A stretch of DNA of 64,000 bases from Shouchella patagoniensis (lineage in GTDB: Bacteria > Bacillota > Bacilli > Bacillales > Bacillaceae_D), in contig NZ_KV917377.1 in NCBI RefSeq assembly GCF_002019705.1, positions 4,031,938-4,095,937 of the forward strand. The letters run 5' to 3'. How positions within the stretch are numbered: the stretch's first letter is position 1; every line of letters starts with the position of its first letter. Positions 1 to 64,000 of this stretch are shown piece after piece. The notes beneath the pieces were generated by a model. That model saw nothing but the letters and a program-made list of their open reading frames with translations. It was not told the DNA's origin and did not search any database. Made by a program: the position numbers and the translations under genes.

Positions 1-376
1 AGTTCATGACGATGAGTAAACAAAGAATAAAAAGTATACCAGATAAAGGCGTCATGATTCGTTGTTCTTTTTTGCTACGCGAAAAAGCGTTTGCCAACGT
101 ATTAATGGCCAAAAAAATGGTAATAAACCAGACGATTGTTGATAGTGGTAGCCACGACCACGGCGTAGGCAACACGTCTGTGTAAAACAAAAAAGAAGCT
201 GCAAATGCTAAGAGCATAAGGGCATTTAATGCACTGACAATACGCAAAGGTATGGGCAATACTTTATGGAAACCCCCCATTGCTGCTTCACCGTATGGTT
301 TACCGAAAGCGAGTAAGAGTTGGAAAATCGTCAGACAAGAAAAGATAAGTGCAACAATAATTGATAGAATAAACAT
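1..376 (-). CDS. Small polytopic membrane protein, partial (3' end outside window)
   Basis: Partial gene. It starts at the ATG at 376 behind GAAAGGAGC (384-392) and runs off the left edge, leaving about 125 residues. Four hydrophobic stretches are visible (about residues 2-23, 43-64, 73-94, 109-125), so it is an integral membrane protein. Between segments 1 and 2 lies a G-K-P-Y-G-E...G-G-F-H...L-P pattern followed by L-R-I-V-S-A, which I associate with small uncharacterised Bacillaceae membrane proteins; that link is from memory. No catalytic residue is evident. It is transcribed away from the sugar cluster that starts at 519, so no operon link is suggested. Function unknown. Confidence 0.75.
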   Translation of the reverse strand, partial: MFILSIIVALIFSCLTIFQLLLAFGKPYGEAAMGGFHKVLPIPLRIVSALNALMLLAFAASFLFYTDVLPTPWSWLPLSTIVWFITIFLAINTLANAFSRSKKEQRIMTPLSGILFILCLLIVMN

Positions 377-518
377 AATAAATGCTCCTTTCAGTTAACT
401 GTATTTACGAAGGTAATCGGTCATTCGTTTCAGTTTTATTTCATAGAGGAGATGTTTTTTTAAAGTCGAAAGAGTAAAGGAAGCACAAATAGAGAGAAAC
501 GGGAAGGGGATCGTTAAA

Positions 519-1340
519 ATGTCCTATTTATCACTTACAACTTGGAGTCTTCATCGGCTACTAGGACCTCTACATTGGACGAATTGGGATGAGCAAGCGA
601 AGGAGCAGGTGACGAAGGTCGATGCACAACCTCAAGTACATTCGTTGCTAGAATTGCCGCGTATTTTATCAGCGAAAGGGTATCAAGCAATGGAAGTGAT
701 TCACCCTCATTTTCCTTCGACCGATGAAGCTTATTTAAAGCAATTACGAAAAGCCTGTGAAGAGGCTGGAATTCGCTTTTATAGTTTGTTGATCGATTAC
801 GGTGATATCACAAGTGCTGATCCTGTGCGCCGAAATAAAGATATGAATTTTATTAAGCGTTGGATTGATATTGCGCAAAGTGCAGGCGCGGAATATGTTC
901 GAGTGATTGGTGGAGAGAGTGAGCACTCGAACAAAGAAGCGCTCGCTTTGGCAGCCAAACAATTAAATGAACTAAATGCATACGCAAACGCAAAAGGGGT
1001 AAAGGTGATGACCGAGAATTTCCGATCACTTACATCAACGGCGGAAAATTGTTTGTACTTACTGAACTTTACTGAGATAGGGTTAACAAGTGATTTTGGC
1101 AATTTTTCCGGACCTGAAAAACGAGCAAGTCTTCACTCGACAATCCCGAAAAGCCAATCAATTCATGCTAAGGCACAAGTGAGAGCGGACGGAGAAATTG
1201 ATGAGACGGAATTTGAGTCTTGTATGGATATTGTGAAAGAGGCGAAATACGAAGGTCCAATTACGATCGTTTATGATGGACCTAAAGATATGTGGCAAGG
1301 CATTGAGGATGTAAGACGCATTGTAGAGCGGTATATTTAG
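519..1340 (+). CDS. Sugar phosphate isomerase/epimerase-like TIM-barrel protein
   Basis: 273 residues, the usual size of the AP-endonuclease 2/xylose isomerase-like TIM-barrel superfamily, which contains sugar isomerases, epimerases and inosose dehydratases. Typical elements are the N-terminal SLTTWSLHRLLG strand, the GYQAMEVIHPHF strand, the SAGAEYVRVIGG strand, a probable metal-binding Glu in VMTENF, an Asp in TSDFGNF, and a C-terminal strand with G-P-I-T-I-V-Y-D-G. The ATG follows GGGAAGGGG with 9 bases of spacing. It is probably cytoplasmic and probably acts on a sugar or sugar acid; the substrate cannot be read from sequence. A terminator at 1350 separates it from the ROK regulator, MFS transporter and DUF1349 genes downstream, but the neighbourhood suggests one sugar pathway. 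Confidence 0.8.
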   Translation: MSYLSLTTWSLHRLLGPLHWTNWDEQAKEQVTKVDAQPQVHSLLELPRILSAKGYQAMEVIHPHFPSTDEAYLKQLRKACEEAGIRFYSLLIDYGDITSADPVRRNKDMNFIKRWIDIAQSAGAEYVRVIGGESEHSNKEALALAAKQLNELNAYANAKGVKVMTENFRSLTSTAENCLYLLNFTEIGLTSDFGNFSGPEKRASLHSTIPKSQSIHAKAQVRADGEIDETEFESCMDIVKEAKYEGPITIVYDGPKDMWQGIEDVRRIVERYI

Positions 1341-1349
1341 AAAATAGGG

Positions 1350-1388
1350 AACCTGTTCGTGCTAAGTCTGCATGAACAGGTTTTATTT
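1350..1388 (+). terminator. Rho-independent terminator after the TIM-barrel gene
   Basis: Inverted repeat AACCTGTTC...GAACAGGTT with extra TGC/GCA pairing inside the loop, followed by TTTTATTT. It ends the 519-1340 transcript just before the promoter of the ROK gene. Confidence 0.8.
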
Positions 1389-1391
1389 CTA

Positions 1392-1420
1392 TTGACTCTT
1401 TTTGAGTAGTCTTGCATACT
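1392..1420 (+). promoter_or_regulatory. Putative sigma-A promoter of the ROK gene, with repeated TTATTAAAGTG-like boxes
   Basis: TTGACT (1392-1397), 17-base spacer, CATACT (1415-1420). Immediately downstream, 1419-1460 carries three related AT-rich boxes ending in AAGTG or AGTG (CTTATTAAAGTG, CTTTATTAAGTG, CTTATAAAGTG). They sit where an autoregulating ROK repressor would bind; this is inferred from position only. Confidence 0.5.
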
Positions 1421-1466
1421 TATTAAAGTGACTTTATTAAGTGTTCTTATAAAGTGTGGGGTGAAG

Positions 1467-2462
1467 ATGGACAAAGCGAGTGGCAAATTAGTAAAAGAAA
1501 TCAATTTAAACCATGTACGACATACATTAAGCAATGTAGAAACAGCAACAAAAGCGCAGTTGGCTGAAGCAACGGGGTTAAGTGTTGTTACGATTAATGC
1601 GCTTGTAAAAGAATTAGTTACACGTGGCGAGGTTTTTAAGGAGGACACCGTTCCATCAGGTGGGGGGCGGCCAGCGGCTACGTATCGGTTTAACGCCAAC
1701 TATCGATTAGCGCTCGTCATGCTTCTTAAAGAGCATAAAGGTGCTGATGTGTTAATGGCATCTGTTGTGAACTTAAATGGAGAAACGGTAAGAAGAGAAG
1801 AGCATTCCATTCCACTTTTTGACTATCATTGTCTAGACGAGCGAATTCATGTCTTTCTTAATGCTTATCCAGCAATCAATGTCATTGGAGTAGGAATAGC
1901 AGGACAAATCGTTGATGGTGCGATTGCAGTGAGTAGTCACCAGAATTTAAAAGGTGTTCGTTTAATTGAGCATCTCGAAAAGACGTTTAAGTTAACGGTT
2001 CTAGTGGAAAACGACGTGAACGCGGCTGTCAGCGGTTATTGTGCTCAACAGATTTATGAAGAGAGCGATTGTGTAGTGGGCGTTTATTTTCCGGATAACT
2101 ATCCTCCGGGGATGGGGATTCAATTAAATGGCGATATTGTAAAAGGCAAAAATGGAATGGCAGGAGAAATAAAATTCCTACCAATTGATGTGGACTGGGA
2201 GAAGAATATAAACAAAAAAGAGTTTGTAAACATTGTTTGTGAAATCGTCCAAACCGTGAATGCGATTCTGGCTCCAAATCAAATAATCCTTTATCAAAGC
2301 CACATACAACAAAAAGATTGGGTTCGTTTATGGGAGGGTTATCAAAAGAATTACCCGTCTATATCTGAGCCAAACATCGTTGTATCAGATTCCTTTCAGT
2401 CGGATTTTAATGAGGGAATGAAGGCACTCACATTAAAAAAGCTTGAAAGCTATACGAATTAA
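1467..2462 (+). CDS. ROK family transcriptional regulator (NagC/XylR type)
   Basis: 331 residues from the ATG at 1467; an upstream in-frame start at 1428 would lie on the promoter/operator region. An N-terminal winged helix-turn-helix (about residues 12-60, with KAQLAEATGLSVVTINALVKEL) is followed by SGGGRPAATYRFN, the usual ROK linker. The ROK fold shows GVGIAGQIVDGAI and the conserved VENDVNAAVSGY. The Cys-X-Cys-Gly zinc motif of many ROK kinases and repressors is absent; the region after GMAGEIKF has no cysteines, so this is probably a pure regulator and not a kinase. It should control the MFS transporter gene that follows 19 bases later, in response to a sugar. Confidence 0.85.
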   Translation: MDKASGKLVKEINLNHVRHTLSNVETATKAQLAEATGLSVVTINALVKELVTRGEVFKEDTVPSGGGRPAATYRFNANYRLALVMLLKEHKGADVLMASVVNLNGETVRREEHSIPLFDYHCLDERIHVFLNAYPAINVIGVGIAGQIVDGAIAVSSHQNLKGVRLIEHLEKTFKLTVLVENDVNAAVSGYCAQQIYEESDCVVGVYFPDNYPPGMGIQLNGDIVKGKNGMAGEIKFLPIDVDWEKNINKKEFVNIVCEIVQTVNAILAPNQIILYQSHIQQKDWVRLWEGYQKNYPSISEPNIVVSDSFQSDFNEGMKALTLKKLESYTN

Positions 2463-2481
2463 AAAGCTACTGGGGGAAGAC

Positions 2482-3666
2482 ATGAGAAAACTCATTTGGA
2501 TGGCATGCCTTGCGTATTTGCTTACAGGTATTGGCCACATTATTATTGGATCAGTGCTTGAACCGTTAATGGCGCATTACGGCCTTGAATATAGTGACGG
2601 CGGGCAACTGATTATGAATCAATTTCTTGGATTTTTAGCTGGGGTTTTGCTTGCGCCATTGGCTTTAAGAGCAATGGGACGAAGAGTGACACTGTTAATC
2701 GCTTTATTTTTATTTGCTTCATCGCAAATCTCTTTGTTTCTATTAATACCATGGGATGTATTGCTTGTTATTATCCCGCTTGGCGGCGCAGGTTTTGGGA
2801 TGATTGAAACCATCCTTGCAGGATTGATTATTGGAAAATTAAAAGAGAAAAAGGCTTCAATAATGGTACTGACAGAAGTGTTTTTTGGTATCGGAGCGTT
2901 AGCTGTTCCTATTCTAGCAGCGGTGTTTATTGCAACTGGACATTGGAATTATATCTTTATGGTCGTAAGTGTAATTGTTATGGTGAGTTTCGTTCTTTGG
3001 TTATTCCTGCGTTTCGGTGAATATGAACCGCTTCTGAAGAAGGAAGCGATAAACAAAAATAGTCCTGATGGGAAGCCTCTAAAGCTTAAATATCCAAAAG
3101 CAGCGTGGCCGCTTATCTTGATTGGTTCGTTCTTTTTCTTCTTATATGTTGGTGTCGAAATGACATTCCCAAACTATTTACCATCCATTCTATCAATGAC
3201 ATCTGAATTATCAGCATCTATCCTTGCTTTAAGTATTACCGTTTTTTGGGGAGCAATGACGTTTGGTCGAATCATTATGATTTTTATTGTGGAGAAAGTA
3301 GGGATTGCGAAACTATTTTTCATTACTGTCATTGGGCAGTTTGTTACACTTGGACTATTTGCAGCATCGCCACATTATATCGTTAGTTTTGTTGTTATTT
3401 TCTTTGCGGGTCTGTTAATGGGAGGTATCTTCTCTCTCGGTTTACTTGCAGTAAATGAAGGAATGATAGGACTTGAAGATCGAACAACAAGTTTATTAAT
3501 CGCAATGGGTGGATTAGGCGGAGCACTTCTGCCAAGAGTTGCAGGGAGCTTACTAGACAACTATCCTGTTCAAGTGACGCTTTGGGCGATATTTGCGCTT
3601 GCCGGTGTAATGGTTGTGTTAATGCTATCTCTTTTTATCTTTCGAAAAAGGCTCATACTAGAATAA
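2482..3666 (+). CDS. MFS transporter, GlcP-like (probable sugar:H+ symporter)
   Basis: 394 residues from the ATG at 2482 (TGGGGGAAGAC just upstream); the frame extends upstream into the ROK gene but that extension is unlikely. About 12 hydrophobic segments in two halves with a short cytoplasmic loop near residues 190-215. The arrangement (TGIGHIIIGS, NQFLGFLAGVLLAPLALR, the mid-protein EMTFPNYLPS, and GRIIMIFIVEKVG) resembles Bacillus subtilis GlcP, a glucose/mannose:H+ symporter; I judge this from recalled similarity. It lies between a ROK regulator and a DUF1349 gene, consistent with uptake of a monosaccharide or small glycoside. The substrate is inferred. Confidence 0.8.
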   Translation: MRKLIWMACLAYLLTGIGHIIIGSVLEPLMAHYGLEYSDGGQLIMNQFLGFLAGVLLAPLALRAMGRRVTLLIALFLFASSQISLFLLIPWDVLLVIIPLGGAGFGMIETILAGLIIGKLKEKKASIMVLTEVFFGIGALAVPILAAVFIATGHWNYIFMVVSVIVMVSFVLWLFLRFGEYEPLLKKEAINKNSPDGKPLKLKYPKAAWPLILIGSFFFFLYVGVEMTFPNYLPSILSMTSELSASILALSITVFWGAMTFGRIIMIFIVEKVGIAKLFFITVIGQFVTLGLFAASPHYIVSFVVIFFAGLLMGGIFSLGLLAVNEGMIGLEDRTTSLLIAMGGLGGALLPRVAGSLLDNYPVQVTLWAIFALAGVMVVLMLSLFIFRKRLILE

Positions 3667-3681
3667 AAAAGGAGAATGAAC

Positions 3682-4284
3682 ATGGGAAGAGAAATGATCG
3701 ATTGGAAAGATGGCGCGTGGAGCAATGATCCTGAACAAACGGAATTGAATGAAGGTCAGTTCAATGTAAAGGCAAAACCGCAAAGTGATTACTGGCAAAA
3801 AACATTGTACGGGTTTCAGCGAAACTCTGGACACAGCTTGCTCCACCCGTTTAAAGAGGGAAAGGCAATGGAAGTAACCTTTTCACTAGCTGCTTTCACA
3901 GAACAATATGATCAAGCGGGAATCATGCTTTGGCTCGATGAGACCCATTGGGTCAAAGCGGGTATTGAAATGAGTGATGGTGTTCTTCATGTCGGAGCTG
4001 TTGTCACAAATGAGTTTTCGGATTGGTCGCTTGCACCTGTTCCAGAATGGAAAAACAGAATGGTGACAATTCGAGCATCGTTTTTAGCGGACGCCCTTGT
4101 ACTTCGTGCTCGGGTAGATAAAGAGGGATGGCGCACGATTCGTGTCGCACCGTTTCCTTATACAAGTAATGTAGGAGCTGGCCCATTTTTATGTTCACCG
4201 GAAAGGGAAGGGTTTCGTGTGACATTTTCTGCTTGGAACTGGGCACCCGAAGATGAAGGGTTACATGTTGATCCGCCATTATAA
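3682..4284 (+). CDS. DUF1349 domain protein
   Basis: 200 residues. The ATG at 3682 is 7 bases after AAAAAAGGAG; an ATG at 3676 sits too close to that site. DUF1349 proteins have a concanavalin-A-like beta-sandwich fold. Features here are SDYWQKTLYGF near the start, QAGIMLWLDETHWVKAGIE in the middle, VTNEFSDWS, and C-terminal PFLCSPEREGFRVTF, which follow the family pattern. No signal peptide, so cytoplasmic. It starts 15 bases after the MFS gene, so the two are probably one transcript ending at the terminator at 4292. Its enzymatic role is unknown; a carbohydrate-binding or modifying role is an inference from context. Confidence 0.85.
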   Translation: MGREMIDWKDGAWSNDPEQTELNEGQFNVKAKPQSDYWQKTLYGFQRNSGHSLLHPFKEGKAMEVTFSLAAFTEQYDQAGIMLWLDETHWVKAGIEMSDGVLHVGAVVTNEFSDWSLAPVPEWKNRMVTIRASFLADALVLRARVDKEGWRTIRVAPFPYTSNVGAGPFLCSPEREGFRVTFSAWNWAPEDEGLHVDPPL

Positions 4285-4291
4285 CAACAGG

Positions 4292-4326
4292 AGCGGTGCG
4301 TTCGTTTAAGAGCGTACTGCTTTTTT
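4292..4326 (+). terminator. Rho-independent terminator after the DUF1349 gene
   Basis: Stem AGCGGTGCGTTC / GAGCGTACTGCT (with G-U pairs) and a run of six T. It ends the ROK-MFS-DUF1349 transcript. Confidence 0.75.
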
Positions 4327-4429
4327 GTTATGCTTAGATAAACAATGTCTGATAATAAGAAAGAACCCTTTTTCTTATCGATCAAGCAGTCATACAATAG
4401 GTGAAGAGCAAAAAAAAGGGGAGACAAAG

Positions 4430-5944
4430 TTGATTGCAGCTGAATTAGTAAAATTAACGGAACAAGAATATGGAATTAAATGCGTTGCAGGTGAGAACGG
4501 TTTGAATCAAGCGATTCATTATGTCAGTGTACAAGAATTGCCATTAAAGTCAAATCGATTTTCAAAAAATGGTCTCGTTTTATCAACCTTTTCATCATTT
4601 GAGTCATGTAATGAGATTATGAATCATCTTCACTGGTACCATTCAAAGCATGTGGCGGCTGTCGGTTTCCATTTAGCGGTGCATTCGACCATACCAGAGC
4701 AAATCAAGCGAACTGCTAGTCAATTAAATTTACCGCTATTGTCGATTCCTAGCAACGTGCCTTATCATGTGCTCTTTGACATTATTTACAAACAGCTTCA
4801 TCGCGAGGACCATTCTACGGTACTAGATGTAGACTATATAAATCAGGAAATCTTAAGGATATTAATTGAAAAAGAAGATCTATTATCGATGTTAGATGAA
4901 ATTGGACGATTAGCGAACATACGTATTTTTGCAACGGATCCAATGTTTAAACTAACATCTGCGTCAAAGTTGATTCGTGAACAATCACTAGACTGGCAAC
5001 GAGTCCTTGATCAACATTTAGATGTGACACAGCTTGATTATCAACAGTTATTAGCGGAAGGGCGCCATTTCTCAATTCATAGACTTAATCCATCTGACGG
5101 ATACGTTTTTATTGAGGAGATGCCATCACCTAGCGTGCATCACCATAGTTTACTTAATACGATTCGGAAGAGTATTCAATTGGTTTATAAACAACAAAAT
5201 AGCGGACAAGCTGTAGAAAATGAGACAGAATTTAAGCAAGCGCTTATTGGAAAAGGAGACGATGCATTTAAATTTACGAATTTCACTTTAGATGAGCTTG
5301 TTTTGTTACGTGGGGAAGATGAGAGTTTACGGTTCGCCTTAATTCTTATACAGCAACAAGCTAGACTAAAAGAAAAGGAAATCCTACATACTTTTTTAAA
5401 TGGCGATCTTATTGTAGCGGGGTGTAGGTACCTTTTCTCGACGAATACTTTAGAAAAGTGGAATCAAAAAAATACGGGAATGTTACGAGCTGCACATGTA
5501 GCGATTGATCCCGGTCAAGAAAGGATGTTAAAGCGTAGTTACGAGAAAGCACGGTTAGTGATTGAATGTACAAACGCAAAACAACCTTCAGCGAGCTGGT
5601 ATAAAGAAGGATATCTCTCCTTATTAACCTATATGGAGAATCATCCAGTATTAGCTAGTATAGGTCAGGAAATGATTCGTCCAATCGTGCAAGAAGATGC
5701 TTTGCAAAATAGCGACCTTGCGCATACATTGCTTTGTTATTTAGAAACCTTTTTTAGCTTAACTAAGGCGGCTGAATCCCTGTACGTCCACCCAAATACG
5801 GTGCAGTATCGCTTGCATAAAATTAAGCAGCTCATCCCTCGCATGGATTGGCAACAAAACGATACATATATGGCGATGGTTATTGCGTTGCGCCTTCATT
5901 TCACCACATTGGTTCCAATTAACAAAGAATCAATAAAAAACTAG
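4430..5944 (+). CDS. PucR family transcriptional regulator
   Basis: 504 residues from a TTG at 4430, chosen because AAAAGGGGAGA lies 6 bases upstream; an in-frame ATG at 4325 lies in the terminator region. The N-terminal PucR domain shows VSVQELPLKSNRFSKNGLVLST and HSTIPEQIKRTASQLNLPLL. The middle is poorly conserved. The C-terminal HTH_30 domain reads FFSLTKAAESLYVHPNTVQY followed by RLHKIK, the diagnostic DNA-binding part. PucR of B. subtilis regulates purine catabolism, but many paralogues control transport and degradation of other nitrogen compounds. Here it probably controls the symporter and M24 hydrolase that follow in the same direction. Confidence 0.9.
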   Translation: MIAAELVKLTEQEYGIKCVAGENGLNQAIHYVSVQELPLKSNRFSKNGLVLSTFSSFESCNEIMNHLHWYHSKHVAAVGFHLAVHSTIPEQIKRTASQLNLPLLSIPSNVPYHVLFDIIYKQLHREDHSTVLDVDYINQEILRILIEKEDLLSMLDEIGRLANIRIFATDPMFKLTSASKLIREQSLDWQRVLDQHLDVTQLDYQQLLAEGRHFSIHRLNPSDGYVFIEEMPSPSVHHHSLLNTIRKSIQLVYKQQNSGQAVENETEFKQALIGKGDDAFKFTNFTLDELVLLRGEDESLRFALILIQQQARLKEKEILHTFLNGDLIVAGCRYLFSTNTLEKWNQKNTGMLRAAHVAIDPGQERMLKRSYEKARLVIECTNAKQPSASWYKEGYLSLLTYMENHPVLASIGQEMIRPIVQEDALQNSDLAHTLLCYLETFFSLTKAAESLYVHPNTVQYRLHKIKQLIPRMDWQQNDTYMAMVIALRLHFTTLVPINKESIKN

Positions 5945-6021
5945 TGCGTCACACTAATGTTATTTAATAGACTTTTCAGTAAGATTAGATGCAATACACA
6001 AAAATGTGATGCGGTTTGTGT
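5942..6021 (+). promoter_or_regulatory. Two inverted repeats upstream of the symporter gene, candidate PucR operators
   Basis: TAGTG-N5-CACTA at 5942-5956, overlapping the pucR stop codon, and ACACAAA-N12-TTTGTGT at 5996-6021, ending 18 bases before the symporter start. Both are perfect. No clear -35/-10 pair was found. Assignment to the PucR regulator is by position only. Confidence 0.35.
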
Positions 6022-6039
6022 GAAATAAGGGGGAATTTG

Positions 6040-7458
6040 ATGCAAATTGCTATCATTGTGGCATACATTGCAATCATGCTAATTGTCAGTTTGTATTATG
6101 CAAAAAAGGAAGTTACAACCAATGAAGATTTAGTTGTTGCAGGACAGCGTTTGCCGTTAATTGTGCTAATTAGTACGTTGCTTGCTACGTGGGTTGGGTC
6201 TGGTACAGTGATTGGAGGGGCAAGTTTTGTTTACCAATACGGTCCTCTTGCATCGCTTTTCTTTTTTGCGGGAGGGCCACTCGGTATTATTGTTCTTTAC
6301 TTTATTGCAGGCAAGGCCAGAGAATTGTCAAAATATACGGTCCCGCAATTGCTCGAATTAAGGTTTGGTAAGAGCACAAAGAACATTGCCGCTCTCTTTA
6401 TTGTTCTTGCTTATATTGGAATTGCTTCGTATCAGTTTATTGGTGGAGGTTATATTTTAAATGTCACAATAGGTTTGGAAGCAGAGAGTGGGGCACTTAT
6501 CGTTGCGTTTATTGTGATTTTTCTTGCGATGACAGGCGGGATGTTCTCAATAGCTTATACGGATTTATTGAGCACAATTTTAATTATTGGAGGGTTTGTC
6601 ATTGCGATTCCCTTCGTGCTTAGTGAAGTAGGTGGGATGGATGTTTTACAAGGTGAGCTTCCGGCAACCCAATCTCTTTGGAATGGTGGTTTATCTTTTA
6701 CGCAATTGATTGGATTCTTTTTACCTACATTCCTCTTAATTTTAGGAGACCAGAACATGTATCAGCGATTTGCTTCTGCCAATTCTGTTAAGACAGCTCG
6801 GTTGTCTACCGTCGGCTTTTTCGTAGGAAATATTGTTATTATTGGTCTTGCGATGTTTCTGGCTACAGCAGCGATTGTTTTATTTCCAGCAATTGAACCA
6901 GACACGGCAATCTTGCAAATCGCAGGCAATACTGTTCCATTACTTGTTGGTAGTTTAATGCTCGCAGCCGCCACTGCATTTATGATTACAACGGCCAATT
7001 CGTACTTGTTGTCTTCTGCAAGCAATATTGTGTATGACCTTTACGAAGCTATAACGGGCAAAGAGTTGGCATTAAAGAAGCAATTGTTGTTCACCCGCAT
7101 CACCATTTTGCTAGTCGGCATTCTTGCTTATTTTCTCGGAGTCTACTTTCCGTCTGTTTTGGAAATTCAAATGTACTCTTATACGATGTATGGGGCTGCA
7201 CTTACTCCCGTCATACTCGCCTCATTCTTTTGGGCTCGTGCCACAAAGGCTGGAGCAATTGGTGCGATTTTAACAGGCGGTGGGATGACACTTATTTGGG
7301 AGATTGTGCTAGATAAGCCATTAGGCTGGAATAGTGTCCTTGTAGCTCTGCCATTAGCTGTCCTTGTATTAGTTGTTGTTAGTTTATTCACACAAAAAAC
7401 AATCAATCAGAAGGAGCGTGAACAAGTCCATGAATCGTTTTCAAACACGAATCAATAA
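6040..7458 (+). CDS. Sodium:solute symporter (SSS family)
   Basis: 472 residues from the ATG at 6040, 8 bases after AAGGGGG. About 13 hydrophobic helices. SSS hallmarks: N-terminal LPLIVLISTLLATWVGSGTV with GGASFVYQYGPLASLFFF after it, YTVPQLLELRFGKSTKNIAA in the cytoplasmic loop, and the core GDQNMYQRFASANSVKTARL. These proteins import amino acids, proline, pantothenate, urea-like compounds or sugars with Na+. The substrate cannot be assigned from sequence. The stop overlaps the start of the M24 hydrolase gene by 29 bases, so import and hydrolysis are probably translated from one mRNA under the upstream PucR protein. Confidence 0.9.
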   Translation: MQIAIIVAYIAIMLIVSLYYAKKEVTTNEDLVVAGQRLPLIVLISTLLATWVGSGTVIGGASFVYQYGPLASLFFFAGGPLGIIVLYFIAGKARELSKYTVPQLLELRFGKSTKNIAALFIVLAYIGIASYQFIGGGYILNVTIGLEAESGALIVAFIVIFLAMTGGMFSIAYTDLLSTILIIGGFVIAIPFVLSEVGGMDVLQGELPATQSLWNGGLSFTQLIGFFLPTFLLILGDQNMYQRFASANSVKTARLSTVGFFVGNIVIIGLAMFLATAAIVLFPAIEPDTAILQIAGNTVPLLVGSLMLAAATAFMITTANSYLLSSASNIVYDLYEAITGKELALKKQLLFTRITILLVGILAYFLGVYFPSVLEIQMYSYTMYGAALTPVILASFFWARATKAGAIGAILTGGGMTLIWEIVLDKPLGWNSVLVALPLAVLVLVVVSLFTQKTINQKEREQVHESFSNTNQ

Positions 7459-8572
7459 TGTACGAACGTATATGAAGAAGCATGAAATGGATAGCGTGCT
7501 CATCTTTAATCCTGACCACCAGTACTTTCTGACTGGTTTTAAAGCATTAATGTATTCTCGACCGATCATTCTCGCAATAGGTGAGAATGAATCGACATTT
7601 GTGATACCGAGCCTTGAAGAAGCACATGCGAACCATGTCGCTCATGTAGATCGCTTGCATGTTTATTATGAATATGAAGTAGAAAAGGGTTTTACGCATT
7701 ATGTCGATGCAGTAAAACAGTTGGTGGAGGGTCGTTTTATTAAGAAAGTCGGAACAGACAAGCAAACAGCTCCTATTGGTTTGCTTGAATCGATAGTAAG
7801 CCCGACTATTGAAATCGCTGATGTTTCTTCTTTTCTTGTTGAAGCACGGTTTTGCAAAGATAAAGAGGAAATCGATGCGATTCGTGAATCAAGTAGATGG
7901 ATTAACAAGGCTGTACAAGTGTCACTTGCTCATATTCAGAGTGGAGTCAGCGAACTTGAAATTGATGAAAAGGGCAATTCGTATCTTTATCGTGAAATTC
8001 CGAAAGTTCATCCTGAAGCGACAATCCAACTACTTGGCATGTCGCCTTCAGGTAAAGAACGAAGCATCATGCCTCATGTGTTTTCAAACGCGCGAAAACT
8101 CGAAGAGGGCGATGTAATGATACACACGCGGCAAGTAGGCTTGAATGGATATCGGACTGAACTAGAGAGAACGGTTTTTATTGGCAAGCCTACTTCCGAA
8201 CAAGAGCGAGCCTTCTCAGCAATGCTTGAGGCACAGCTTGCGGCGATTGAGGCGTTAAAGCCAGGTGTGCGTGCTGGAGATATTGATGACGTTGCTCGCG
8301 CTATTTTAAAGCGAGAAGGATACGGTGAGTACGCAGTCCATCGAACCGGACATGGAATTGGTCTTAGCCCTCACGAAGAGCCGTATGTTCGTTTTGATAA
8401 TGATCTGATTCTGGAAAAGGACATGGTCTTTACGATTGAACCTGGTATTTATATTCCAAACGTTGGTGGTTTCCGCCACTCAGACACAGTCGCTATAACA
8501 GATAACGGTTGTGAATGGTTGACCAATTATCCAAATACGCTAGAGGAGCTTTGTTTTCCAGCGACTAAATAA
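7430..8572 (+). CDS. M24-fold hydrolase (creatinase/Xaa-Pro dipeptidase superfamily), metal ligands substituted
   Basis: 380 residues from the ATG at 7430 (AAGGAG 13 bases upstream; a GTG at 7418 is too close to that site). It has an N-terminal creatinase domain (about 5-140) and a C-terminal pita-bread domain (about 145-375) with KDKEEIDAIRES, the conserved His216 in PHVFSN, and HGIGLSPHEEP (His308, His315). The five metal ligands of aminopeptidase-type M24 enzymes are not all kept: the first Asp is Thr233 (or His232), the second Asp is Glu244 in GYRTELER, and the last Glu is Ser351 in FRHSDT; Glu337 in IEPG remains. Loss of these ligands is the pattern of metal-independent creatinase-like C-N hydrolases. 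It is probably an amidinohydrolase or amide hydrolase acting on the symporter substrate. Confidence 0.8.
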   Translation: MNRFQTRINNVRTYMKKHEMDSVLIFNPDHQYFLTGFKALMYSRPIILAIGENESTFVIPSLEEAHANHVAHVDRLHVYYEYEVEKGFTHYVDAVKQLVEGRFIKKVGTDKQTAPIGLLESIVSPTIEIADVSSFLVEARFCKDKEEIDAIRESSRWINKAVQVSLAHIQSGVSELEIDEKGNSYLYREIPKVHPEATIQLLGMSPSGKERSIMPHVFSNARKLEEGDVMIHTRQVGLNGYRTELERTVFIGKPTSEQERAFSAMLEAQLAAIEALKPGVRAGDIDDVARAILKREGYGEYAVHRTGHGIGLSPHEEPYVRFDNDLILEKDMVFTIEPGIYIPNVGGFRHSDTVAITDNGCEWLTNYPNTLEELCFPATK

Positions 8573-8581
8573 GCTAAGTTA

Positions 8582-8613
8582 AAACCGGCCCTTCCAGTGG
8601 AAGGCCGGTTTTT
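8582..8613. terminator. Bidirectional terminator between M24 hydrolase and alpha-xylosidase
   Basis: AAACCGGCCCTTCC / GGAAGGCCGGTTT stem with one bulged base, A-run on one side and T-run on the other, placed between the stop codons of convergent genes. Confidence 0.85.
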
Positions 8614-8616
8614 GAT

Positions 8617-10932
8617 CTAAGTAGCAGGGAGTTCAATGGTCAGTTGCTTGTTGCCTTCTATCACGACACCAAGCTCATGCTCTGTCCAAGAACCACCATT
8701 GATATGCGAAAGGTGTGTCACATTTCGTAAAAGCCATTTGATGTTACCAGACGCGTCTTCCACCTCTAATTGCAAGGATTGACCATCTCTTATTGCCCGT
8801 GCTTTGGCGGCAACGGAGCCATCTCCATGATGGATGATGCTTTCTACTTGTTCGCCATCGCTAATTTCAAAGACATGGAACGTCACATCTTCGCTATACG
8901 TGTAATCAGCGGTTTGGTCGTTTGCACCTAAGGCAAGTATCGTGTTTTCGCGTACGAGCAATGGCAACGTTTCATATCCATGCTGTTCATGATGCCATTT
9001 CTCGCCGATGACCTTTTTGTTCGTTAGCAAATTCGTCCATCGTCCTTTCGGCACGTAGTAGTTTACAGTGCCTTTGTCGTTAAAAATCGGTGCGACGAGT
9101 AAACGTTCTCCGAGCATATACTGACAGTCCAACGTGTGACATGTTTTGTCATCAATAAATTCGAGCAGCATCGGCCGCAGCATGGGTACTCCCGTCTTGC
9201 TTGCATCTACCGATTGTGCAAACAAATAGGGCATTAATTTGTTCTTTAGTTTTGTAAAAGTTCGAGTGATGTCAACGGCCTCCTCATCATAAAGCCATGG
9301 CACTTTGTAATCGCCACTACCGTGGTAGCGGCTATGTGAGGAAAGAAGTCCAAACTGGGTCCAACGCTTGTATAAGTCAGGTGTCGAGCCAGTTTCAAAT
9401 CCACCAATATCGTGGCTCCAATAGCCAAAACCAGCAAGGCCAAGTGAGAGACCACCACGCAGTGTTTCTGCCATAGATGCATAAGTCGAAAAGCTATCTC
9501 CACCCCAATGAACGGGGAACTGCTGTCCCCCAGCGGTTGCAGAGCGTGCGAAAAGCACCGCCTCGTTTTTGCCAAGCCTTTTTTCGAGCAGATGATAGAC
9601 GGTTTCATTGTAAAGATGTGTATAGTAGTTATGCATTTTCATTGGATCAGACCCGTCTGCATAGACAACTTCCGTTGGAATGCGTTCACCAAAGTCTGTT
9701 TTAAAACTATCGACACCCATATCAATTAAAGAATCGAGTTTGTTGGTATACCACTTTTTTGCCTCATCATTTGTAAAGTCGATCACGCCAAGACCAGGTT
9801 GCCATTTATCCCATTGCCAGACACTGCCATCTTGTCGTTTAAGCAAATAACCGTTTGCTTTTGCTTCGGCAAATAGCGGTGATTTCTGCCCAATGTAAGG
9901 ATTGATCCACACACAAATGTGTAAACCCTTTTCTTTTAGGCTGGCAATTAGTCCTTTTGGGTCCGGAAATGTGCGCTCATCCCATTCAAAATTACACCAT
10001 TCAAACTCTTTCATCCATAGACAGTCAAAGTGAAAAACGTCAAACGGCAAATCCCGCTTTTGCATACCATCAACAAAGGAATGGACTGTCTTTTCGTCAT
10101 AGCTAGTCAAAAATGATGTGCTAAGCCAGAGACCAAACGACCATTTTGGTAAGAGTGGAGGTTTTCCAGTCAAGGTTGTGTAATTGTTCAGCACGTCTTT
10201 TAACGTATCGCCTGACACGAGAAAATACTCAAGTTCTTCACCTGGGACACTAAATTGTGCTTTAGACACTTTTTCTGAAGCAAGCTCGAAAGAGACCCGT
10301 TCAGGATGATTCACGAACACACCATACCCTTTGTTGCTTACATAAAAGGGGATGTTCTTATAAGCTTGCTCACTTCCTGTGCCGCCGTCCTCATTCCAAC
10401 TGTCGACCGTTTGTCCATTTTTTACAAAGGGCGTAAAACGCTCACCAAGCCCGTACACGTATTCACCGACATCAAGGGACAATTGTTCACGGACAAATGA
10501 CTGACCTCCATTATCGACAATATAACTGAGCCCTTGTTTTTCACTTTTGGTTAGTTGTTCGCCAGCATGAGCAAATGTAAAGTTCCAATCGTTTTTATCG
10601 ACAACGAGCGAGAGTTTGCCGCTCTCGAACCGAATTTCCTTTTCGCCATCATCGATATGGAAGTTACCTTTTGTGGCGTTTATGGGAAAGTGGGGACCAC
10701 GGTCAACACCGCCTAGATGATGAACACTATGCACGCGAATGACATCATCCATCGGAGCAGACACTGTGACTGTCATCATGCCACCGTCAAGTGTCATTCC
10801 AGGATGATGGATCTTTTGGAACGGCCCAAAAAGAGTCGCCTCCTCATTCGTTTTGCGTACGTCGTATACTTCTTGAGGAGCCTTGATGTCATAGCCTTCT
10901 TGATTCATCCAACAACCGTTACTAAATTTCAT
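8617..10932 (-). CDS. yicI: Alpha-xylosidase, GH31 (YicI type)
   Basis: 771 residues from the ATG at 10932 (GAGGTGAAG upstream), nearly the length of E. coli YicI; a GTG at 10944 is the alternative start. YicI-type features: MKFSNGCWMNQEGY N-terminus, YGLGERFTPFVKNGQ, and the (beta/alpha)8 barrel with KTDFGERIPTE holding the catalytic nucleophile Asp (about residue 414) and HWGGDSF holding the acid/base Asp (about 479). The family releases alpha-linked xylose from xyloglucan oligosaccharides or isoprimeverose. No signal peptide, so it acts inside the cell. It is divergent from the GH42 beta-galactosidase, with two cre-like boxes between them. Confidence 0.93.
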   Translation of the reverse strand: MKFSNGCWMNQEGYDIKAPQEVYDVRKTNEEATLFGPFQKIHHPGMTLDGGMMTVTVSAPMDDVIRVHSVHHLGGVDRGPHFPINATKGNFHIDDGEKEIRFESGKLSLVVDKNDWNFTFAHAGEQLTKSEKQGLSYIVDNGGQSFVREQLSLDVGEYVYGLGERFTPFVKNGQTVDSWNEDGGTGSEQAYKNIPFYVSNKGYGVFVNHPERVSFELASEKVSKAQFSVPGEELEYFLVSGDTLKDVLNNYTTLTGKPPLLPKWSFGLWLSTSFLTSYDEKTVHSFVDGMQKRDLPFDVFHFDCLWMKEFEWCNFEWDERTFPDPKGLIASLKEKGLHICVWINPYIGQKSPLFAEAKANGYLLKRQDGSVWQWDKWQPGLGVIDFTNDEAKKWYTNKLDSLIDMGVDSFKTDFGERIPTEVVYADGSDPMKMHNYYTHLYNETVYHLLEKRLGKNEAVLFARSATAGGQQFPVHWGGDSFSTYASMAETLRGGLSLGLAGFGYWSHDIGGFETGSTPDLYKRWTQFGLLSSHSRYHGSGDYKVPWLYDEEAVDITRTFTKLKNKLMPYLFAQSVDASKTGVPMLRPMLLEFIDDKTCHTLDCQYMLGERLLVAPIFNDKGTVNYYVPKGRWTNLLTNKKVIGEKWHHEQHGYETLPLLVRENTILALGANDQTADYTYSEDVTFHVFEISDGEQVESIIHHGDGSVAAKARAIRDGQSLQLEVEDASGNIKWLLRNVTHLSHINGGSWTEHELGVVIEGNKQLTIELPAT

Positions 10933-10953
10933 ATTCTTCTTCACCTCATTTTA

Positions 10954-11015
10954 ATATAGCGCTTACATTTTGTGTTGCGACTAATCGTACAGAAGATCAA
11001 AAGCAAGCGCAACCA
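10954..11015 (-). promoter_or_regulatory. Alpha-xylosidase promoter with two cre-like boxes
   Basis: Minus strand: TTGCGC (11007-11012), 17-base spacer, TACGAT (10984-10989). A cre-like box TGTAAGCGCTATAT lies at 10954-10967 (minus strand, last C missing), and AAGCAAGCGCAACCA at 11001-11015 matches the relaxed cre consensus except one base and overlaps the -35. CcpA catabolite repression of this divergent pair is inferred. Confidence 0.5.
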
Positions 11016-11113
11016 TGACTAAAGGCGAGAAGGATAGATGTTTTGCTAAAGTACGGGTGTATTTATCGATGGGGACCTGCAATTTATACATGAAAAGTGC
11101 ACTGATTTTTCTC

Positions 11114-11119
11114 TATAAT
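11114..11119 (+). promoter_or_regulatory. -10 element of the beta-galactosidase gene
   Basis: Perfect TATAAT 46 bases before the GH42 start. The -35 position (11091-11096, TGAAAA) is poor, which would suit activator-dependent transcription. Read from sequence; no start site known. Confidence 0.45.
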
Positions 11120-11164
11120 AGCGAAGTGGTCATGCACTACACTTACAATGAGGGAGGGATACAG

Positions 11165-13171
11165 ATGAAGAAGATGGCTTATGGTGGTGACTACAACCCA
11201 GAACAGTGGGAGAGCACTGTTTGGAATGAAGATATGAAGTTGATGAAGCAAGCGCAGATGAATATGGCGACAGTGAACGTTTTTTCGTGGGCGCTCCTGC
11301 AGCGTGATGAAGTGACGTATGATTTTAGTCAACTAGATGAAATCATGGACATGCTCGCTGAAAATGGCATTCAAGCTTGCTTGGCGACTGGTACAGCGAT
11401 GTACCCAGCATGGATGGCAAAAGCGTATCCAGACATTTTACGTGTAGATTTTGATGGGCGCAAACGCAAATATGGTTTAAGACATAATGCTTGCCCGAAT
11501 AGTCCAACTTATCGTCTGTTTGCTGCCAAGCTTGTAGAAAAGTTAGCGAATCGTTACAAGAGCCATCCAGCCCTTGCCATATGGCATGTGTCAAATGAAT
11601 ATGGGGGCGACTGTTTTTGTGAGCGGTGCGAAGCGGCATTCCGCGTTTGGTTAAATAAAAAATACGGTTCGCTGGAGAAGCTAAATGAAGCATGGAATAC
11701 GAGCTTTTGGAGTCACACCTTTTATGCGTGGGATGAAATCGTTGCACCTAACAATCTAAGTGAACATCTTGGAAGTGAGACATTTACAGCATTTCAAGGA
11801 ATTTCACTTGACTATAAACGGTTTAATTCAGATAGCCTGCTTGCTTGTTATCAAATGGAATACGATATTTTGAAAGCGTATACATCAGACGTGCCAATCA
11901 CCACAAACATGATGGGTGCTTATAAGCCACTTGATTATCAAAAGTGGGCGAAGTTTATCGATGTCATCTCTTGGGATAACTACCCTTCCGTTGATACACC
12001 TGTTAGCGAAGTGGCGATGCACCATGATTTGATGCGTGGTTTAAAAAGTGGGCAACCATTTATGTTGATGGAACAAACGCCAAGCGTAACGAATTGGCAA
12101 CCGTATAATGCACTGAAGCGTCCGGGGGTGATGCGTCTGCAAAGTTACCAAGCGATTGCGAGAGGTGCAGATGCCATTCTGTTTTTCCAAATTCGGCGCT
12201 CAATTGGCGCATGCGAGAAGTTTCACGGCGCATTAATTGACCATGTTGGACATGGAGAGACGCGTGTGTTTCGCGAATGTGCTTCTTTTGGTGCGGAACT
12301 AAGCCAGCTTGGCGATACGTTGCTCGATTCACAGGTGTTGGCAGAAGTGGCGATCGTATTTGATTGGGAGAATTGGTGGGCACTTGAGCTCTCAAGCGGA
12401 CCAAGTCGTGATTTATCTTATACAAAAGAAGTTTGGAAGTATTACGATGCATTTTACCGAAAACAGATTACAGTTGATTTTGTTAGTGTCGATGAAGCGC
12501 TGGAGCGATACAAAGTGGTTGTTGCCCCTGTTCTCTATATGACAAAGCCTGGATTTGCTGAAAAAGTGAAGCGATTTGTTGAGCGAGGAGGAACATTCGT
12601 GACGACTTTTTTCAGTGGCATTGTTGATGAACGAGATCTCGTTATTCGAGGTGGTTATCCAGGAGAACTTCGGGAGATTCTTGGCATTTGGGTGGAAGAG
12701 ATTGATGCGTTGCCACCAGGTACGGACAATGAAATCATTTGGCCAGGAAAAGATCGCTATAGTTGTTCGTTGCTTTGTGATTTGCTTCATCCAGAAGGAG
12801 CAGAAGTAAAGGCTGTTTATGGAAAAGATTTCTATAAAGGGATGCCGGCGCTTACTTGCAATCCATTTGGAGAAGGGAAAGCGTGGTATGTCGCTACAAG
12901 TGGAGACGGGGTATTTTTAGAGGAACTCGTTGCTACCATCGCTAGTGATGTTGGTCTATCGTCTATTTTTAATGGGGAAATACCAGCTGGGGTTGAAGCG
13001 ACAGAACGAATAAAAGAGGGAAAGAGCTATGTCTTTTTGTTAAACCATTCCACAGAAGAGCAATCGGTTCAATTTTGTGGAAAATATCTAGATTTACTGA
13101 CAAGCAACATAAGCACCTATATTGTCTTAGAGTCCAAAGGTGTAGCCATTCTTAGAAAGGCAAATGTATAA
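11165..13171 (+). CDS. Beta-galactosidase, GH42
   Basis: 668 residues from the ATG at 11165, 5 bases after GAGGGAGGGAT; the long upstream in-frame extension crosses the promoter and is rejected. The GH42 barrel begins with YGGDYNPEQW. Acid/base Glu145 lies in WHVSNEYGG and nucleophile Glu303 in FMLMEQTPS. Cys110, Cys150, Cys152 and Cys155 (NAC and CFCERC) form the structural zinc site seen in many GH42 enzymes. A trimerisation domain (about 390-600) and a small C-terminal beta domain follow. It hydrolyses terminal beta-galactosides in the cytoplasm. Beside a GH31 alpha-xylosidase and a GH95 enzyme, galactosylated xyloglucan side chains are a plausible target; beta-1,4-galactan is the alternative. 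Confidence 0.93.
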   Translation: MKKMAYGGDYNPEQWESTVWNEDMKLMKQAQMNMATVNVFSWALLQRDEVTYDFSQLDEIMDMLAENGIQACLATGTAMYPAWMAKAYPDILRVDFDGRKRKYGLRHNACPNSPTYRLFAAKLVEKLANRYKSHPALAIWHVSNEYGGDCFCERCEAAFRVWLNKKYGSLEKLNEAWNTSFWSHTFYAWDEIVAPNNLSEHLGSETFTAFQGISLDYKRFNSDSLLACYQMEYDILKAYTSDVPITTNMMGAYKPLDYQKWAKFIDVISWDNYPSVDTPVSEVAMHHDLMRGLKSGQPFMLMEQTPSVTNWQPYNALKRPGVMRLQSYQAIARGADAILFFQIRRSIGACEKFHGALIDHVGHGETRVFRECASFGAELSQLGDTLLDSQVLAEVAIVFDWENWWALELSSGPSRDLSYTKEVWKYYDAFYRKQITVDFVSVDEALERYKVVVAPVLYMTKPGFAEKVKRFVERGGTFVTTFFSGIVDERDLVIRGGYPGELREILGIWVEEIDALPPGTDNEIIWPGKDRYSCSLLCDLLHPEGAEVKAVYGKDFYKGMPALTCNPFGEGKAWYVATSGDGVFLEELVATIASDVGLSSIFNGEIPAGVEATERIKEGKSYVFLLNHSTEEQSVQFCGKYLDLLTSNISTYIVLESKGVAILRKANV

Positions 13172-13436
13172 TGAATGTTTAATCACGGTCTGGGCAGAGG
13201 CAACGTCGAAGCCAAAGCAGCGACTTCTGAATTGGTGGGTGAAAGCGTGTCTCAAAATCAAGTTAATAAAAGAGATGACGTTTACGCTTGAATGTTGGCC
13301 AAGGGAACGGCAAACGAATGTCGAACTTCTCGTGCGGAGAATGTGAGCAAAAGGCGGTGGACTTATTCATCCGCTTTTTTTGGTTTCACGTATAATGAGT
13401 TAAAATGGAAGCGCGAACAAAAAAGGAGCTTAAAGG
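13172..13436 (+). other. Intergenic region with -10 element of the two-component operon
   Basis: Contains TATAAT at 13391-13396, 40 bases before the histidine kinase start, without a recognisable -35. A GC-rich stretch (13352-13380, GCGG...CCGC then T7) may form a weak terminator for the GH42 transcript. A 38-codon frame at 13175-13291 looks partly coding (it ends VNKRDDVYA) but has no ribosome binding site; possibly a gene remnant. Confidence 0.4.
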
Positions 13437-15251
13437 ATGAAGCAGGTTATTTGGCAAACAGTTTCTGCGAAAATCAATGACATGAACATCCGTAACAAGT
13501 TAATCTTGCTGTTCCTTGTTGGTGTTGTTATTCCAATCATGGTTGTTGGCTTGTTTTTGACGAATGAATTAAAAGCAAATGCCGTTAAAGATGCTGAAGA
13601 GCAAGCAGAAATGAATGTCGAACGGGTGAAACAACGAATTGATGAAGTGTTAAAAGGACCAATAACGGTGGCGAATCATCTCCAATTTGATGAGCGCTTG
13701 AGTGATCTTGTTAATACAACATATGAGAACCGTTTTGATGTGCTTCAAGCGTATCGTGCTTATCCCGATGTGGACTATCATCTTGAAAACCATCCTGAAA
13801 TCGATACAATTCGTTTATATGTGGACAACCCAACGTTGCTAAACAATTGGACAGTGATCCCAGTAGATAATCAAATGAACATGAACAAGTGGTATGAAAA
13901 GGCGGAAGCAGATGTTGGATTCCACCAATGGCATTATCTACAAGATGAAACACAAGACAATAAATTTTATTTGAGCTTGATGAAGCGAATCAATTTCATT
14001 GAATACAACACGTTTGGGCTTTTAATTATTACGATTGATCCTGATCAGCTACAGACGATTATGCAGCAAGAGACACATCAGACAGTCGTTGTAGATGAAA
14101 TGCACTCTATTGTTTCTTCTTCAAATTTAAAATTGATTGGTAAAAGTCTTGAAACCATTATTGAGATAGGTAGTCAGTTTGAAGAGGATTCTTTTTTTGA
14201 AAGCAAATTAAACGGCGAACCTGTGCATTTAATGGCGACAAGCTTATTTCCTGAGTTAAGCCAAAATGAACTTCGGATTGTCTCGATGGTAAATACAAAT
14301 GAGATCGTAGGGGATGCGCAGCGACTTAGTCGCTTTGGGATGCTAGTAACTGGTATGGGCGCTACGTTTGCGTTGTTTTTGATTATGTGGTTTTCTTGGG
14401 GGTATGTAAATAGGCTTTTTGAGCTCAGTTCAACAATGAACATTGTTTCTAAAGGGAATTTGAATGCAAAGGTGGACATTAAAGGAAACGATGAACTTGG
14501 TCAAATAGCTGATCAATTTAATCAAATGATTGAACAATTAAGCTTCTCCCTTGCTCAAGTGCTTGAAGCAAATGAACAGAAGAATCTACTTGAACGAAAG
14601 CAAGATGAAATGAAATTTAAAATGATGGCAAGCCAGATTAATCCTCATTTCTTATTTAATACATTAGAGTCCATTCGAATGCGTGCTCTGATAAGGGAAG
14701 AGAAAGAAATCGCTACGGTAGTCAAGCAACTTGGTAAGTTGCTCCGTAGGAGTTTAGAGGTGGAAAGCAAATTAATTCCAATGGACGAGGAGCTAGAAAT
14801 TGTTTGTAGTTATTTAGATATTCAATCATTTCGTTATGGGAACCGGTTTGTTTATCGAATTGATAGAGCTTCTTCTATTGGTCAACAACTTGTTCTGCCG
14901 TTAACGATTCAGCCGCTTGTTGAAAATGCCGTGTCACACGGTCTTGAAAAAAAGGGTGATAGTGGGATTGTAACAATATCGGTAAAATGGTGCGAAGCTG
15001 GTATTTTAATTAAAGTGAGTGATAATGGTGCGGGTATGCACAAGTCGCGTGAAGAAGAAGTGAAGAAGATGATAAATGATCCTCTGGAGCGTCCTGAAAA
15101 CAGGATTGGATTAAGGAATGTTCATCAACGTTTAAAGATGCACTATCAAACAGATGGACTGAGGATTGAAACGAGAGAAAATGAGGGGACCACCATCAGT
15201 TATTTGATTCCAGTCGTTAAGGGTCGAGAGGAGGAAGTACAGCATGTATAA
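13437..15251 (+). CDS. Sensor histidine kinase, YesM type
   Basis: 604 residues; ATG 8 bases after AAAAGGAGC. Membrane segment 1 at about 20-42, an extracellular sensor region to about 300, membrane segment 2 at about 302-323, a HAMP domain (about 325-378), a coiled linker, then the His_kinase domain with SQINPHFLFNTLES (phospho-acceptor His404) and an ATPase domain with QPLVENAVSHGLEKK and DNGAGM. This LytS/YesM class senses carbohydrates or their uptake systems in Bacillus and Paenibacillus. Its stop overlaps the response regulator start by 8 bases. It probably detects extracellular oligosaccharides and switches on the importer genes from 16800. Confidence 0.93.
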   Translation: MKQVIWQTVSAKINDMNIRNKLILLFLVGVVIPIMVVGLFLTNELKANAVKDAEEQAEMNVERVKQRIDEVLKGPITVANHLQFDERLSDLVNTTYENRFDVLQAYRAYPDVDYHLENHPEIDTIRLYVDNPTLLNNWTVIPVDNQMNMNKWYEKAEADVGFHQWHYLQDETQDNKFYLSLMKRINFIEYNTFGLLIITIDPDQLQTIMQQETHQTVVVDEMHSIVSSSNLKLIGKSLETIIEIGSQFEEDSFFESKLNGEPVHLMATSLFPELSQNELRIVSMVNTNEIVGDAQRLSRFGMLVTGMGATFALFLIMWFSWGYVNRLFELSSTMNIVSKGNLNAKVDIKGNDELGQIADQFNQMIEQLSFSLAQVLEANEQKNLLERKQDEMKFKMMASQINPHFLFNTLESIRMRALIREEKEIATVVKQLGKLLRRSLEVESKLIPMDEELEIVCSYLDIQSFRYGNRFVYRIDRASSIGQQLVLPLTIQPLVENAVSHGLEKKGDSGIVTISVKWCEAGILIKVSDNGAGMHKSREEEVKKMINDPLERPENRIGLRNVHQRLKMHYQTDGLRIETRENEGTTISYLIPVVKGREEEVQHV

Positions 15252-16719
15252 AGTAGTAATTGCTGATGATGAATGGATGATTCGTGAGGGCGTAAAAAAA
15301 TTAATTGATTGGGAAGAATTTGGTTTTGAAATCGTTGGGTTAGCGAGTAATGGACAAGAAGCACTCGATCTATATAGACAGACAATGCCTGATTTAATTG
15401 TGAGCGATATCCGTATGCCAATTATGGATGGACTTGCACTAATTAAGCACATACGCACGGAAAATGAATCGATCGATTTTCTTGTGTTAAGCGGCTACGC
15501 TGATTTTCATTATGCGAAACAAGCAATTGGTCAACGAGTTGCTGGATACTTATTAAAACCATTAGATGAGGATGAGCTCATTCGTTATGTGAAAACAATT
15601 GCTGAAGAATTAAAGCAAAAAGAGAACGAGAGAAAAATGCGTGAGCGGAGTTTGCAAGTCGAGAGAGAGGAACTTGTTGTGAAACTTATTCAACAAGACA
15701 GCAACTGGGATAGATTAGAATGGAAGCGTCTTGGTTTATGCGCAGTGGGTTATCAAGTATTGCTTATAGATACTGAAAAAATGAATCTACAAGACATTCG
15801 TACAAAACTAAACCAACTCTCTGTCTCTTTTTCTATTGGTCGTTTATCTGGCTTGCTCTTATGTTATACGGATAGTCATGTATCAAAAAGGAATTGGACA
15901 AATCTCTTATCAACTTCATTACCTGAGGGGATTAAATGTGGGCTGGGGAAACGGGTCACAAACGGGCAAGCTATTTATCTTTCATACAAGTCGGCAAAAA
16001 AACGATTAGCCCATGTATTTTATGCAAGTGAGAGGTTTCTGCTAGACGATGCAATTCCAACGATCGAAGAGGGAGCAAAGCCGATTGCTGTGTTTGAAGA
16101 GCGTCTTTACCTTTCCCTCGATATGGGTGATATCGCTGCGGTTAAACAAACGATTCATACTTATGTTGATGAAATGGAAGAACGGATGCTCGATGAAGAG
16201 AAGTTGAAAACTCGGACAGTCAGCATGATGATGAACGTTGTGCACCGATTGATCGCAACAAGCACTCTTCAAAAAGAATGGGCCAAAAAAGGATATGAAG
16301 CAGTAGAGAAAGTTCAAGGAGCAAGTCATATTCAACAATTTCGTAATTTACTAGTTGAATGGTGTTCCCAACTAGCCGGGCAAATGGCTGTCCCAAGTAC
16401 GGATGCAGCTGTAAAAAAGATGAAAGCAATTATGCATCATCGATACAATGAAGCGCTCCGGTTGGATACTCTCTCTTCCCTTTTAAATTACAATAGTGCG
16501 TATCTAGGTAAACTGTTTAAACAGGAGACTGGCGATTATTTTAATACGTACTTGGACAAAGTTCGCATTGAAAAAGGCAAGGAATTATTAAACGATGGAT
16601 ATAAAGTGTATGAAACCGCAGAGAAAATTGGTTATGCCAATGTTGATTATTTCCACCGTAAGTTTAAAAAGTACACAGGCGAATCGCCTTCAGCTTTTAG
16701 AAAGAAACGGCAGAGTTAA
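15244..16719 (+). CDS. Response regulator with AraC DNA-binding domain, YesN type
   Basis: 491 residues. Receiver domain at about 1-120 with acidic pair IADDEW, phospho-acceptor Asp55 in VSDIRMPIMDG, and Lys in YLLKPLDEDEL. A long middle region without recognised motifs is followed by a C-terminal AraC/XylS double helix-turn-helix (about 395-490: LSSLLNYNSAYLGKLFKQET and YFHRKFKKYTGESPSAFR). Translationally coupled to the YesM-type kinase (ATG at 15244 before the kinase stop). It probably activates the ABC importer operon starting 80 bases downstream, and perhaps the glycosidase genes. No operator could be recognised. Confidence 0.93.
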   Translation: MYKVVIADDEWMIREGVKKLIDWEEFGFEIVGLASNGQEALDLYRQTMPDLIVSDIRMPIMDGLALIKHIRTENESIDFLVLSGYADFHYAKQAIGQRVAGYLLKPLDEDELIRYVKTIAEELKQKENERKMRERSLQVEREELVVKLIQQDSNWDRLEWKRLGLCAVGYQVLLIDTEKMNLQDIRTKLNQLSVSFSIGRLSGLLLCYTDSHVSKRNWTNLLSTSLPEGIKCGLGKRVTNGQAIYLSYKSAKKRLAHVFYASERFLLDDAIPTIEEGAKPIAVFEERLYLSLDMGDIAAVKQTIHTYVDEMEERMLDEEKLKTRTVSMMMNVVHRLIATSTLQKEWAKKGYEAVEKVQGASHIQQFRNLLVEWCSQLAGQMAVPSTDAAVKKMKAIMHHRYNEALRLDTLSSLLNYNSAYLGKLFKQETGDYFNTYLDKVRIEKGKELLNDGYKVYETAEKIGYANVDYFHRKFKKYTGESPSAFRKKRQS

Positions 16720-16799
16720 ATTTTGACCTGATTTCTTATTTAATTACGCATGTATTCACTTTCCTGTTGCCCCATTAAGATAGAGCTAAGGAGGCGGGG

Positions 16800-17771
16800 G
16801 TGAAAATGAAGCTTCAAAAAAAGAAAGCGCATACAACGAGGGCGATGCCGCTTAGTCAAAAGCGGACGTTTTGGCAGATCGTCTTACAGCAACGGTATTT
16901 ATACCTTATGTCATTACCATTTGTAGCTTGGGTTCTCGTGTTTAATTATTTGCCATTGTTAGGATGGACGATGGCTTTTCAAGATTATCGCCCAGGTGTT
17001 CCGTTTTACGCGCAAGACTGGGTTGGATTCAAGCACTTTATTGAACTCTTTCAAGATGAGCGTTTTTATCTTGTTTTACGCAATACTCTTGTTATGAGCA
17101 TTATGGGGTTATTGGTGGGGTTTACGTTTCCTATTTTGTTTGCAGTGCTTTTGAACGAAGTGCGGCTTAAGGCATTTAAACGGACTGTCCAAACAGTCTC
17201 TTATTTACCTCACTTCGTTTCATGGGTGGTGGTAGCTGGAATCGTTACGAAGATGTTGTCTGTTGACGGTGGGATTATCAATGAATTACTCATTTCAACT
17301 GGATTAGCAGATCAACCAATTCAATTCATGACGAAGGGTGAATGGTTTTGGATTATTGTAACTCTCGCTGATTTATGGAAGGAAATGGGTTGGAATTCAA
17401 TTATCTTTTTGGCAGCGATGGCAGGTGTTGACCCGCAGTTATATGAAGCGGCAAAAGTTGATGGCGCAAGCCGATTTAGACAAATTTGGCATATTACATT
17501 AACAGGTATTCGACCAACCATATTGGTTGTCTTGATTCTATCAATTGGTAGTTTAATAACCATTGGTTTTGAAAAGCAATTTTTATTAGGAAATCCAACA
17601 GTTGTTAATTATTCAGAAGTTTTAGATTTGTACGCGTTGAATTATGGAATCAATCTCGGTAGATTTTCATATGGGACAGCGATTGGTATTTTTAACTCGA
17701 TGGTAGCGATTATTCTCTTGTTTATTGCAAATGGCATATTTAAACGGTATTCCAATCAAAGTGTTATGTAG
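16800..17771 (+). CDS. ABC sugar permease, LplB/YteP type
   Basis: 323 residues from a GTG 5 bases after AAGGAGG; an ATG at 16806 is the alternative. An N-terminal charged tail and six hydrophobic segments are seen, with the EAA loop EAAKVDGASRFRQIWHITLT that docks on the ATPase. This permease class (LplB) pairs with a CarB/YtcP-type partner and a large LplA/YtcQ-type lipoprotein to import complex oligosaccharides. No ATPase gene lies nearby, which is usual: such systems share a multi-task ATPase (MsmX-like) encoded elsewhere. Confidence 0.92.
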   Translation: MKMKLQKKKAHTTRAMPLSQKRTFWQIVLQQRYLYLMSLPFVAWVLVFNYLPLLGWTMAFQDYRPGVPFYAQDWVGFKHFIELFQDERFYLVLRNTLVMSIMGLLVGFTFPILFAVLLNEVRLKAFKRTVQTVSYLPHFVSWVVVAGIVTKMLSVDGGIINELLISTGLADQPIQFMTKGEWFWIIVTLADLWKEMGWNSIIFLAAMAGVDPQLYEAAKVDGASRFRQIWHITLTGIRPTILVVLILSIGSLITIGFEKQFLLGNPTVVNYSEVLDLYALNYGINLGRFSYGTAIGIFNSMVAIILLFIANGIFKRYSNQSVM

Positions 17772-17784
17772 GGGAGGAGGGACT

Positions 17785-18699
17785 ATGAAACAAAAGGCAA
17801 GTATTCAGCTAAGTAAAGGTGATCGGATATTTAATTTTGCTAACTATACATTTTTAACACTAGTATTTATAGCGACGTTATATCCTTTTCTAAACGTGCT
17901 TGCTATATCATTAAACGATTCCACAGATACAGTAAGGGGCGGTATTTATATATGGCCCAGAGAGTTTACGTTGGAGAATTACCGGACAATCTTTGCATAC
18001 GATCATTTGTTAACGGGATTTATGAACTCTGTTTTACGGACAGTTATCGGAACCGTGCTTGGCGTTTTGTCATCAGCGATGGTTGCATTTACGCTTAGTC
18101 GCGCTGATTTTCATGGTAAAAAATTTGTTTCAACTGTACTTGTACTAACCTTGTATTTTTCTGGCGGGTTAATCCCAGGTTACATGCTAATGAGAGAACT
18201 TAATTTGATTAATACTTTTTGGGTTTATATTCTTCCAGGTATGGTGAATGCATTTAATATCATTATTGTCCGTTCTTTTATGGACGGCCTGCCTTATTCA
18301 TTGCAGGAGTCAGCCAAAATAGATGGCGCAAATGACTTTACCATTTTTTGGCGTATTATTTTGCCGCTTTGCACACCAGTGCTCGCAACCATTGCTCTTT
18401 TTGTTGCAGTAGGTCAGTGGAATGCCTGGTTTGATACGTATTTATATAACAGTTCAAATCCAGACTTAACGACGCTCCAATACGAATTAATGAAAATCCT
18501 TCAAAATACAACAATGGGAGCATCTGGAGATCCAAATGCATTTCGTGGAGTAGGTGGCGAACAAGCTGCGCAAAATGTATCACCTGAATCTATTAAAATG
18601 GCGATATCGATGGTGACAATTGTTCCTATCTTGCTTGTTTATCCATTCTTACAGCGCTTTTTCGTTCAAGGAATGACACTCGGTGCGGTAAAAAGCTAA
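17785..18699 (+). CDS. ABC sugar permease, YtcP/CarB type
   Basis: 304 residues from the ATG at 17785 (AGGGGAGGAGG 5 bases upstream), 13 bases after the first permease. Six hydrophobic segments, EAA loop QESAKIDGANDFTIFWRIIL, and the characteristic insert between the last segments with FRGVGGEQAAQNVSPESIKM, typical of YtcP-family permeases. Second half of the membrane channel for the lipoprotein at 18723. Substrate probably a plant oligosaccharide, inferred from the GH31/GH42/GH95 neighbours. Confidence 0.92.
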   Translation: MKQKASIQLSKGDRIFNFANYTFLTLVFIATLYPFLNVLAISLNDSTDTVRGGIYIWPREFTLENYRTIFAYDHLLTGFMNSVLRTVIGTVLGVLSSAMVAFTLSRADFHGKKFVSTVLVLTLYFSGGLIPGYMLMRELNLINTFWVYILPGMVNAFNIIIVRSFMDGLPYSLQESAKIDGANDFTIFWRIILPLCTPVLATIALFVAVGQWNAWFDTYLYNSSNPDLTTLQYELMKILQNTTMGASGDPNAFRGVGGEQAAQNVSPESIKMAISMVTIVPILLVYPFLQRFFVQGMTLGAVKS

Positions 18700-18722
18700 G
18701 AAAAAAAGGGGGAGCTTGAACA

Positions 18723-20387
18723 ATGAAAAGAAAAAACAGTTGGAAAGCAACAGCTACCGTCTCACTTGCAGGAATGGCTTTAATGACGCTATCTGCTTGT
18801 AATGACGAAGGCACAGTAGATGAAACAACAGAAGGGCCAATTACATTTACGTTATTTAGCTCGGATCCACATTCTCAATGGGACAATATGCAAAGCCCGG
18901 TTAGTCAACAAGTTATTGAAGAGACTGGCGTCACAATAAACCCCGAGTTTGATGTTAACGGCGGTGAACAAAAAATTGCCTTAATGGCTGCGAGTGGGGA
19001 TTACCCTGATTTTATTCTACCTAAAGGATCAGCGAGCACACTTGTTAATGCGGGAGCTTTCGTAGATTTAACAGACTTAATTGAAGAACATGGACCTAAC
19101 TTAAAGGAAGTTTACGGTGATTATTTTAATCGATTAAAGTGGAGCGAAGAAGATGAAGGGATCTATATTCTTCCAACTGCACCTGTGGATCATGTTTATT
19201 CAGAGCCGGGCAATGGGTTTATGCTTCAACATGAGGTTGTTAAAGAACTTGGTTATCCTGATATTCGCACGGTAGAAGATTTTGAAGAAGCTATTCGAAC
19301 ATATATGGAAGAAAATCCAACAATTGATGGTCAGCCAACGATTGGTTTATCGCTGCTTGCTGATGATTGGCGTATCATGATTTCGACGACGAACCCTGCT
19401 TTTTATGCGACGGGTGCTCCAGATGATGGGGAGTTTTATATTGACCCAGATACGTATGAGGCAACGATGCATTATCGCCGTGATGAAGAAAAAGAGTATT
19501 TCCGTTGGTTAAACCATATGAATGATGAAGGATTGCTTGATCCTGAAAGCTTTGTGCAAAAATACGATCAATATTTAGAAAAAATATCTTCTGGGCGTGT
19601 TCTCGGTCTAACTGATACGGATTGGCAAGTAGCAGATGCAGAGCGGGCTTTACGTGAGTCAGGAAAACAGGAACGGATGTATGGGATGTATCCAGTCACG
19701 TTAACAGAAGAATTCAAGCATCCAAACTTTCAGGACACCGGGTATCTTGGTGGCTGGGGAATCGGAATTTCAGTTGATAATGAAGACCCTGTCCGAGCCA
19801 TTCAGTTTCTTGATTATCTAGCTTCAGAAGAAGGACAGATTTTGCAAAATTGGGGGATAGAAGGAGAGCATTATGAGCTTGTTGATGGACAACGAGTCAT
19901 TTCAGAGGAAGAAATGGAAAAACGTAATAATAGTGCAAATTACGTAAAAGATACTGGCGTTGGTGTGTTAAAAGGCTTCTCACCGGTTTACGGTGATGGG
20001 GTAGAAGATTCTTCGGGTCAGACATTTACAATTGCAAACCCAGATCAGATAAAAGATGCTTACACAGAAGTGGAAAAAGAAGTGCTAGATGCTTACGGAG
20101 TGGAGTTTTGGAAAGACCTTTATCCCCAAGAAGATGAATTTCCAATTAAACCGTGGGGAGCAGCATACAATATCCCTGTGGATTCATCATCAGAGCTTAG
20201 GTTACAGCTACAAAGGTGTTTGGATATTGTGAAACGTAAAGTACCTGAAGCCATATTAGCTACTCCAGACCAATTTGATCATGTGTGGGACGAATTTATG
20301 AGTGAACTAGAAGCAGCTGGTGTGGAAGAAGCGGAAGCTGCCTACACGGAATTAATACAGACACGGGTTAAGTTGTGGGAGGACTAA
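18723..20387 (+). CDS. Extracellular solute-binding lipoprotein, LplA/YtcQ type
   Basis: 554 residues, the long form typical of LplA/YtcQ binding proteins. N-terminal signal with lipobox L-S-A-C (Cys26), so lipid-anchored outside the membrane. The mature part begins with an acidic linker and then PITFTLFSSDPHSQW; TGYLGGWGIGISV and DYLASEEGQILQNWG are typical of the sugar-binding fold. RBS AAAGGGGGAG. It ends the importer operon; a strong terminator follows at 20404. Probable role: capturing oligosaccharides and delivering them to the two permeases. Confidence 0.92.
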   Translation: MKRKNSWKATATVSLAGMALMTLSACNDEGTVDETTEGPITFTLFSSDPHSQWDNMQSPVSQQVIEETGVTINPEFDVNGGEQKIALMAASGDYPDFILPKGSASTLVNAGAFVDLTDLIEEHGPNLKEVYGDYFNRLKWSEEDEGIYILPTAPVDHVYSEPGNGFMLQHEVVKELGYPDIRTVEDFEEAIRTYMEENPTIDGQPTIGLSLLADDWRIMISTTNPAFYATGAPDDGEFYIDPDTYEATMHYRRDEEKEYFRWLNHMNDEGLLDPESFVQKYDQYLEKISSGRVLGLTDTDWQVADAERALRESGKQERMYGMYPVTLTEEFKHPNFQDTGYLGGWGIGISVDNEDPVRAIQFLDYLASEEGQILQNWGIEGEHYELVDGQRVISEEEMEKRNNSANYVKDTGVGVLKGFSPVYGDGVEDSSGQTFTIANPDQIKDAYTEVEKEVLDAYGVEFWKDLYPQEDEFPIKPWGAAYNIPVDSSSELRLQLQRCLDIVKRKVPEAILATPDQFDHVWDEFMSELEAAGVEEAEAAYTELIQTRVKLWED

Positions 20388-20403
20388 GGAAACAAAATGT
20401 AGA

Positions 20404-20429
20404 AGAACCTGCGGTTGCAGGTTCTTTTT
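20404..20429 (+). terminator. Terminator of the YesMN-ABC region
   Basis: Perfect 9-base stem AGAACCTGC / GCAGGTTCT, loop GGTT, then TTTTT. It separates the importer from the GH95 gene 28 bases further on, so GH95 depends on read-through or a promoter not recognised here. Confidence 0.9.
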
Positions 20430-20456
20430 GATAGATTAGGCTGAAAGGGTGAGAGG

Positions 20457-22811
20457 ATGCAAGTAAAAGAGAAGCGGCCAGCAAAAACATGGACAGAGGC
20501 TTATCCCATTGGAAATGGAAAAATGGGTGCGATGGTTTACGGTGGCAAAAAGGAAGAGTTCCTTTCTTTAAACCATGACTGTCTTTGGTCAGGTCCCCCA
20601 GATAGAAAAGAAAATCTAGACGCCTTTGAAAATCTCAAAAAGATTCGCTCAGCGATTAAGGAACAGAGTTGGAAACAAGTAGATGGTTTGGCAAAGCAAA
20701 TGCTTGGTCCTTATACGCAATCGTATTTGCCATTTGGAGAATTACATTTAAATTTTCCATTAATAAAAGAGGGTCGTGAAGAGAACTATAAAAGATTGCT
20801 TGATTTGGAGACCGCTATGGTACAAGTAGAGGCAGGACCATATAGACGAACAATATTTGCAAGTGCTCCTGATAATCTAATTGTCATTCGATTGGAGTCA
20901 AATACAGGTACGGAGTTACGGTTCTCTGCTTCTTTGAGAACGAAATTAAAGACGATTAAATGGACAAATCAGAGTAGAGCAGGTATTGCAGGTTGGTGCC
21001 CTGAACATGTTGATCCAAACTATTATGAAACAAAAGAGCCAATTCGTTACAAAGCCTATGAAGAATCAGAAGCAATTCGATTTGCTGGTGCTATTCAACT
21101 CATTGAAACAGATGGGCAAAGTTCGCAAAGCAATCAAACATTAACAGTAGAAAAGGCGACCTATGCTACGATTGGCATTCACCTTGCGACAAGCTTTGTC
21201 AGTTATAAAAACCATAGAGGGACAAATCCAATTGAAGATATTGAACGTTCTTGTCACCGTATTGCTTCGCTCTCTTTTAATGAGTTGTACAAACGTCATT
21301 TGAGCGACTATCAAGAGTTATACCAACGAATGACGTTGACACTAAAGAAAACAAAGTCTTACGACCAAACGAGCACTTCAGAGCGCTTAAAAAATAAAAG
21401 GAAATCAGATGTTGGACGATCAGAGTTGCTTTTTCAAATGGGGCGGTATTTGCTTATTGCTAGTTCGAGGGAAGGGTCACAACCTGCAAACTTACAAGGA
21501 ATTTGGAATCCACACATCCAAGCACCTTGGAGCAGCAATTATACGTTAAATATTAATGCACAAATGAATTATTGGCATGCAGAAACGGCTGGCTTGCCGG
21601 AATGTCATCGTCCTTTGCTTCATTTCATTAAAGAACTGGCACAGGAAGGAAAGCAGATCGCGACATCCCATTATGGTTGTAGAGGATGGACAGCCCATCA
21701 TAATAGCGATATATGGCGACAAGCTGCGCCGGCAGGAGGGTTTGGAGACGGAGATCCAGTTTGGGCACTATGGCCAATGTCAGGCCCTTGGCTTGCGCGT
21801 CATTTGTGGGAGCAAGTTGCTTTTTCAATGGACCTAAACGATTTAGAGAAACATGCGTATCCTGTCCTTCGTGAAGTTGTTTTATTTTGCCTTGATTGGC
21901 TGATTGAAGATGATGAAGGAATACGTATAACAAGACCGTCTACTTCACCGGAACATCGCTTCATAACAGAGGGTGGCGTGTTAGCGGCTGTGTCAGAAAG
22001 TGCGACGATGGACCTCGCTGTAATCGAAGATGTGTGTACGATCTTTTTAAAAGCAAGCGAATGGTTGCAACTAGAAGATGAATTGATGATTGAAGTATAC
22101 GAGGTATTAACGAAATTAAAAAAACCATTGATTGATTCCGATGGTACCCTCCTTGAGTGGACAACGAACTATAGAGGGGAAGACGACAAACATCGTCATC
22201 TTTCTCATCTTTATAGTGTGTATCCTGGAGACGGATGGACACAGTCAAACCAACCAATGTATTACCGGGCAGCCAAACAGGCGCTTCTCAAACGGGGTGA
22301 AACTGGGACTGGCTGGAGTCTTGCTTGGAAGCTGTGTCTATGGGCTCGTTTTTTGGACGGTGACCATACGAATCACTTCGTTCAAAAGGCACTTAACCTT
22401 GTGACGGAAGAATCAGAGCAATATGAAGGTGGTGGTGTGTATCCAAATCTCTTTTCTGCCCATCCGCCGTTTCAAATTGATGGGAATTTTGGTTTTACTG
22501 CAGGCGTCATAGAGTGTCTTATTCAATCTCATGAAGGATTTCTTCGCATATTACCTGCTGTACCAACTGATTGGAAAGAAGGGAGAGTAACAGGCGTTCG
22601 TTGCAGGGGTGGTTTTATTGTTGATTTACATTGGGAGAACGGGGAAGTCGACAATTGTACAGTGTCATCTTCCGTGAAAACCCTTTGCACACTTGTGTTT
22701 CCAAATACGGTAAGAAGGGTAGGGATGGAGAGGCAGATAGAGGCAGCTGAACTGTATTCATTTGAAGCGGAAGCAGCTGCAACTTATTCTTTTAGGCGAG
22801 ATCGTTCCTGA
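20457..22811 (+). CDS. GH95 alpha-L-fucosidase-type glycosidase
   Basis: 784 residues, usual GH95 length. N-terminal beta domain with AYPIGNGKMGAMVYGG and LNHDCLWSGPP, then the (alpha/alpha)6 barrel with LQGIWN and LNINAQMNYW. Residues matching the known GH95 catalytic machinery: Asn365 and Asn367 (N-I-N), Glu499 in STSPEHRF, and Asp675 in QIDGNFGF. GH95 enzymes are mostly 1,2-alpha-L-fucosidases, with some alpha-L-galactosidases. No signal peptide, so it works on imported sugars. Start ATG behind AGGGTGAGAGG. With GH31 and GH42 nearby, fucosylated xyloglucan side chains are the natural hypothesis. Confidence 0.9.
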   Translation: MQVKEKRPAKTWTEAYPIGNGKMGAMVYGGKKEEFLSLNHDCLWSGPPDRKENLDAFENLKKIRSAIKEQSWKQVDGLAKQMLGPYTQSYLPFGELHLNFPLIKEGREENYKRLLDLETAMVQVEAGPYRRTIFASAPDNLIVIRLESNTGTELRFSASLRTKLKTIKWTNQSRAGIAGWCPEHVDPNYYETKEPIRYKAYEESEAIRFAGAIQLIETDGQSSQSNQTLTVEKATYATIGIHLATSFVSYKNHRGTNPIEDIERSCHRIASLSFNELYKRHLSDYQELYQRMTLTLKKTKSYDQTSTSERLKNKRKSDVGRSELLFQMGRYLLIASSREGSQPANLQGIWNPHIQAPWSSNYTLNINAQMNYWHAETAGLPECHRPLLHFIKELAQEGKQIATSHYGCRGWTAHHNSDIWRQAAPAGGFGDGDPVWALWPMSGPWLARHLWEQVAFSMDLNDLEKHAYPVLREVVLFCLDWLIEDDEGIRITRPSTSPEHRFITEGGVLAAVSESATMDLAVIEDVCTIFLKASEWLQLEDELMIEVYEVLTKLKKPLIDSDGTLLEWTTNYRGEDDKHRHLSHLYSVYPGDGWTQSNQPMYYRAAKQALLKRGETGTGWSLAWKLCLWARFLDGDHTNHFVQKALNLVTEESEQYEGGGVYPNLFSAHPPFQIDGNFGFTAGVIECLIQSHEGFLRILPAVPTDWKEGRVTGVRCRGGFIVDLHWENGEVDNCTVSSSVKTLCTLVFPNTVRRVGMERQIEAAELYSFEAEAAATYSFRRDRS

Positions 22812-23002
22812 AAGATGAATCATGCAGCAGTCATTTCCCAGGCAATGACTAGATAAGGTAATGCCAAGAAGCAAAAGCTGATAGCGAAACAAGCAGAATT
22901 GTGCCATCTCTTAAGAAGTTTCGTCGCTTCAAAAGGTTCTCGCTTAAAAAGCGAGAATAAACTGTAAGCGTAAGAAACGATCAAGGCATAGGCGGTGGTC
23001 TT
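22812..23002 (+). other. Intergenic region with perfect hairpin
   Basis: Perfect stem TTCTCGCTT / AAGCGAGAA (22937-22957) with a 3-base loop; no long T-run on the + strand, four T on the minus strand. It may end GH95 mRNA. The minus strand reads as a hydrophobic coding-like stretch ending WEMTAA at 22820 but has no start signal, so I do not call it a gene. Confidence 0.4.
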
Positions 23003-23422
23003 TTGGACAAGGAACACGAATGTGCAAGGGAAGCACAACTTTGTTTGGAAGGTTATATTGGTAGAAAAACAAAGCTTGAGCGTGCAACAGAAACGAAATG
23101 GGAATTTAAGTGTGAGCAAAGGTGTCTATACACTATTCGTCGAAGTGATGGCGCTATGTTTTATATGGATAAGCTCATGTGTTTATTTGTCCTTGGCGCT
23201 GAAGATAAAGCAAAAGAGGATTTGCTTTTACGTCTTCTGCTCCGTTTTCCAGCTGGAGCGAAACTCTTCAGCGAGGATAGGGAGTCGTATTATGTTCAGG
23301 TTGTTGAAGAAGGAAGACGAGGACGAAAAGAAATAACCGAATTCCGCGTGGCAAAAGGTTCAGGATTAATGTATGCTAAAAAGGGTCGCCTTTGGTCCCG
23401 TAAGCCGTCAGTGGCGAGTTAG
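23003..23422 (+). CDS. Hypothetical protein, 139 residues
   Basis: Not recognised. Open frame from a TTG at 23003 preceded by AGGCGGTGG. The product is rich in charged residues, with no signal peptide or membrane helix; mid-protein YTIRRSDGAMFYMDKLM, FPAGAKLF and ESYYVQVVEEG give it a plausible globular character. A second frame (22995-23336) and an antisense frame overlap it, which lowers confidence. It stands alone between GH95 and the signal peptidase gene, in the same direction. Confidence 0.4.
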   Translation: MDKEHECAREAQLCLEGYIGRKTKLERATETKWEFKCEQRCLYTIRRSDGAMFYMDKLMCLFVLGAEDKAKEDLLLRLLLRFPAGAKLFSEDRESYYVQVVEEGRRGRKEITEFRVAKGSGLMYAKKGRLWSRKPSVAS

Positions 23423-23520
23423 CAGGAGAAGTGTGGATGTAGTTTAAGAACAAATTATTGAACAGAAAAAGTGAATGACAAAAAGGAATTTACGCTAATG
23501 TGTAGAATTAGTAGATATAG

Positions 23521-23553
23521 AAAAGAGAGGATCTTGCACCCATCCTCTCTTTT
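23521..23553 (+). terminator. Perfect 12-base hairpin with T-run in front of the signal peptidase gene
   Basis: AAAAGAGAGGAT / ATCCTCTCTTTT, loop of 9 bases, ending only 25 bases before the signal peptidase ATG. It either ends the upstream transcript, or lies in the signal peptidase mRNA leader, since TAGAAT at 23502-23507 just upstream could be a -10 element. Confidence 0.7.
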
Positions 23554-23577
23554 CTAGTATAGCTGAAGGAGAAAACA

Positions 23578-24144
23578 ATGAAGGAAAATGAAAAGGGAAA
23601 CAAACTCTTGGATTGGGGAAAGTCTTTTTTTATTGCCCTTGGTCTTTTCTTTATTATCCAATTCTTTTTGGCTACGTCTTTCATCGTGCAAGGCGAGTCA
23701 ATGGAACCGACGCTGACAGATGGGAATCGAATGGTTATAAATAAGATAGGATATACGTTTTCTGACCCAGATCGGTTTGATATTGTTGTGTTTCATGCAA
23801 ATGGACAAGATAATTATGTGAAGCGAATCATTGGTTTACCAGGCGATCATATATCTTATAAAGATGATCAGTTATATATCAATGGAGAAAAGGAAGAAGA
23901 ACCATATTTAGACGAAGTAAAGGTTTCGACTACGGATGGTTTAGACACCTACACAAATGATTTTACACTTGAAGAGCTGACAGGAGCTTTTGAAGTACCT
24001 GAAGACCATATTTTTGTTTTAGGGGACAACCGAAAAAATAGTTTAGACAGTCGTCGGATCGGTTTTATCCCGATAGAGGACATTATCGGTTCAGCGAGTG
24101 GCGTTTATTGGCCGTTGAATCAAGCCGGCTTTTTAACGAAGTAA
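23578..24144 (+). CDS. sip: Type I signal peptidase
   Basis: 188 residues, typical of Bacillus SipS/SipT/SipV enzymes. One N-terminal membrane helix (about 16-36), then box B GESMEPTL with catalytic Ser41, box D YVKRIIGLPGD with general-base Lys82, and box E LGDNRKNSLDSRRIGFI. It removes signal peptides from secreted proteins on the outer face of the membrane; the secreted arabinanase at 62187 is an example of a client. RBS AAGGAG 8 bases before the ATG. Flanked by hairpins on both sides, so a single-gene unit. Confidence 0.96.
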   Translation: MKENEKGNKLLDWGKSFFIALGLFFIIQFFLATSFIVQGESMEPTLTDGNRMVINKIGYTFSDPDRFDIVVFHANGQDNYVKRIIGLPGDHISYKDDQLYINGEKEEEPYLDEVKVSTTDGLDTYTNDFTLEELTGAFEVPEDHIFVLGDNRKNSLDSRRIGFIPIEDIIGSASGVYWPLNQAGFLTK

Positions 24145-24178
24145 TCGGAGAAGGAGAGCCCTTCTCCGATTTTTTTAT
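24144..24178 (+). terminator. Terminator of the signal peptidase gene
   Basis: ATCGGAGAAGG / CCTTCTCCGAT stem followed by seven T, overlapping the stop codon. Confidence 0.9.
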
Positions 24179-24266
24179 TGCATTCCAAAATAGATAAAGT
24201 GAAGTGAATGTGATTGTGATCAGGTAAGCGTTGTCATTAATAAGTAGATTGGCATCGATATTCAAG

Positions 24267-25172
24267 TCATTCATTCAAATCAGTTAAATGAATGCGGTAA
24301 AACGCTTTACGAAAGTCAGATGGCGTCATCCCCTCTGACTTTTTAAAGAGACGCATAAAGTATTTCTCATCGTAAATACCTACATCAAAAGCGACTTCTC
24401 TTATGGTTTTCCTTGTACGCGATAGAAGGTCTTTGGCTTTTGTTACTTTCACAAGAGCGATGTATTTTTGTAAGGGCATTCCCATTTGTTGTTTAAATTG
24501 CCTTGTCAAATAATCTGAATTGTAATTAAATTGATTCGAGACGCGTAAGACACTCATGGGCTCATGAGAGTGAACGCGAATCCATTCAATCACATGGGCG
24601 ATGTTCCTTTCCATCTCCACATGTTTTTTTGTGTTTGAGTAGGATGCTATTGTTTGTTCAGACAGTTCAATTAACAGCGAGGTCATTAGGTAACTTGCTC
24701 CAAGAAACGTATGAGAGCCTGAATGTGCTAGGTCAGTAAGTTGATTAAATAAGATATTTAGACGCTCAATCTTTTGTGGCTTAAAAAAGACTGGAATAAA
24801 AATAGAAGAGCTAAGAAGATGACTGTTTGGCTCCTGTCGAAACTGCATCATTTGCTGATCCATTTGTTTTTTCGAAATAGGTATGGCATCGTCATTCTCT
24901 AAATAAAAGTGGAACCAATAATAGGACAAGCCTGGTTCTGATTTGATGTGTCCTCGGTGTTCTACGCCCTTCTTTAGCAAAAGGGTATTACCAGGACCTA
25001 GATGATAAAGTTGGCTTTGTTGTTCGATTTCTAATATGCCTTTAATGCCGATTAACAACACATAACTAGCAAGTGTTCGTGTAGGATGTAAAAACGGCTT
25101 CGTAGCATCAACACGTCCTGCAGAAGCGTAGCGAACAGGATAGAGGACATTCATCATGAAATAATCAGGCAT
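24267..25172 (-). CDS. AraC family transcriptional regulator
   Basis: 301 residues; ATG behind GAAGGTGGTG. N-terminal cupin-like sensing domain (about 10-150, with LHPTRTLASYVLLIGIKG and the metal/sugar pocket KKGVEHRG). C-terminal AraC/XylS domain (about 195-295) with two helix-turn-helices, NQFNYNSDYLTRQFKQQM and IREVAFDVGIYDEKYFMRLF followed by KKSEGMTPSDFRKAF. Divergent from the GH127-ABC operon, 147 bases between starts, so the likely local activator responding to arabinose or an arabino-oligosaccharide. This role is inferred. Confidence 0.92.
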   Translation of the reverse strand: MPDYFMMNVLYPVRYASAGRVDATKPFLHPTRTLASYVLLIGIKGILEIEQQSQLYHLGPGNTLLLKKGVEHRGHIKSEPGLSYYWFHFYLENDDAIPISKKQMDQQMMQFRQEPNSHLLSSSIFIPVFFKPQKIERLNILFNQLTDLAHSGSHTFLGASYLMTSLLIELSEQTIASYSNTKKHVEMERNIAHVIEWIRVHSHEPMSVLRVSNQFNYNSDYLTRQFKQQMGMPLQKYIALVKVTKAKDLLSRTRKTIREVAFDVGIYDEKYFMRLFKKSEGMTPSDFRKAFYRIHLTDLNE

Positions 25173-25248
25173 TCATTTAACACCACCTTCTTTTGGCTAT
25201 CGTAATAAAGGAAAGCGGAAATGTCCACCTTTTCTGATAAATGAGCTA

Positions 25249-25297
25249 CCGACAATGGAGAAAGTGCTTGTTATGATCAATAATGAAAAGGCTTACA
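25249..25297 (+). promoter_or_regulatory. Promoter and cre-like box of the GH127-ABC operon
   Basis: CCGACA (25249-25254), 17-base spacer, TATGAT (25272-25277). Directly downstream is TGAAAAGGCTTACA (25284-25297), 13 of 14 positions of the cre consensus TGWAANCGNTNWCA (C to G at position 7), where bound CcpA would block elongation. Predicted only. Confidence 0.55.
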
Positions 25298-25319
25298 TTT
25301 GATGAGGAGGTCTCAACTT

Positions 25320-27242
25320 ATGGTTGAACAAGTAAAGGCAGACGTTAAAGTAATTGACCCATTTTGGGGCAGGTATATTGATTTAATTAAAGAAAAAGTA
25401 CTTCCGTATCAGTGGGCCGCACTCCATGACGAAGTTGAGGGGGCAGTGCCTAGTCACGCCATCAAAAATTTCCGAATTGCAGCAGGTGAGGAAGATGGCG
25501 AATTCCAAGGATTTGTGTTTCAAGACAGTGATGTAGCAAAGTGGATTGAAGCAGTGGCTTATACACTTGCTGAAAGACCAGATAAAGCACTTGAGTCTTC
25601 TTGCGATGAATTAATTAGACTGATTGGCAAAGCGCAACAGCCAGATGGGTATCTTAATACCTATTATACAATTAAAGCTCCAGGAAAAAGATGGACAAAT
25701 TTGCGTGATAACCACGAGTTATATGTGGCTGGGCATTTTATTGAAGCCGCAGTCGCTTATTATGAAGTAACAGGAAAAACGTCATTATTAGATGCGATGT
25801 GCAAGTTTGCAGATTATATTGCTCAAGTATTTGGGTCGAAGCAAGGACAGCTGCAAGGGTACGATGGTCACCAGGAGATTGAACTTGCACTGTTAAAGCT
25901 GTATCGTGTTACAAATGTCGAACGCTATTTGCGACTGAGTCAGTTCTTTATTGAAGCAAGGGGGAAACAGCCTCATTTCTTTGATAAGGAAGCTAAAAAT
26001 AGGGGAGAGAAGGAGGGGTTTTGGTTTAACAATAGCTACCGATATTCCCAGTCACATATACCAGTGCGTGAGCAACAAACGGCCGTTGGTCACGCTGTTC
26101 GTGCTGTTTATATGTATACGGCGATGACCGATTTAGCAATGGAAACGCGCGATGAGAGTTTGGCTGAAACATGCAGAACGTTATGGAATAATGTTGTTAA
26201 CCGGCAAATGTATGTTACCGCAGGAGTTGGTTCTGCTGAATACGGGGAAGCGTTTAGTTTTGATTATGATTTGCCTAATGATCTCGCATACACAGAGACA
26301 TGTGCCTCGATTGGACTTGTGTTTTGGGCCAAAAAAATGTTGGAACTCGAAGCGGATAGCCGCTATGCAGATGTGATGGAGCGGGCGTTATATAACGGAA
26401 CAATAAGTGGGATGGAGCTTGATGGAACAAAGTTTTTTTACGTCAATCCACTTGAAGTTTGGCCAAAAGCTGCTCATCATCGTCACGATTTAAAGCATGT
26501 GAAACCAAATCGCCAGCCTTGGTTTGGATGCGCTTGCTGTCCTCCAAACATAGCGAGATTAATTGCAGCAATCGGGTCTTATATTTACTCCGCAACTGAG
26601 CGTACAGGATATGTCCACCTCTATATTGGAAGCGAGACGTCTCTGGATATTGGAGGTCAATTAGTAGAACTTGTACAACGTTCTCATTTTCCTTGGAAAG
26701 GAGATGTTCACATTGATGTAAACGTTGAAAAAAATGCCTTGTTCACACTCTCTTTTCGAGTGCCAGGGTGGGCTCGAAATTATCAGATTACCGTGAATGG
26801 AGAGAAGGTAGTCGCAAGAATCGAGAAAGGCTACGCCTCTATCGAGCGTGAATGGCAAAGTGGAGATCAAATCAAATTGTCGTTTCCGATGGAAGTAGAA
26901 AGGATACATGCCCATCCAAAGGCAAGAGCAAATGCAGGCAAGGTTGCTTTGCAGTATGGTCCTATCGTTTATTGTGTGGAGGAAGTAGACAATGGAGGAG
27001 GAATACATCGTTTAGCCGTAAAAACGAGTGAAGCAATTGAAGCTTCTTATCAGGAAAACATTTTATATGGAGTGAACATACTTACTGGAAAAGCTTTACG
27101 CTTAGAAGATCCTGTAGAAGAACAGCTGTATGTGCGGGAAGAAGAAATAGAATCGTATGAAGTGCCATTCACAGCGATTCCTTATTATGCATGGGCAAAT
27201 CGGGGTGAAGGAGAAATGGCTGTTTGGCTACGTAAAGTGTAA
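25320..27242 (+). CDS. Beta-L-arabinofuranosidase, GH127
   Basis: 640 residues from the ATG at 25320, 8 bases after GAGGAGGT; an ATG at 25299 precedes that site and is rejected. DUF1680/GH127 features: FWGRYIDLI near the start, AGHFIEAAVAYYE in the (alpha/alpha)6 barrel, and the zinc-thiolate site with Glu326 and Cys328 (TETCAS) plus Cys406 and Cys407 (GCACCPPN); by comparison with the characterised bifidobacterial enzyme the first of the C-terminal pair is the nucleophile. A beta-sandwich domain follows. It removes beta-linked L-arabinofuranose inside the cell. It heads the operon with the ABC importer. Confidence 0.93.
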   Translation: MVEQVKADVKVIDPFWGRYIDLIKEKVLPYQWAALHDEVEGAVPSHAIKNFRIAAGEEDGEFQGFVFQDSDVAKWIEAVAYTLAERPDKALESSCDELIRLIGKAQQPDGYLNTYYTIKAPGKRWTNLRDNHELYVAGHFIEAAVAYYEVTGKTSLLDAMCKFADYIAQVFGSKQGQLQGYDGHQEIELALLKLYRVTNVERYLRLSQFFIEARGKQPHFFDKEAKNRGEKEGFWFNNSYRYSQSHIPVREQQTAVGHAVRAVYMYTAMTDLAMETRDESLAETCRTLWNNVVNRQMYVTAGVGSAEYGEAFSFDYDLPNDLAYTETCASIGLVFWAKKMLELEADSRYADVMERALYNGTISGMELDGTKFFYVNPLEVWPKAAHHRHDLKHVKPNRQPWFGCACCPPNIARLIAAIGSYIYSATERTGYVHLYIGSETSLDIGGQLVELVQRSHFPWKGDVHIDVNVEKNALFTLSFRVPGWARNYQITVNGEKVVARIEKGYASIEREWQSGDQIKLSFPMEVERIHAHPKARANAGKVALQYGPIVYCVEEVDNGGGIHRLAVKTSEAIEASYQENILYGVNILTGKALRLEDPVEEQLYVREEEIESYEVPFTAIPYYAWANRGEGEMAVWLRKV

Positions 27243-27252
27243 GGAGTACAGC

Positions 27253-28626
27253 GTGGATGGGGGTGTCAAGATGGAGATCCGAGTGAAAGGTGTTTCAGTT
27301 GTTTGCTGTCTGCTAATGTTAGGGCTGTCTGGATGTATGACACATGAAGTAAGTAGTGGGGATGAAATTGAATTGCGCTTTACTTATTGGGGTGGTCCAC
27401 TTGAACGAGAGGCTATAGAAACACTTATTGATTCGTTTAACTCTCAGCATCAGGGTATTAAAGTAAATGGTCAGCTTGTTCCAATTAATAACTATGTTGA
27501 AAAAATGAATGTCATGGCAGCTTCTAAAACATTGCCTGATGCTGGCTATTTTCCAGAGGGCAGTTTGTATCCGTGGGTCGAAAATAAGATGTTACGTGAT
27601 CTAGCTCCGTTGCTTCAATCAGACCAATCGAATGAGAAGTTAGACTACACGTTATACCAGTTCAACGGTGGACCTATCGCTGGGGGCAGTGTTGCAAATG
27701 AAGTAATGAATATTTATTACAATAAAGACTTATTCGAAGAAGCTAAAATGCCGCTCCCTCCAACAAATGCAGATGAAGCCTGGACGTGGGAAGAGTTTGT
27801 AGAAGTGGCCAAGAAGCTGACTGTAGATCGTGATGGCAATTCGGCAGACCATCCGAATTTTAACAAAGATAGAATTGAAACATATGGCGTAAGCAATATA
27901 ACTGGTTGGCTGGATTCTTTCTTATTCAGCAATGGAGGAGGATTTGTTGATCAAACAGGGAAAAATTTACTGATTGATTCTCCTGAAACGATTGAAGTTT
28001 TGCAAGAAGTAGCTGATTTAATGCATGTCCACCATGTGATGCCACGACCGTCAGATTTGTCCACCGTTCCAGCTACAGATACAGCTCTGCTGACAAAGCG
28101 CGTAGCAATGGCAATCGATGGTCAATGGGCCATGCAGGAGTTAGGACGAGCGAGTATAGAAGACGGTTTAAATTTAGGTATTGGCGTGCTCCCCTTCTTT
28201 AAAGAACCCGCAACAACGAATTACGGAACGCCGATTGTGGCATTTGAAACAGGAAAGGAATCTGTCCATAAAGATGCAGTTGATGTGTTTTTAGCCTATA
28301 TCATGAATCCAGAAAATGTACTGCCACTTATTCAAGAAGGTCTTTGGATGCCGAATGAAACGGTTTGGTACGAAGAAGATTCCAAAATAAATGAATGGAC
28401 GAATACACCCATTCACCCGCCGGAATATAAAGAAGCGGTAATTGACTGGGCAAAGGAATATGTTGTTCAAAATCCTAATTATTTCTGGGACGATCGCCAG
28501 TTGGCGGGTGATATCATTACTCCTGCTTTAGATCGACTGTGGCTAAATCATAAAACAGCAGAAGAAGTCGTCCGTGAAGACATTATACCTCGAATGGACA
28601 AACAATTTGGTGATAAATACAAATAA
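27253..28626 (+). CDS. Sugar ABC transporter substrate-binding lipoprotein
   Basis: 457 residues if the GTG at 27253 (AAGGAG 6 bases upstream) is used; an ATG at 27271 is also possible. Lipobox L-S-G-C (Cys28 from the GTG), then the family-1 binding fold: LRFTYWGGPLEREAIETLI, PDAGYFPEGSLYPWV, WTWEEFVEVAKKLT, VAMAIDGQWAMQELG. It binds an oligosaccharide outside the cell for the two MalF/MalG-type permeases that follow. It follows GH127 with a 10-base gap, so the imported sugar is likely an arabinose-containing oligosaccharide. Confidence 0.92.
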   Translation: MDGGVKMEIRVKGVSVVCCLLMLGLSGCMTHEVSSGDEIELRFTYWGGPLEREAIETLIDSFNSQHQGIKVNGQLVPINNYVEKMNVMAASKTLPDAGYFPEGSLYPWVENKMLRDLAPLLQSDQSNEKLDYTLYQFNGGPIAGGSVANEVMNIYYNKDLFEEAKMPLPPTNADEAWTWEEFVEVAKKLTVDRDGNSADHPNFNKDRIETYGVSNITGWLDSFLFSNGGGFVDQTGKNLLIDSPETIEVLQEVADLMHVHHVMPRPSDLSTVPATDTALLTKRVAMAIDGQWAMQELGRASIEDGLNLGIGVLPFFKEPATTNYGTPIVAFETGKESVHKDAVDVFLAYIMNPENVLPLIQEGLWMPNETVWYEEDSKINEWTNTPIHPPEYKEAVIDWAKEYVVQNPNYFWDDRQLAGDIITPALDRLWLNHKTAEEVVREDIIPRMDKQFGDKYK

Positions 28627-28654
28627 CGGCCAATCGCTTAAAGGGGGATTGCGT

Positions 28655-29587
28655 ATGAAGCTTGAACCGTTAAAGCAACGATTACTCACGAAGAAAAGAA
28701 TGAATTTTTCGAAAAAAGAGAAGGTTTTTGGTTATTTATTTACATTACCTGCTATTTTAGGCTTGCTGCTTTGGACATTAGGCCCTATACTAGCAAGCCT
28801 TATACTTAGTTTCACAGACTATCAAGTGATCTCTCCGGGAATTAATTGGATTGGCTTTGAGAATTATTTTACGATTTTCAGAGAAGATTTGTATTTTAAG
28901 CAATCACTTGTTGTGACCCTGTATTTTGCGATTGCAAGTACTGCTGCGACCCTTGCGGCAGCTTTGTGCATTGCCTTGTTGATGAATATGAAAGTAAAGG
29001 GCCAAGGGATTTGGCGAACTTTATATTATTTGCCTGTACTCGTGCCTGCAGTAGCCGCAAATATTTTATGGATGTGGCTTTTTAATCCAGAATTTGGAAT
29101 GTTAAATGGGATCCTCCGTTTTTTCGGGCTTCCTGGTTCAATGTGGATTTATGATGCAGCCACAGTTATTCCTTCCCTTGTGTTGCTTAGTGTATGGGGA
29201 TGTGGAGGAGCGGCACTCATATTTTTGGCTGGGCTTCAAGATATCCCAAAAGACCAATTGGAAGCAGTCGAACTTGATGGTGGAAATACTTGGCATAAAT
29301 TTCGTTTTGTTACGATTCCAACACTTTCACCGATTATATTCTTTAACTTAATAATGGGGCTGATCGGTGCTTTTCAAACTTTTAATCAGGCCTACATCAT
29401 GACAAATGGTGGACCAAACAATGCTAGTCTGTTTTATGTATATTTAATTTATCGTGAGGCGTTTGTAAATAGTAGGATGGGTTATGCAAGTGCACTTGCA
29501 TGGATCCTCTTTATTGTTGTAATGATTTTTACGTTAGTTATATTTCGTTGGGGGAAGGGTTGGGTATTTTATGGGGGGGCAAAGTAA
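28655..29587 (+). CDS. Sugar ABC permease, MalF/UgpA type
   Basis: 310 residues from the ATG at 28655 (AAAGGGGGA upstream); the frame extends upstream over the binding-protein gene but that part is discarded. Six membrane helices, N-terminal KKEKVFGYLFTLPAILGLLL, EAA loop LEAVELDGGNTWHKFRFVTI, and TMNGGP-like MTNGGPNNASLFYVYLIY, as in MalF-class permeases of oligosaccharide importers. Its TAA shares one base with the ATG of the next permease. No ATPase in the cluster; a shared MsmX-type ATPase is expected elsewhere. Confidence 0.93.
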   Translation: MKLEPLKQRLLTKKRMNFSKKEKVFGYLFTLPAILGLLLWTLGPILASLILSFTDYQVISPGINWIGFENYFTIFREDLYFKQSLVVTLYFAIASTAATLAAALCIALLMNMKVKGQGIWRTLYYLPVLVPAVAANILWMWLFNPEFGMLNGILRFFGLPGSMWIYDAATVIPSLVLLSVWGCGGAALIFLAGLQDIPKDQLEAVELDGGNTWHKFRFVTIPTLSPIIFFNLIMGLIGAFQTFNQAYIMTNGGPNNASLFYVYLIYREAFVNSRMGYASALAWILFIVVMIFTLVIFRWGKGWVFYGGAK

Positions 29588-30414
29588 TGAAGGGAATAGC
29601 ATTTAAAGCAATTGCCTATGGTTTGTTGTTTGTTGGAGCAGGACTCTCCCTTATTCCATTCTTTTGGATGGTACGCAGCTCGTTTATGACTACGACGGAA
29701 ATCTTTCACTTTCCTCCTAAGCTATTACCAGAAACGTGGTTATGGGGAAACTTCCTCGAGATTTTTAATGTTGTACAATTCAGTCTTTATTTTAAAAACA
29801 CCTTGTTTGTGCTTATCCCTGTAATTATAGGCACGGTCGTGACGAGCTGTATGTGCGGATACGGATTTGCAAGATTAAACTTTCCAGGAAGAAATATATG
29901 GTTTGCTTTAATAATTGCAACGATGATGTTGCCTCCAGCAGTGACGTTAATTCCAACGTTTATGTTGTGGACAGAGATTGGTGGGATTAATACATTTTGG
30001 CCGCTTGTGTTACCAAGTTTCTTTGGAGGCGGAGGTTTCTTTATTTTTTTGATGCGGCAGTTTTTTATGAGCATTCCAAAAGAACTTGATGAAGCAGCAT
30101 TAATTGATGGTGCAAATTATGTTCAAATATTTGTCTTTATTCTTTTGCCTCTAGTAAAGCCAGCAATATTAGTTGTTTCCTTTTTTACTTTTACGAACGT
30201 TTGGAACGATTTTTTTGGTCCTTTAATTTATTTAAATGATGAATCGATGTTTACTTTGGCATTGGGCTTATTACAGCTTCAAGGAAGCTATACATCTGAT
30301 TGGAATTTAATTATGGCTGCGGCGACTGTAATGACAGTTCCAGCTATCCTCATCTTTTTCCTAGGACAGAAATATTTTGTTGAGGGCATAACATTGACAG
30401 GGATAAAAGGGTGA
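29587..30414 (+). CDS. Sugar ABC permease, MalG/UgpE type
   Basis: 275 residues from the ATG at 29587, overlapping the previous stop (TAATG) with GGGGGG just upstream. Six membrane helices; SLIPFFWMVRSSF near the N-terminus, GYGFARLNFPGR before helix 3, EAA loop DEAALIDGANYVQIFVFILL, and the C-terminal FVEGITLTGIKG ending typical of MalG-class proteins. Together with 28655 it forms the channel. Last gene of the GH127 operon, followed by a perfect terminator. Confidence 0.94.
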   Translation: MKGIAFKAIAYGLLFVGAGLSLIPFFWMVRSSFMTTTEIFHFPPKLLPETWLWGNFLEIFNVVQFSLYFKNTLFVLIPVIIGTVVTSCMCGYGFARLNFPGRNIWFALIIATMMLPPAVTLIPTFMLWTEIGGINTFWPLVLPSFFGGGGFFIFLMRQFFMSIPKELDEAALIDGANYVQIFVFILLPLVKPAILVVSFFTFTNVWNDFFGPLIYLNDESMFTLALGLLQLQGSYTSDWNLIMAAATVMTVPAILIFFLGQKYFVEGITLTGIKG

Positions 30415-30459
30415 GAACAAACGAGTTTGATAATAACGATTCTTCGAGGCTAGGTGAAG

Positions 30460-30489
30460 ATAGTCAACTATGTAGTTGACTATTTTTTT
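30460..30489 (+). terminator. Terminator of the GH127-ABC operon
   Basis: Perfect 11-base stem ATAGTCAACTA / TAGTTGACTAT with a 2-base loop and a run of seven T. Confidence 0.92.
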
Positions 30490-30506
30490 GTAGTATACTT
30501 AACCAT

Positions 30507-30683
30507 ATGGAACGTTTAGAAAATATGGTGCATGTTCTGTCTAATCCAGTGAGAAGAAGAATGGTTGTATTGAGAGGCAGAAGCTTTGACAACGGTTCAT
30601 CAATAGGCTCTTTTTATGAGCGGTTTTGGAATCAACGAAGTGCAAAAAAACGAAAAAATAAGGACGCTGATGATAAAAGATGA
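30507..30683 (+). pseudogene. ArsR family regulator remnant with internal deletion
   Basis: 58-codon frame. The first 25 residues (MERLENMVHVLSNPVRRRMV and VLRG) match the start of ArsR regulators that pair with SRPBCC genes. The last 20 or so (SFYERFWNQRSAKKRKNK) resemble the C-terminal tail of the same family (P-Y-x-x-F-W-x-x-x-L-D). The recognition helix and wing between them, normally about 40-50 residues, are missing, so it should not bind DNA. The TGA overlaps the ATG of the SRPBCC gene (ATGA), as in intact ArsR-SRPBCC pairs. A new small protein is possible but less likely. Confidence 0.6.
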
Positions 30684-31183
30684 GTGAGTATTCAACAACA
30701 ACTTTAACAATGAAAAGGCATTTCAATGTTTCAAGTGAACGAGTATACGATGCTTGGTTAAATCCGGAAATGATGAAAAAATGGCTTTTTACATTAGAAG
30801 CAACAAATCAGAAGGCGGCAAATGATCCGCATGAAGGTGGAACATGGGAAATTATTGATCGCCGAGAAGGAAAAGATTATCGAGCAATTGGCGATTACCT
30901 CGTAATTGATCGTCCTAAAAAACTTCTGTTTACCTTTAAGATGCCACAATTTAGTGAGACTGTAGATCACATTACAGTCGTATTTGAACCAGTAGGCAAT
31001 GGGTGTGATATGACATTTAGTCAAGAAATCATCGTTCCCCATGAAGAAAATTGGACAGAAGAGAATATCGAAAAAGCATTAACAGAGTTTCATGATGGAA
31101 GTGAACATGGGTGGAATTTAATGTTTATCGGTTTAAAGCAATTAGTTGAGGAAGGGTTTATTTCTTTTGAGAAAGACGTGTAA
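30680..31183 (+). CDS. SRPBCC/AHSA1 domain protein
   Basis: 167 residues. START-like helix-grip fold of the AHSA1 family: TLTMKRHFNVSSERVYDAWL, PEMMKKWLF, GGTWEIIDRREGKDY, IGDYLVIDRPKKLLFTFKMP, and C-terminal GWNLMFIGLKQLVE. The fold binds hydrophobic ligands; function in most bacterial members is unknown. Usually co-transcribed with an ArsR repressor; here that partner is a remnant (30507), so expression may be unregulated or depend on translation coupled to the short remnant frame. Confidence 0.9.
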   Translation: MSEYSTTTLTMKRHFNVSSERVYDAWLNPEMMKKWLFTLEATNQKAANDPHEGGTWEIIDRREGKDYRAIGDYLVIDRPKKLLFTFKMPQFSETVDHITVVFEPVGNGCDMTFSQEIIVPHEENWTEENIEKALTEFHDGSEHGWNLMFIGLKQLVEEGFISFEKDV

Positions 31184-31280
31184 GAACGTTGAGCTAGAAG
31201 ATGCAATCTTTGATAAACAAGTGAAGAAGAAACACTCTTATTCATTCAAGCTGTCTGAACAAATTAGAATAAAGTTGTAG

Positions 31281-31315
31281 GGAGGGGGCTCAAATAATGA
31301 GTTCCCTCCTTTTTT
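31281..31315 (+). terminator. Terminator downstream of the SRPBCC gene
   Basis: GGAGGGGGCTCA / TGAGTTCCCTCC (two G-U pairs), loop AATAA, run of six T. The 95 bases between the SRPBCC stop and this hairpin read as a coding-like 31-codon frame without a start signal. Confidence 0.85.
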
Positions 31316-31580
31316 AACCTCACTAATCATCCATTTCCAAGTGACTAAAAACTCCGGCTAAAATGAAGACCCCTATATAGACAAGCTCCTCTTAGAAAAA
31401 GTAATCACTAGTAAACCCACACTTATGCTTTAAGTGATCCAACAAACGAAATGTAATCAAAAGATAAAATAAAATCTGTTAATAAAATCATTATAAGGTG
31501 AAAGATCACTAGGCTTGAATCAAGAGGAAATCACTGATACATGATGTTCTTAAATCTAAACGCATCTTATGTAAAACATA
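31316..31580. other. AT-rich intergenic region upstream of the sorbitol operon
   Basis: No gene, repeat array or structured RNA was recognised. The regulatory sites of the sorbitol operon start just downstream. Confidence 0.6.
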
Positions 31581-31707
31581 TGCACAAAAGTGCAAATGGG
31601 ATTTGAATTTATTTACATATGCAAAAATCAATTGACTATGTGCGATGAAAGCGTTTATATTCATGTTGTTGAAAACACAAATGATCAAATATTGCACATA
31701 TGTGCAA
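31581..31707 (+). promoter_or_regulatory. Control region of the sorbitol operon: promoter, cre box, SorC-type operators
   Basis: Promoter TTGACT (31632-31637), 18-base spacer, TATATT (31656-31661). TGAAAGCGTTTATA (31646-31659), 13 of 14 of the cre consensus, lies between -35 and -10. Palindromes built on the same half-site: TGCAC-AAAA-GTGCA at 31581-31594 upstream and TTGCACATATGTGCAA, perfect, at 31692-31707 just before the RBS; related single half-sites (CATATGCA, CTATGTGCG) lie between. These fit autoregulation by the SorC protein plus catabolite repression. Predicted, not shown. Confidence 0.6.
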
Positions 31708-31726
31708 GTGGGGTAGAGGTGATTGC

Positions 31727-32680
31727 ATGAAGTGGCAGGAGGAACGTCAACTTGTACTCGTTGCAAAAATGTATTACGAAGAAGCACTCACACAGAATGA
31801 AATTTCCAAACGTCTCGGCGTGTACCGTACAACGGTGACGCGGATGCTTCAAAAAGCTAGAGACGAAGGGATTGTGCAAATAAAGATTGCTAGTACACAT
31901 CGTGTTCGAGTTAATCTTGAGAATGAGTTATGTAAAAAGTTTGGTTTACTGGAAGCTGTCGTTGTACCGATTGAAAGCCAGACAAGAGACGAACGACTTG
32001 AAGCTTTAGGGCAATCCGGTGCGGAATTGCTTGATCGAATCTTAATAGATGGCGATGTTGTAGGACTTGCCTGGGGGGATACACTTGGGACGATGTCAGA
32101 GGTGATGTCTTCATTTAAAAAAAGAGATGCTACTTTTGTTCCGATCGTTGGCGGTCCAGGGAAGATGCATGTAAAACATCATATTAATACAATCGTTTAC
32201 AATTTTGCGCGTGCGTTTAAGGCAAGGTCGCAATACATTGATGCTGCTGCAATCGTTGAGTCGGCAGACGCGCAAAAAGAAATAAGTAGATCAGCTTACT
32301 TACAAGATGTGTTGAAGTTGTGGCAACAAATGACCGTTGCTGTCATTGGGATAGGTGCGCTTTTTCGGTCGTCGAACCTGGTGTGGAGTGGGTTTATTGG
32401 GGAGGAAGAGAAAGAATTGCTTGAAGAGAAAAAAGTGATTGGTGATATTTTGTCTCGTTTTTACACGATTGATGGAAAAGAAGCACAATCTACTCTTAGT
32501 GAACGGACCATTGCTATTGAGCTTGAACGCTTAAGAAAAAATCGGACAACAATTGCAATTGCTGAATCAAAAGAGAAAGTACCTTCTATTATTGGTGCAC
32601 TTCATGGGGGCTATATCACGCATCTTGTTACGGATGAGGAAACAGCAAACGATATCATGAAGTGGGGGGGGACAAAGTAG
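31727..32680 (+). CDS. SorC/DeoR-type sugar-binding transcriptional regulator of the sorbitol operon
   Basis: 317 residues from the ATG at 31727 (AGAGGTGAT upstream); an ATG at 31700 lies inside the palindromic operator. N-terminal helix-turn-helix YYEEALTQNEISKRLGVYRT with TVTRMLQKA after it, then the SorC sugar-binding domain (about 60-310) with GDVVGLAWGDTLGTMSEVM, PIVGGPGKMHVKHHINTIV and GALHGGYITHLVTDEETA. These regulators bind a phosphorylated sugar. As first gene of a sorbitol PTS operon it probably senses sorbitol 6-phosphate or a downstream metabolite. A run of eight G (32664-32671) lies near its 3' end. Confidence 0.92.
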   Translation: MKWQEERQLVLVAKMYYEEALTQNEISKRLGVYRTTVTRMLQKARDEGIVQIKIASTHRVRVNLENELCKKFGLLEAVVVPIESQTRDERLEALGQSGAELLDRILIDGDVVGLAWGDTLGTMSEVMSSFKKRDATFVPIVGGPGKMHVKHHINTIVYNFARAFKARSQYIDAAAIVESADAQKEISRSAYLQDVLKLWQQMTVAVIGIGALFRSSNLVWSGFIGEEEKELLEEKKVIGDILSRFYTIDGKEAQSTLSERTIAIELERLRKNRTTIAIAESKEKVPSIIGALHGGYITHLVTDEETANDIMKWGGTK

Positions 32681-33129
32681 TGGTGATTCTACTAGCTGTT
32701 CTATGTTTGGCTGTCGGTTTTTTGCTGCAAAGCGTGTTAGGTTTTTGGCAAATCAAGAATTTTAATGAGCGTTATCGTGAGATGCGCGAAGAGGGACAAG
32801 TCGCCATTGGACGATCAAAAGGGATTGTTCGAACTGGTGTGATCTTGATGCTATTAATGGATCGAAAGGATAACATCATTCGCGCAGAGCGTATGCAAGG
32901 AATGACGATCTTTGCAAGATTTAAAGAAGTACCTACTCTTGCAGAACAGCCGCTCTTTTATATGGATCAACCAGTCGAAGCTCGTTTAGATCGGTTTACA
33001 AAGAAAGCGCTTCATGATGCGCGCCATGTGTACCAAGTTGTGAAAGCAGGAGGAGAAATTAAGCCTCCGAAAGCACCACTATCAAAATTGTTTTCAGTAT
33101 TTACAAGAAAGCGTGAGGTGAATGGATAA
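32680..33129 (+). CDS. gutM: Glucitol operon activator GutM
   Basis: 149 residues. The GTG at 32680 shares one base with the SorC stop, with the G8 tract as Shine-Dalgarno; a GTG at 32683 is equally possible. One N-terminal membrane helix (about 3-20) followed by GFWQIKNFNERYREMREEG, VAIGRSKGIVRTGVILML, and MTIFARFKEVPTL, the GutM family pattern. In E. coli GutM activates the glucitol operon; how a membrane-anchored form works in Firmicutes is unclear. Overlaps srlA by one base. Confidence 0.9.
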   Translation: MVILLAVLCLAVGFLLQSVLGFWQIKNFNERYREMREEGQVAIGRSKGIVRTGVILMLLMDRKDNIIRAERMQGMTIFARFKEVPTLAEQPLFYMDQPVEARLDRFTKKALHDARHVYQVVKAGGEIKPPKAPLSKLFSVFTRKREVNG

Positions 33130-33698
33130 TGGATTTTCTAATTCGTGCAGCGGAAGGATTTATTGGTTTATTTGAAGAGGGAGCCCAAACGTTTGTTGGT
33201 CTCGTCGTTGATATCGTTCCGTTATTAATTATGTTGCTAGTCGCAATGAACGCAATCATTCATTTTGTGGGTCAGGAACGGATTGAGAAGTTGGCGATGA
33301 AATCGTCGAAGAACATCTTCACTCGGTATCTTGTTTTACCTGTTATTGGTACATTCTTTTTTCTGAATCCAATGACCTTATCGTTAGGACGTTTTTTACC
33401 TGAACGTTATAAACCTGGTTATTATGCCTCAGCGAGTTATCATTGCCACTCTATGAATGGGTTGTTTCCACATGTAAATCCAGCGGAGTTATTTGTATTT
33501 CTTGGTGTTGCTGCGGGGATTACCCAACTTGGCTATTCAACAGCAGAACTTGCTTTACGTTACTTCCTAGTAGGGGTTGTTATGAATATGATTCGGGGAC
33601 TTGTAACGGACTGGATGGTTTATTATGTCGAGAAGCAACAAAAAGTAAAGTTAAAAACGACAATGGGCGATTCAGTAGGAGGAACAAACAATGGCTGA
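33129..33698 (+). CDS. srlA: PTS glucitol/sorbitol transporter subunit IIC
   Basis: 189 residues; ATG in TAATG with the GutM stop. Polytopic membrane protein; [40 protein letters not shown] and [20 protein letters not shown] are signatures of the sorbitol EIIC. With SrlE it forms the membrane part of the permease that imports and phosphorylates sorbitol. Its last bases overlap srlE by 8, so translation is coupled. Confidence 0.95.
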
Positions 33699-34710
33699 GT
33701 ATAAAGCGGTTCGAGTGAAAAAAGGCTCTGGTGGTTTTGGTGGACCACTCGTCATTAAACCAACAGAAAAAAAGAATAAAATTGTTAATATAACGGGAGG
33801 CCCAATCTCTGATGTCGGTTCAGCACTGGCGGAACTGACAGGAGCAGAACTTATCAATGGCTTCAAAACATCGGTTCCAGAAGACGAAATAGCAGCGGTC
33901 ATTATTGATTGTGGAGGAACATTAAGAGCGGGGTTATATCCGAAGAAGAGAATTCCGACAATCAATATTATGGCTACTGGTCAAAGTGGGCCAATGGCAA
34001 AGTTTATTATAGAAGATATTTATGTTTCTGGTGTAAAGCCAGCACAGCTAATGATGCTTGATGAGAATGGAGAAGAAGCTGCTACGGCTAATCGGTTGGA
34101 ACAATCTGTTCTAGAAAAAGCAACGGAAGAAGGAAAAAAAAGTTCGTACGATACTAGCAAGAAAATTACAGATCAAAATGATAACCTAATGGCCAAGATT
34201 GGCAAGATGATGGGCGGGGTTGTGAATGTCTTTTATCAAGCGGGACGTGATGCAATTGACACCGTTCTAAAGACAATTCTACCGTTTATGGCGTTTGTCT
34301 CTCTATTGATCGGTTTAATTTTAGCATCTGGTATTGGTGATGTGATTGCCAATATTCTAACACCTCTTGGGGGCACAATATGGGGCTTGCTCATTTTATC
34401 TGCAATTGTTTCTTTTCCGCTCTTATCCCCTTTTCTTGGGCCAGGAGCTGTTATCGCACAAGTCATTGGAACATTAATTGGTGTTGAGATTGGTCGTGGT
34501 AATATACCTCCTCAATTTGCCTTGCCTGCTCTTTTTGCGATTAATGCTCAAGCGGCTGCAGACTTTGTTCCAGTTGGACTTGGCTTAGCTGAAGCAGAAC
34601 CAGAAACGGTTGAAGTAGGTGTGCCAGCCGTTTTATATGGGAGGTTTTTAACCGGTGCACCAACCGTATTTGTAGCGTGGTTAGCGAGTTTCGGTATGTA
34701 TGATTACTAA
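33691..34710 (+). CDS. srlE: PTS glucitol/sorbitol transporter subunit IIBC
   Basis: 339 residues; ATG behind AGTAGGAGG. N-terminal IIB domain (about 1-120) with [17 protein letters not shown] and [18 protein letters not shown], whose Cys is the phosphorylated residue. C-terminal membrane domain (about 180-335) with [20 protein letters not shown] and [18 protein letters not shown]. Transfers phosphate from SrlB to sorbitol during import, producing sorbitol 6-phosphate. Confidence 0.95.
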
Positions 34711-34727
34711 ATTTAGGAGATGTAGAA

Positions 34728-35084
34728 ATGATTTATAAAACGACAGTAACAAAGATGGGGCCGAGCGCTGGAGATTTCTTAGAGGAGAACATGATTATTT
34801 TATTTAAAGATAATGCACCAGAAGAACTTGCCGAATTCTGCGTGCTTCATGAAGAAAACGAGCTTAATGGTGAAGTTGTGAAAGGAGATACGATTACTAT
34901 TGCTGGTAGTTCATTTAAAGTAACCGCTGTTGGTGAAGCTGTCGGAAAAAACTTACGTGCACTTGGCCATATCACCATTAAAGCAGATGGTGCAATGGAG
35001 GCTGAATTGCCAGGGACGTTATCTGTAGAAGCGAATGAATTACCTAAAATCGAAGCAGGCCATACAATTACAATTACGAGATAA
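34728..35084 (+). CDS. srlB: PTS glucitol/sorbitol transporter subunit IIA
   Basis: 118 residues, the usual size of sorbitol IIA. The ATG follows TTTAGGAGATG. FCVLHEENEL carries the likely phospho-His; GDTITIAGSSFKVTAVGEAV and LRALGHITIK are family motifs. A cytoplasmic phosphocarrier that takes phosphate from HPr and passes it to SrlE. Confidence 0.95.
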   Translation: MIYKTTVTKMGPSAGDFLEENMIILFKDNAPEELAEFCVLHEENELNGEVVKGDTITIAGSSFKVTAVGEAVGKNLRALGHITIKADGAMEAELPGTLSVEANELPKIEAGHTITITR

Positions 35085-35103
35085 ATAGAGGAGTGGAGAT
35101 AAC

Positions 35104-35886
35104 ATGAATCAAATAGAGAAAACAGCTGTTGTTGCGGGTGGAGGACAAAATTTAGGTGAGCATATTAGCTTACGTTTAAGCAAAGAAGGGTACAGCGTTG
35201 TCGTAGCTGATCTACAAGAAGAAAAAGCAAAAGCTGTTGCTGCAAAAATTACAGCAGAAACAGGCAATGATACGCTTGGAATTGGGTTTAATACAACAAA
35301 CGAAAATGATGTCGCCAACGTCATGAAGTTGACGGTTGAAACCTTTGGTTCACTTGATTTGCTTGTGTATAACGCAGGTGTGGCTCGGAGCACGAAGATT
35401 GATTCATTTACAAAGGAAGACTGGCAACTTTCCCTGGATGTTAATTTAACAGGATACTTTTTATGCGCACGTGAAGCAAGCAAGTGGATGATGGAACAGA
35501 ATCATGGCAATATCATTCAAATCAATTCGAAGTCAGGAAAAGTAGGTAGTAAACATAACGCAGCTTATTCTGCTTCGAAATTCGGTGGAGTGGGCTTAAC
35601 GCAAAGCTTAGCGCTTGATTTAGCTGAACATAATGTTCGTGTGAACTCGATTATGCCAGGGAACCTCCTATCTTCACCAATGTTTCAAAGCTTAATACCT
35701 TCATATGCAAAAAAGCTAGGCATCTCTGAAAGTGAAGTAGAGCAAGTTTATACAGACAAAGTCCCGTTAAAGCGTGGTTGTACGTATGATGACGTTGCTA
35801 ATGCAGTTGTTTTTTACAGTTCTGAACAAGCATCGTATATGACAGGGCAGTCAATTAATGTGACTGGTGGACAAGTGATGTTTTAA
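35104..35886 (+). CDS. srlD: Sorbitol-6-phosphate 2-dehydrogenase
   Basis: 260 residues, classical short-chain dehydrogenase. Nucleotide-binding motif AGGGQNLGEHISLRL (Gly-rich, atypical AGGG), VVADLQ for the NAD specificity loop, NAG in LVYNAGVARS, catalytic Ser in INSKSGKVG and Tyr/Lys in YSASKFG. The C-terminal VTGGQVMF is typical of SrlD. Oxidises sorbitol 6-phosphate to fructose 6-phosphate with NAD+. Follows srlB by 19 bases, RBS GAGGAGTGGAG. Confidence 0.94.
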   Translation: MNQIEKTAVVAGGGQNLGEHISLRLSKEGYSVVVADLQEEKAKAVAAKITAETGNDTLGIGFNTTNENDVANVMKLTVETFGSLDLLVYNAGVARSTKIDSFTKEDWQLSLDVNLTGYFLCAREASKWMMEQNHGNIIQINSKSGKVGSKHNAAYSASKFGGVGLTQSLALDLAEHNVRVNSIMPGNLLSSPMFQSLIPSYAKKLGISESEVEQVYTDKVPLKRGCTYDDVANAVVFYSSEQASYMTGQSINVTGGQVMF

Positions 35887-35905
35887 TAATAAAGGAGGTT
35901 TTAAA

Positions 35906-36589
35906 ATGTCTTTTACTTTACTTATGGATGGGGCAAATGCGGACGTATTTCGTTCTCTGTCTCAATTTCTGCCATTGGATGGTGTGACAACCAATCCAAG
36001 TATACTAGCAAAAAACACGACAATCTCGGCAGAGGAGCAATTGGTACGAATAAATGAAGTATTGTCTCCAAATCAACCGCTCCATGTACAAGCAATTGCT
36101 GAAACGGTTGATGGAATACGGAAAGAAGCAGAGCAAATTAGAAATGCATTTGAGCGCGAAATATGCATTAAAGTGCCCGTTTCTACAGAAGGCATGAAGG
36201 CTATTAAACATCTTGTACAAGATGGAGTGACAATAACAGCAACTGGCATCTTTACTACACAGCAAGCATTTTTGGCAGCGAAAGCAGGGGCAAGTTATGT
36301 AGCTCCTTATGTGAATCGGATTGATATTCAGCATGGAAACAGTATGGAGGTTATTAGACGCATTCGACAGCTATTTGACACGTATGGAATGCCAGCTCGG
36401 ATTCTTGCTGCTAGCTTTAAAAATGTACGGCAAATTGAAGAAGCCATGCTTGCGGGCGTACATGAAGTGACTGTTGCTCCAGATTTATTAGAGGTGTTGC
36501 TCAATCATCAAGGAACAGACGCTGCGGTGAAACAATTTACGAACGAGTTCAGTAATGCATTTGGTGAAGGGAAAACACTATTTGAATAA
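35906..36589 (+). CDS. fsa: Fructose-6-phosphate aldolase/transaldolase-like protein
   Basis: 227 residues, the short transaldolase/FSA family. RBS AAAGGAGG. N-terminal LLMDGANADVFRSL, DGVTTNPSILAKN, Schiff-base Lys in CIKVPVSTEGMKAI, VTITATGIFTTQQAFLAAKA, YVAPYVNRID, and RILAASFKNVRQI are all conserved. FSA splits fructose 6-phosphate to dihydroxyacetone and glyceraldehyde 3-phosphate; short transaldolases transfer dihydroxyacetone. Both make sense after SrlD, and I cannot decide between them. Last gene of the operon. Confidence 0.88.
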   Translation: MSFTLLMDGANADVFRSLSQFLPLDGVTTNPSILAKNTTISAEEQLVRINEVLSPNQPLHVQAIAETVDGIRKEAEQIRNAFEREICIKVPVSTEGMKAIKHLVQDGVTITATGIFTTQQAFLAAKAGASYVAPYVNRIDIQHGNSMEVIRRIRQLFDTYGMPARILAASFKNVRQIEEAMLAGVHEVTVAPDLLEVLLNHQGTDAAVKQFTNEFSNAFGEGKTLFE

Positions 36590-36595
36590 TGAGCG

Positions 36596-36626
36596 AGACG
36601 TCAACTAAATAAGGTTGACGTCTTTT
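36596..36626 (+). terminator. Terminator of the sorbitol operon
   Basis: Perfect AGACGTCAAC / GTTGACGTCT stem, 8-base loop, TTTT. Confidence 0.85.
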
Positions 36627-36675
36627 GTTAATACTACGAGACAGACAAGCAAGCGTGCATGATTATTAATAGGCA

Positions 36676-36684
36676 TGTTATACT
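36676..36684 (+). promoter_or_regulatory. Extended -10 promoter of the GAF-STAS gene
   Basis: TGTTATACT: TG extension plus TATACT, no good -35. Transcription from here would exclude a translation start at 36659 and supports the TTG at 36722. Confidence 0.5.
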
Positions 36685-36721
36685 GAGCCTACTTTATAAA
36701 GAAACGGAAAGGATGTTCAAT

Positions 36722-37546
36722 TTGACGAACCATCAAGCACTTATAGCTGTATCGTATAAGTTCTTTCAAATGATTAGTGATGAGTTAAATGTGAATACAG
36801 CTTATGTCACAAGGCGGGATCCAAATGCAATGATGGTTCTTAGCTCATTCAACAAGGATGAAATGATTATTCCGGAAGGATATGCTGTTGATTACGGGGA
36901 GACGTATTGCCGCCTTATTATTCAAAATGATGAAGATGTGATGCACACAAACAATTTGGCGACTTTTAACCTAACACGAGAGCTAGAAGTGACGGAACAA
37001 TTAAGCGTCAAAGGATTTTTAGGAGTAACATTAAGAGACTTTAACGGGGATGTTTTTGGTACGTTATGTGTGATGGACAAGGAGGAAAAACAATTTACCG
37101 AGGAAAACATTGCTTTCTTAAAAAACATCGCAGACATTCTTTCTTACTTAATCGATTTAGATGAAACAACTCGAAATCTTGATTTATTAAGTGTACCAAT
37201 TATTCCAATAAAAGCGGGTGTGGCGATTTTATCGTTACAAGGAAATATAAACGCAACAAGAAGCACAAAAATACTCGAAGAAACATTGGATTATGCAGCA
37301 GTAAATAAAGTGCGCTACTTTATTGTTGATTTATCGCAGCTCTTGTTATTAGAACAACGTTTTCCAGCTGTCTTAAAGAATATCTTTATGTCATTAAAGA
37401 TTATGGGTGTTCGTGTATTTGTGACCGGTTTAACTGCAGAGATCGTTCTGAAAGGCGCGGCTAGAGATGAGCTTATTGATCTTGATATCGCTTTTGTGAA
37501 AAACATTGAAGAAGCATTAAACGAGGTAGGATACACGCTTAATTAA
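36722..37546 (+). CDS. GAF-like domain + STAS domain protein (RsbR-like, divergent)
   Basis: About 274 residues from a TTG at 36722, chosen because AAAGGATG lies 6 bases upstream; an ATG at 36713 sits directly on that site. N-terminal GAF-like sensor domain (about 5-145: NVNTAYVTRRDPNAMMVLSS, GETYCRLI, FLGVTLRDFNGDVFGTLCVM) and a C-terminal STAS domain (about 160-272). The architecture is that of RsbR paralogues and related stressosome sensors. Unlike the neighbour at 38616, the two threonine positions used by RsbT kinase are Ala178 (with Thr179 next to it) and Gln212, so phosphorylation control is probably altered. Flanked by terminators. Confidence 0.75.
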   Translation: MTNHQALIAVSYKFFQMISDELNVNTAYVTRRDPNAMMVLSSFNKDEMIIPEGYAVDYGETYCRLIIQNDEDVMHTNNLATFNLTRELEVTEQLSVKGFLGVTLRDFNGDVFGTLCVMDKEEKQFTEENIAFLKNIADILSYLIDLDETTRNLDLLSVPIIPIKAGVAILSLQGNINATRSTKILEETLDYAAVNKVRYFIVDLSQLLLLEQRFPAVLKNIFMSLKIMGVRVFVTGLTAEIVLKGAARDELIDLDIAFVKNIEEALNEVGYTLN

Positions 37547-37583
37547 ATGAGGTGTGTAATGAATAGGAATAGGCCAGAAAAAA

Positions 37584-37608
37584 AACGAGTGAAAGCTCGT
37601 TTTTTTTT
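37584..37608. terminator. Bidirectional terminator between the STAS gene and the 88-residue gene
   Basis: ACGAG / CTCGT stem embedded between long A and T runs, at the junction of convergent genes. Confidence 0.7.
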
Positions 37609-37873
37609 AATTATAGAATTGTAATTGTTTCGCTAATAGGTAGGCAATCTCTTTGCGGTTAAACATGTTTTTCATGTTTTCATATCCAGGTCGATCTAAT
37701 AGGACTGTGTTTTTTAGAACGTCACATTGTGGCGATGTTTGAGAAATCGATAACATGCCGTCTTGTTCAACTAAGTATGTTTCCGTAGTCGTTTCAATGT
37801 CCAGTTTATAATCAACTAGATGGAGCAATTTTAATATTTTGACGGCTTGGATTAGTTCAGGATCTTGGTTCAT
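37607..37873 (-). CDS. Hypothetical protein, 88 residues
   Basis: Not recognised. ATG at 37873 behind AAAGGAGGATCTT, an excellent ribosome binding site. Soluble and acidic to neutral; MNQDPELIQAVKILKLLHLV at the N-terminus looks helical, then ETTTETYLVEQDGMLSI is beta-like, then a helical C-terminus with NRKEIAYLLAKQL. It probably forms a two-gene unit with the small gene at 38101-37925 on the same strand, under the sigma-B-like promoter at 38202-38227. Confidence 0.7.
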   Translation of the reverse strand: MNQDPELIQAVKILKLLHLVDYKLDIETTTETYLVEQDGMLSISQTSPQCDVLKNTVLLDRPGYENMKNMFNRKEIAYLLAKQLQFYN

Positions 37874-37924
37874 AAGATCCTCCTTTCATACAGGAACAAG
37901 CAGTTTTCAACTGTTAAGCAGGTT

Positions 37925-38101
37925 TTATTTATACGTCATTGCGATTACGTTCCAGTCATGTTGATTTGGAAGTAAATGTGTGTTCAGTTTATTTGCAAAT
38001 GAGTGGGCGGCTATCGACGTGGAGAATTGTTTTTCTCTATGGCTGCTAGAATCCTTTAGGCTAATATATTCCCCGTTTATTTTACGAACAAGTTTATAGA
38101 T
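37925..38101 (-). CDS. Small protein, 58 residues, apparent ATC start
   Basis: The minus strand has AGGAGG (38109-38114), then 7 bases, then ATC at 38101 and 58 sense codons ending in TAA at 37925. No ATG, GTG or TTG is usable in this frame, and the alternative frames stop at once. The product (starting I-Y-K-L-V-R-K-I-N-G-E-Y) is balanced in composition, with HREKQFSTSIAAHSFANKL and NQHDWNVIAMTYK, and looks genuinely coding. Either translation starts at a rare AUC codon or an ATG has mutated to ATC and the gene is silenced. 51 bases separate it from the 88-residue gene. Not recognised; function unknown. Confidence 0.5.
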   Translation of the reverse strand: MYKLVRKINGEYISLKDSSSHREKQFSTSIAAHSFANKLNTHLLPNQHDWNVIAMTYK

Positions 38102-38201
38102 ATCGGGGCCTCCTAAATAATAGATTCAGCTAAGTAAGCTGTCAATTTAGTATGACATTTTTTACTCTTAAAAGACAGCAATTTATACGTAAATAGTCCA
38201 A

Positions 38202-38227
38202 ATTCCCACATTATTAGGATTTTAAAC
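38202..38227 (-). promoter_or_regulatory. Candidate sigma-B promoter
   Basis: Minus strand: GTTTAA (38222-38227), 14-base spacer, GGGAAT (38202-38207), matching the B. subtilis sigma-B consensus GTTTAA-N12..15-GGGWAW at every position. It lies about 100 bases upstream of the small gene at 38101 and between two RsbR-like genes. Predicted only; an AT-rich background makes chance matches to GTTTAA easy. Confidence 0.45.
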
Positions 38228-38316
38228 ATTATTTTTGTTGATGAACGTGTTTATGACTTTTGTTATGAAGGAAAATACTTAGATCGTGTCATAGAAAAGG
38301 CGTGCTTTCTATAATC

Positions 38317-38523
38317 ATGAGTAAATCTAGTATATGGAAAGCAAAGAATCGAATGATTAAGGAAAATGAAAAGAAGCTCTTCTTGTGAGACTTAGAACAG
38401 TTACGGCGTGAAAGGCAGTTGATGCGTTTAAATATGGAAGAAAGGCGCTTTTTCAAGACGCACATTCGGTTACTAGCAAGTGTGATAGAAGAGAGCGATA
38501 ACTTGAAACAACGAATGAGATGA
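38317..38523 (+). pseudogene. Small coiled-coil-like gene broken by an in-frame TGA
   Basis: ATG at 38317 opens 23 codons (MSKSSIWKAKNRMIKENEKK...), then TGA at 38386-38388, then 44 more codons in the same frame (D-L-E-Q-L-R-R-E-R-Q...LKQRMR) to TGA at 38521. Charged heptad-like sequence on both sides of the stop suggests one original helical protein of about 68 residues. The ribosome binding site is weak and TATAAT lies directly before the ATG, so even the start is doubtful. Confidence 0.35.
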
Positions 38524-38547
38524 AGGAATAAAGTTAATGATGGACAA

Positions 38548-38576
38548 TTGATTGGAAAGCTGGTAATTATTATAGA
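38548..38576 (+). promoter_or_regulatory. Putative sigma-A promoter of the RsbR-like gene
   Basis: TTGATT (38548-38553), 17-base spacer, TATAGA (38571-38576); moderate match, 40 bases before the start codon. Confidence 0.4.
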
Positions 38577-38615
38577 GTATAGTCTTGTTATCACAGGAAA
38601 AAAGGAGGGATTAAG

Positions 38616-39440
38616 TTGTCGTCATTGTATGAATTTATGAAAGAGAAAACATGGAATTTAACAGAATCATGGTATGCAAGTTTAGACAAAACAAAAGATG
38701 GCATTTATGGTACAAGCGATCCTGAAAAAATTGAGCTGTTAAAAAAACAAAATTACGAATTTCATTTGTTGTTCTGTGAGATCTTTAATGAGGATAGTGA
38801 GAATTTGGAGGAGAGGTTTGATCAGTGGCTTGATAAAATGGCTGCCGACCAAGGTCATTTAGCAACGCCAATTCCGCAAATTATTGATGAGTTTCTAACT
38901 GTTCAAGAACAATACTTAGATCTTGTTTCTGAATATAGTTATCAAAATCGAGAAACGACATCATTTACGCAAAATCAAGAATGGAACCGAATGGTGTCTA
39001 AGTCATTCCGTAAAATCATTACTGAATTTGGCGAAAGGAATTTGGCCCAAGCACAACACGTGATGCAATCACAACAAGAAATGATTACTGAGCTTAGTTC
39101 GCCAGTTATTCCTCTTAATAAAAACGTTGCGTTACTTCCGCTTATTGGTGAAATCGATACACACCGTGCGAAAGTCATTTTTGAGCAAACACTTGACCAA
39201 TGTGTTTCGATTCAAGTCGAATCCTTATTAATTGATTTATCTGGTGTTCCTGTAGTGGATACGATGGTAGCGAATCAGCTATTCTCTCTTGTAGAGGGGC
39301 TAAAGCTAGTCGGAACAAAAGCTTCACTTTCAGGATTGCGACCTGAAATCGCCCAAACATCCATTCAATTAGGAATTGATTTTAGCTCCGTTAATATTTA
39401 CTCTACCATTTCTCGTGCTCTAGAAAAAATGAACGCTTAG
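38616..39440 (+). CDS. RsbR family stressosome protein (globin-like N-terminus + STAS)
   Basis: 274 residues from a TTG 6 bases after AAAAAGGAGGG. The N-terminal half (about 5-150) is helical and fits the non-haem globin-like RsbR_N domain; the C-terminal STAS domain (about 160-272) reads PVIPLNKNVALLPLIGEI, then DTHRA with Thr182, and DLSGVPVVDTMVAN with Thr216. These are spaced 34 residues apart exactly like Thr171 and Thr205 of B. subtilis RsbRA, the RsbT kinase sites. It is therefore a canonical stressosome shell protein. No rsbS, rsbT or sigB lies in the window, so it would join a stressosome encoded elsewhere. Confidence 0.9.
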   Translation: MSSLYEFMKEKTWNLTESWYASLDKTKDGIYGTSDPEKIELLKKQNYEFHLLFCEIFNEDSENLEERFDQWLDKMAADQGHLATPIPQIIDEFLTVQEQYLDLVSEYSYQNRETTSFTQNQEWNRMVSKSFRKIITEFGERNLAQAQHVMQSQQEMITELSSPVIPLNKNVALLPLIGEIDTHRAKVIFEQTLDQCVSIQVESLLIDLSGVPVVDTMVANQLFSLVEGLKLVGTKASLSGLRPEIAQTSIQLGIDFSSVNIYSTISRALEKMNA

Positions 39441-39460
39441 GTAGTACATAAAAAGTAGAC

Positions 39461-39491
39461 AGGCCCCTCCGATAATAGAGAGGCCTATTTT
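39461..39491. terminator. Terminator between the RsbR-like gene and the convergent 207-residue gene
   Basis: AGGCCCCTC / GAGAGGCCT stem with one mismatch, loop CGATAATA, followed by ATTTT. Confidence 0.7.
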
Positions 39492-39497
39492 CGTATA

Positions 39498-40121
39498 TTA
39501 TATCCTTTGTTCGTTTAGAATTTGTCCCCGTATCTCCCATGATGCTAAGTTAAATCCTGCTTTTACTCCATTGGTGAACCCTTCTTGGTAAGTTTTTGTT
39601 CCTTCTGCAATCTTCTCATCTTGAACAATCTTGTTTTTCTGGATAAGGTCTAACAGCTCATGAACAGAAGTTTCAGTTAATTCATTTGTGTTAGCGATAT
39701 AGATAGATAAGTAGTTTGCCACTTGTTCATAAGCAAATGCCATGCCTTCAAACATTCCTTTCTGGTATTCAGGTGTAAGTTGCTGAAGTTCGTCGATGGC
39801 TTCTTCAGGGATACCATCAAGATAAGGTGCTTCTTTCACTTGATCGTATAAGGATTCAGTACTTTGAGCGATTGAGCTATCCGTTTGACGTCGAAAGTGT
39901 TTTTCTAATTCAATGAATTGATTTCTCATTAGTCGGTCTCCTTTTTTATAATCAAATTCTCGTACCATTCGATTAACGACATAGCGATATGCAGTGTTCA
40001 TGCCTTGATAGATTTTGTCGCCGCTTTTGCTTTGCGTCCGTGAAGTAATCTCCAACTGAATAAAATCTTCAATACAATCTTCAATCTTAGCGCCACGGAA
40101 CATGCGCTTACGGTAGTCCAA
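39498..40121 (-). CDS. Hypothetical protein, 207 residues
   Basis: Not recognised. TTG start at 40121 behind GGAGGTGAT with 5 bases of spacing. Predominantly helical and acidic, no signal or membrane helix. MFRGAKIEDCIEDFIQLEIT, YQGMNTAYRYVVNRMVREF and the C-terminal EGTKTYQEGFTNGVKAGFNL suggest repeated helices with a Y-Q-x-G-x-x-x-G-x-x-x-A pattern seen twice (YQKGMFEGMAFAYEQV and YQEGFTNGVKAGFNLA), so an internal duplication is likely. A perfect 18-base palindrome lies upstream at 40160. Confidence 0.75.
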   Translation of the reverse strand: MDYRKRMFRGAKIEDCIEDFIQLEITSRTQSKSGDKIYQGMNTAYRYVVNRMVREFDYKKGDRLMRNQFIELEKHFRRQTDSSIAQSTESLYDQVKEAPYLDGIPEEAIDELQQLTPEYQKGMFEGMAFAYEQVANYLSIYIANTNELTETSVHELLDLIQKNKIVQDEKIAEGTKTYQEGFTNGVKAGFNLASWEIRGQILNEQRI

Positions 40122-40159
40122 TTGTTATCACCTCCAAGTTCTTTTTAGCTTACTTTAAA

Positions 40160-40177
40160 TGTTTACATTTGTAAACA
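40160..40177. promoter_or_regulatory. Perfect 18-base palindrome, candidate operator
   Basis: TGTTTACATTTGTAAACA, two 8-base arms around TT, 39 bases upstream of the 207-residue gene start and 146 bases before the acyl-CoA ligase promoter. Shape typical of a TetR or GntR dimer site. No such regulator gene lies in the window. Confidence 0.5.
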
Positions 40178-40322
40178 AAAAAGTGATTATTCTTAAATTG
40201 TTGAATTCAAATGAAAATAGCGAGTTTTGCCTAATTGTATATTTGCAATAAGGGTAACGAAATACAACAACAAGTATGTTGAATGTGTGAAAATAAAAAT
40301 GTTATCCGCAAAGAACTACTGG

Positions 40323-40351
40323 TTGACAATGGAAAGCGAATCTCCTACCAT
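40323..40351 (+). promoter_or_regulatory. Sigma-A promoter of the acyl-CoA ligase operon
   Basis: TTGACA (perfect), 17-base spacer, TACCAT; 30 bases before the GTG start. Confidence 0.65.
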
Positions 40352-40380
40352 TCATTAAAAAGAGTTTAGGAGATGGGACT

Positions 40381-41784
40381 GTGCAAATTGGTGAAATGAT
40401 AAGAGCGCATGCAGACAAGCAACCCGGCAAAAGTGCAATTGTGTATCGAGGAAAAAAGCGGTCATACGCTACAATCCAGAAAGATATCGATACGTACCGG
40501 CATTTATTTGTTGCAAAGGCCCAACAAACTGGACTTGTTCCTCCTCTTCGTATAGCGATTGACTTAACAGAAACGGATGACCAATTGCTTGCATTTTTAG
40601 CGGTCGCAAGTCTTGGCTGGATTGGAGTACCCAGTAATGACGCATGGTCAAACCGAGAGCAAGATGCGGCATTCGCTTTGTCAAAAGTAGATGTTCTTTT
40701 AACAGATAAGGATCAAACTGCACGTTTACCTATCTGGAGAATAAAGGGAGTAAAAGCGAATAGAGAAGACGTTGTGTTGCCAATAGCAACTAAAACCGAT
40801 TCATTTTATATTGGGTTCACGTCTGGGAGTACGGGAAATCCGAAAGCGTATATGAGGACCCATCGATCATGGTCGGCAAGTTTTGATGCGGCAAAGGATG
40901 TGTTTGGTCTTTGTTCAGGAGACCGAGTTAGTGTGCCAGGTTCTTTGTTTCATTCACTGTTTTTATTTGCAGCTGTACTTACGTTACATATCGGAGCAAC
41001 CGTTTATTTGGAGTCATCGTTTGCTCCTCATCAAGTCATTCAAACAGTAAAAAATGAGGATATTAACATTATTTATGCAGTCCCCACGATGACACAAGCA
41101 CTAATTGGAGTTGCAGAAAACCCAATTGAAAATGTGACGGCTGTCATTGTGTCTGGCGCAAAATGGAGTAAACGACAACGGGAACGAACAAAAGGGTCTT
41201 TTCCAAATGCGGAGTTAATTGAATTTTATGGTGCCTCTGAGCTAAGTTTTGTCTCGTATTTAAATCATAGTAAAACTGAACAGAAGGAAACAGCCGTTGG
41301 TACACTTTTTCCAGGTGTGGAAATGAAAGTGGATCAAGAACAACGATTATATGTTCATAGTCCATACTTGTTTGTTGGTTATGTGGGTGAATTAGCTGCG
41401 GTAGGTTGGCAGACCGTTGGTGACATCGGTTATCTAGATGATCATAACGTTGTGCATGTAAAAGGGCGTACAGGCAATATGCTTATTATAGGTGGTCATA
41501 ATGTGTACCCAGAAGAGGTCGAGCGTCTAGCGAAAACATTGCCGTTTGTTGACGAAGCTATTGCAGTTGGAATCAGCCATGATTACTGGGGCAAGCAAAT
41601 GGAATTATATATAAAAGGTGGCGGAAATGTACCAAATGATGCGAAACGGCAAGTTCGTGTCTTATTAAACAATGAGCTTCCACCAGTCAAACGTCCGAGA
41701 AGAATTCATTTTGTGGATGCTTACCCTGTTTTAGCAAGCGGCAAGATTGATCGTCAAGCATTAGTAGGTCAATCAAATGAATGA
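40381..41784 (+). CDS. yhfT: Acyl-CoA ligase, AMP-binding (YhfT-like)
   Basis: 467 residues, shorter than most long-chain ligases; GTG start behind AGGAGATG. Motifs of the adenylate-forming family: P-loop IGFTSGSTGNPKAYMRTHRS, A5-type ELIEFYGASELSF, GDIGYLD with K-G-R-T-G, and the C-terminal catalytic Lys in LASGKIDRQAL. It activates a carboxylic acid to acyl-AMP and then acyl-CoA. Its stop overlaps the thiolase start by 8 bases; B. subtilis has the same yhfS-yhfT pairing, which is my basis for the names. Substrate unknown. Confidence 0.88.
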   Translation: MQIGEMIRAHADKQPGKSAIVYRGKKRSYATIQKDIDTYRHLFVAKAQQTGLVPPLRIAIDLTETDDQLLAFLAVASLGWIGVPSNDAWSNREQDAAFALSKVDVLLTDKDQTARLPIWRIKGVKANREDVVLPIATKTDSFYIGFTSGSTGNPKAYMRTHRSWSASFDAAKDVFGLCSGDRVSVPGSLFHSLFLFAAVLTLHIGATVYLESSFAPHQVIQTVKNEDINIIYAVPTMTQALIGVAENPIENVTAVIVSGAKWSKRQRERTKGSFPNAELIEFYGASELSFVSYLNHSKTEQKETAVGTLFPGVEMKVDQEQRLYVHSPYLFVGYVGELAAVGWQTVGDIGYLDDHNVVHVKGRTGNMLIIGGHNVYPEEVERLAKTLPFVDEAIAVGISHDYWGKQMELYIKGGGNVPNDAKRQVRVLLNNELPPVKRPRRIHFVDAYPVLASGKIDRQALVGQSNE

Positions 41785-42895
41785 GGTTTTTATTGTAAGA
41801 GCGAAGCGCACAGTCATTGGTCAGAAACGAGGACTGCTTGCGAATAACCGTCCGGAAAAGCTAGCTGCTATGGTCTTTCACCATTTAACAGATGGTATTC
41901 CCTTTGAACAAATTGATGGGGTCATTCTTGGTAACGCTGTTGGTGAAGGCGGAAATATAGCAAGACTCTCCTTGTTAGAGGCCGGCTTGTCCATGAGCAT
42001 TCCTGGTACAACAATTGATGGCCAATGTGGTTCGGGACTCGATGCCATTATCACAGCTGCTAGACAGATTCAGGTTGGTGCTGGAGAAGTATATATTGCC
42101 GGTGGAACTGAAAGTACAAGTTTAGAACCAGAGCGTATTCCAACCAATGGATTAGCCCCTTTAACTCGAGCCCGTTTTTCACCAGAAACAATCGGGGACC
42201 CAGATATGGCAGTGGCGGCTGAGAATGTTGCCACACTTTATGGGATTTCACGAGAGCAACAAGATGCTTACGCGGCAAGAAGTTATGAACGAGCATATAT
42301 AGCGGAACAAGAGGGACGGTTTCGTCAGGAGAAAATTTATGAGCATCGTTATCTTGCTGACGAAGGAATTAGGAAAGTGAGTGAGCGATTGCTAAAGCGA
42401 ATGCCTTCTATTAGCAACCAAGCGGGGAGTGTAACGGCGATTAATTCATGTGCGAAAAGTGACGGTGCCGCAGCGGTTTTACTGATGTCAAAAGAGGCAT
42501 GTGAACGGCTTGGTTTTGATCCGATCCTTACATTTATTGATGGGGCAAGTGCTGGCTGTGATCCAAATCTTGCGAGTTTTAGTCCTGTGCCTGCCATAAG
42601 AAAGTTACTTGATCGCCAGAAACTTAGATTGGATCAAGTTGATCTAGTTGAATGGAATGAAGCGTATGCCGCACAAATGGTTGCGTGTAGTCAGGAATTG
42701 AATTTAGATGCTAGCAAACTAAATAGAAGTGGAGGCGCATTAACGCTTGGTCATCCATACGGTGCATCAGGTGCAATTAACGTAGTCCGACTCGTGCATG
42801 AGATGTCGAGTAGTGGAGCGAAGATTGGGTTAAGTGCGGTTGGGGCGGCAGGTGGAAACGGCACGGCGGCGTTGTTTTATAAAAGCGATGTTTGA
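41777..42895 (+). CDS. yhfS: Thiolase family protein lacking the second catalytic cysteine (YhfS-like)
   Basis: 372 residues. Thiolase fold with nucleophile Cys84 in DGQCGSGLDA, Asn in EWNEAYAAQM, and His326 in GHPYGASG. The final motif, normally C-I-G-G-G-x-G with an acid/base Cys 30 residues after the His, reads G-A-A-G-G-N-G here with Gly356 at the Cys position. Known thiolases use both cysteines to form or break acetoacetyl-type C-C bonds, so activity may be changed to another acyl transfer or hydrolysis. Translationally coupled to the acyl-CoA ligase. Confidence 0.88.
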   Translation: MNEVFIVRAKRTVIGQKRGLLANNRPEKLAAMVFHHLTDGIPFEQIDGVILGNAVGEGGNIARLSLLEAGLSMSIPGTTIDGQCGSGLDAIITAARQIQVGAGEVYIAGGTESTSLEPERIPTNGLAPLTRARFSPETIGDPDMAVAAENVATLYGISREQQDAYAARSYERAYIAEQEGRFRQEKIYEHRYLADEGIRKVSERLLKRMPSISNQAGSVTAINSCAKSDGAAAVLLMSKEACERLGFDPILTFIDGASAGCDPNLASFSPVPAIRKLLDRQKLRLDQVDLVEWNEAYAAQMVACSQELNLDASKLNRSGGALTLGHPYGASGAINVVRLVHEMSSSGAKIGLSAVGAAGGNGTAALFYKSDV

Positions 42896-42940
42896 CGACA
42901 TGACTTTTCAAGTGAATCATACAATTCATAGCGGAAAAGG

Positions 42941-42949
42941 TGATATACT
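42941..42949 (+). promoter_or_regulatory. Extended -10 promoter of the membrane protein gene
   Basis: TGATATACT (TG plus TATACT), about 22 bases before the GTG start, with no clear -35. Confidence 0.4.
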
Positions 42950-42971
42950 CAGTAAAGATTAATCAAAGTGG

Positions 42972-44336
42972 GTGTCGGTTATCTTTTATTTATACTTATT
43001 CATTGTTTTATTTTATCTAGTAAATGAAGTGTATGCTGTTCCTATTTTACAAACACTCATAGGCATTCTTGCTCTTATCGTCATTGTTTTAAATATTCGA
43101 AGAGCCAGCCGGTTGTATTTATGGGCTGGTCTTTCTTTCTTTACACTTGGCCTCCTATTTTATTTTATGTATGTTCCATCTGATGTCCCGTTTTTTCACT
43201 TGTTTGGTTCAATGGCGGGCTTATTGTCTCTTTTATTTGTTTTGCCTTATATGAGTACCATCATTTCGGTTGGAAAATATGACCGCGCGCTTGGGCATAT
43301 GATTAGTCGCCCGCCTGAATTAAATTCAATCCGGCTCTATCGCAGAACATCGATTATGACCTATATGCTAACACTCTTTTTGAATGTTGCTACAGTACCA
43401 GTTGTGGTCGCAACGGTAAAGAACAAGTTAAATCAACTTGGTCCGGTTGTTATCCAGCGTTTCTTTGCTCATAGTATTTTGCGGGCGTATGCGCTTGTTT
43501 TGCTGTGGAGCCCGACGGAAGTGCTTGTTGCGTCCACTGTCGATTTAACAGGTGCAAGTTACCTCACGCTTTTGCCAACACTGTTTGTCATTAGTACGTT
43601 GTTTATCTCAATTGACTGGTTTCTACATAAGCGTCAATTAAAGGACGTACACTTGCAAGTGCCAGTAGTGTCAATAGCTGACCCACGTTCCCTTAACCGT
43701 AAACTGTTACAACTGGGGATGGCAATTACCATTTTTATTGTTGCGTTGCTTGTTTTTAATGCGCTAACGCCACAAACATTTTTGTTTTCAGTAACGATAT
43801 TAATTGTTCCATTTACGTTCTTATGGGCAAAGGCCATTCATAAGGGAAAACGGTTTGCCAAACTGAGTTTTGTTTATGTAAAAGGAAACACAACACAGCT
43901 TCATGGTTTATTTTTCTTGTTTTTAACAGCAGGTTTTTTTGTTGAAGTATTTCCTTACACGGTTTGGTTTGACTACATGAATGCTGTATTTGCTTTTACC
44001 TTTAACGAGGGGTCCTTGTTTTTGTTTTATTTGCTCGTAGGCCTGTGTATTTTTAGCTTTGCACTTATCGGGTTTCATCCGCTTATTTCCATCGCAATTA
44101 TTTCGCCATTTCTAACCGATGCGATTGCTGCGCATCCATATGGGGTTAGTTTATTGTTAATCGGTGTTGGTTTAAGCACAGTGATGATTGGTCCGTTTAA
44201 CGTAACTCCAACGATTTTGGCGCTGCAACTACAAGCCAATCCTTATAGCATTATCCGAAAAAACCTGGTCTTTGCACTTTGTTATTTGCTTTTTATCGTC
44301 ACTACGGCTTATTTCTTTAGTTTGCTTCTAGCTTAA
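42972..44336 (+). CDS. Large polytopic membrane protein, unknown function
   Basis: 454 residues from a GTG at 42972. About 11-12 hydrophobic segments from end to end, with a basic loop near residues 105-125 (YDRALGHMISRPPELNSIRL) and another near 215-240. The two halves end in similar membrane-embedded stretches (LWSPTEVLVASTVDLTGASY and GLSTVMIGPFNVTPTILALQ), suggesting an inverted-repeat transporter of the arsenical/anion permease kind; this is only an impression. Follows the thiolase by 76 bases but has its own -10 and a strong terminator. Substrate unknown. Confidence 0.75.
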   Translation: MSVIFYLYLFIVLFYLVNEVYAVPILQTLIGILALIVIVLNIRRASRLYLWAGLSFFTLGLLFYFMYVPSDVPFFHLFGSMAGLLSLLFVLPYMSTIISVGKYDRALGHMISRPPELNSIRLYRRTSIMTYMLTLFLNVATVPVVVATVKNKLNQLGPVVIQRFFAHSILRAYALVLLWSPTEVLVASTVDLTGASYLTLLPTLFVISTLFISIDWFLHKRQLKDVHLQVPVVSIADPRSLNRKLLQLGMAITIFIVALLVFNALTPQTFLFSVTILIVPFTFLWAKAIHKGKRFAKLSFVYVKGNTTQLHGLFFLFLTAGFFVEVFPYTVWFDYMNAVFAFTFNEGSLFLFYLLVGLCIFSFALIGFHPLISIAIISPFLTDAIAAHPYGVSLLLIGVGLSTVMIGPFNVTPTILALQLQANPYSIIRKNLVFALCYLLFIVTTAYFFSLLLA

Positions 44337-44338
44337 CT

Positions 44339-44375
44339 AAACCCACCATCGTTTTTGAACGATGGTGGGTTTTTT
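44339..44375 (+). terminator. Terminator of the membrane protein gene
   Basis: Perfect AAACCCACCATCGTT / AACGATGGTGGGTTT stem with a short loop, then T-run. The following 220 bases to the next gene show no further recognisable element. Confidence 0.93.
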
Positions 44376-44597
44376 AGACTAAGGACAGAAAATCTACTTC
44401 TATGGATAAGATTGGTAAGAAAAAAGAACGAATGGTTCTTGAACATTTATACCTCGTGGCGTATTGTTTTTGTTAACGTAGAAAGATGTCATCTTTTGTC
44501 TTGTTTTCTATCGTTTAAAAAGAATTAGATCCGTCAAGACTTGATGTATTCTTACGTTTTGAATCGCATATAGAAAACAGTTGTTAAGAAAGTTGGA

Positions 44598-45359
44598 ATG
44601 GTAGTGCGAAAATATGTAACATGTGTGGGCTTATTGGCTTTATTGACAATGGCAGGTTGTGCAGATACAGACCAAGAGCGAGGAAATACACAGATAAATG
44701 AGGATGAAGGAAATGAGTCTCGTTTAACAATTGATGAAAAGTACTTAAATGAGTTAATTGAAGTGGATGGAGTGTCAACTCTCGCAAACCCTGAAAATAT
44801 TGCTGCAAATGTGAATCCGGAGCATCGTCTCCCAGACGGATATGAACCACCTGATTTGGTCGCTCCAGATATCCGTTTTTCATTTGATGATGATGTGGAC
44901 AAGCGTTATGTCCGTGAAGAAGCAGGGACGGCCTTGGAGGAATTATTTGCTGCAGCTGAAGCGGATGGATACATTCTTTATGCCATTTCTGGCTATCGTT
45001 CATTTGAGCGACAAGAGTCGATTTATGGAACCGCAATTAATCAGGATGGAGCGGATCAAGATACAGTCGCTGAACCTGGGCATAGTGAGCATCAAACGGG
45101 CTTAGCGATGGATGTTTCGAGCCAGTCGGTTAATCTGGAATTAACAACGGAATTTAAAGAAACACCAGAAGGAAGCTGGCTGGCCGAAAATGCCCATCAC
45201 TTTGGCTTTATTATTCGGTATCCTGAAGGTGCAGAGGAAATAACGGGATATAGTTATGAGCCATGGCATCTACGCTATGTAGGTGAGGAAGTTGCACAAG
45301 ATATTTTCGACAACCACTTGACACTTGAAGAATACCACGAAGAAGTCGTTGGTATTTAA
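44598..45359 (+). CDS. VanY-type D-alanyl-D-alanine carboxypeptidase lipoprotein
   Basis: 253 residues. Lipobox at M-A-G-C (Cys21), so anchored outside the membrane, with an acidic linker. VanY/LdcB zinc peptidase domain (about 95-245): ISGYRSFERQESIYG, then GHSEHQTGLAMDVSS with His and Asp zinc ligands, catalytic Glu and final His in YEPWHLRYVG. It trims the terminal D-Ala (or L,D-linked residue) from peptidoglycan stem peptides. The ATG at 44598 has a weak ribosome binding site; a GTG at 44604 is the alternative. Monocistronic. Confidence 0.92.
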   Translation: MVVRKYVTCVGLLALLTMAGCADTDQERGNTQINEDEGNESRLTIDEKYLNELIEVDGVSTLANPENIAANVNPEHRLPDGYEPPDLVAPDIRFSFDDDVDKRYVREEAGTALEELFAAAEADGYILYAISGYRSFERQESIYGTAINQDGADQDTVAEPGHSEHQTGLAMDVSSQSVNLELTTEFKETPEGSWLAENAHHFGFIIRYPEGAEEITGYSYEPWHLRYVGEEVAQDIFDNHLTLEEYHEEVVGI

Positions 45360-45383
45360 TAAAAATTCGACAATGACCCAGAA

Positions 45384-45415
45384 TGAACCCAAATGAATAC
45401 ATTCATTTGGGTTCA
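45384..45415 (+). terminator. Perfect 15-base hairpin after the VanY-type gene
   Basis: TGAACCCAAATGAAT / ATTCATTTGGGTTCA with a 2-base loop; only a short T stretch follows, so termination may be partial. It lies just before the pentapeptide gene. Confidence 0.7.
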
Positions 45416-45429
45416 TTCATTAAATAGGA

Positions 45430-46071
45430 GTGAGTGTTATCGTTAAAGAGCCCGTTATTACAGATGATGTTCTGAAAAAGAAGGAGATCAATACGATTAT
45501 TGATACTCTGGACCCGGTAATCACTGTTGCATTAATTGAAGAGGAAGTCCATGAAGAAGCTGTAATAAAGAATTTGGAATTAAACAACTGTCGTGTAAAT
45601 AAAGTATCTATGCCTCTAGCGAAATTGAAGAAAGCAGATTTTATAGACGTAGCATTCCATAAGTGCGATTTTTCTAATGCTGATTTTTCTGGTGCCTATA
45701 TGAATCGAGTGCTATTTAAGAACTGCAAAATGATGGGCGCAAAGCTAACAGACTTGAATGCAAAAGATGTTGTTTTTGAAGAATGCCAGTTATCGATGGG
45801 GATGTTTGGAGAAAGTACGTTTACTCATTGTGCTTTCAGATATGGGAACTTAACCTCAAGTGATTTTTATCACGTTCAGTTCAAAGACATGGAATTAACC
45901 GAATGTGATATTGATCGAGCAAATTTTGAAGGCACGAGTTTAAAACAGATTGATCTTAGTACATGCCTTTTTAACTCGATTACCGCTGATCTGCATCGGT
46001 TAAAAGGCTGCACGATTAACGAGTACCAGGCTCCTTTTTTTACACAGTTGCTCGGTTTAAATGTAAAATAG
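45430..46071 (+). CDS. Pentapeptide repeat protein
   Basis: 213 residues. From about residue 45 the A(D/N)LXX-like five-residue periodicity is clear (ADFID, CDFSN, ADFSG, AYMNR, AKLTD, SDFYH, ANFEG), giving a right-handed beta helix. Function of such proteins varies (gyrase protection, scaffolds) and cannot be set here. The start is awkward: the GTG at 45430 shares its G with AGGAG (45426-45430), so the site is too close; the only in-frame triplet at normal spacing is ATC at 45439. No canonical start is better, so I keep the GTG. Confidence 0.82.
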   Translation: MSVIVKEPVITDDVLKKKEINTIIDTLDPVITVALIEEEVHEEAVIKNLELNNCRVNKVSMPLAKLKKADFIDVAFHKCDFSNADFSGAYMNRVLFKNCKMMGAKLTDLNAKDVVFEECQLSMGMFGESTFTHCAFRYGNLTSSDFYHVQFKDMELTECDIDRANFEGTSLKQIDLSTCLFNSITADLHRLKGCTINEYQAPFFTQLLGLNVK

Positions 46072-46086
46072 CTCCGTTCTATAGCG

Positions 46087-46120
46087 CCTCCTTTTTTCAT
46101 ACAGTTATGAAAAAAGGAGG
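46087..46120 (+). promoter_or_regulatory. Perfect 15-base hairpin containing the DUF1259 ribosome binding site
   Basis: CCTCCTTTTTTCATA / TATGAAAAAAGGAGG, loop CAGT. The 3' arm ends in AAAAAAGGAGG, the Shine-Dalgarno of the gene at 46130, paired with anti-Shine-Dalgarno CCTCC in the 5' arm. TCTTTT follows, so it could also be a terminator for the pentapeptide gene. Both roles are compatible. Confidence 0.7.
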
Positions 46121-46129
46121 TCTTTTAAA

Positions 46130-46519
46130 GTGGATCCCCAGCAGTTATGCCAGCAAGTTGCTCAGATGTTAAACGGGAAACCCAGCATGGAAAATGGTGT
46201 CTGCTCAGTCTCGATTCTTCGGCATTTGAACGTAACCATTCAAGGCCGACCAACCCATGGAGCCATTCATGCAGGCGTGACATTCGAGTCATTAGATCAC
46301 GAAGGAAACGCGCTTAATCTAGGGGAGGTCGCCTTGCTTGAAGATGAGGTGCCAAGGTTTACGAACAGTTTAATCAGTAATGGTCTTATCGTCAGTGCCA
46401 TCCATAATCATTGGCTTTTTGCAAACCCAAATCTTATTTACGTTCATTATCAGTCAGTTGAGGCCCCACTCGCATTTGCTCATAAAACAGCTCAAGCTTT
46501 TGCACAATTGCATGTATAA
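46130..46519 (+). CDS. DUF1259 domain protein
   Basis: 129 residues from a GTG, 9 bases after AAAAAAGGAGG. DUF1259 (LppY/LpqO) pattern: GVCSVSILRHLNVTIQGRPT, HAGVTFESLDHEGNALNLGE, ALLEDEVPRFTNSLISNGLI, and VSAIHNHWLFANPNLIYVHY, with a conserved H-N-H motif. Known members are often lipoproteins; this one has no signal peptide and is a single domain. Biochemical function unknown. Its ribosome binding site is buried in a perfect hairpin. Confidence 0.88.
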   Translation: MDPQQLCQQVAQMLNGKPSMENGVCSVSILRHLNVTIQGRPTHGAIHAGVTFESLDHEGNALNLGEVALLEDEVPRFTNSLISNGLIVSAIHNHWLFANPNLIYVHYQSVEAPLAFAHKTAQAFAQLHV

Positions 46520-46694
46520 AAGTAGAAGGGATTTGCTGGATGATGTTTTTAGTCGTTAGGGTGAATTCTTGAATTGTGCGGAATGATTTTTGCTTTTGTA
46601 AAAGCAATGGTGGTTTTTAACTCATTTATTGTCTAATGGTTTTTAGCTTAGGCTGGTATAGGTTGTTATTCGTTAAGTGATAGCATAACGCGAA
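46520..46694 (+). other. Leader-like intergenic region upstream of the ASCH gene
   Basis: Contains two inverted repeats (TTGCTTTTGTAAAAGCAA at 46592-46609 and CGTTA...TAACG at 46672-46691) and no gene. It may be the 5' leader of the ASCH/adenylyltransferase operon, ending in the hairpin at 46695. Confidence 0.35.
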
Positions 46695-46730
46695 AGCAAG
46701 TACCTAAAGGAGTAGGTGCATGCTTTTTTT
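46695..46730 (+). terminator. Hairpin with T7 just before the ASCH gene, possible attenuator
   Basis: AGCAAGTACCT / AGGTGCATGCT (one mismatch, one G-U) followed by seven T, ending 21 bases before the ASCH start and well after the DUF1259 stop (46519). Position suggests a leader terminator in front of the ASCH-adenylyltransferase operon. Confidence 0.55.
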
Positions 46731-46751
46731 AATGAGAGGATGAAGCGTGTT

Positions 46752-47198
46752 ATGAATGAAGCGGCAAGACAATACTGGAATTCTTTTTGTGCGAAGATAG
46801 GTACCGTAACAGAAGCGAGTGCATTTGCATTTGGTGATAAACCAGACGACTTAGCAAAATTAGTCATTCAAGGTCAAAAAACAGCAACAAGTTCCGCAGC
46901 GATTTTCTACGAAAAGAACGATGTACCTTTTCCAAAAAAAGGTGATTATGCGATTGTCTTAAATGGAAAGAATCAGCCGGTTGCCATAATCGTGACCGTA
47001 GATGTTCGTTTGACGCCCATGAACGAAGTGAGTGAAACATTTGCAATCGCAGAAGGGGATGGTTCTTATGAAAATTGGAAAATCATTCACGAAGCTTACT
47101 TTCAGCAAGAACTTGAAAAAGTAGATCAAGCGTATTCTAGTGATCTATTGCTTGTTTGTGAATGGTTTGAAGTGGTGGATGTGTTGATGCGTTCATAG
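46752..47198 (+). CDS. ASCH domain protein
   Basis: 148 residues from the ATG at 46752 (GAGAGG upstream; ATG at 46740 is the alternative). ASCH fold: ARQYWNSFCAKIG, AFAFGDKPDDLAKLVIQGQK with TATSSA, DYAIVLNGKNQPVAIIVT, and the C-terminal FEVVDVL. The domain resembles PUA and is thought to bind RNA or modified nucleosides; some members are N4-acetylcytidine amidohydrolases. 12 bases before the adenylyltransferase gene, so probably one mRNA. Confidence 0.88.
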   Translation: MNEAARQYWNSFCAKIGTVTEASAFAFGDKPDDLAKLVIQGQKTATSSAAIFYEKNDVPFPKKGDYAIVLNGKNQPVAIIVTVDVRLTPMNEVSETFAIAEGDGSYENWKIIHEAYFQQELEKVDQAYSSDLLLVCEWFEVVDVLMRS

Positions 47199-47210
47199 AG
47201 GAGGGAAAGA

Positions 47211-48092
47211 ATGAGAAGTGAACAAGAAATGATGGATTTAATTTTAACTTACGCAAAGAAGGATGACCGTATTCGAGCAGTTTATATGAATGGCTCAAGA
47301 ACAAATCCCCGAATACAAAGCGATATCTTCCAAGATTACGATATCGTTTACGTTGTAAAAGAAACAGCCACTTTTATACGAGATGCTACGTGGATTCGTG
47401 TTTTTGGGGAGTTATTCATGCTTCAAGAACCTGATAAACTGGATCAAGGTCGCAGTTTGGAAGTGAATTTCGAGCGTACATATGCATATTTGATGTTGTT
47501 TAATGATGGAAATCGACTAGATCTTCGTCTACAAACAATAGAGGCTACTCTTTCTGAATATGGTGAGGATAAGCTAACGATTCCGTTGCTTGATAAAGAT
47601 CAACTGTTGCCTACTATTGGCCCGCCTAGCGATGCAGATTATCATGTGAAAGAGCCTTCAGTTGGTGAGTTTACTAGTTGCGTTAATAATTTCTGGTGGT
47701 GTTTACAAAACGTAGCAAAGGGGATTTGGCGTGATGAGCTGCCTTATGCGAAGCTCATGTTCGAATACACTACAAGGCATACGTTGGATGAAATGGTATC
47801 TTGGTGGATTGGAATAAATACAGATTTCGAGTTGTCGATTGGAAAGTTAGGAAAATACATTAAACGCTACTTACCGGAAGCGTATTGGGTTATGTATAAA
47901 GAGACATACTCAGATGCTTCTTACGATACTATGTGGAAATCTATTTTTAAAGCGTGTGAATTGTTTAGAATCTTGGCAATAGATGTGGCGGAGAAGTTGG
48001 GTTTTAATTTTCCACAGGACGACGATAAAAATATGACTAAGTACCTTAATCGAGTTAGGCATCTTCCTACAGATGCAAACAAATTCTTTTAA
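47211..48092 (+). CDS. Aminoglycoside 6-adenylyltransferase-like protein (AadK/ANT(6) family)
   Basis: 293 residues, close to the 284 of B. subtilis AadK. RBS GAGGAGGGAAAG. Nucleotidyltransferase signature YMNGSRTNPRIQSDIFQDYD (Gly-Ser and D-x-D metal ligands), then EVNFERTYAYLMLFNDGNRL, DYHVKEPSVGEFTSCVNNFW, and KYIKRYLPEAYWVMYKETYS. The family adenylates streptomycin at the 6-hydroxyl. Chromosomal copies are common in Bacillus and give low-level resistance; whether this one does is not shown. A hairpin before the upstream ASCH gene could regulate both. Confidence 0.9.
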   Translation: MRSEQEMMDLILTYAKKDDRIRAVYMNGSRTNPRIQSDIFQDYDIVYVVKETATFIRDATWIRVFGELFMLQEPDKLDQGRSLEVNFERTYAYLMLFNDGNRLDLRLQTIEATLSEYGEDKLTIPLLDKDQLLPTIGPPSDADYHVKEPSVGEFTSCVNNFWWCLQNVAKGIWRDELPYAKLMFEYTTRHTLDEMVSWWIGINTDFELSIGKLGKYIKRYLPEAYWVMYKETYSDASYDTMWKSIFKACELFRILAIDVAEKLGFNFPQDDDKNMTKYLNRVRHLPTDANKFF

Positions 48093-48155
48093 TGCGGTAA
48101 TTTCAGTTCGTTTATGTGATGCATCTTCAATTATTCTTTTAGGTTGAGATACTTT

Positions 48156-48178
48156 TCAGTCCGAAGACTGATTTTTTT
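48156..48178 (+). terminator. Terminator of the ASCH-adenylyltransferase operon
   Basis: TCAGTC CGAA GACTGA with stable tetraloop, then seven T. Confidence 0.85.
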
Positions 48179-48235
48179 ATTCGAAATAATGAGTAAAATT
48201 ATACAGAAGTGAGAGGTTGGAGGAGTGTGTTTTTA

Positions 48236-48655
48236 ATGACAAATCAAAAGAAAAAAGTGTTCATGTGGTCGGTGGTATCGATGTTCTTATTTTGTTTGTT
48301 AACTGTCCTCATCACATTAACGCCACTGGCTGAACATGGACAGAATTCAAATCAATTTGGTGATTTTGGAATGTGGAGTGGGCTCGCGATGACAGTTGTA
48401 TCATATGCAGGTGCAATTGTGATGTATCTTATTGGAGGGCCGTTTTTCAAAGTGGTTTATACCATTGTCGTCAGTCTCGGTATATTTATTAATGGATCGT
48501 TGTTAGCAGTGTTTTTTGCGGTTCATCTATTTATGGAGATTTTCACACCAGTAACCATTGTTGCTGCTGCTATTAGTGCTTGTTTAATTGTTGTCAATTT
48601 CATTTGTATATTTGCAGCTAACAAGTCAGAAAGAAGTCCGTTACCGGTTAGTTAG
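48236..48655 (+). CDS. Small membrane protein, DUF5391-like
   Basis: 139 residues from the ATG at 48236 (GGAGGAGTG upstream). Four hydrophobic helices (about 10-30, 48-72, 77-107, 109-131). The pattern T-P-L-A-E-H-G...N-Q-F-G-D-F-G-M-W after helix 1 matches my memory of Bacillus DUF5391 proteins. Function unknown. Bounded by terminators at 48156 and 48680. Confidence 0.75.
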   Translation: MTNQKKKVFMWSVVSMFLFCLLTVLITLTPLAEHGQNSNQFGDFGMWSGLAMTVVSYAGAIVMYLIGGPFFKVVYTIVVSLGIFINGSLLAVFFAVHLFMEIFTPVTIVAAAISACLIVVNFICIFAANKSERSPLPVS

Positions 48656-48679
48656 TTTGGCTATAGAAAGACCACTAGG

Positions 48680-48704
48680 AAACGCCTTCAACACGAAGGC
48701 GTTT
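48680..48704. terminator. Bidirectional terminator
   Basis: AAACGCCTTC / GAAGGCGTTT perfect stem between convergent genes at 48655 and 48707. Confidence 0.85.
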
Positions 48705-48706
48705 GT

Positions 48707-49056
48707 TTAACGAATAAGACCTTCTATTTTCAAAAATGTTTTTAAATGTGTGGCACCGGTTTGGCTGTTCATCTCCTCTTGTGCATAGAGACCGACTAAA
48801 TGACCCAAATCGTCACTCTTTGGGTAACGTTCCGGGTGACGGAGAGTAAGGTTATACGTATTGGGGTCGAAAAACAAACACCAGACTGGTTCCTGTGCCA
48901 CTTTAAAAAAGATTCCTTCAAGATCATATCCATCTTCATAGTAGCCAACGTGAAGGTGAATGGAGTCATCAAATTGGAGCAAAATGGGTCACCAGCCTTT
49001 TTGTTTAATAATAAACGAAAAGAAGTGATTAAAACGGTTTTTAAACTAGAAATCAT
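48707..49056 (-). pseudogene. Frameshifted gene, third in the MerR-MFS operon
   Basis: The ATG at 49056 overlaps the MFS stop (ATGA) and codes MISSLKTVLITSFRLLLNKK then AGDP; after that the frame becomes nonsense. One base off, the reading continues as ILLQFDDSIHLHVGYYEDGY, then EGIFFKVAQEPVWCLFFDP, to TAA at 48707. Adding one G to the GGG run at 48986-48988 (+ strand) joins both into a 116-residue protein with no stop. Unrecognised family, soluble, acidic. A TTG-initiated 91-residue product from 48982 is the alternative, but it has no ribosome binding site. Either a true frameshift or a sequencing error. Confidence 0.55.
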
Positions 49057-50198
49057 CCTTTATTAGCAACGTATCGAAAGAGAACAAATGCAATGAGTAA
49101 TACTCCTCCACTAGCAATCCCTAAAAAAGAGATTGATGTGAGGCTAATGACGGCACCGCCTAGAAGAGCTCCTAATCCAATACCTGTATATAAGGCAGAA
49201 GCGCTAAAAGAAAGGACCATTGCTGCTTGTTTTGGATTCAATGAGATAAGAAAAGAGTTGATGGCAGGGTTCATGCCGAACCCAGGAATACCCCACAATA
49301 ATGCAACGATGATTGTTAGTATAGTCGACGTAGACGGGTTTGAAATGAGCGTAATAAATGAGAAGGAGCTAAGTAATACGCAAAATGCGAGCAAGGAAAA
49401 CGCCAATGTCTTACGAGCACCAACTAGGTCAGTAAAAATCCCTCCTAACAAATTTCCAGCGAAAGCCCCGATGCCTATTAACAGTAAAAAGAGGCTAATT
49501 GATTGAATTCCAGTAGCTGATGTAATAAGTGGGGCGATGTATGTGTACGTCATAAAACCACCTGTTGTTGCGATAATGCTTACGCATAGTGTAAGAGCTA
49601 TTGATTTAGTAAAGCTTGATAATCTCTCTTTGATCGAAGAAGCTACCTCGCCTTTTAGATTAGGCATAAACAATAAAATGGCACATGCAACCAAAAGGGA
49701 AATAGTAGCTACAAATGCAAACGAGTAGCGCCAATGGAATGTAGTGCCGATCCAAGTACCGACTGGTGCTCCTAGGATCAGTCCGATTGTAAGGCCAGCT
49801 GTAATAAACGAGAGTGCTTTACCATTAGAAGATGGTTTTGATAGCTGAGTGGAGGCGGCCATAGCAAGCGGTGTGAAAAGTGCTGCAGATATGGCAGCGG
49901 TGATGCGTGTTACAAAAAGCCATTCAAATGAGGAAACAACTGCTGATAGGGCGTTGCTCACTGTGAAAAGAAGCATAGAAAAAACCAAAAGCTTCTTGAT
50001 ATCGAATCGATAAGCAATTGTTCCCCAAATGGGCGCTCCTATGGCATAAGCGAGTGCAAATGCCGTAACTAACTGACCAGTTGCGGCAATCGAGACATTC
50101 ATTTCAGCTGCAATTTCTGGTAATAGGCCAGCTATAACAAAATCGTCAGTGCCGATAATGAACGTCCCGAACACTAAAATAAGTAGGCGCACATTCAT
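49053..50198 (-). CDS. MFS efflux transporter (DHA1/AraJ-like)
   Basis: 381 residues, 12 membrane helices. GTDDFVIAGLLPEIAAEMNV at the N-terminus, LAYAIGAPIWGTIAYRFD (motif A region), and APVGTWIGTTFHWRYSFAFV (motif C, diagnostic of drug:H+ antiporters) place it in the DHA1 efflux group. ATG overlaps the MerR stop (ATGA), so the regulator and pump are coupled. Probably exports a drug-like compound under MerR control. The compound is not predictable. Confidence 0.9.
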   Translation of the reverse strand: MNVRLLILVFGTFIIGTDDFVIAGLLPEIAAEMNVSIAATGQLVTAFALAYAIGAPIWGTIAYRFDIKKLLVFSMLLFTVSNALSAVVSSFEWLFVTRITAAISAALFTPLAMAASTQLSKPSSNGKALSFITAGLTIGLILGAPVGTWIGTTFHWRYSFAFVATISLLVACAILLFMPNLKGEVASSIKERLSSFTKSIALTLCVSIIATTGGFMTYTYIAPLITSATGIQSISLFLLLIGIGAFAGNLLGGIFTDLVGARKTLAFSLLAFCVLLSSFSFITLISNPSTSTILTIIVALLWGIPGFGMNPAINSFLISLNPKQAAMVLSFSASALYTGIGLGALLGGAVISLTSISFLGIASGGVLLIAFVLFRYVANKG

Positions 50199-50584
50199 TG
50201 CTCTTCCTCGTTCTTTTGCTTCGCATGCACCTTTTTCCAGAATGAAATAAGTTCAATTAAATGAGACTCAGACTGTTTTAATTGCTTGATTTGTTGCTGC
50301 GTTTGCTGAAGTTTCTCTTCGTATAAAGTGAGTGCTGTCGCTGAACATTCGACTGAACCATCAACAGGCTGTAAAGAGCCACAGTGTATAATTGGTTCAA
50401 TTTCTTCCGTATTGAGACCTAAATCTAAAAATAATTGAATAGCCTTTACTCGATTAATATCAGTTTTTTCAAATAGTCGATAACCGTTGTCAAGACGTTG
50501 TGGGCGAATGAGATTCTTTTGTTCATAATAACGGATTGAACGAATACTAACACCTGTTTCGGTAGCTAATTCACTAATTTTCAT
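50195..50584 (-). CDS. MerR family transcriptional regulator
   Basis: 129 residues from the ATG at 50584, behind GGGGAGGACA; an upstream in-frame extension runs through the promoter and is rejected. N-terminal winged helix MKISELATETGVSIRSIRYY (MerR signature), ERGYRLF-like DNGYRLFEKTDINR, then a dimerisation helix (about 80-120) with QQTQ-rich coiled coil. Cys81 and Cys90 are the only cysteines in the effector region, so a metal or thiol-reactive signal is possible but not evident. The upstream promoter has the 19-base spacer typical of MerR targets. Confidence 0.92.
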   Translation of the reverse strand: MKISELATETGVSIRSIRYYEQKNLIRPQRLDNGYRLFEKTDINRVKAIQLFLDLGLNTEEIEPIIHCGSLQPVDGSVECSATALTLYEEKLQQTQQQIKQLKQSESHLIELISFWKKVHAKQKNEEEQ

Positions 50585-50606
50585 TGTCCTCCCCCTCTCT
50601 TTTTTT

Positions 50607-50637
50607 ACTATAAAGTATGACATAATGTCAGAGTAAA
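50607..50637 (-). promoter_or_regulatory. MerR-type promoter with 19-base spacer and central palindrome
   Basis: Minus strand: TTTACT (50632-50637), 19-base spacer, TATAGT (50607-50612). The perfect 13-base palindrome TGACATAATGTCA (50618-50630) lies inside the spacer. An overlong spacer with operator between -35 and -10 is the classical MerR-activated layout. Confidence 0.75.
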
Positions 50638-50955
50638 GAGGAATAATCGGAAAAAATAATTGTTGCGTGCAACGTAACGTCACCTGCTAATCTTAAAAAG
50701 AGATAGAAAAAAGTGAAGAGAAAAGAAGGAGTATCTATTACAATGATTATAACTGTATTTAGTTAGATTGCTTCATGCATGAAAGATGAACAATTTAATG
50801 TTGTGCTTTGTCCTATATTCAAGAAAAACATTAATGTTTATGTACAACCTTTTAATGTGAAAAGCCTGCCTTTATCTTCACCAAATTGATTTGACTTTAG
50901 CAATTGCATGAGAGTCGTACAATGGGAAAAGAGTTAAGAGAAAGAGGTGAAGAAG
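50638..50955. other. Intergenic region between MerR and VOC genes
   Basis: No intact gene. AGAAGGAG followed by ATG at 50743 opens only 7 codons before TAG; the frame then runs on for 40 coding-like codons to TGA at 50887, perhaps a decayed small gene. Confidence 0.3.
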
Positions 50956-51294
50956 TTGAAGGTAAATCACTTAAACTTAACGGTTGATGATGTAGTGGCT
51001 GCGCGTGCTTTTTTGGAAACTTATTTTCGACTTAAATGTATTGGGAGTAGGGGCGACGGGTTTGCTGCTTTAATGGATGAGAATGGATTGGTTCTAACGT
51101 TGATGAAAGGGAAAAATGTCCATTACCCGCAAACATTCCATATTGGGTTTATGCAAGAAAATGAATCAAAGGTGGATGAATTAAATCTTCGATTGAAACA
51201 AGATGGGTTTAAAGTTGATCCGCCGCAACATGCGCATGGGTATACATTTTATGTGAATGCGCCAGGTGGGTTTGTAGTTGAAGTTCTTTGTTAA
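50956..51294 (+). CDS. VOC (glyoxalase/dioxygenase) superfamily protein
   Basis: 112 residues from a TTG at 50956, with GAGGTG 7 bases upstream; a GTG at 50947 lies on that site. One VOC module of two beta-alpha-beta-beta-beta units: NHLNLTVDDVVAARAFLETY at the start and FYVNAPGGFVVEVLC at the end. His near the N-terminus and Glu near the C-terminus can be metal ligands. Substrate unknown; such small VOC proteins include glyoxalase, fosfomycin and bleomycin resistance proteins. A hairpin at 51315-51335 follows without a T-run. Confidence 0.85.
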   Translation: MKVNHLNLTVDDVVAARAFLETYFRLKCIGSRGDGFAALMDENGLVLTLMKGKNVHYPQTFHIGFMQENESKVDELNLRLKQDGFKVDPPQHAHGYTFYVNAPGGFVVEVLC

Positions 51295-51385
51295 TCATTT
51301 AAGTATAAATAAACCCTGACACACTAGATGTCAGGATTACTGCGCTATGCTTTAGAAAGTCGAGAGGGAAGGAAGTTAGGTTCAT

Positions 51386-52273
51386 ATGAAATTAGCGCGG
51401 TTACTTGGCATTACGATGGAGCTGTTGACGAAAAGAAGAGTAACTGCCACTGATTTAGCAGCCCGTTTTGAAGTGTCGATACGAACGATTTATCGTGATA
51501 TTGAATTGATTAATCAGGCAGGTGTTCCAGTCGCCTCATTTTCTGGTGCAGACGGTGGTTTTGAATTGATGAATGGCTTCTTCTTAACAAAACAAACGTT
51601 CTCTCTCGACGATCTCCTGCTTATTTATTCTTTATTAAAAGGGGTGGACACGGCATTTGGTAGTGGACTTGCGAATAAGTTGAGTGCACTGCAACCAGCG
51701 CTTCAGAGCGAGGAATTACAGAAAAAAGTGGTTATGGAACTCGGGGGATATGATGAAGAGAGAGGTGTCATAAGGAATGTATTGCAAGCCGTTCAACAGA
51801 AGAAGCGAGTCGAATTCTCTTATACTGACGCTCTAAATTATGAATCACACCGAAAAGTGGAGCCGTTGCATTTGTTATGGGAAAAGGGTGTTTGGTATGT
51901 GGAGTGCTATTGTTTAAAGCGGTCATCGGCGCGCATCTTTCGTGTGTCGAGAATGAGAAACCTCCAAGTACTTGAGGAAACTTTTGTTTCGAACCCAGTG
52001 ACGCCCAAAAGTGCAAGCGAGGAAAACGAAGAAATTCATACTCTGTTACGGTTTAACACATCTGTAAAACAGAGGGTTTCGGAACAGTTCAAAGAAGCAT
52101 GGTTTCAGAACGGAGAGAATATCACTGTAAACACGGTATTCTACACATGGAGTTATGCGATCTCGGTCGTGCTTAGTTATGGCGCAATGGTCGAAGTTGT
52201 TTATCCAAAGGAATTACGAGAAAAAGTAATGCGGGAGGTAGTGGCGGTTCAACAAATGTATAAAAAGGGGTGA
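51386..52273 (+). CDS. HTH-11/WYL domain transcriptional regulator (YafY type)
   Basis: 295 residues. N-terminal winged helix RVTATDLAARFEVSIRTIYR, then a linker, then the WYL domain (about 140-215) with RVEFSYTD, KVEPLHLLWEKGVWYVECYC and ARIFRVSRMRNL, followed by the C-terminal WCX part. WYL domains bind nucleotides or nucleic acid and these proteins often regulate neighbouring genes. The next gene, an NmrA-type oxidoreductase that starts 6 bases later, is broken, so its original target may be lost. Confidence 0.9.
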   Translation: MKLARLLGITMELLTKRRVTATDLAARFEVSIRTIYRDIELINQAGVPVASFSGADGGFELMNGFFLTKQTFSLDDLLLIYSLLKGVDTAFGSGLANKLSALQPALQSEELQKKVVMELGGYDEERGVIRNVLQAVQQKKRVEFSYTDALNYESHRKVEPLHLLWEKGVWYVECYCLKRSSARIFRVSRMRNLQVLEETFVSNPVTPKSASEENEEIHTLLRFNTSVKQRVSEQFKEAWFQNGENITVNTVFYTWSYAISVVLSYGAMVEVVYPKELREKVMREVVAVQQMYKKG

Positions 52274-52278
52274 GGTAA

Positions 52279-53107
52279 GTGAGAATTGTCGTTGCAGGAG
52301 CAACAGGAACTGTTGGAAGGCATGTCGTTAATTAGCTAGTCAAAAAGAGTGTAAACGTCCGAGCGCTTTCACGCAACCCGGATAAAGCGAACTTGCCAAA
52401 TGCGGTTGAAGTGGTGAAAGGTGATTTAAATGATCCTGATACGAATCGGGCTCTTTGATCATGCGGAGGGGCTCTTCTTATTGAGTTCAAGTGATGAGTA
52501 TAATCCCGATTTAAAGACTGACCCAGGTATAATCAAACTAGCTGAAGAGGCTGGCATCAAACATGTGGCTGTGTTGGTTGGTTATAAAGAAGGGGAGATT
52601 GAACATAAACTAAAAGCGAGCAAAATGCAATGGACGCTGCTAAAGCCTGGTGAATTTATGGCGAATGCACTTGTTGATTGGCAAGATTCAATTCAAAACG
52701 ATGGGACTGTCCACAAGCCGTTTGGAGATGCGCGGAGCAGCAGGATCCATGAGGGGGATATCGCCGCTGTTGCTGTCACAGCATTAATGGAAGGTGGGCA
52801 TCATGGCAAGAGCTATCTGTTGACTGGTAAGGAGGTATTGTCGCGCAGAGAAGCGGTTCAAACCATTGGTGTTGTTTTGGGCAGATCGATTGCTTTTAAT
52901 GAGATGACTGAGCCAGAAGCAAGGTTGAATTGGGCAGCACAAGAATATGAAGAAGAGGATATTGATTCTTTGTTTTGATGGGGAAAAATCCGCCTAAAGA
53001 AGGAAGTGTGATTCTTCCTACAGTGGAGCAAATAACTGGTCGTCCCCCATCGATCATTTGCTCATTGGGAAGTGGAACACAAATCAAAATTTCAAAAAAT
53101 GTCTTAA
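52279..53107 (+). pseudogene. NmrA-type NAD(P)-binding oxidoreductase, multiply disrupted
   Basis: GTG at 52279 behind GGGGTGAGG begins V-R-I-V-V-A-G-A-T-G-T-V-G-R-H, the NAD(P) motif of atypical SDRs. Lesions: TAG at 52333-52335 (probably from CAG), a frameshift at about 52436-52460, TGA at 52976-52978, and a frameshift at the C5 tract 53044-53048. Stitched together the parts give a normal NmrA protein: VRALSRNPDKANLPNAVEVV, LFDHAEGLFLLSS, WTLLKPGEFMANALVDWQDS, then [11 protein letters not shown] and a C-terminus [17 protein letters not shown] ending in TAA at 53105. A 182-residue central piece (52430-52978) remains open but lacks the cofactor site. Confidence 0.85.
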
Positions 53108-53136
53108 ATAGAATTTGCATAATAGGGAGGTTCGGT

Positions 53137-54108
53137 ATGAACGAGAAAGCGATTGAAGCAAAAGGGCTTGTGAAAATTTTTGGAGATCATCGAGCAGTTG
53201 ATGGTGTTGATTTATCAATAGAAAAAGGAACCGTTTATGGCTTCCTAGGACCAAATGGTGCTGGAAAAACAACAACGATTCGGATGCTTGCGACGCTATT
53301 AAAGCCAGATGGTGGCGAGGCAAAAATCTTTGGCCACGACCTCAGTAAAGAAATGGATGCAGTACGTAGCCGCATTAGTTTAACTGGACAATATGCTTCA
53401 ATTGATGAGGACTTAACTGGGATTGAAAACTTAACGATGATTGGCAGGCTTATGGGTTATAAACGAAAACAAGCAAAAGCTCGGGCCGAAGAGTTGCTCC
53501 ATGCGTTTAACTTAGAAGAAGCGGCAAAAAAGCAAGTGAAAAATTATTCTGGCGGGATGAGACGACGAATTGATATAGCGGCTAGCATCGTCGTGACGCC
53601 TGAACTGCTTTTTCTCGACGAACCCACAACAGGACTTGATCCGCGTAGTCGTAACCAAGTATGGGACATTGTTAGAACGCTTGTGAACGCAGGAACAACA
53701 GTGCTGCTTACCACTCAATACTTAGAAGAGGCTGATCAGCTAGCAGACCGAATTGCTGTCATTAACCATGGGAAAATTATTGCGGAAGGCACAAGTAGTG
53801 AATTAAAAGCATCAGTTGGGACAAATACATTGCATATTACGTTACAAGATGAAAGTGCTCGTGAAAAAGCGCTTCAAGTTTTGGAGGAAAGTGGACATAT
53901 CGCGATCCATCCGGCAAAAGACGCTGCTTCCTTAATCGCACAAATAACGGATCCAACACTTGCTGCGGCGGCGCTTGGAAAATTGGCTGATGAACAGATT
54001 GCGGTTCGCACATTTGCGCTTGGACAGCCGAGCTTAGATGAAGTCTTTTTGACCCTTACAGGAGAAGAAGTCGTAAATGCAGAACAGAATGGAGAGAGAA
54101 GCGAATGA
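53137..54108 (+). CDS. ABC exporter ATP-binding protein, DrrA type
   Basis: 323 residues from the ATG at 53137 (TAGGGAGG upstream); the open frame reaches back to 52975 through the NmrA pseudogene, which is a chance fusion. Walker [17 protein letters not shown]-loop [10 protein letters not shown], signature [13 protein letters not shown], Walker [13 protein letters not shown], and the DrrA C-terminal domain with [14 protein letters not shown]. Powers export of a drug or lipid-like compound with the permease that overlaps it by 4 bases. Confidence 0.95.
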
Positions 54109-54944
54109 GTGAAGCGATTGAACGTGAGAAACCAGATCGGAACAACCAATTAGCAGAAGCGATTGCTAAAAGTGAGCGCCCTCCTCGTCCGAGCCCGCTT
54201 GCGGCAACAATGGCATTTGCCACACGGACGCTGCTTCGAATTAAACATATTCCAGAGCAGATGTTTGATGTGACTGTTTTTCCAATCATTTTTTTGCTAA
54301 TGTTTACGTATTTATTTGGTGGAGCGATTTCTGGTTCAACGGGTGAATATTTGCAGTTTTTGTTGCCTGGTATCCTCGTTATGACCGTTGCACAAATTAC
54401 GATGTACACGGGCCTTGATTTGAATAATGATATTCGAAAAGGCATCTTTGACCGTTTTCGGACCTTGCCAATCTGGCTACCTTCTGCACTCGTCGGATCA
54501 CTTCTTGTTGATACGGTTCGATACACAATGGCCTCGACGATTATGATTATTCTTGGTCTTATTCTTGGCTTCCGCCCTGAAGGTGGTTTTCTAGGTGTAG
54601 TTGCGGCAGTCGGGTTAATCTTGCTATTCTGCTTTAGCCTTTCTTGGATATGGACAACGCTTGGTCTCATTATGAGATCAGATAAATCATTAATGATGGT
54701 CAGTATGATGGTATTATTTCCACTTACGTTTGTCAGTAATGTGTTTGTAAATCCAGAAACGCTTCCCTCATTTCTAGAAGCCTTTGTAGATATCAATCCC
54801 ATTTCTCTGTTGGTGAATGCGGTTCGCGGATTGATGCATGGGTCTGTTACAGCAGGCGACATTGGTTGGGTATTCTTTGTATCAGCAATCATAACGATTA
54901 TCTTTGCTCCGCTTACGATGTATTTGTACAGGAATAAGAAATAA
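54105..54944 (+). CDS. ABC-2 type exporter permease, DrrB type
   Basis: 279 residues; the ATG overlaps the ATPase stop (ATGA). Six hydrophobic helices; N-terminal cytoplasmic tail to about 60, then [40 protein letters not shown] (the conserved coupling region), and [20 protein letters not shown] before the last helices. Forms the membrane channel of the DrrAB-like exporter. Ends at a terminator at 54953. Confidence 0.94.
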
Positions 54945-54952
54945 AGATAGAG

Positions 54953-54990
54953 ACACCTAGTGGATGACCGCTAGGTGTTTTGCGTTTTAA
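54953..54990 (+). terminator. Terminator of the DrrAB-type operon
   Basis: ACACCTAG / CTAGGTGT stem, 10-base loop, then TTTTGCGTTTT. Confidence 0.8.
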
Positions 54991-55150
54991 TAGAGGAAAA
55001 AAGGTGAGAATAACGAATTTCTTATAAATAGAGTGAAAGAGATGAAAAGCACTTGGTTCATGGAAAAACAGTGTTCGTAGATTAGCTAGTAGGAGATGCA
55101 AACGATCGAGGTTGGTTTATAGAGTTAAGTGCACTTCTGAATTCTGGGAT

Positions 55151-55178
55151 TTAACAATATTCAAATGAATGCTACACT
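55151..55178 (+). promoter_or_regulatory. Putative sigma-A promoter of the small membrane protein gene
   Basis: TTAACA, 16-base spacer, TACACT; 18 bases before the ATG. Confidence 0.45.
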
Positions 55179-55196
55179 AAATTTGAGGTGAGTGTA

Positions 55197-55421
55197 ATGA
55201 AACATTTTCCAAGACATAAAGTATACTTGATTAGTGCTTCTCTTTATTTAGCCTTAGCGGCTATTCTGTCACAAATGCTAACGAATCCTCGTGCAGCAAT
55301 CATTGTCTTTGGTGGTCTTGCTGTTCTTTATTTTGGTTTGGCGGTGTATTTATTGATCAAATCAAAACGGGAAAGTGGGTCAGAGCAAGAAAAAGAAAGG
55401 GATCGGCAGCGTGAACATTGA
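55197..55421 (+). CDS. Small two-helix membrane protein, 74 residues
   Basis: ATG at 55197, 5 bases after GAGGTGAG. Two membrane helices (about 8-25 and 32-53) and a highly charged C-terminal tail (KSKRESGSEQEKERDRQREH). Not recognised as a named family; similar short proteins are common in Bacillaceae. No operon partner. Confidence 0.7.
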   Translation: MKHFPRHKVYLISASLYLALAAILSQMLTNPRAAIIVFGGLAVLYFGLAVYLLIKSKRESGSEQEKERDRQREH

Positions 55422-55518
55422 TGTGAAACACTTGACGTTCGAATTGTATTAATAATCAATTTATAACGTTATGAGGCTAACAGTCTAGTCTAGATTGGAC
55501 ATTTGGAGGGGATTTCAA

Positions 55519-56832
55519 ATGGAAGTGAAAGACAAAACAAAAGTAGTACTTCAGGTAACTCCGGAACGGGCTCTTACAGATGAACAAGTTGCTATTCAAT
55601 TAACTGGCAGTGAGCCTGGGAGCATCATTACAATTATAGCCACGACGACCGATGACACTGGCCAGAAATTTGAATCACAAGCAACGTTTGAAGCAGACGA
55701 ACTAGGTGAAGTGGATCTTGTGAAACAGAAGCCAATAGAAGGGACGTATGCGGAAGCTGATGCAATGGGTTTGTTTTGGTCAATGGAACCCGTTCAAAGA
55801 GTAAATACAGGTTTTACGAAACATTCAGCTGTACCACAGACCGTTTACTTAACTGCATATGAAGAACGTAAAGCTCTTGCACATGCAAAAGTAGAGCGCT
55901 GTTTTTATCTAGATGATGTGACATCAATAGAGGTGGATGTTCGAGAACTAGTGGGACAGCTGTATCTCCCAAAAACAAAAACAAATTGCCCTGGGGTTAT
56001 CATCGTTGGTGGATCTGATGCGGCTGTACACGAACAAGCAGCGGCATTGCTTGCCTCAAATGGGTATGCAGCTCTTGCATTAGCTTATTATGCAGCGGAG
56101 GGATTACCAAAGGGAATTCAACGGATTCCATTAGAATATGTTGAAACGGCTTTACAATGGCTTGGAGAGCAAGACCAAGTTAATAAAGAAAAGCTTGGAA
56201 TCGTGGGTTTTTCAAGAGGATCGGAATTGGCATTACTTGCTGGAACTGTATTTCCACAATTAAAAGCAATTATTGCTGTTGCTCCCAGTGCACTCATGTT
56301 TTCAGGTAATAAAAACTTACAAATGATCAATGAGCCTGCTTGGACGTACAAAGGGGTAGAACTGCCATACTTTCTGCCGAAATCCAGTCCAAGAGAGTTC
56401 TTTCGTTTTCTTGGGAACTGGCTTACAGCGAAACCAATATCAAATTTGTCAGGTGCATATGCGGCATTAAATGACAAAGAGAAAGTAAATCAAACAATTA
56501 TTCCTGTTGAAAAAATACAGGGCAAAATGATGTTTATTTGTGGAGAAGATGATCAGCTTCAACCAGCCATCCATTTCTCAAAGATGTTAACAGATCGGTT
56601 GCGCGAACATGGGGATCAAAGAGAACCTTGCTTTGTAAGCTACAAAGACGCGGGTCATTTTTCTGCTTTTCCAGCAGCCCTGCCCTATTTGCCAACAACA
56701 CGATCGATCACAAATCGAGGAAAAATGACAATGACCTTTGGTGGTACAGCAAAGGGGAGCGCAAAGGCGGCAGAACATTCGTTTCGAGAAGTTTTGCTGT
56801 TTCTTAAAAAGACGTTTGAAAGTGAGTCTTAA
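55519..56832 (+). CDS. Acyl-CoA thioesterase / BAAT-type acyltransferase
   Basis: 437 residues from the ATG at 55519 (GGAGGGGATTT upstream). N-terminal Bile_Hydr_Trans beta domain (about 1-140: LQVTPERALTDEQVAIQLTG, MGLFWSMEPV) and C-terminal alpha/beta-hydrolase BAAT domain (about 155-435): GVIIVGGSDAAVHEQAA, nucleophile motif GFSRGSELALL, Asp in GEDDQLQPA, and His in YKDAGHFSAFP. Animal relatives hydrolyse acyl-CoA or conjugate acyl groups to amino acids; bacterial members are little studied. The Ser nucleophile favours hydrolysis. Followed directly by a broken kinase gene. Confidence 0.88.
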   Translation: MEVKDKTKVVLQVTPERALTDEQVAIQLTGSEPGSIITIIATTTDDTGQKFESQATFEADELGEVDLVKQKPIEGTYAEADAMGLFWSMEPVQRVNTGFTKHSAVPQTVYLTAYEERKALAHAKVERCFYLDDVTSIEVDVRELVGQLYLPKTKTNCPGVIIVGGSDAAVHEQAAALLASNGYAALALAYYAAEGLPKGIQRIPLEYVETALQWLGEQDQVNKEKLGIVGFSRGSELALLAGTVFPQLKAIIAVAPSALMFSGNKNLQMINEPAWTYKGVELPYFLPKSSPREFFRFLGNWLTAKPISNLSGAYAALNDKEKVNQTIIPVEKIQGKMMFICGEDDQLQPAIHFSKMLTDRLREHGDQREPCFVSYKDAGHFSAFPAALPYLPTTRSITNRGKMTMTFGGTAKGSAKAAEHSFREVLLFLKKTFESES

Positions 56833-56838
56833 TGAGAA

Positions 56839-57386
56839 ATGAAGAATAAATCAAGGAATAATCAAAAGAAGAAACCACTCGTTATTGCAATTGCGGCGGT
56901 TTCTGGAGGGGGGAAAACGCCCATCGCCAAAAAGCTTACTGATCGTTTAACAGAGGCCATAGTACTCCATTTTGATGAGTATAAAACAGAGGGGCCAAGT
57001 GACTTTGGTAAAAGGGACAAAACAAGGCCGATTATAATGAGTGGGACATCACGTCATTTATACGCGACGTTAAAAGAGTTGTAGAAAAAGGAGATTCCCA
57101 TTATCTCATTCTAGATTATCCATTCTCCTACTTGAACAACCAGTTGAAAAACGAAATCGATTTGTCGGTTTATATCGATACGCCGATTGATATTGCAATG
57201 GCAAGGCGTTTTATAAGGGAGGGAGGGGCTTCCGCAACAGAGTGTGAGCTCTATTTAAACGAGGGGAGAGCCGCTTATCAATTCATGCATAAACATGTGG
57301 AATGTGATGCTGATTTTTGCGTAGATGGTAAGCTTCCTGTGGATGTTATCGTATGTAAGCTTCTCACATTTATTTCTTATGTTTAA
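56839..57386 (+). pseudogene. P-loop nucleoside kinase-like gene, frameshifted
   Basis: The first frame (56839-57084) carries a Walker A loop AVSGGGKTPIAKKLTDRL and LHFDEYKTEGPSDFGK, then loses coding character. One frame over, from about 57015, NKADYNEWDITSFI, KRVVEKGDSHYLILDYPFSY and then LKNEIDLSVYIDTPIDIAMA and RRFIREGG continue a uridine-kinase-like protein to TAA at 57386. A one-base deletion at about 57010-57035 explains both halves; the restored protein would be about 182 residues. The ATG has a poor ribosome binding site, 7 bases after the thioesterase stop. Confidence 0.75.
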
Positions 57387-57510
57387 GCTCACTCAACAAA
57401 TTAAGTAGAACCTCGTTTTGCTTCATTATTTTCCGATTTTGTTTCTTAAGTTCACTAATGTATGATAAACAAATGATTAATAAGATACATATAATGATTA
57501 GAAAGAACAT
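57370..57510 (-). CDS. Small membrane-anchored coiled-coil protein, 46 residues
   Basis: ATG at 57510 behind GGAGGGTTAAT. One N-terminal membrane helix (MFFLIIICILLIICLSYI) followed by a charged helical tail (SELKKQNRKIMKQNEVLLNL...). Ends in TAA at 57370, overlapping the 3' end of the P-loop pseudogene on the other strand. Unrecognised; single-helix small proteins of this type are often regulators of membrane complexes. Confidence 0.6.
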   Translation of the reverse strand: MFFLIIICILLIICLSYISELKKQNRKIMKQNEVLLNLLSELKHKK

Positions 57511-57585
57511 ATTAACCCTCCTGCAAGTGGGACTTCATGCAATCCCAAATAATAAAGGATTGGAAGGGTTTTGACAATACGCTTG

Positions 57586-57827
57586 CTACATCGGCAAATA
57601 TCCTTTTGATAAGTAAATATAGATGATGACGGGAATGAAACTAAAGATGAGGAAAAGGTGGCACGGCACCAACACAAAAACCGTTTCTGTGCTTTGGCCG
57701 CAAGGATCAATCCGATAAAACCAAATGGAATAGATAACATGCCAACAGGTGCTTGAACATCAAATAGAAGATAAGGCACCCAAGAAGCGATACCAGCAAA
57801 TAAAAAGAAAAGTGACAAGATATACAA
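57586..57827 (-). pseudogene. Small membrane protein gene frameshifted in an A/T homopolymer
   Basis: TTG at 57827 behind GGAGGTGAT opens LYILSLFFLFAGIASWVPYL, then GMLSIPFGFIGLILAAKAQK and RF. At the run of five A (+ strand 57676-57680) the frame is lost; one frame over it continues as VLVPCHLFLIFSFIPVIIYI then YLSKGYLPM to TAG at 57586. A six-base run would restore an 80-residue protein with about three membrane helices. In the uncorrected frame translation runs on to 57498 with Cys/Ser-rich nonsense. Confidence 0.65.
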
Positions 57828-58085
57828 TTCATCACCTCCGTTATAAGTAGAGGGTTAATTGTACCATTCTAAAAATAGTGCCGTCTTTATAAGTGGAGAG
57901 TCTGAATACCCTTGTCCATAACCCTGTTAATTAGACATTATAAAAGAGTATGATGTGATGGCCTTTTCTCGAAATGCAATCGGGGGGAGGTCATTTGATT
58001 TGTTCTAGTCCTGTTCAAGACAGAGGAAACTGTGCAAATTCAAGCCGCGACGGATAAAGTTGCTTTAATCAATACCTCTGTTTCG
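57828..58085. other. Intergenic region with a coding-like remnant
   Basis: No intact gene. GGGGGGAGG at 57983-57991 precedes a TTG with 20 codons; in another frame 58016-58080 reads KTEETVQIQAATDKVALINT, a coding-like tail that could be the 3' end of a lost gene. Confidence 0.3.
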
Positions 58086-58734
58086 TTATTCTTCGACAGG
58101 GGTGTTGTGTCTCTGGGAGATTTTTTCGTACATGTTTAATGAAACCAAGTGCGTGTAGGCAGCAAGGGCGCTGACAGAGAAAAAGGGTATGGTACCTGGA
58201 TAAGATAGAAGCAAGTAAAAGATGATTAGAGAGCCGAAAAGTAATAAGGCCGTTCTGCCTAAGTGAGAAACACCAACAGACAAGGCGATTTTTAGGTGAC
58301 TCCAAATACTTGCTTCATAGTGTACAAAGACTGGAATGATGTGGACAAGTATGACGAGATAGAGTGCAATAAACACTACGATTAGCATGAGTAGAACAGT
58401 GCTAAACCAGTGCTGTATGGCAACAAGTAAGTAGAAATCGATATAAGAAGAATTGCGCCTATTACGACGATTATGAGACCAAGGAGATTTGCTTTTAAAA
58501 AATCCCCTTTGTATATTTGCCAAAAAGTAGGGAGGATTTTTAAGTCACGATCTCCTTGAAACCATTTTCGAACAATCGCATAAAGCGCTGTGGTACTGGC
58601 GAGATACCAAAAATGATTAGTCCCATGAACGTGAATGCAATCCAAAGCAGGTTGATGTACGCAAATACCATCATCCAACCAAGCCCGTTAAGTAATTTTT
58701 CAGCCCCTCCAACAGTTGGATCGATTGTTGACAT
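58086..58734 (-). pseudogene. YesL family (DUF624) membrane protein, two frameshifts
   Basis: Three overlapping frames together make one DUF624 protein: MSTIDPTVGGAEKLLNGLGW...FGIS (58734 to about 58610), TTALYAIVRKWFQGDRDLKI and KGDFLKANLLGLIIVVIGAI (to about 58440), and YLLVAIQHWFSTVLLMLIVV through NMYEKISQRHNTPVEE to the stop at 58086. DUF624 proteins have five or so membrane helices and the diagnostic tail A-L-Y-x-x-x-x-x-W; in B. subtilis yesL lies beside the rhamnogalacturonan importer and YesMN genes. Two frame changes disrupt it here. It is divergent from the collapsed arabinan operon. Confidence 0.85.
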
Positions 58735-58936
58735 CCTCTTTCATATGAAAATGATTTAACAGTTTTTAAATATCATTAAAATATAAATATTAATGATAAA
58801 CAAAAATATTATCAATGTTATAAGATGACTAATTAATAAGTTCAATCATTATTTAGCGGGATTTTCTAATTGTTATAAATGAAAAATCCTTTATAAATCA
58901 ATATATATAAATTTATTAGAAAAATTTAAATATAAT
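58735..58936. other. Very AT-rich intergenic region
   Basis: About 80-85% A+T with repeated TATTAATG-like strings (for example 58786-58793). No gene seen. It precedes a consensus promoter at 58937. Confidence 0.5.
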
Positions 58937-58965
58937 TTGACAGCTAATTAATCAATACATATAAT
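58937..58965 (+). promoter_or_regulatory. Perfect consensus sigma-A promoter
   Basis: TTGACA, 17-base spacer, TATAAT, both hexamers perfect, preceded by A/T tracts like an UP element. Downstream lie AATGTTAA (58967-58974) and ATTAATGTTAA (58993-59003), the latter overlapping the AAGGAGGG ribosome binding site. The 10-mer TTAATGTTAA also occurs inverted upstream of the ArsR-type gene at 62008-62017, so it may be that protein's operator. Confidence 0.75.
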
Positions 58966-59015
58966 AAATGTTAACTTATTAATGTATTTATTATTAATGT
59001 TAAGGAGGGAAATCT

Positions 59016-59391
59016 ATGAAACCTATGTCATCTCCTCATTATTCCGTGTATGAGTATGGGCGGGCTATGTACATCGCTTAAAGGGGAATGGAAGGATGAA
59101 GGAGAGGTTTTTAAGACCTCATATGAAAGCGTTAACAATGCAATTGATCCTCATATTGCTTTGAGCAAGGAGAGTATTCCTTATCTGGTCTATGGATCTT
59201 TCTTTGATGGGATCTATATGAGCGAGATTGACCAAAAGTCAGGTAAGTTAAAATCTTATGGTTGTGGGAAATGTATCGCTTGTCGGGAATTTGAATCGAA
59301 GGAAGGGGCTGTGGAAGGAGCGTTTATTCTATTCAACCGTCAACAAGATATGTATTACTTGTTTGTCTCTTATCCATCTTGGCTTTATTAA
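59016..59391 (+). pseudogene. GH43 arabinanase remnant
   Basis: ATG at 59016 behind AAGGAGGGAAATCT gives MKPMSSPHYSVYEYGRA and then a stop at 59079; the adjacent frame (from 59050) continues with SLKGEWKDEGEVFKTS, then NAIDPHIALSKESIPYLVYG, FFDGIYMSEID and GAFILFNRQQDMYYLFVSYP. This is the middle of a GH43 arabinanase (the N-A-I-D-P Asp and Y-L-V-Y-G-S-F core). The N-terminal catalytic Asp region and everything after LFVSYP are missing, and one frameshift is present. Confidence 0.75.
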
Positions 59392-60005
59392 CAGCTTGAC
59401 GATAGCTGCGCCTGTTATTGTGTTTGGTTCTTACAAGCCTAGCAGCATTTGTGTTTGAGAAAATGAAATTCCGGTTTAAACAAGGCATCTTTTTAGCGTT
59501 GCTTGCGACGATGATGATTCCATTCCCCGTGATTATGATTCCACAGTTCCTTGTGTTCTCACAAATTGGTTGGATTGATACATTGTTGCCCCTTATTGTG
59601 CCGGCTATGCTTGGGAATGTGTTTATGCTTTTCTTTTTTACGGCAATATTTGAATGGCGTTTCCGACGCATTGATTGAAGCAGCAACCATTGATGGAAGT
59701 AGTATGTTTGGAACGTATTGGCGCATTATTTTGCCAATTATCAAACCTGCTATTGCTGCCCAAGTTATCTTATGGTTTATGGGTGTGTGGAATGATTATT
59801 TGGGACCTCTCATTTATGTTTTCTCTCAACATAAAATGCCGATTCAGCTAATGATTGCTAATTTTAATGCGTATTACGCCATTCAAAATGATTTTCTCTT
59901 AATATGGCGGCATCGGTTGTAGCCATGTTGCCGATGATTATTGTTTTCGTCATCTTTCAGCGGCAAATTATTGAATCCGTTGCTATTACGGGGATAAAAG
60001 GTTAA
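59370..60005 (+). pseudogene. Sugar ABC permease (MalG type) remnant, fused to the GH43 remnant, three frameshifts
   Basis: Begins inside the protein at FINSLTIAAPVI, then changes frame near 59415 (LVLTSLAAFVFEKMKF, LATMMIPFPVIMIPQFLVFS, GWIDTLLPLIVPAM), near 59650 (GVSDALIEAATIDGSSMFGT, the EAA loop), and near 59900 (SLNMAASVVAMLPMIIVFVI then ITGIKG) to TAA at 60003. The N-terminal quarter is absent, and the break falls where the GH43 remnant ends, so a deletion joined the two genes and removed whatever lay between. It is 24 bases upstream of the intact GH43 gene. Confidence 0.85.
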
Positions 60006-60029
60006 TTAATGAAAAGGAGTGAAAGAGAA

Positions 60030-60974
60030 ATGAATTCGCTATATAAAAATCCAATTGTGGAACAACGGGCTGATCCTTGGGTCTACAAGCATACAGACGG
60101 CTACTACTACTTCACTGGATCAGTTCCGGAATATGACAGAATTGAACTAAGGCGTGCAAAAACAATCAACGGGTTATGCAATGGAGAAGCGAAGGACATT
60201 TGGCATAAGCATGAAGAGGGTCCGATGAGCAAGTTCATTTGGGCACCAGAACTTCATTTTATTGGTGGGAAATGGTACATCTATTTTGCAGCAGCGGAAA
60301 CAGCGGAAGCGCGAAATCGGATGTTTGTGCTTGAAACAGATGCGGATAACCCGCTTGAAGGTAGCTGGACGGAAAAGGGACGCATTGAAACGAAGTGGGA
60401 TTCATTTGCTTTAGATGCCACTACATTTGCTCATCGTGGCATCCGTTATTTAGTCTGGGCCCAAAAAGATCCAGATATAGCTGGGAACACAAATTTGTAC
60501 ATTGCAAAAATGAAAAATCCATGGACGCTCGAAAGTCAGCAAGTGATGCTTACAAAACCAGAACATTCCTGGGAAACAGAAGGATATCTTGTCAATGAAG
60601 GACCAGCTGTTATTATCCGCCATGGGCGTGTTTTTATTGCATACTCTGCTAGCGCCACTGACCACCGTTATTGTATGGGGCTTTTATACGCAAACGAGAA
60701 TGCTAATTTGCTTGATGCTAGAAGCTGGAATAAAAGAGAGTCCCCCGTATTTGCAACAAATGAAGAGACGAGACAGTATGGACCTGGACATAACAGCTTT
60801 ACTGTATCAGAGGACGGTAGTTCTGACGTGTTAATTTATCATGCGCGACCATATAAAGAAATTAAAGGAGATCCACTTGATGATCCAAATCGCCACGCCA
60901 GAGCCCAACTGCTCGATTGGCAAAACGGATGGCCGAAATTCGGCGTGCCTGTCGCTGATGGAAAGTCGGTCTAG
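60030..60974 (+). CDS. GH43 family glycosidase, intracellular (arabinofuranosidase/arabinosidase)
   Basis: 314 residues from the ATG at 60030, 8 bases after AAAAGGAGTG; an ATG at 60009 precedes that site. Five-bladed beta-propeller with the GH43 triad: general base Asp15 in EQRADPWV, pKa-modulating Asp129 in FALDATTF, and general acid Glu190 in VNEGPAVI. WAPELHFIGGKWYIYFAAAE is typical of the exo-acting alpha-L-arabinofuranosidase subgroup. No signal peptide. Probably cleaves arabino-oligosaccharides inside the cell. It is the first intact gene after the perfect promoter at 58937 and the collapsed remnants. Confidence 0.9.
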   Translation: MNSLYKNPIVEQRADPWVYKHTDGYYYFTGSVPEYDRIELRRAKTINGLCNGEAKDIWHKHEEGPMSKFIWAPELHFIGGKWYIYFAAAETAEARNRMFVLETDADNPLEGSWTEKGRIETKWDSFALDATTFAHRGIRYLVWAQKDPDIAGNTNLYIAKMKNPWTLESQQVMLTKPEHSWETEGYLVNEGPAVIIRHGRVFIAYSASATDHRYCMGLLYANENANLLDARSWNKRESPVFATNEETRQYGPGHNSFTVSEDGSSDVLIYHARPYKEIKGDPLDDPNRHARAQLLDWQNGWPKFGVPVADGKSV

Positions 60975-61024
60975 AACAGAACAGCAAAAAACGAGAAATA
61001 GGCCTCTCTTTTGCTGATGCTGTT
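60975..61024. terminator. Imperfect hairpin between GH43 and the convergent ArsR-type gene
   Basis: AACAGC...GCTGTT around an AGCAAAA...TTTTGCT core with mismatches; probable shared terminator. Confidence 0.5.
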
Positions 61025-61939
61025 TTAGATTTGGTCTGTGGAGTGAAACAAACGAAAAAGAATATCCTGGTTGTAATTGCCGAAGTTGGAACCAAATATC
61101 GTTACGCCGCCAACATTTTTTGCGTGCTCTGGAACAGAAATACGGAAAACCCATTGTTTCGAACGGATATCAACGTCTGTAATCGTCATTGACGACAGCT
61201 TTACTCCGTTCATAAAAGTGCCTTCTTCAGTAATGCGCAGAAACTTAAGCAACCCGTATTGGTTTACAACATTCGGCCACCAATTCGGCGTGAATTTTCC
61301 CGGGCTGTCACCGTAATCGCCAGGGCTCGTCCAAGTCCCAAGCTCGATTTGGTTCAAATGGAATGTAATATCCGAAGGCCAATTATTGTTCGTAAAGGGA
61401 GCTTCAGAAGATAGTTCCATAGAAATTTCCAGCGTTTTTGGCATCTCATTTTTCATTAAGAAGTTTGGGATCTTGTATTCAATGAATCCTTTACTAAACC
61501 ATAGAATCTTTGCATTCACGCGATCTGAATCAAGGAAAAAGCGTGGTTCATCGAACTCGCCAATAATATGCTCAGGTGTGGCAATTCCACAAGTTGGCTC
61601 CACTTCAAAATCAGTATAATGGCCAACTGATAACACAGTTTCATGATATTTGATCGGATTCTCTGTTTTCGGGGGGAACAAGATATTGATTTGTTCCACA
61701 TCAAGCATGCACAGCTTTTGAGTGCCTGCTTTTCCAGGTACCATTTCTGTGCGGATGATTTTAGATTTTTCGAGTTTCTTAATATGCATAGTCATAATCG
61801 CGCTGCTTAAACCGACAGCCTCTGCAAGTTCTCGGACATTCATAGCACGGACGCTTAATTGTTGAATAATTGAAAGCCTAACTTTGCTGGCAAGTGCTTC
61901 GTAAACAGGTAGTGATTTGGTGGTAGTGTCTAATTGCAT
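61025..61939 (-). CDS. ArsR-type HTH regulator with large C-terminal domain
   Basis: 304 residues, three times the length of ordinary ArsR repressors. ATG behind CGGAGGAAC. N-terminal winged helix (about 10-85: EALASKVRLSIIQQLSVRAM, then AEAVGLSSAIMTMHIKKLEK). The remaining 210 residues contain VEPTCGIATPEHIIGEFDEP, ISMELSSEAPFTNNNWPSDI, ELGTWTSPGDYGDSPGKFTP and NVGGVTIFGSNFGNYNQDIL; they look like a beta-sandwich, possibly carbohydrate-binding, but I cannot name the family with certainty. It sits between two GH43 genes and probably regulates them; its own upstream region carries TTAACATTAA, shared with the 58937 promoter region. Confidence 0.82.
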   Translation of the reverse strand: MQLDTTTKSLPVYEALASKVRLSIIQQLSVRAMNVRELAEAVGLSSAIMTMHIKKLEKSKIIRTEMVPGKAGTQKLCMLDVEQINILFPPKTENPIKYHETVLSVGHYTDFEVEPTCGIATPEHIIGEFDEPRFFLDSDRVNAKILWFSKGFIEYKIPNFLMKNEMPKTLEISMELSSEAPFTNNNWPSDITFHLNQIELGTWTSPGDYGDSPGKFTPNWWPNVVNQYGLLKFLRITEEGTFMNGVKLSSMTITDVDIRSKQWVFRISVPEHAKNVGGVTIFGSNFGNYNQDILFRLFHSTDQI

Positions 61940-62186
61940 GATGTTCCTCCGATATCCTAGTATGAATCGTTATGCAATGTGTAGCATGGATGTTTGATTT
62001 CTTAATATTAACATTAACGTTTTAGATAGAAAAGCAAGGCTGCTTGATTCATTTTTATCTAAATCTTAACAAAGGCTTATTCTTGGTGAAGATAAGTACG
62101 TACAATTAAGGAAATCAAAACAAAAATGATTTAGGTTGAGTGAATGTATTGAATATTAAGGGCAAGAGGAAAGGGGAAATGATACC
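61940..62186. promoter_or_regulatory. Divergent region between the ArsR-type gene and the secreted arabinanase
   Basis: TTAACATTAA at 62008-62017 (reverse complement TTAATGTTAA) within TTAATATTAACATTAACG (62002-62019) is the candidate operator. No strong -35/-10 pair was recognised on either strand. Confidence 0.4.
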
Positions 62187-63653
62187 ATGTTTACAACAAG
62201 GAATAAGGTGTGGTGGGGACTGGGTTCACTTTGTCTTGTATTGACAGTAGGGTTTGTTTTAGCTGGTGGTTGGGCAAATGGTAGTGATGGCGTAGAGCAG
62301 GAAGTGAGTTTTGGCGACGTCTCTGTCCATGATCCATCGGTTGTTAAAGATGGAGAAACCTATTACATTTTCGGGTCTCATCTTGCGTCAGCCAAATCTG
62401 ATGATTTGATGCATTGGGAACAAGTCTCAACCCAAGTTAGTGATGACAACCCGTTGATTCCAAATGTGTATGAAGAGCTAGCCGAAGCATTTGAATGGGC
62501 GGAAACGGATACGCTTTGGGCGGCTGATGTCATTCAATTGGAGGATGGCAACTATTATATGTATTACAATGCTTGCAAGGGAGACTCGCCACGTTCAGTT
62601 ATGGGCGTAGCAGTTGCTGACGATATTGAGGGTCCTTACCGTGATCTTGGTATTTTTCTGAAATCTGGTATGTGGGGAGAAGAGAGTGAGGATGGCACAA
62701 TTTACGATGCACAGATCCATCCAAACGTAGTCGATCCACATGTTTTTTTTGACAAAGACGGTCTTCTTTGGATGGTGTATGGCTCCTATTCTGGTGGCAT
62801 CTTTATTATGGAAATGAATCCCGAAACCGGAAAGCCTTTTCCAGGGCAAGGGTATGGCAAGCATTTGATGGGGGGGAATCATAGCCGCATTGAAGCTCCT
62901 TATATTTTGTATAGCCCAGAGACTGATTACTATTATTTGCATGTGACGTTTGGTGGGCTCGATGCCGTGGGCGGTTACAATATGCGTGTGGCGCGCTCAA
63001 AATCGCCAGAAGGACCTTACGTTGATGCTGAAGGCAATGAGATGGATCAGGTGAAATCAAACCCTGATTTGCCTTTGTTCGATGATGCTTCGATTGAGCC
63101 GTATGGGGTAAAACAAATGGGGAATTTCTTATTTCAAACAGAGCTTGATGAGGACAGCTATCCGGCAGGCTATGTTTCTCCAGGTCATAATTCCGTTTAC
63201 TACGATGAGGAGAGCGGCAAATATCAGCTATTTTTCCATACACGCTTTCCTGATAGAGGAGAATTTCATCAGGTTCGAGTACATCAGATGTTCATGAATA
63301 GCGAAGGCTGGCCAGTTATTGCACCCCACCGTTATACAGGGGAAAAGACTGGGAATGTTTCGGACCAGGATGTTAGCGGAAATTATCGATTTATTAACCA
63401 CGGAAAACAAATATCAGCTGAAATGAACGAATCAATTGAGATTTCTTTAGAACCGGATCAAAAGATTACTGGAGCGGTAGAAGGAAAGTGGAAACGAACT
63501 GGCGATCACCTAGCTGAACTTGAAATTAATGGAGATGTATACAATGGTGTTTTTCTTGAACAATGGGATGAAGCGACAGGGGAAAGCGTTATGGTGTTTA
63601 CGGCTGTATCCGAGACTGGAGTTTCCGTTTGGGGAAGTAAAATAAGCCAATGA
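62187..63653 (+). CDS. Secreted endo-1,5-alpha-L-arabinanase, GH43 (Abn2-like)
   Basis: 488 residues; ATG behind AAAGGGGAAATG. N-terminal signal peptide (hydrophobic about 9-28). GH43 propeller (about 40-390) with Asp49 in VHDPSV, Asp183 in VVDPHVFF and Glu236 in SRIEAPYI, plus SPGHNSVYYD with the His that coordinates a metal in arabinanases. A C-terminal beta-barrel domain (about 395-488, QKITGAVEGKW, LAELEINGDVYNGVFLEQWD) matches the extra domain of B. subtilis Abn2. It cuts arabinan outside the cell into oligosaccharides for import. Divergent from the ArsR-type gene. Confidence 0.93.
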   Translation: MFTTRNKVWWGLGSLCLVLTVGFVLAGGWANGSDGVEQEVSFGDVSVHDPSVVKDGETYYIFGSHLASAKSDDLMHWEQVSTQVSDDNPLIPNVYEELAEAFEWAETDTLWAADVIQLEDGNYYMYYNACKGDSPRSVMGVAVADDIEGPYRDLGIFLKSGMWGEESEDGTIYDAQIHPNVVDPHVFFDKDGLLWMVYGSYSGGIFIMEMNPETGKPFPGQGYGKHLMGGNHSRIEAPYILYSPETDYYYLHVTFGGLDAVGGYNMRVARSKSPEGPYVDAEGNEMDQVKSNPDLPLFDDASIEPYGVKQMGNFLFQTELDEDSYPAGYVSPGHNSVYYDEESGKYQLFFHTRFPDRGEFHQVRVHQMFMNSEGWPVIAPHRYTGEKTGNVSDQDVSGNYRFINHGKQISAEMNESIEISLEPDQKITGAVEGKWKRTGDHLAELEINGDVYNGVFLEQWDEATGESVMVFTAVSETGVSVWGSKISQ

Positions 63654-63794
63654 AAAAATGACTTTCAATCATTCATAAGCAGCATGAGGTTAAAGCTGCT
63701 TGGTCTCTCAATTCTAGAGGTGGTTTGCGCGTTTTTCATTGTTTGATACTAGGCTCTGGTATGTATGGTCTATTTATTACAAGCCATAGAAAAG
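63654..63794 (+). other. Intergenic region after the arabinanase gene
   Basis: AAGCAGC...GCTGCTT at 63677-63701 is a weak terminator candidate without a T-run. Nothing else recognised. Confidence 0.4.
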
Positions 63795-63864
63795 CCCCCT
63801 TCTAGATAGACTGTTAAGAAACATCGTACCATGTTCTTAATTTTTCTTGTCTATCAGAAGGGGG
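63795..63864. repeat. Long 70-base hairpin
   Basis: Outer arms CCCCCTTCT / AGAAGGGGG and GATAGAC / GTCTATC, separated by one bulged A, enclose an inner stem TTAAGAA(A)CAT / ATGTTCTTAA with loop CGTACC. On the minus strand CTTTTC follows, so it can end the gene at 63896; the length and nested form are unusual for a simple terminator. Confidence 0.7.
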
Positions 63865-63895
63865 ACAATAGCTAACACTCTATGTCAGCTTTCGA

Positions 63896-64000
63896 CTAAC
63901 CTTCTTTTCTCTTACCGAGTTCCTGTTCATAAATATAGAGGGCATTTGAGTCATCTTTGATCCGTGTTAAATAATCAATATGTGTTTCAAACGTTGCTTC
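63896..64000 (-). CDS. Unknown protein, C-terminal fragment at the window edge
   Basis: The last 34 codons of a minus-strand gene whose start lies beyond the window, ending in TAG at 63896. The tail ([20 protein letters not shown] then [14 protein letters not shown]) is helical and charged. Not recognised; too short to assign. Confidence 0.5.

Follow-up and report, generated by a model that had tools for sequence, protein, structure and literature searches.

A GAF-STAS protein of Shouchella patagoniensis from a family with cysteine or, apparently, selenocysteine at one sensor position suggests redox-stress sensing

The window, a stretch of 64,000 nucleotides of the Shouchella patagoniensis genome (contig NZ_KV917377.1), holds two genes coding for STAS proteins of 274 aa each. 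The first product, P0001 (36722..37546, plus strand), is identified from Pfam matches and alignments as a GAF-STAS protein, an RsbR/YtvA-type sensor without both phospho-threonines; its TTG start at 36722 is putative, and alternative in-frame ATG codons are present at 36713 and 36659. The GAF sensor domain spans residues ~1-150 (36722..37171; Pfam GAF/GAF_2, GAF 4e-8, with Foldseek GAF matches on a medium-confidence model) and the STAS domain residues ~161-266 (37202..37519; Pfam STAS 1.6e-5, with matches to YtvA and RsbR). The second product, P0002 (38616..39440, plus strand, TTG start after GGAGGG), has a stronger STAS match (1.6e-16) and aligns with the RsbR of L. innocua (7b0u) over residues 7-271 (1e-31). 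About 1.07 kb separates the genes, with an opposite-strand ORF of 88 aa in between (37607..37873, 92% identity in JCM 19041) that lies outside the system; an Rfam search of positions 32000-42000 of the window gave no match. The initial annotation regarded the two genes as a pair. This is not borne out by the comparison of 15 GAF-STAS loci with about 3-5 kb of flank each, where an RsbR gene is nearby at only one (Bacillus sp. JCM 19041); a functional gene pair was therefore rejected, and the genes are neighbours that form no unit.

The contrast between both proteins at the RsbT phosphosites, already pointed out in the initial annotation, was confirmed by alignment. P0002 retains Thr182 and Thr216 with a spacing of 34, has a C-terminal STAS domain and a full-length RsbR match, and is an ordinary RsbR paralogue. 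P0001 carries Ala178 (37253..37255) and Gln212 (37355..37357) at the positions of RsbRA Thr171 and Thr205, with Thr179 adjoining the first, and has a GAF domain instead of the globin-like N-terminal domain. A threonine in a shifted register, which would have undermined this assignment, was not found: the Thr179 column is Ser/Thr in 16 of the 107 GAF-STAS homologues read, no other column within two positions of the sites is Ser/Thr in more than 20, and none of the 107 has Thr at both RsbRA positions. Judging from these alignments, loss of the threonine sites characterises a large GAF-STAS family. It is also known for YtvA (Glu168/Glu202) and Lmo0799 (His163/Glu197) (PMC3019169), and by itself is thus not new. 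The same genome has two copies of a LOV-STAS protein, whose phosphosites are Lys/Ala and His/Asp.

One of the known systems closest to P0001 is YtvA. This LOV-STAS protein, which detects blue light in the stressosome of B. subtilis, likewise joins a sensor domain to a STAS domain with both phospho-threonines replaced; the YtvA structure 2mwg is the best PDB sequence match of P0001, which also partially matches the NCBIfam YtvA_fam model. However, this match (NF052652) reaches 70 bits against a cut-off of 250, the sensor is GAF and not LOV, the sites hold Ala/Gln, and the sensor carries a conserved cysteine that is replaced by TGA/Sec in relatives. With the co-antagonists RsbRA-RsbRD, of which P0002 is a standard member, P0001 shares the C-terminal STAS domain and the expected partners RsbS and RsbT, but it lacks the RsbR-type N-domain and Thr at either site. 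It fits a broad RsbR/YtvA-type definition, with a sensor domain, a linker helix and an RsbR/YtvA-like STAS. A STAS-only tree including RsbR and YtvA was poorly resolved, although the GAF-STAS and LOV/PAS proteins stood apart from RsbR with a support of 91 and a single exception (L041).

No rsbS, rsbT or sigB lies in the window, as initially noted, but this is uninformative, since a complete rsbR-S-T-U-V-W-sigB operon is found elsewhere in the genome (C1:~1.767-1.772 Mb), so that RsbS and RsbT are both encoded alongside P0001. Moreover, in a scan of 299 genomes, rsbS was present in 100/100 genomes where a full-length GAF-STAS match was found versus 131/199 others, counts that ignore kinship. 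Because the best 8 candidates per genome were scored, GAF-STAS absences are soft and at least 100 genomes have a full-length match. The control association of selB with rsbS gave p=0.27.

Codon 63 of P0001, in the sensor domain, is TGC (36908..36910), and in the 107 distinct full-length homologues read this codon is TGC in 45, TGT in 40, TGA in 22 and anything else in none. These comprise every full-length TGA row found and part of the rows without inner stops, 29 of which were left out, so that 22/107 is no frequency. The JCM 19041 orthologue (a frameshifted draft) and other incomplete loci are also outside the set; a partial GAF-STAS gene in G235 was not counted as a TGA carrier, its GAF start being missing and its TGA not falling at Cys63. 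The only other cysteine of P0001, Cys116 (TGT, 37067..37069), is Cys in 106/107 homologues, including all 22 TGA forms. The initial annotation mentioned neither of these conserved cysteines nor the selenocysteine counterpart in relatives. Beyond the GAF-STAS proteins, 14/14 TGA-bearing GAF proteins that were examined likewise have the in-frame TGA where homologues have Cys. A TGA-GAF of this kind is found in histidine kinases, diguanylate cyclases and a PP2C-type phosphatase.

All 22 TGA forms have a hairpin 3' of the TGA, with a constant spacing of 21 nt between TGA and loop. At least five of six pairs form in one register in 22/22 TGA genes versus 1/45 TGC and 1/40 TGT genes, and the window gene, a Cys form with no in-frame TGA, has 3/6. 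Six pairs are complete in 9 of the 22 and one is mismatched in 13; the loops are CGTGA (14), CGGGA (7) and CGGGT (1). The bSECIS criteria given in PMC13188914 are a loop of 3-9 nt with G within its first two positions, a UGA-to-loop distance of 16-37 nt, a stem of 4-16 bp and MFE <= -7.5. The TGA relatives agree in loop size, loop G and spacing, and in 45-nt windows the MFE is <= -7.5 in 19/22, the other three ranging from -6.4 to -7.1. Covariation was measured on 34 of 36 TGA sequences (32 distinct), L166 and L171, whose hairpin sits 3 nt closer, being excluded for that reason. It amounts to 0.445 versus 0.216 in shuffled alignments, with 0/500 as high, and 0.057-0.229 in slid versions; two of the five covariation measures were not above shuffles (double-change pairs, 322/500; pair types, 125/500). 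The hairpins of the 22 TGA forms thus covary and largely fit the bacterial SECIS model.

The genomes concerned also encode selenocysteine machinery. With counts that ignore kinship, selB was found in 21/21 TGA genomes tested versus 112/278 others, and selA together with an over-cut-off tRNA-Sec in 29/29 genomes where a TGA-type GAF gene had been verified, selA being interrupted in one (G032). The corresponding 0/10 in Cys-only genomes is no independent control, as 9 of these were picked with their lack of selB already known. Among Cys-only GAF-STAS genomes, 23/79 have selB, and the window genome itself gave no match to selB, selA or an over-cut-off tRNA-Sec. Downstream of the TGA, dN/dS is 0.05-0.16 in 8 pairs. 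On the grounds of the fixed place of the TGA, the hairpin, the machinery and this constraint, a plain stop codon or pseudogene was rejected. Reading as Trp in a recoded genome is not favoured, because the column is Cys and 21/22 genes end in TAA or TAG with one inner TGA; the remaining gene terminates in TGA. Taken together, the TGA column, hairpin, selB and coding constraint past the TGA make many GAF-STAS relatives look like selenoproteins. P0001 falls in an all-Cys clade (53/53 rows), and the Sec forms are confined to its sister clade. A single origin of the Sec state was rejected, since the tree needs at least three changes, two of them forced by well-supported branches.

The exchange of cysteine and selenocysteine at one position of the sensor domain suggests that the P0001 family senses redox stress through that atom. 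We consider it fairly probable that P0001 is the Cys form of a GAF-STAS stressosome sensor, with Cys63 and Cys116 as a thiol redox pair (selenol in relatives) and no phosphorylation of the sensor. Through its STAS domain it would most likely enter RsbR/RsbS stressosomes as a minor subunit, like YtvA, and its GAF domain would read the signal through residue 63, selenocysteine in many relatives, and Cys116. Peroxide, disulfide or another reactive species would oxidise or reduce the pair, possibly through a Cys63-Cys116 bond, and this change would shift the GAF domain and linker helix and thereby alter RsbT release, P0001 itself staying unphosphorylated. Phosphorylation-independent stressosome signalling has been published (PMC3944199). 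The structure of P0001 (one model from 4 rows, pLDDT 68.7) is too weak to judge a Cys63-Cys116 contact, as the Cys63 loop has pLDDT <50.

Small-ligand binding is common among GAF domains, and chromophore-binding GAFs are among the top Foldseek matches of the P0001 model, so the GAF domain of this stressosome subunit might instead bind a small ligand, cofactor or metal through Cys63/Sec63 with no redox change. Sec may indeed serve as a metal ligand in some selenoproteins (PMC13188914). However, a strict Cys/TGA exchange together with a second near-invariant Cys is a pattern expected above all at redox or catalytic sites, and we regard this reading as possible but rather unlikely. Of the initial suggestion that the protein senses a ligand without phosphorelay, the latter half is kept: with both RsbT target threonines gone, signalling most likely proceeds without phosphorylation there. 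Free methionine-R-sulfoxide reductases have a GAF fold with a functional Cys. An enzyme-like site akin to theirs, sensing its own substrate, would agree with the preference of Sec for catalysis and with the presence of 4mmn among the Foldseek matches, a match of fold alone to a protein that, unlike P0001, is not fused to STAS. It seems improbable, since 4mmn ranks 44th below many non-enzymatic GAFs, and the model is of medium quality with a poorly modelled Cys63 loop.

The initial annotation had suggested, as one option, a blocked or constitutive subunit, here considered as a locked or degenerate RsbR copy. Both threonines are replaced by non-acidic residues, the genome contains a decayed second copy, and the DLSG glycine is lost, being present in 0/12 rows of the sub-clade of P0001 versus 88/95 elsewhere; the DLSG motif is reported to be important in YtvA. 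Nevertheless, dN/dS against the JCM 19041 orthologue is 0.086 (212 codons), the GAF core and both Cys are conserved, and the site pattern is family-wide and also found in YtvA, a functional sensor (PMC3019169), all of which favours an active sensor, and we consider the blocked form improbable. Least likely is a STAS protein that no longer belongs to the stressosome and acts on a different partner: at 27 bits, its STAS match is the weakest in the genome to pass the Pfam cut-off, but the constant presence of rsbS with full-length GAF-STAS genes speaks against it.

What is new here is the sensor, with its Cys/TGA exchange at position 63, as phosphosite loss was already known from YtvA. We also lean towards a wider reading, in which the Cys/selenocysteine GAF switch (63 with Cys116) would be a general input device in the order of the window's host, serving STAS/stressosome proteins, histidine kinases, diguanylate cyclases and PP2C phosphatases; the stressosome form would have no phosphorylatable RsbT-site residue, and those carrying Sec would be signal-transduction sensors that work through selenocysteine. 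The TGA relatives share with known bacterial selenoproteins, 119 families of which are listed in Table 1 of PMC13188914, the in-frame TGA, the SECIS-like hairpin, the Sec machinery and the Cys homologues, but their Sec would sit in signal-transduction sensors, P0001 being a Cys form. The text of that paper contains none of the terms GAF, STAS, sensor, signal transduction and histidine kinase, nor any of four GAF/STAS Pfam ids, and in the first of the three parts of its table section a single entry is called regulatory, an FmdB-family protein. Literature searches, covering mostly titles and abstract openings, returned no paper that seemed to report a GAF selenoprotein sensor and no match for GAF plus STAS phrases; if the assignment is true, the Sec versions would be a sensor class absent from the literature searched. 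According to PMC9237108, light via YtvA is the only signal identified for the RsbR sensors of the B. subtilis stressosome, and oxygen sensing is reported for that of Vibrio. A sensor in which Cys and Sec naturally replace each other draws attention to a single atom and a single chemistry, so that its signal can be put to the test; confirmation would add signal input to the uses of selenocysteine. Ordinary annotation would probably truncate TGA-bearing genes of this type at the TGA.

The window carries two genes for STAS proteins on the forward strand, one for the GAF-STAS protein P0001 (36722-37546) and one for the RsbR paralogue P0002 (38616-39440), each of 274 aa; residues 7-271 of P0002 match Listeria innocua RsbR. 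The initial annotation described them as a pair of RsbR-like genes, one devoid of both kinase-site threonines. The alignment bears out the replacement, since P0002 retains T182 and T216, the columns of which are occupied in P0001 by A178 and Q212; moreover, P0001 E211 stands in a column where RsbR has Asp. T179 of P0001, a possible stand-in phosphosite, is not a conserved substitute, its column being Ser or Thr in only 16 of the 107 distinct full-length GAF-STAS homologues read (P0001 included). The pairing was not upheld: a gap of about 1.07 kb, which holds an ORF on the opposite strand, separates the genes, and they are neighbours rather than a unit because only Bacillus sp. JCM 19041, among 15 GAF-STAS loci compared, keeps this arrangement. 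Purifying selection acts on the P0001 gene, with a dN/dS of 0.086 against the JCM 19041 orthologue (212 codons). This orthologue, on a draft contig, is frameshifted by a one-base deletion in a T run (locus L051, ~2520), which is probably a draft sequencing error since constraint on the frame is just as strong after it (dN/dS 0.071). Directly upstream of the P0001 gene, translations alone indicate an apparent glucitol/sorbitol PTS cluster (32662-36589), also including a short-chain dehydrogenase and a transaldolase-like gene.

The 4.65 Mb genome harbors a complete rsbRA-rsbS-rsbT-rsbU-rsbV-rsbW-sigB operon near C1:1.767-1.772 Mb (gene names assigned from matches, translations and operon order). 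Besides the RsbR of the operon, four intact paralogues are present, P0002 among them, and all five have Thr at the positions of the RsbT-phosphorylated Thr171 and Thr205 of RsbRA (sites 1 and 2). Two LOV-STAS proteins of the YtvA type (L011 and L012) have Lys/Ala and His/Asp at these sites. One RsbR-like gene (L019:3410-4118, C1:~3485.4-3486.1 kb) is split into two overlapping frames within its STAS domain by a frameshift or a sequencing error. A second GAF-STAS copy is decayed (L059, C1:3242873-3243312), residues 2-78 and 212-273 being matched in separate short frames and the middle without match.

The lack of target threonines is a trait of the GAF-STAS family, whose profile (E<=1e-35) matched in 118 of 299 genomes from the same order, with a full-length match read in 100 of them, spread over 16 families. 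Among the 107 homologues, two have Thr at site 1 and four at site 2, and no sequence has it at both. In 86, both sites lack Ser as well as Thr; an acidic residue is found at site 1 in 76 and at site 2 in 42. Two other genomes have a further STAS gene immediately next to their GAF-STAS gene, of PAS-STAS type at L160:~1022 and RsbR-like at L104:~883; site 1 is changed in each (Asp, Glu). According to the available part of PMC3019169, B. subtilis YtvA has Glu168/Glu202 at the phosphosites and Listeria Lmo0799 His163/Glu197; the threonines are thus replaced in these as in P0001, although by residues other than its Ala/Gln. In a minimal strain, stressosomes lacking phosphorylation of RsbRA T171 and RsbS S59 still signal (PMC3944199, available part). 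A sensor subunit devoid of target threonines is therefore not new in kind, and P0001 is a variant member of a known sensor-STAS kind. The output of its 12-sequence sub-clade may differ from that of YtvA, as judged from the loss of the DLSG glycine (0/12, against 88/95 elsewhere).

A single in-frame TGA was seen in many homologues during the profile search. It falls in the exact column of P0001 Cys63 in all 22 full-length TGA genes that were read, of which 21 come from the profile-searched genomes and one from genome G022, and codon 63 over the 107 sequences is TGC (45), TGT (40) or TGA (22), with no other codon. All but one of the 22 terminate in TAA or TAG, and in eight overlapping pairs of TGA genes dN/dS past the TGA (0.05-0.16) stays at about the low level seen ahead of it (0-0.24). 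A tree of the 107, built with masking of the Sec and SECIS columns, separates an all-Cys clade (53 sequences, including P0001) from a mixed clade of 32 Cys and 22 Sec forms, and requires three Cys/Sec changes, two of them forced by well-supported branches. TGA genomes are spread over five families among the 299.

A SECIS-like hairpin (6-nt by 6-nt stem, 5-nt loop) lies at a fixed 15 nt past each of the 22 TGA codons, with loop CGTGA (14), CGGGA (7) or CGGGT (1). At least five of six stem pairs form in 22/22 TGA genes (six in 9, one mismatch in 13) versus 1/45 TGC and 1/40 TGT genes; the P0001 gene has three. Over 34 TGA sequences (32 distinct), the stem covariation score was 0.445 versus 0.216 when shuffled, with 0/500 shuffles as high and slid versions at most 0.229, while two coarser measures (double-change pairs, number of pair types) were not above shuffles in this set. 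Loop size, loop G and 21-nt spacing of the bSECIS model, which includes an energy limit of -7.5 (PMC13188914, available part), are satisfied in 22/22 genes; three fall short of this limit in 45-nt windows.

The selB gene is present in 133/299 genomes and in all 21 with the TGA form, against 23 of 79 Cys-only GAF-STAS genomes. In 40 chosen genomes, selA and an over-cut-off tRNA-Sec occurred together in 30, made up of all 29 that carry a verified TGA-type GAF gene and of G235, not a TGA case, which has selA, selB and tRNA-Sec and a GAF-STAS gene truncated to its STAS half (L121). Neither was found in the ten Cys-only genomes, nine of them picked as known to lack selB.

The TGA-GAF domain is a mobile module. 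Fourteen other GAF proteins with one TGA (L043, L044, L045, L046 and L165-L174), including histidine kinases, GGDEF and GGDEF-EAL proteins and a SpoIIE-type phosphatase (domains read from translations only for L043, L044 and L046), all carry it in the same column at the conserved GAF Cys, with a SECIS-like hairpin that keeps its register in 12 and sits 3 nt closer, judged by eye, in L166 and L171. From their sequences, they are likely undescribed selenoprotein sensors. For Bacillales, a 2006 survey put the count at three families and three selenoproteins (PMC1794560, available part). The text of a 2026 inventory of 119 prokaryotic selenoprotein families (PMC13188914; its table section read in part 1 of 3) nowhere uses GAF, STAS, sensor, signal transduction or histidine kinase as a term. 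Literature searches, judged from listings and abstract openings in a collection with no preprints and few subscription papers, yielded no GAF selenoprotein sensor, and within that scope the Sec-GAF sensors among the relatives of P0001 look undescribed.

Sequence and fold searches group the STAS half of P0001 with YtvA, RsbR and RsbS. Ignoring kinship, rsbS occurs in 100/100 genomes with full-length GAF-STAS versus 131/199 others (Fisher p ~1e-14), and controls over the 299 genomes, with the same caveat, gave no association of selB with rsbS (p=0.27) or of GAF-STAS with selB (p=1.0). Among the first 60 relatives, the 22 GAF-STAS genomes (by table reading) all have rsbS and rsbT, kinship again ignored. 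The STAS domain could seat the subunit in the stressosome core, where the oxidation state or an adduct of residue 63 would alter the GAF domain, the linker helix would relay this change to the STAS layer, and RsbT would then be released from RsbR/RsbS, the GAF-STAS subunit itself staying unphosphorylated; of this scheme, the sequence-level steps alone are established. An AlphaFold model (4 rows) is of medium quality, with pLDDT <50 in the Cys63 loop, too low to judge a Cys63-Cys116 contact. Cys116, in a GTLC motif, is Cys in 106/107 homologues and in 22/22 TGA forms, and P0001 has no cysteine other than these two, which suggests a putative redox pair of Cys63 (or Sec63) with Cys116.
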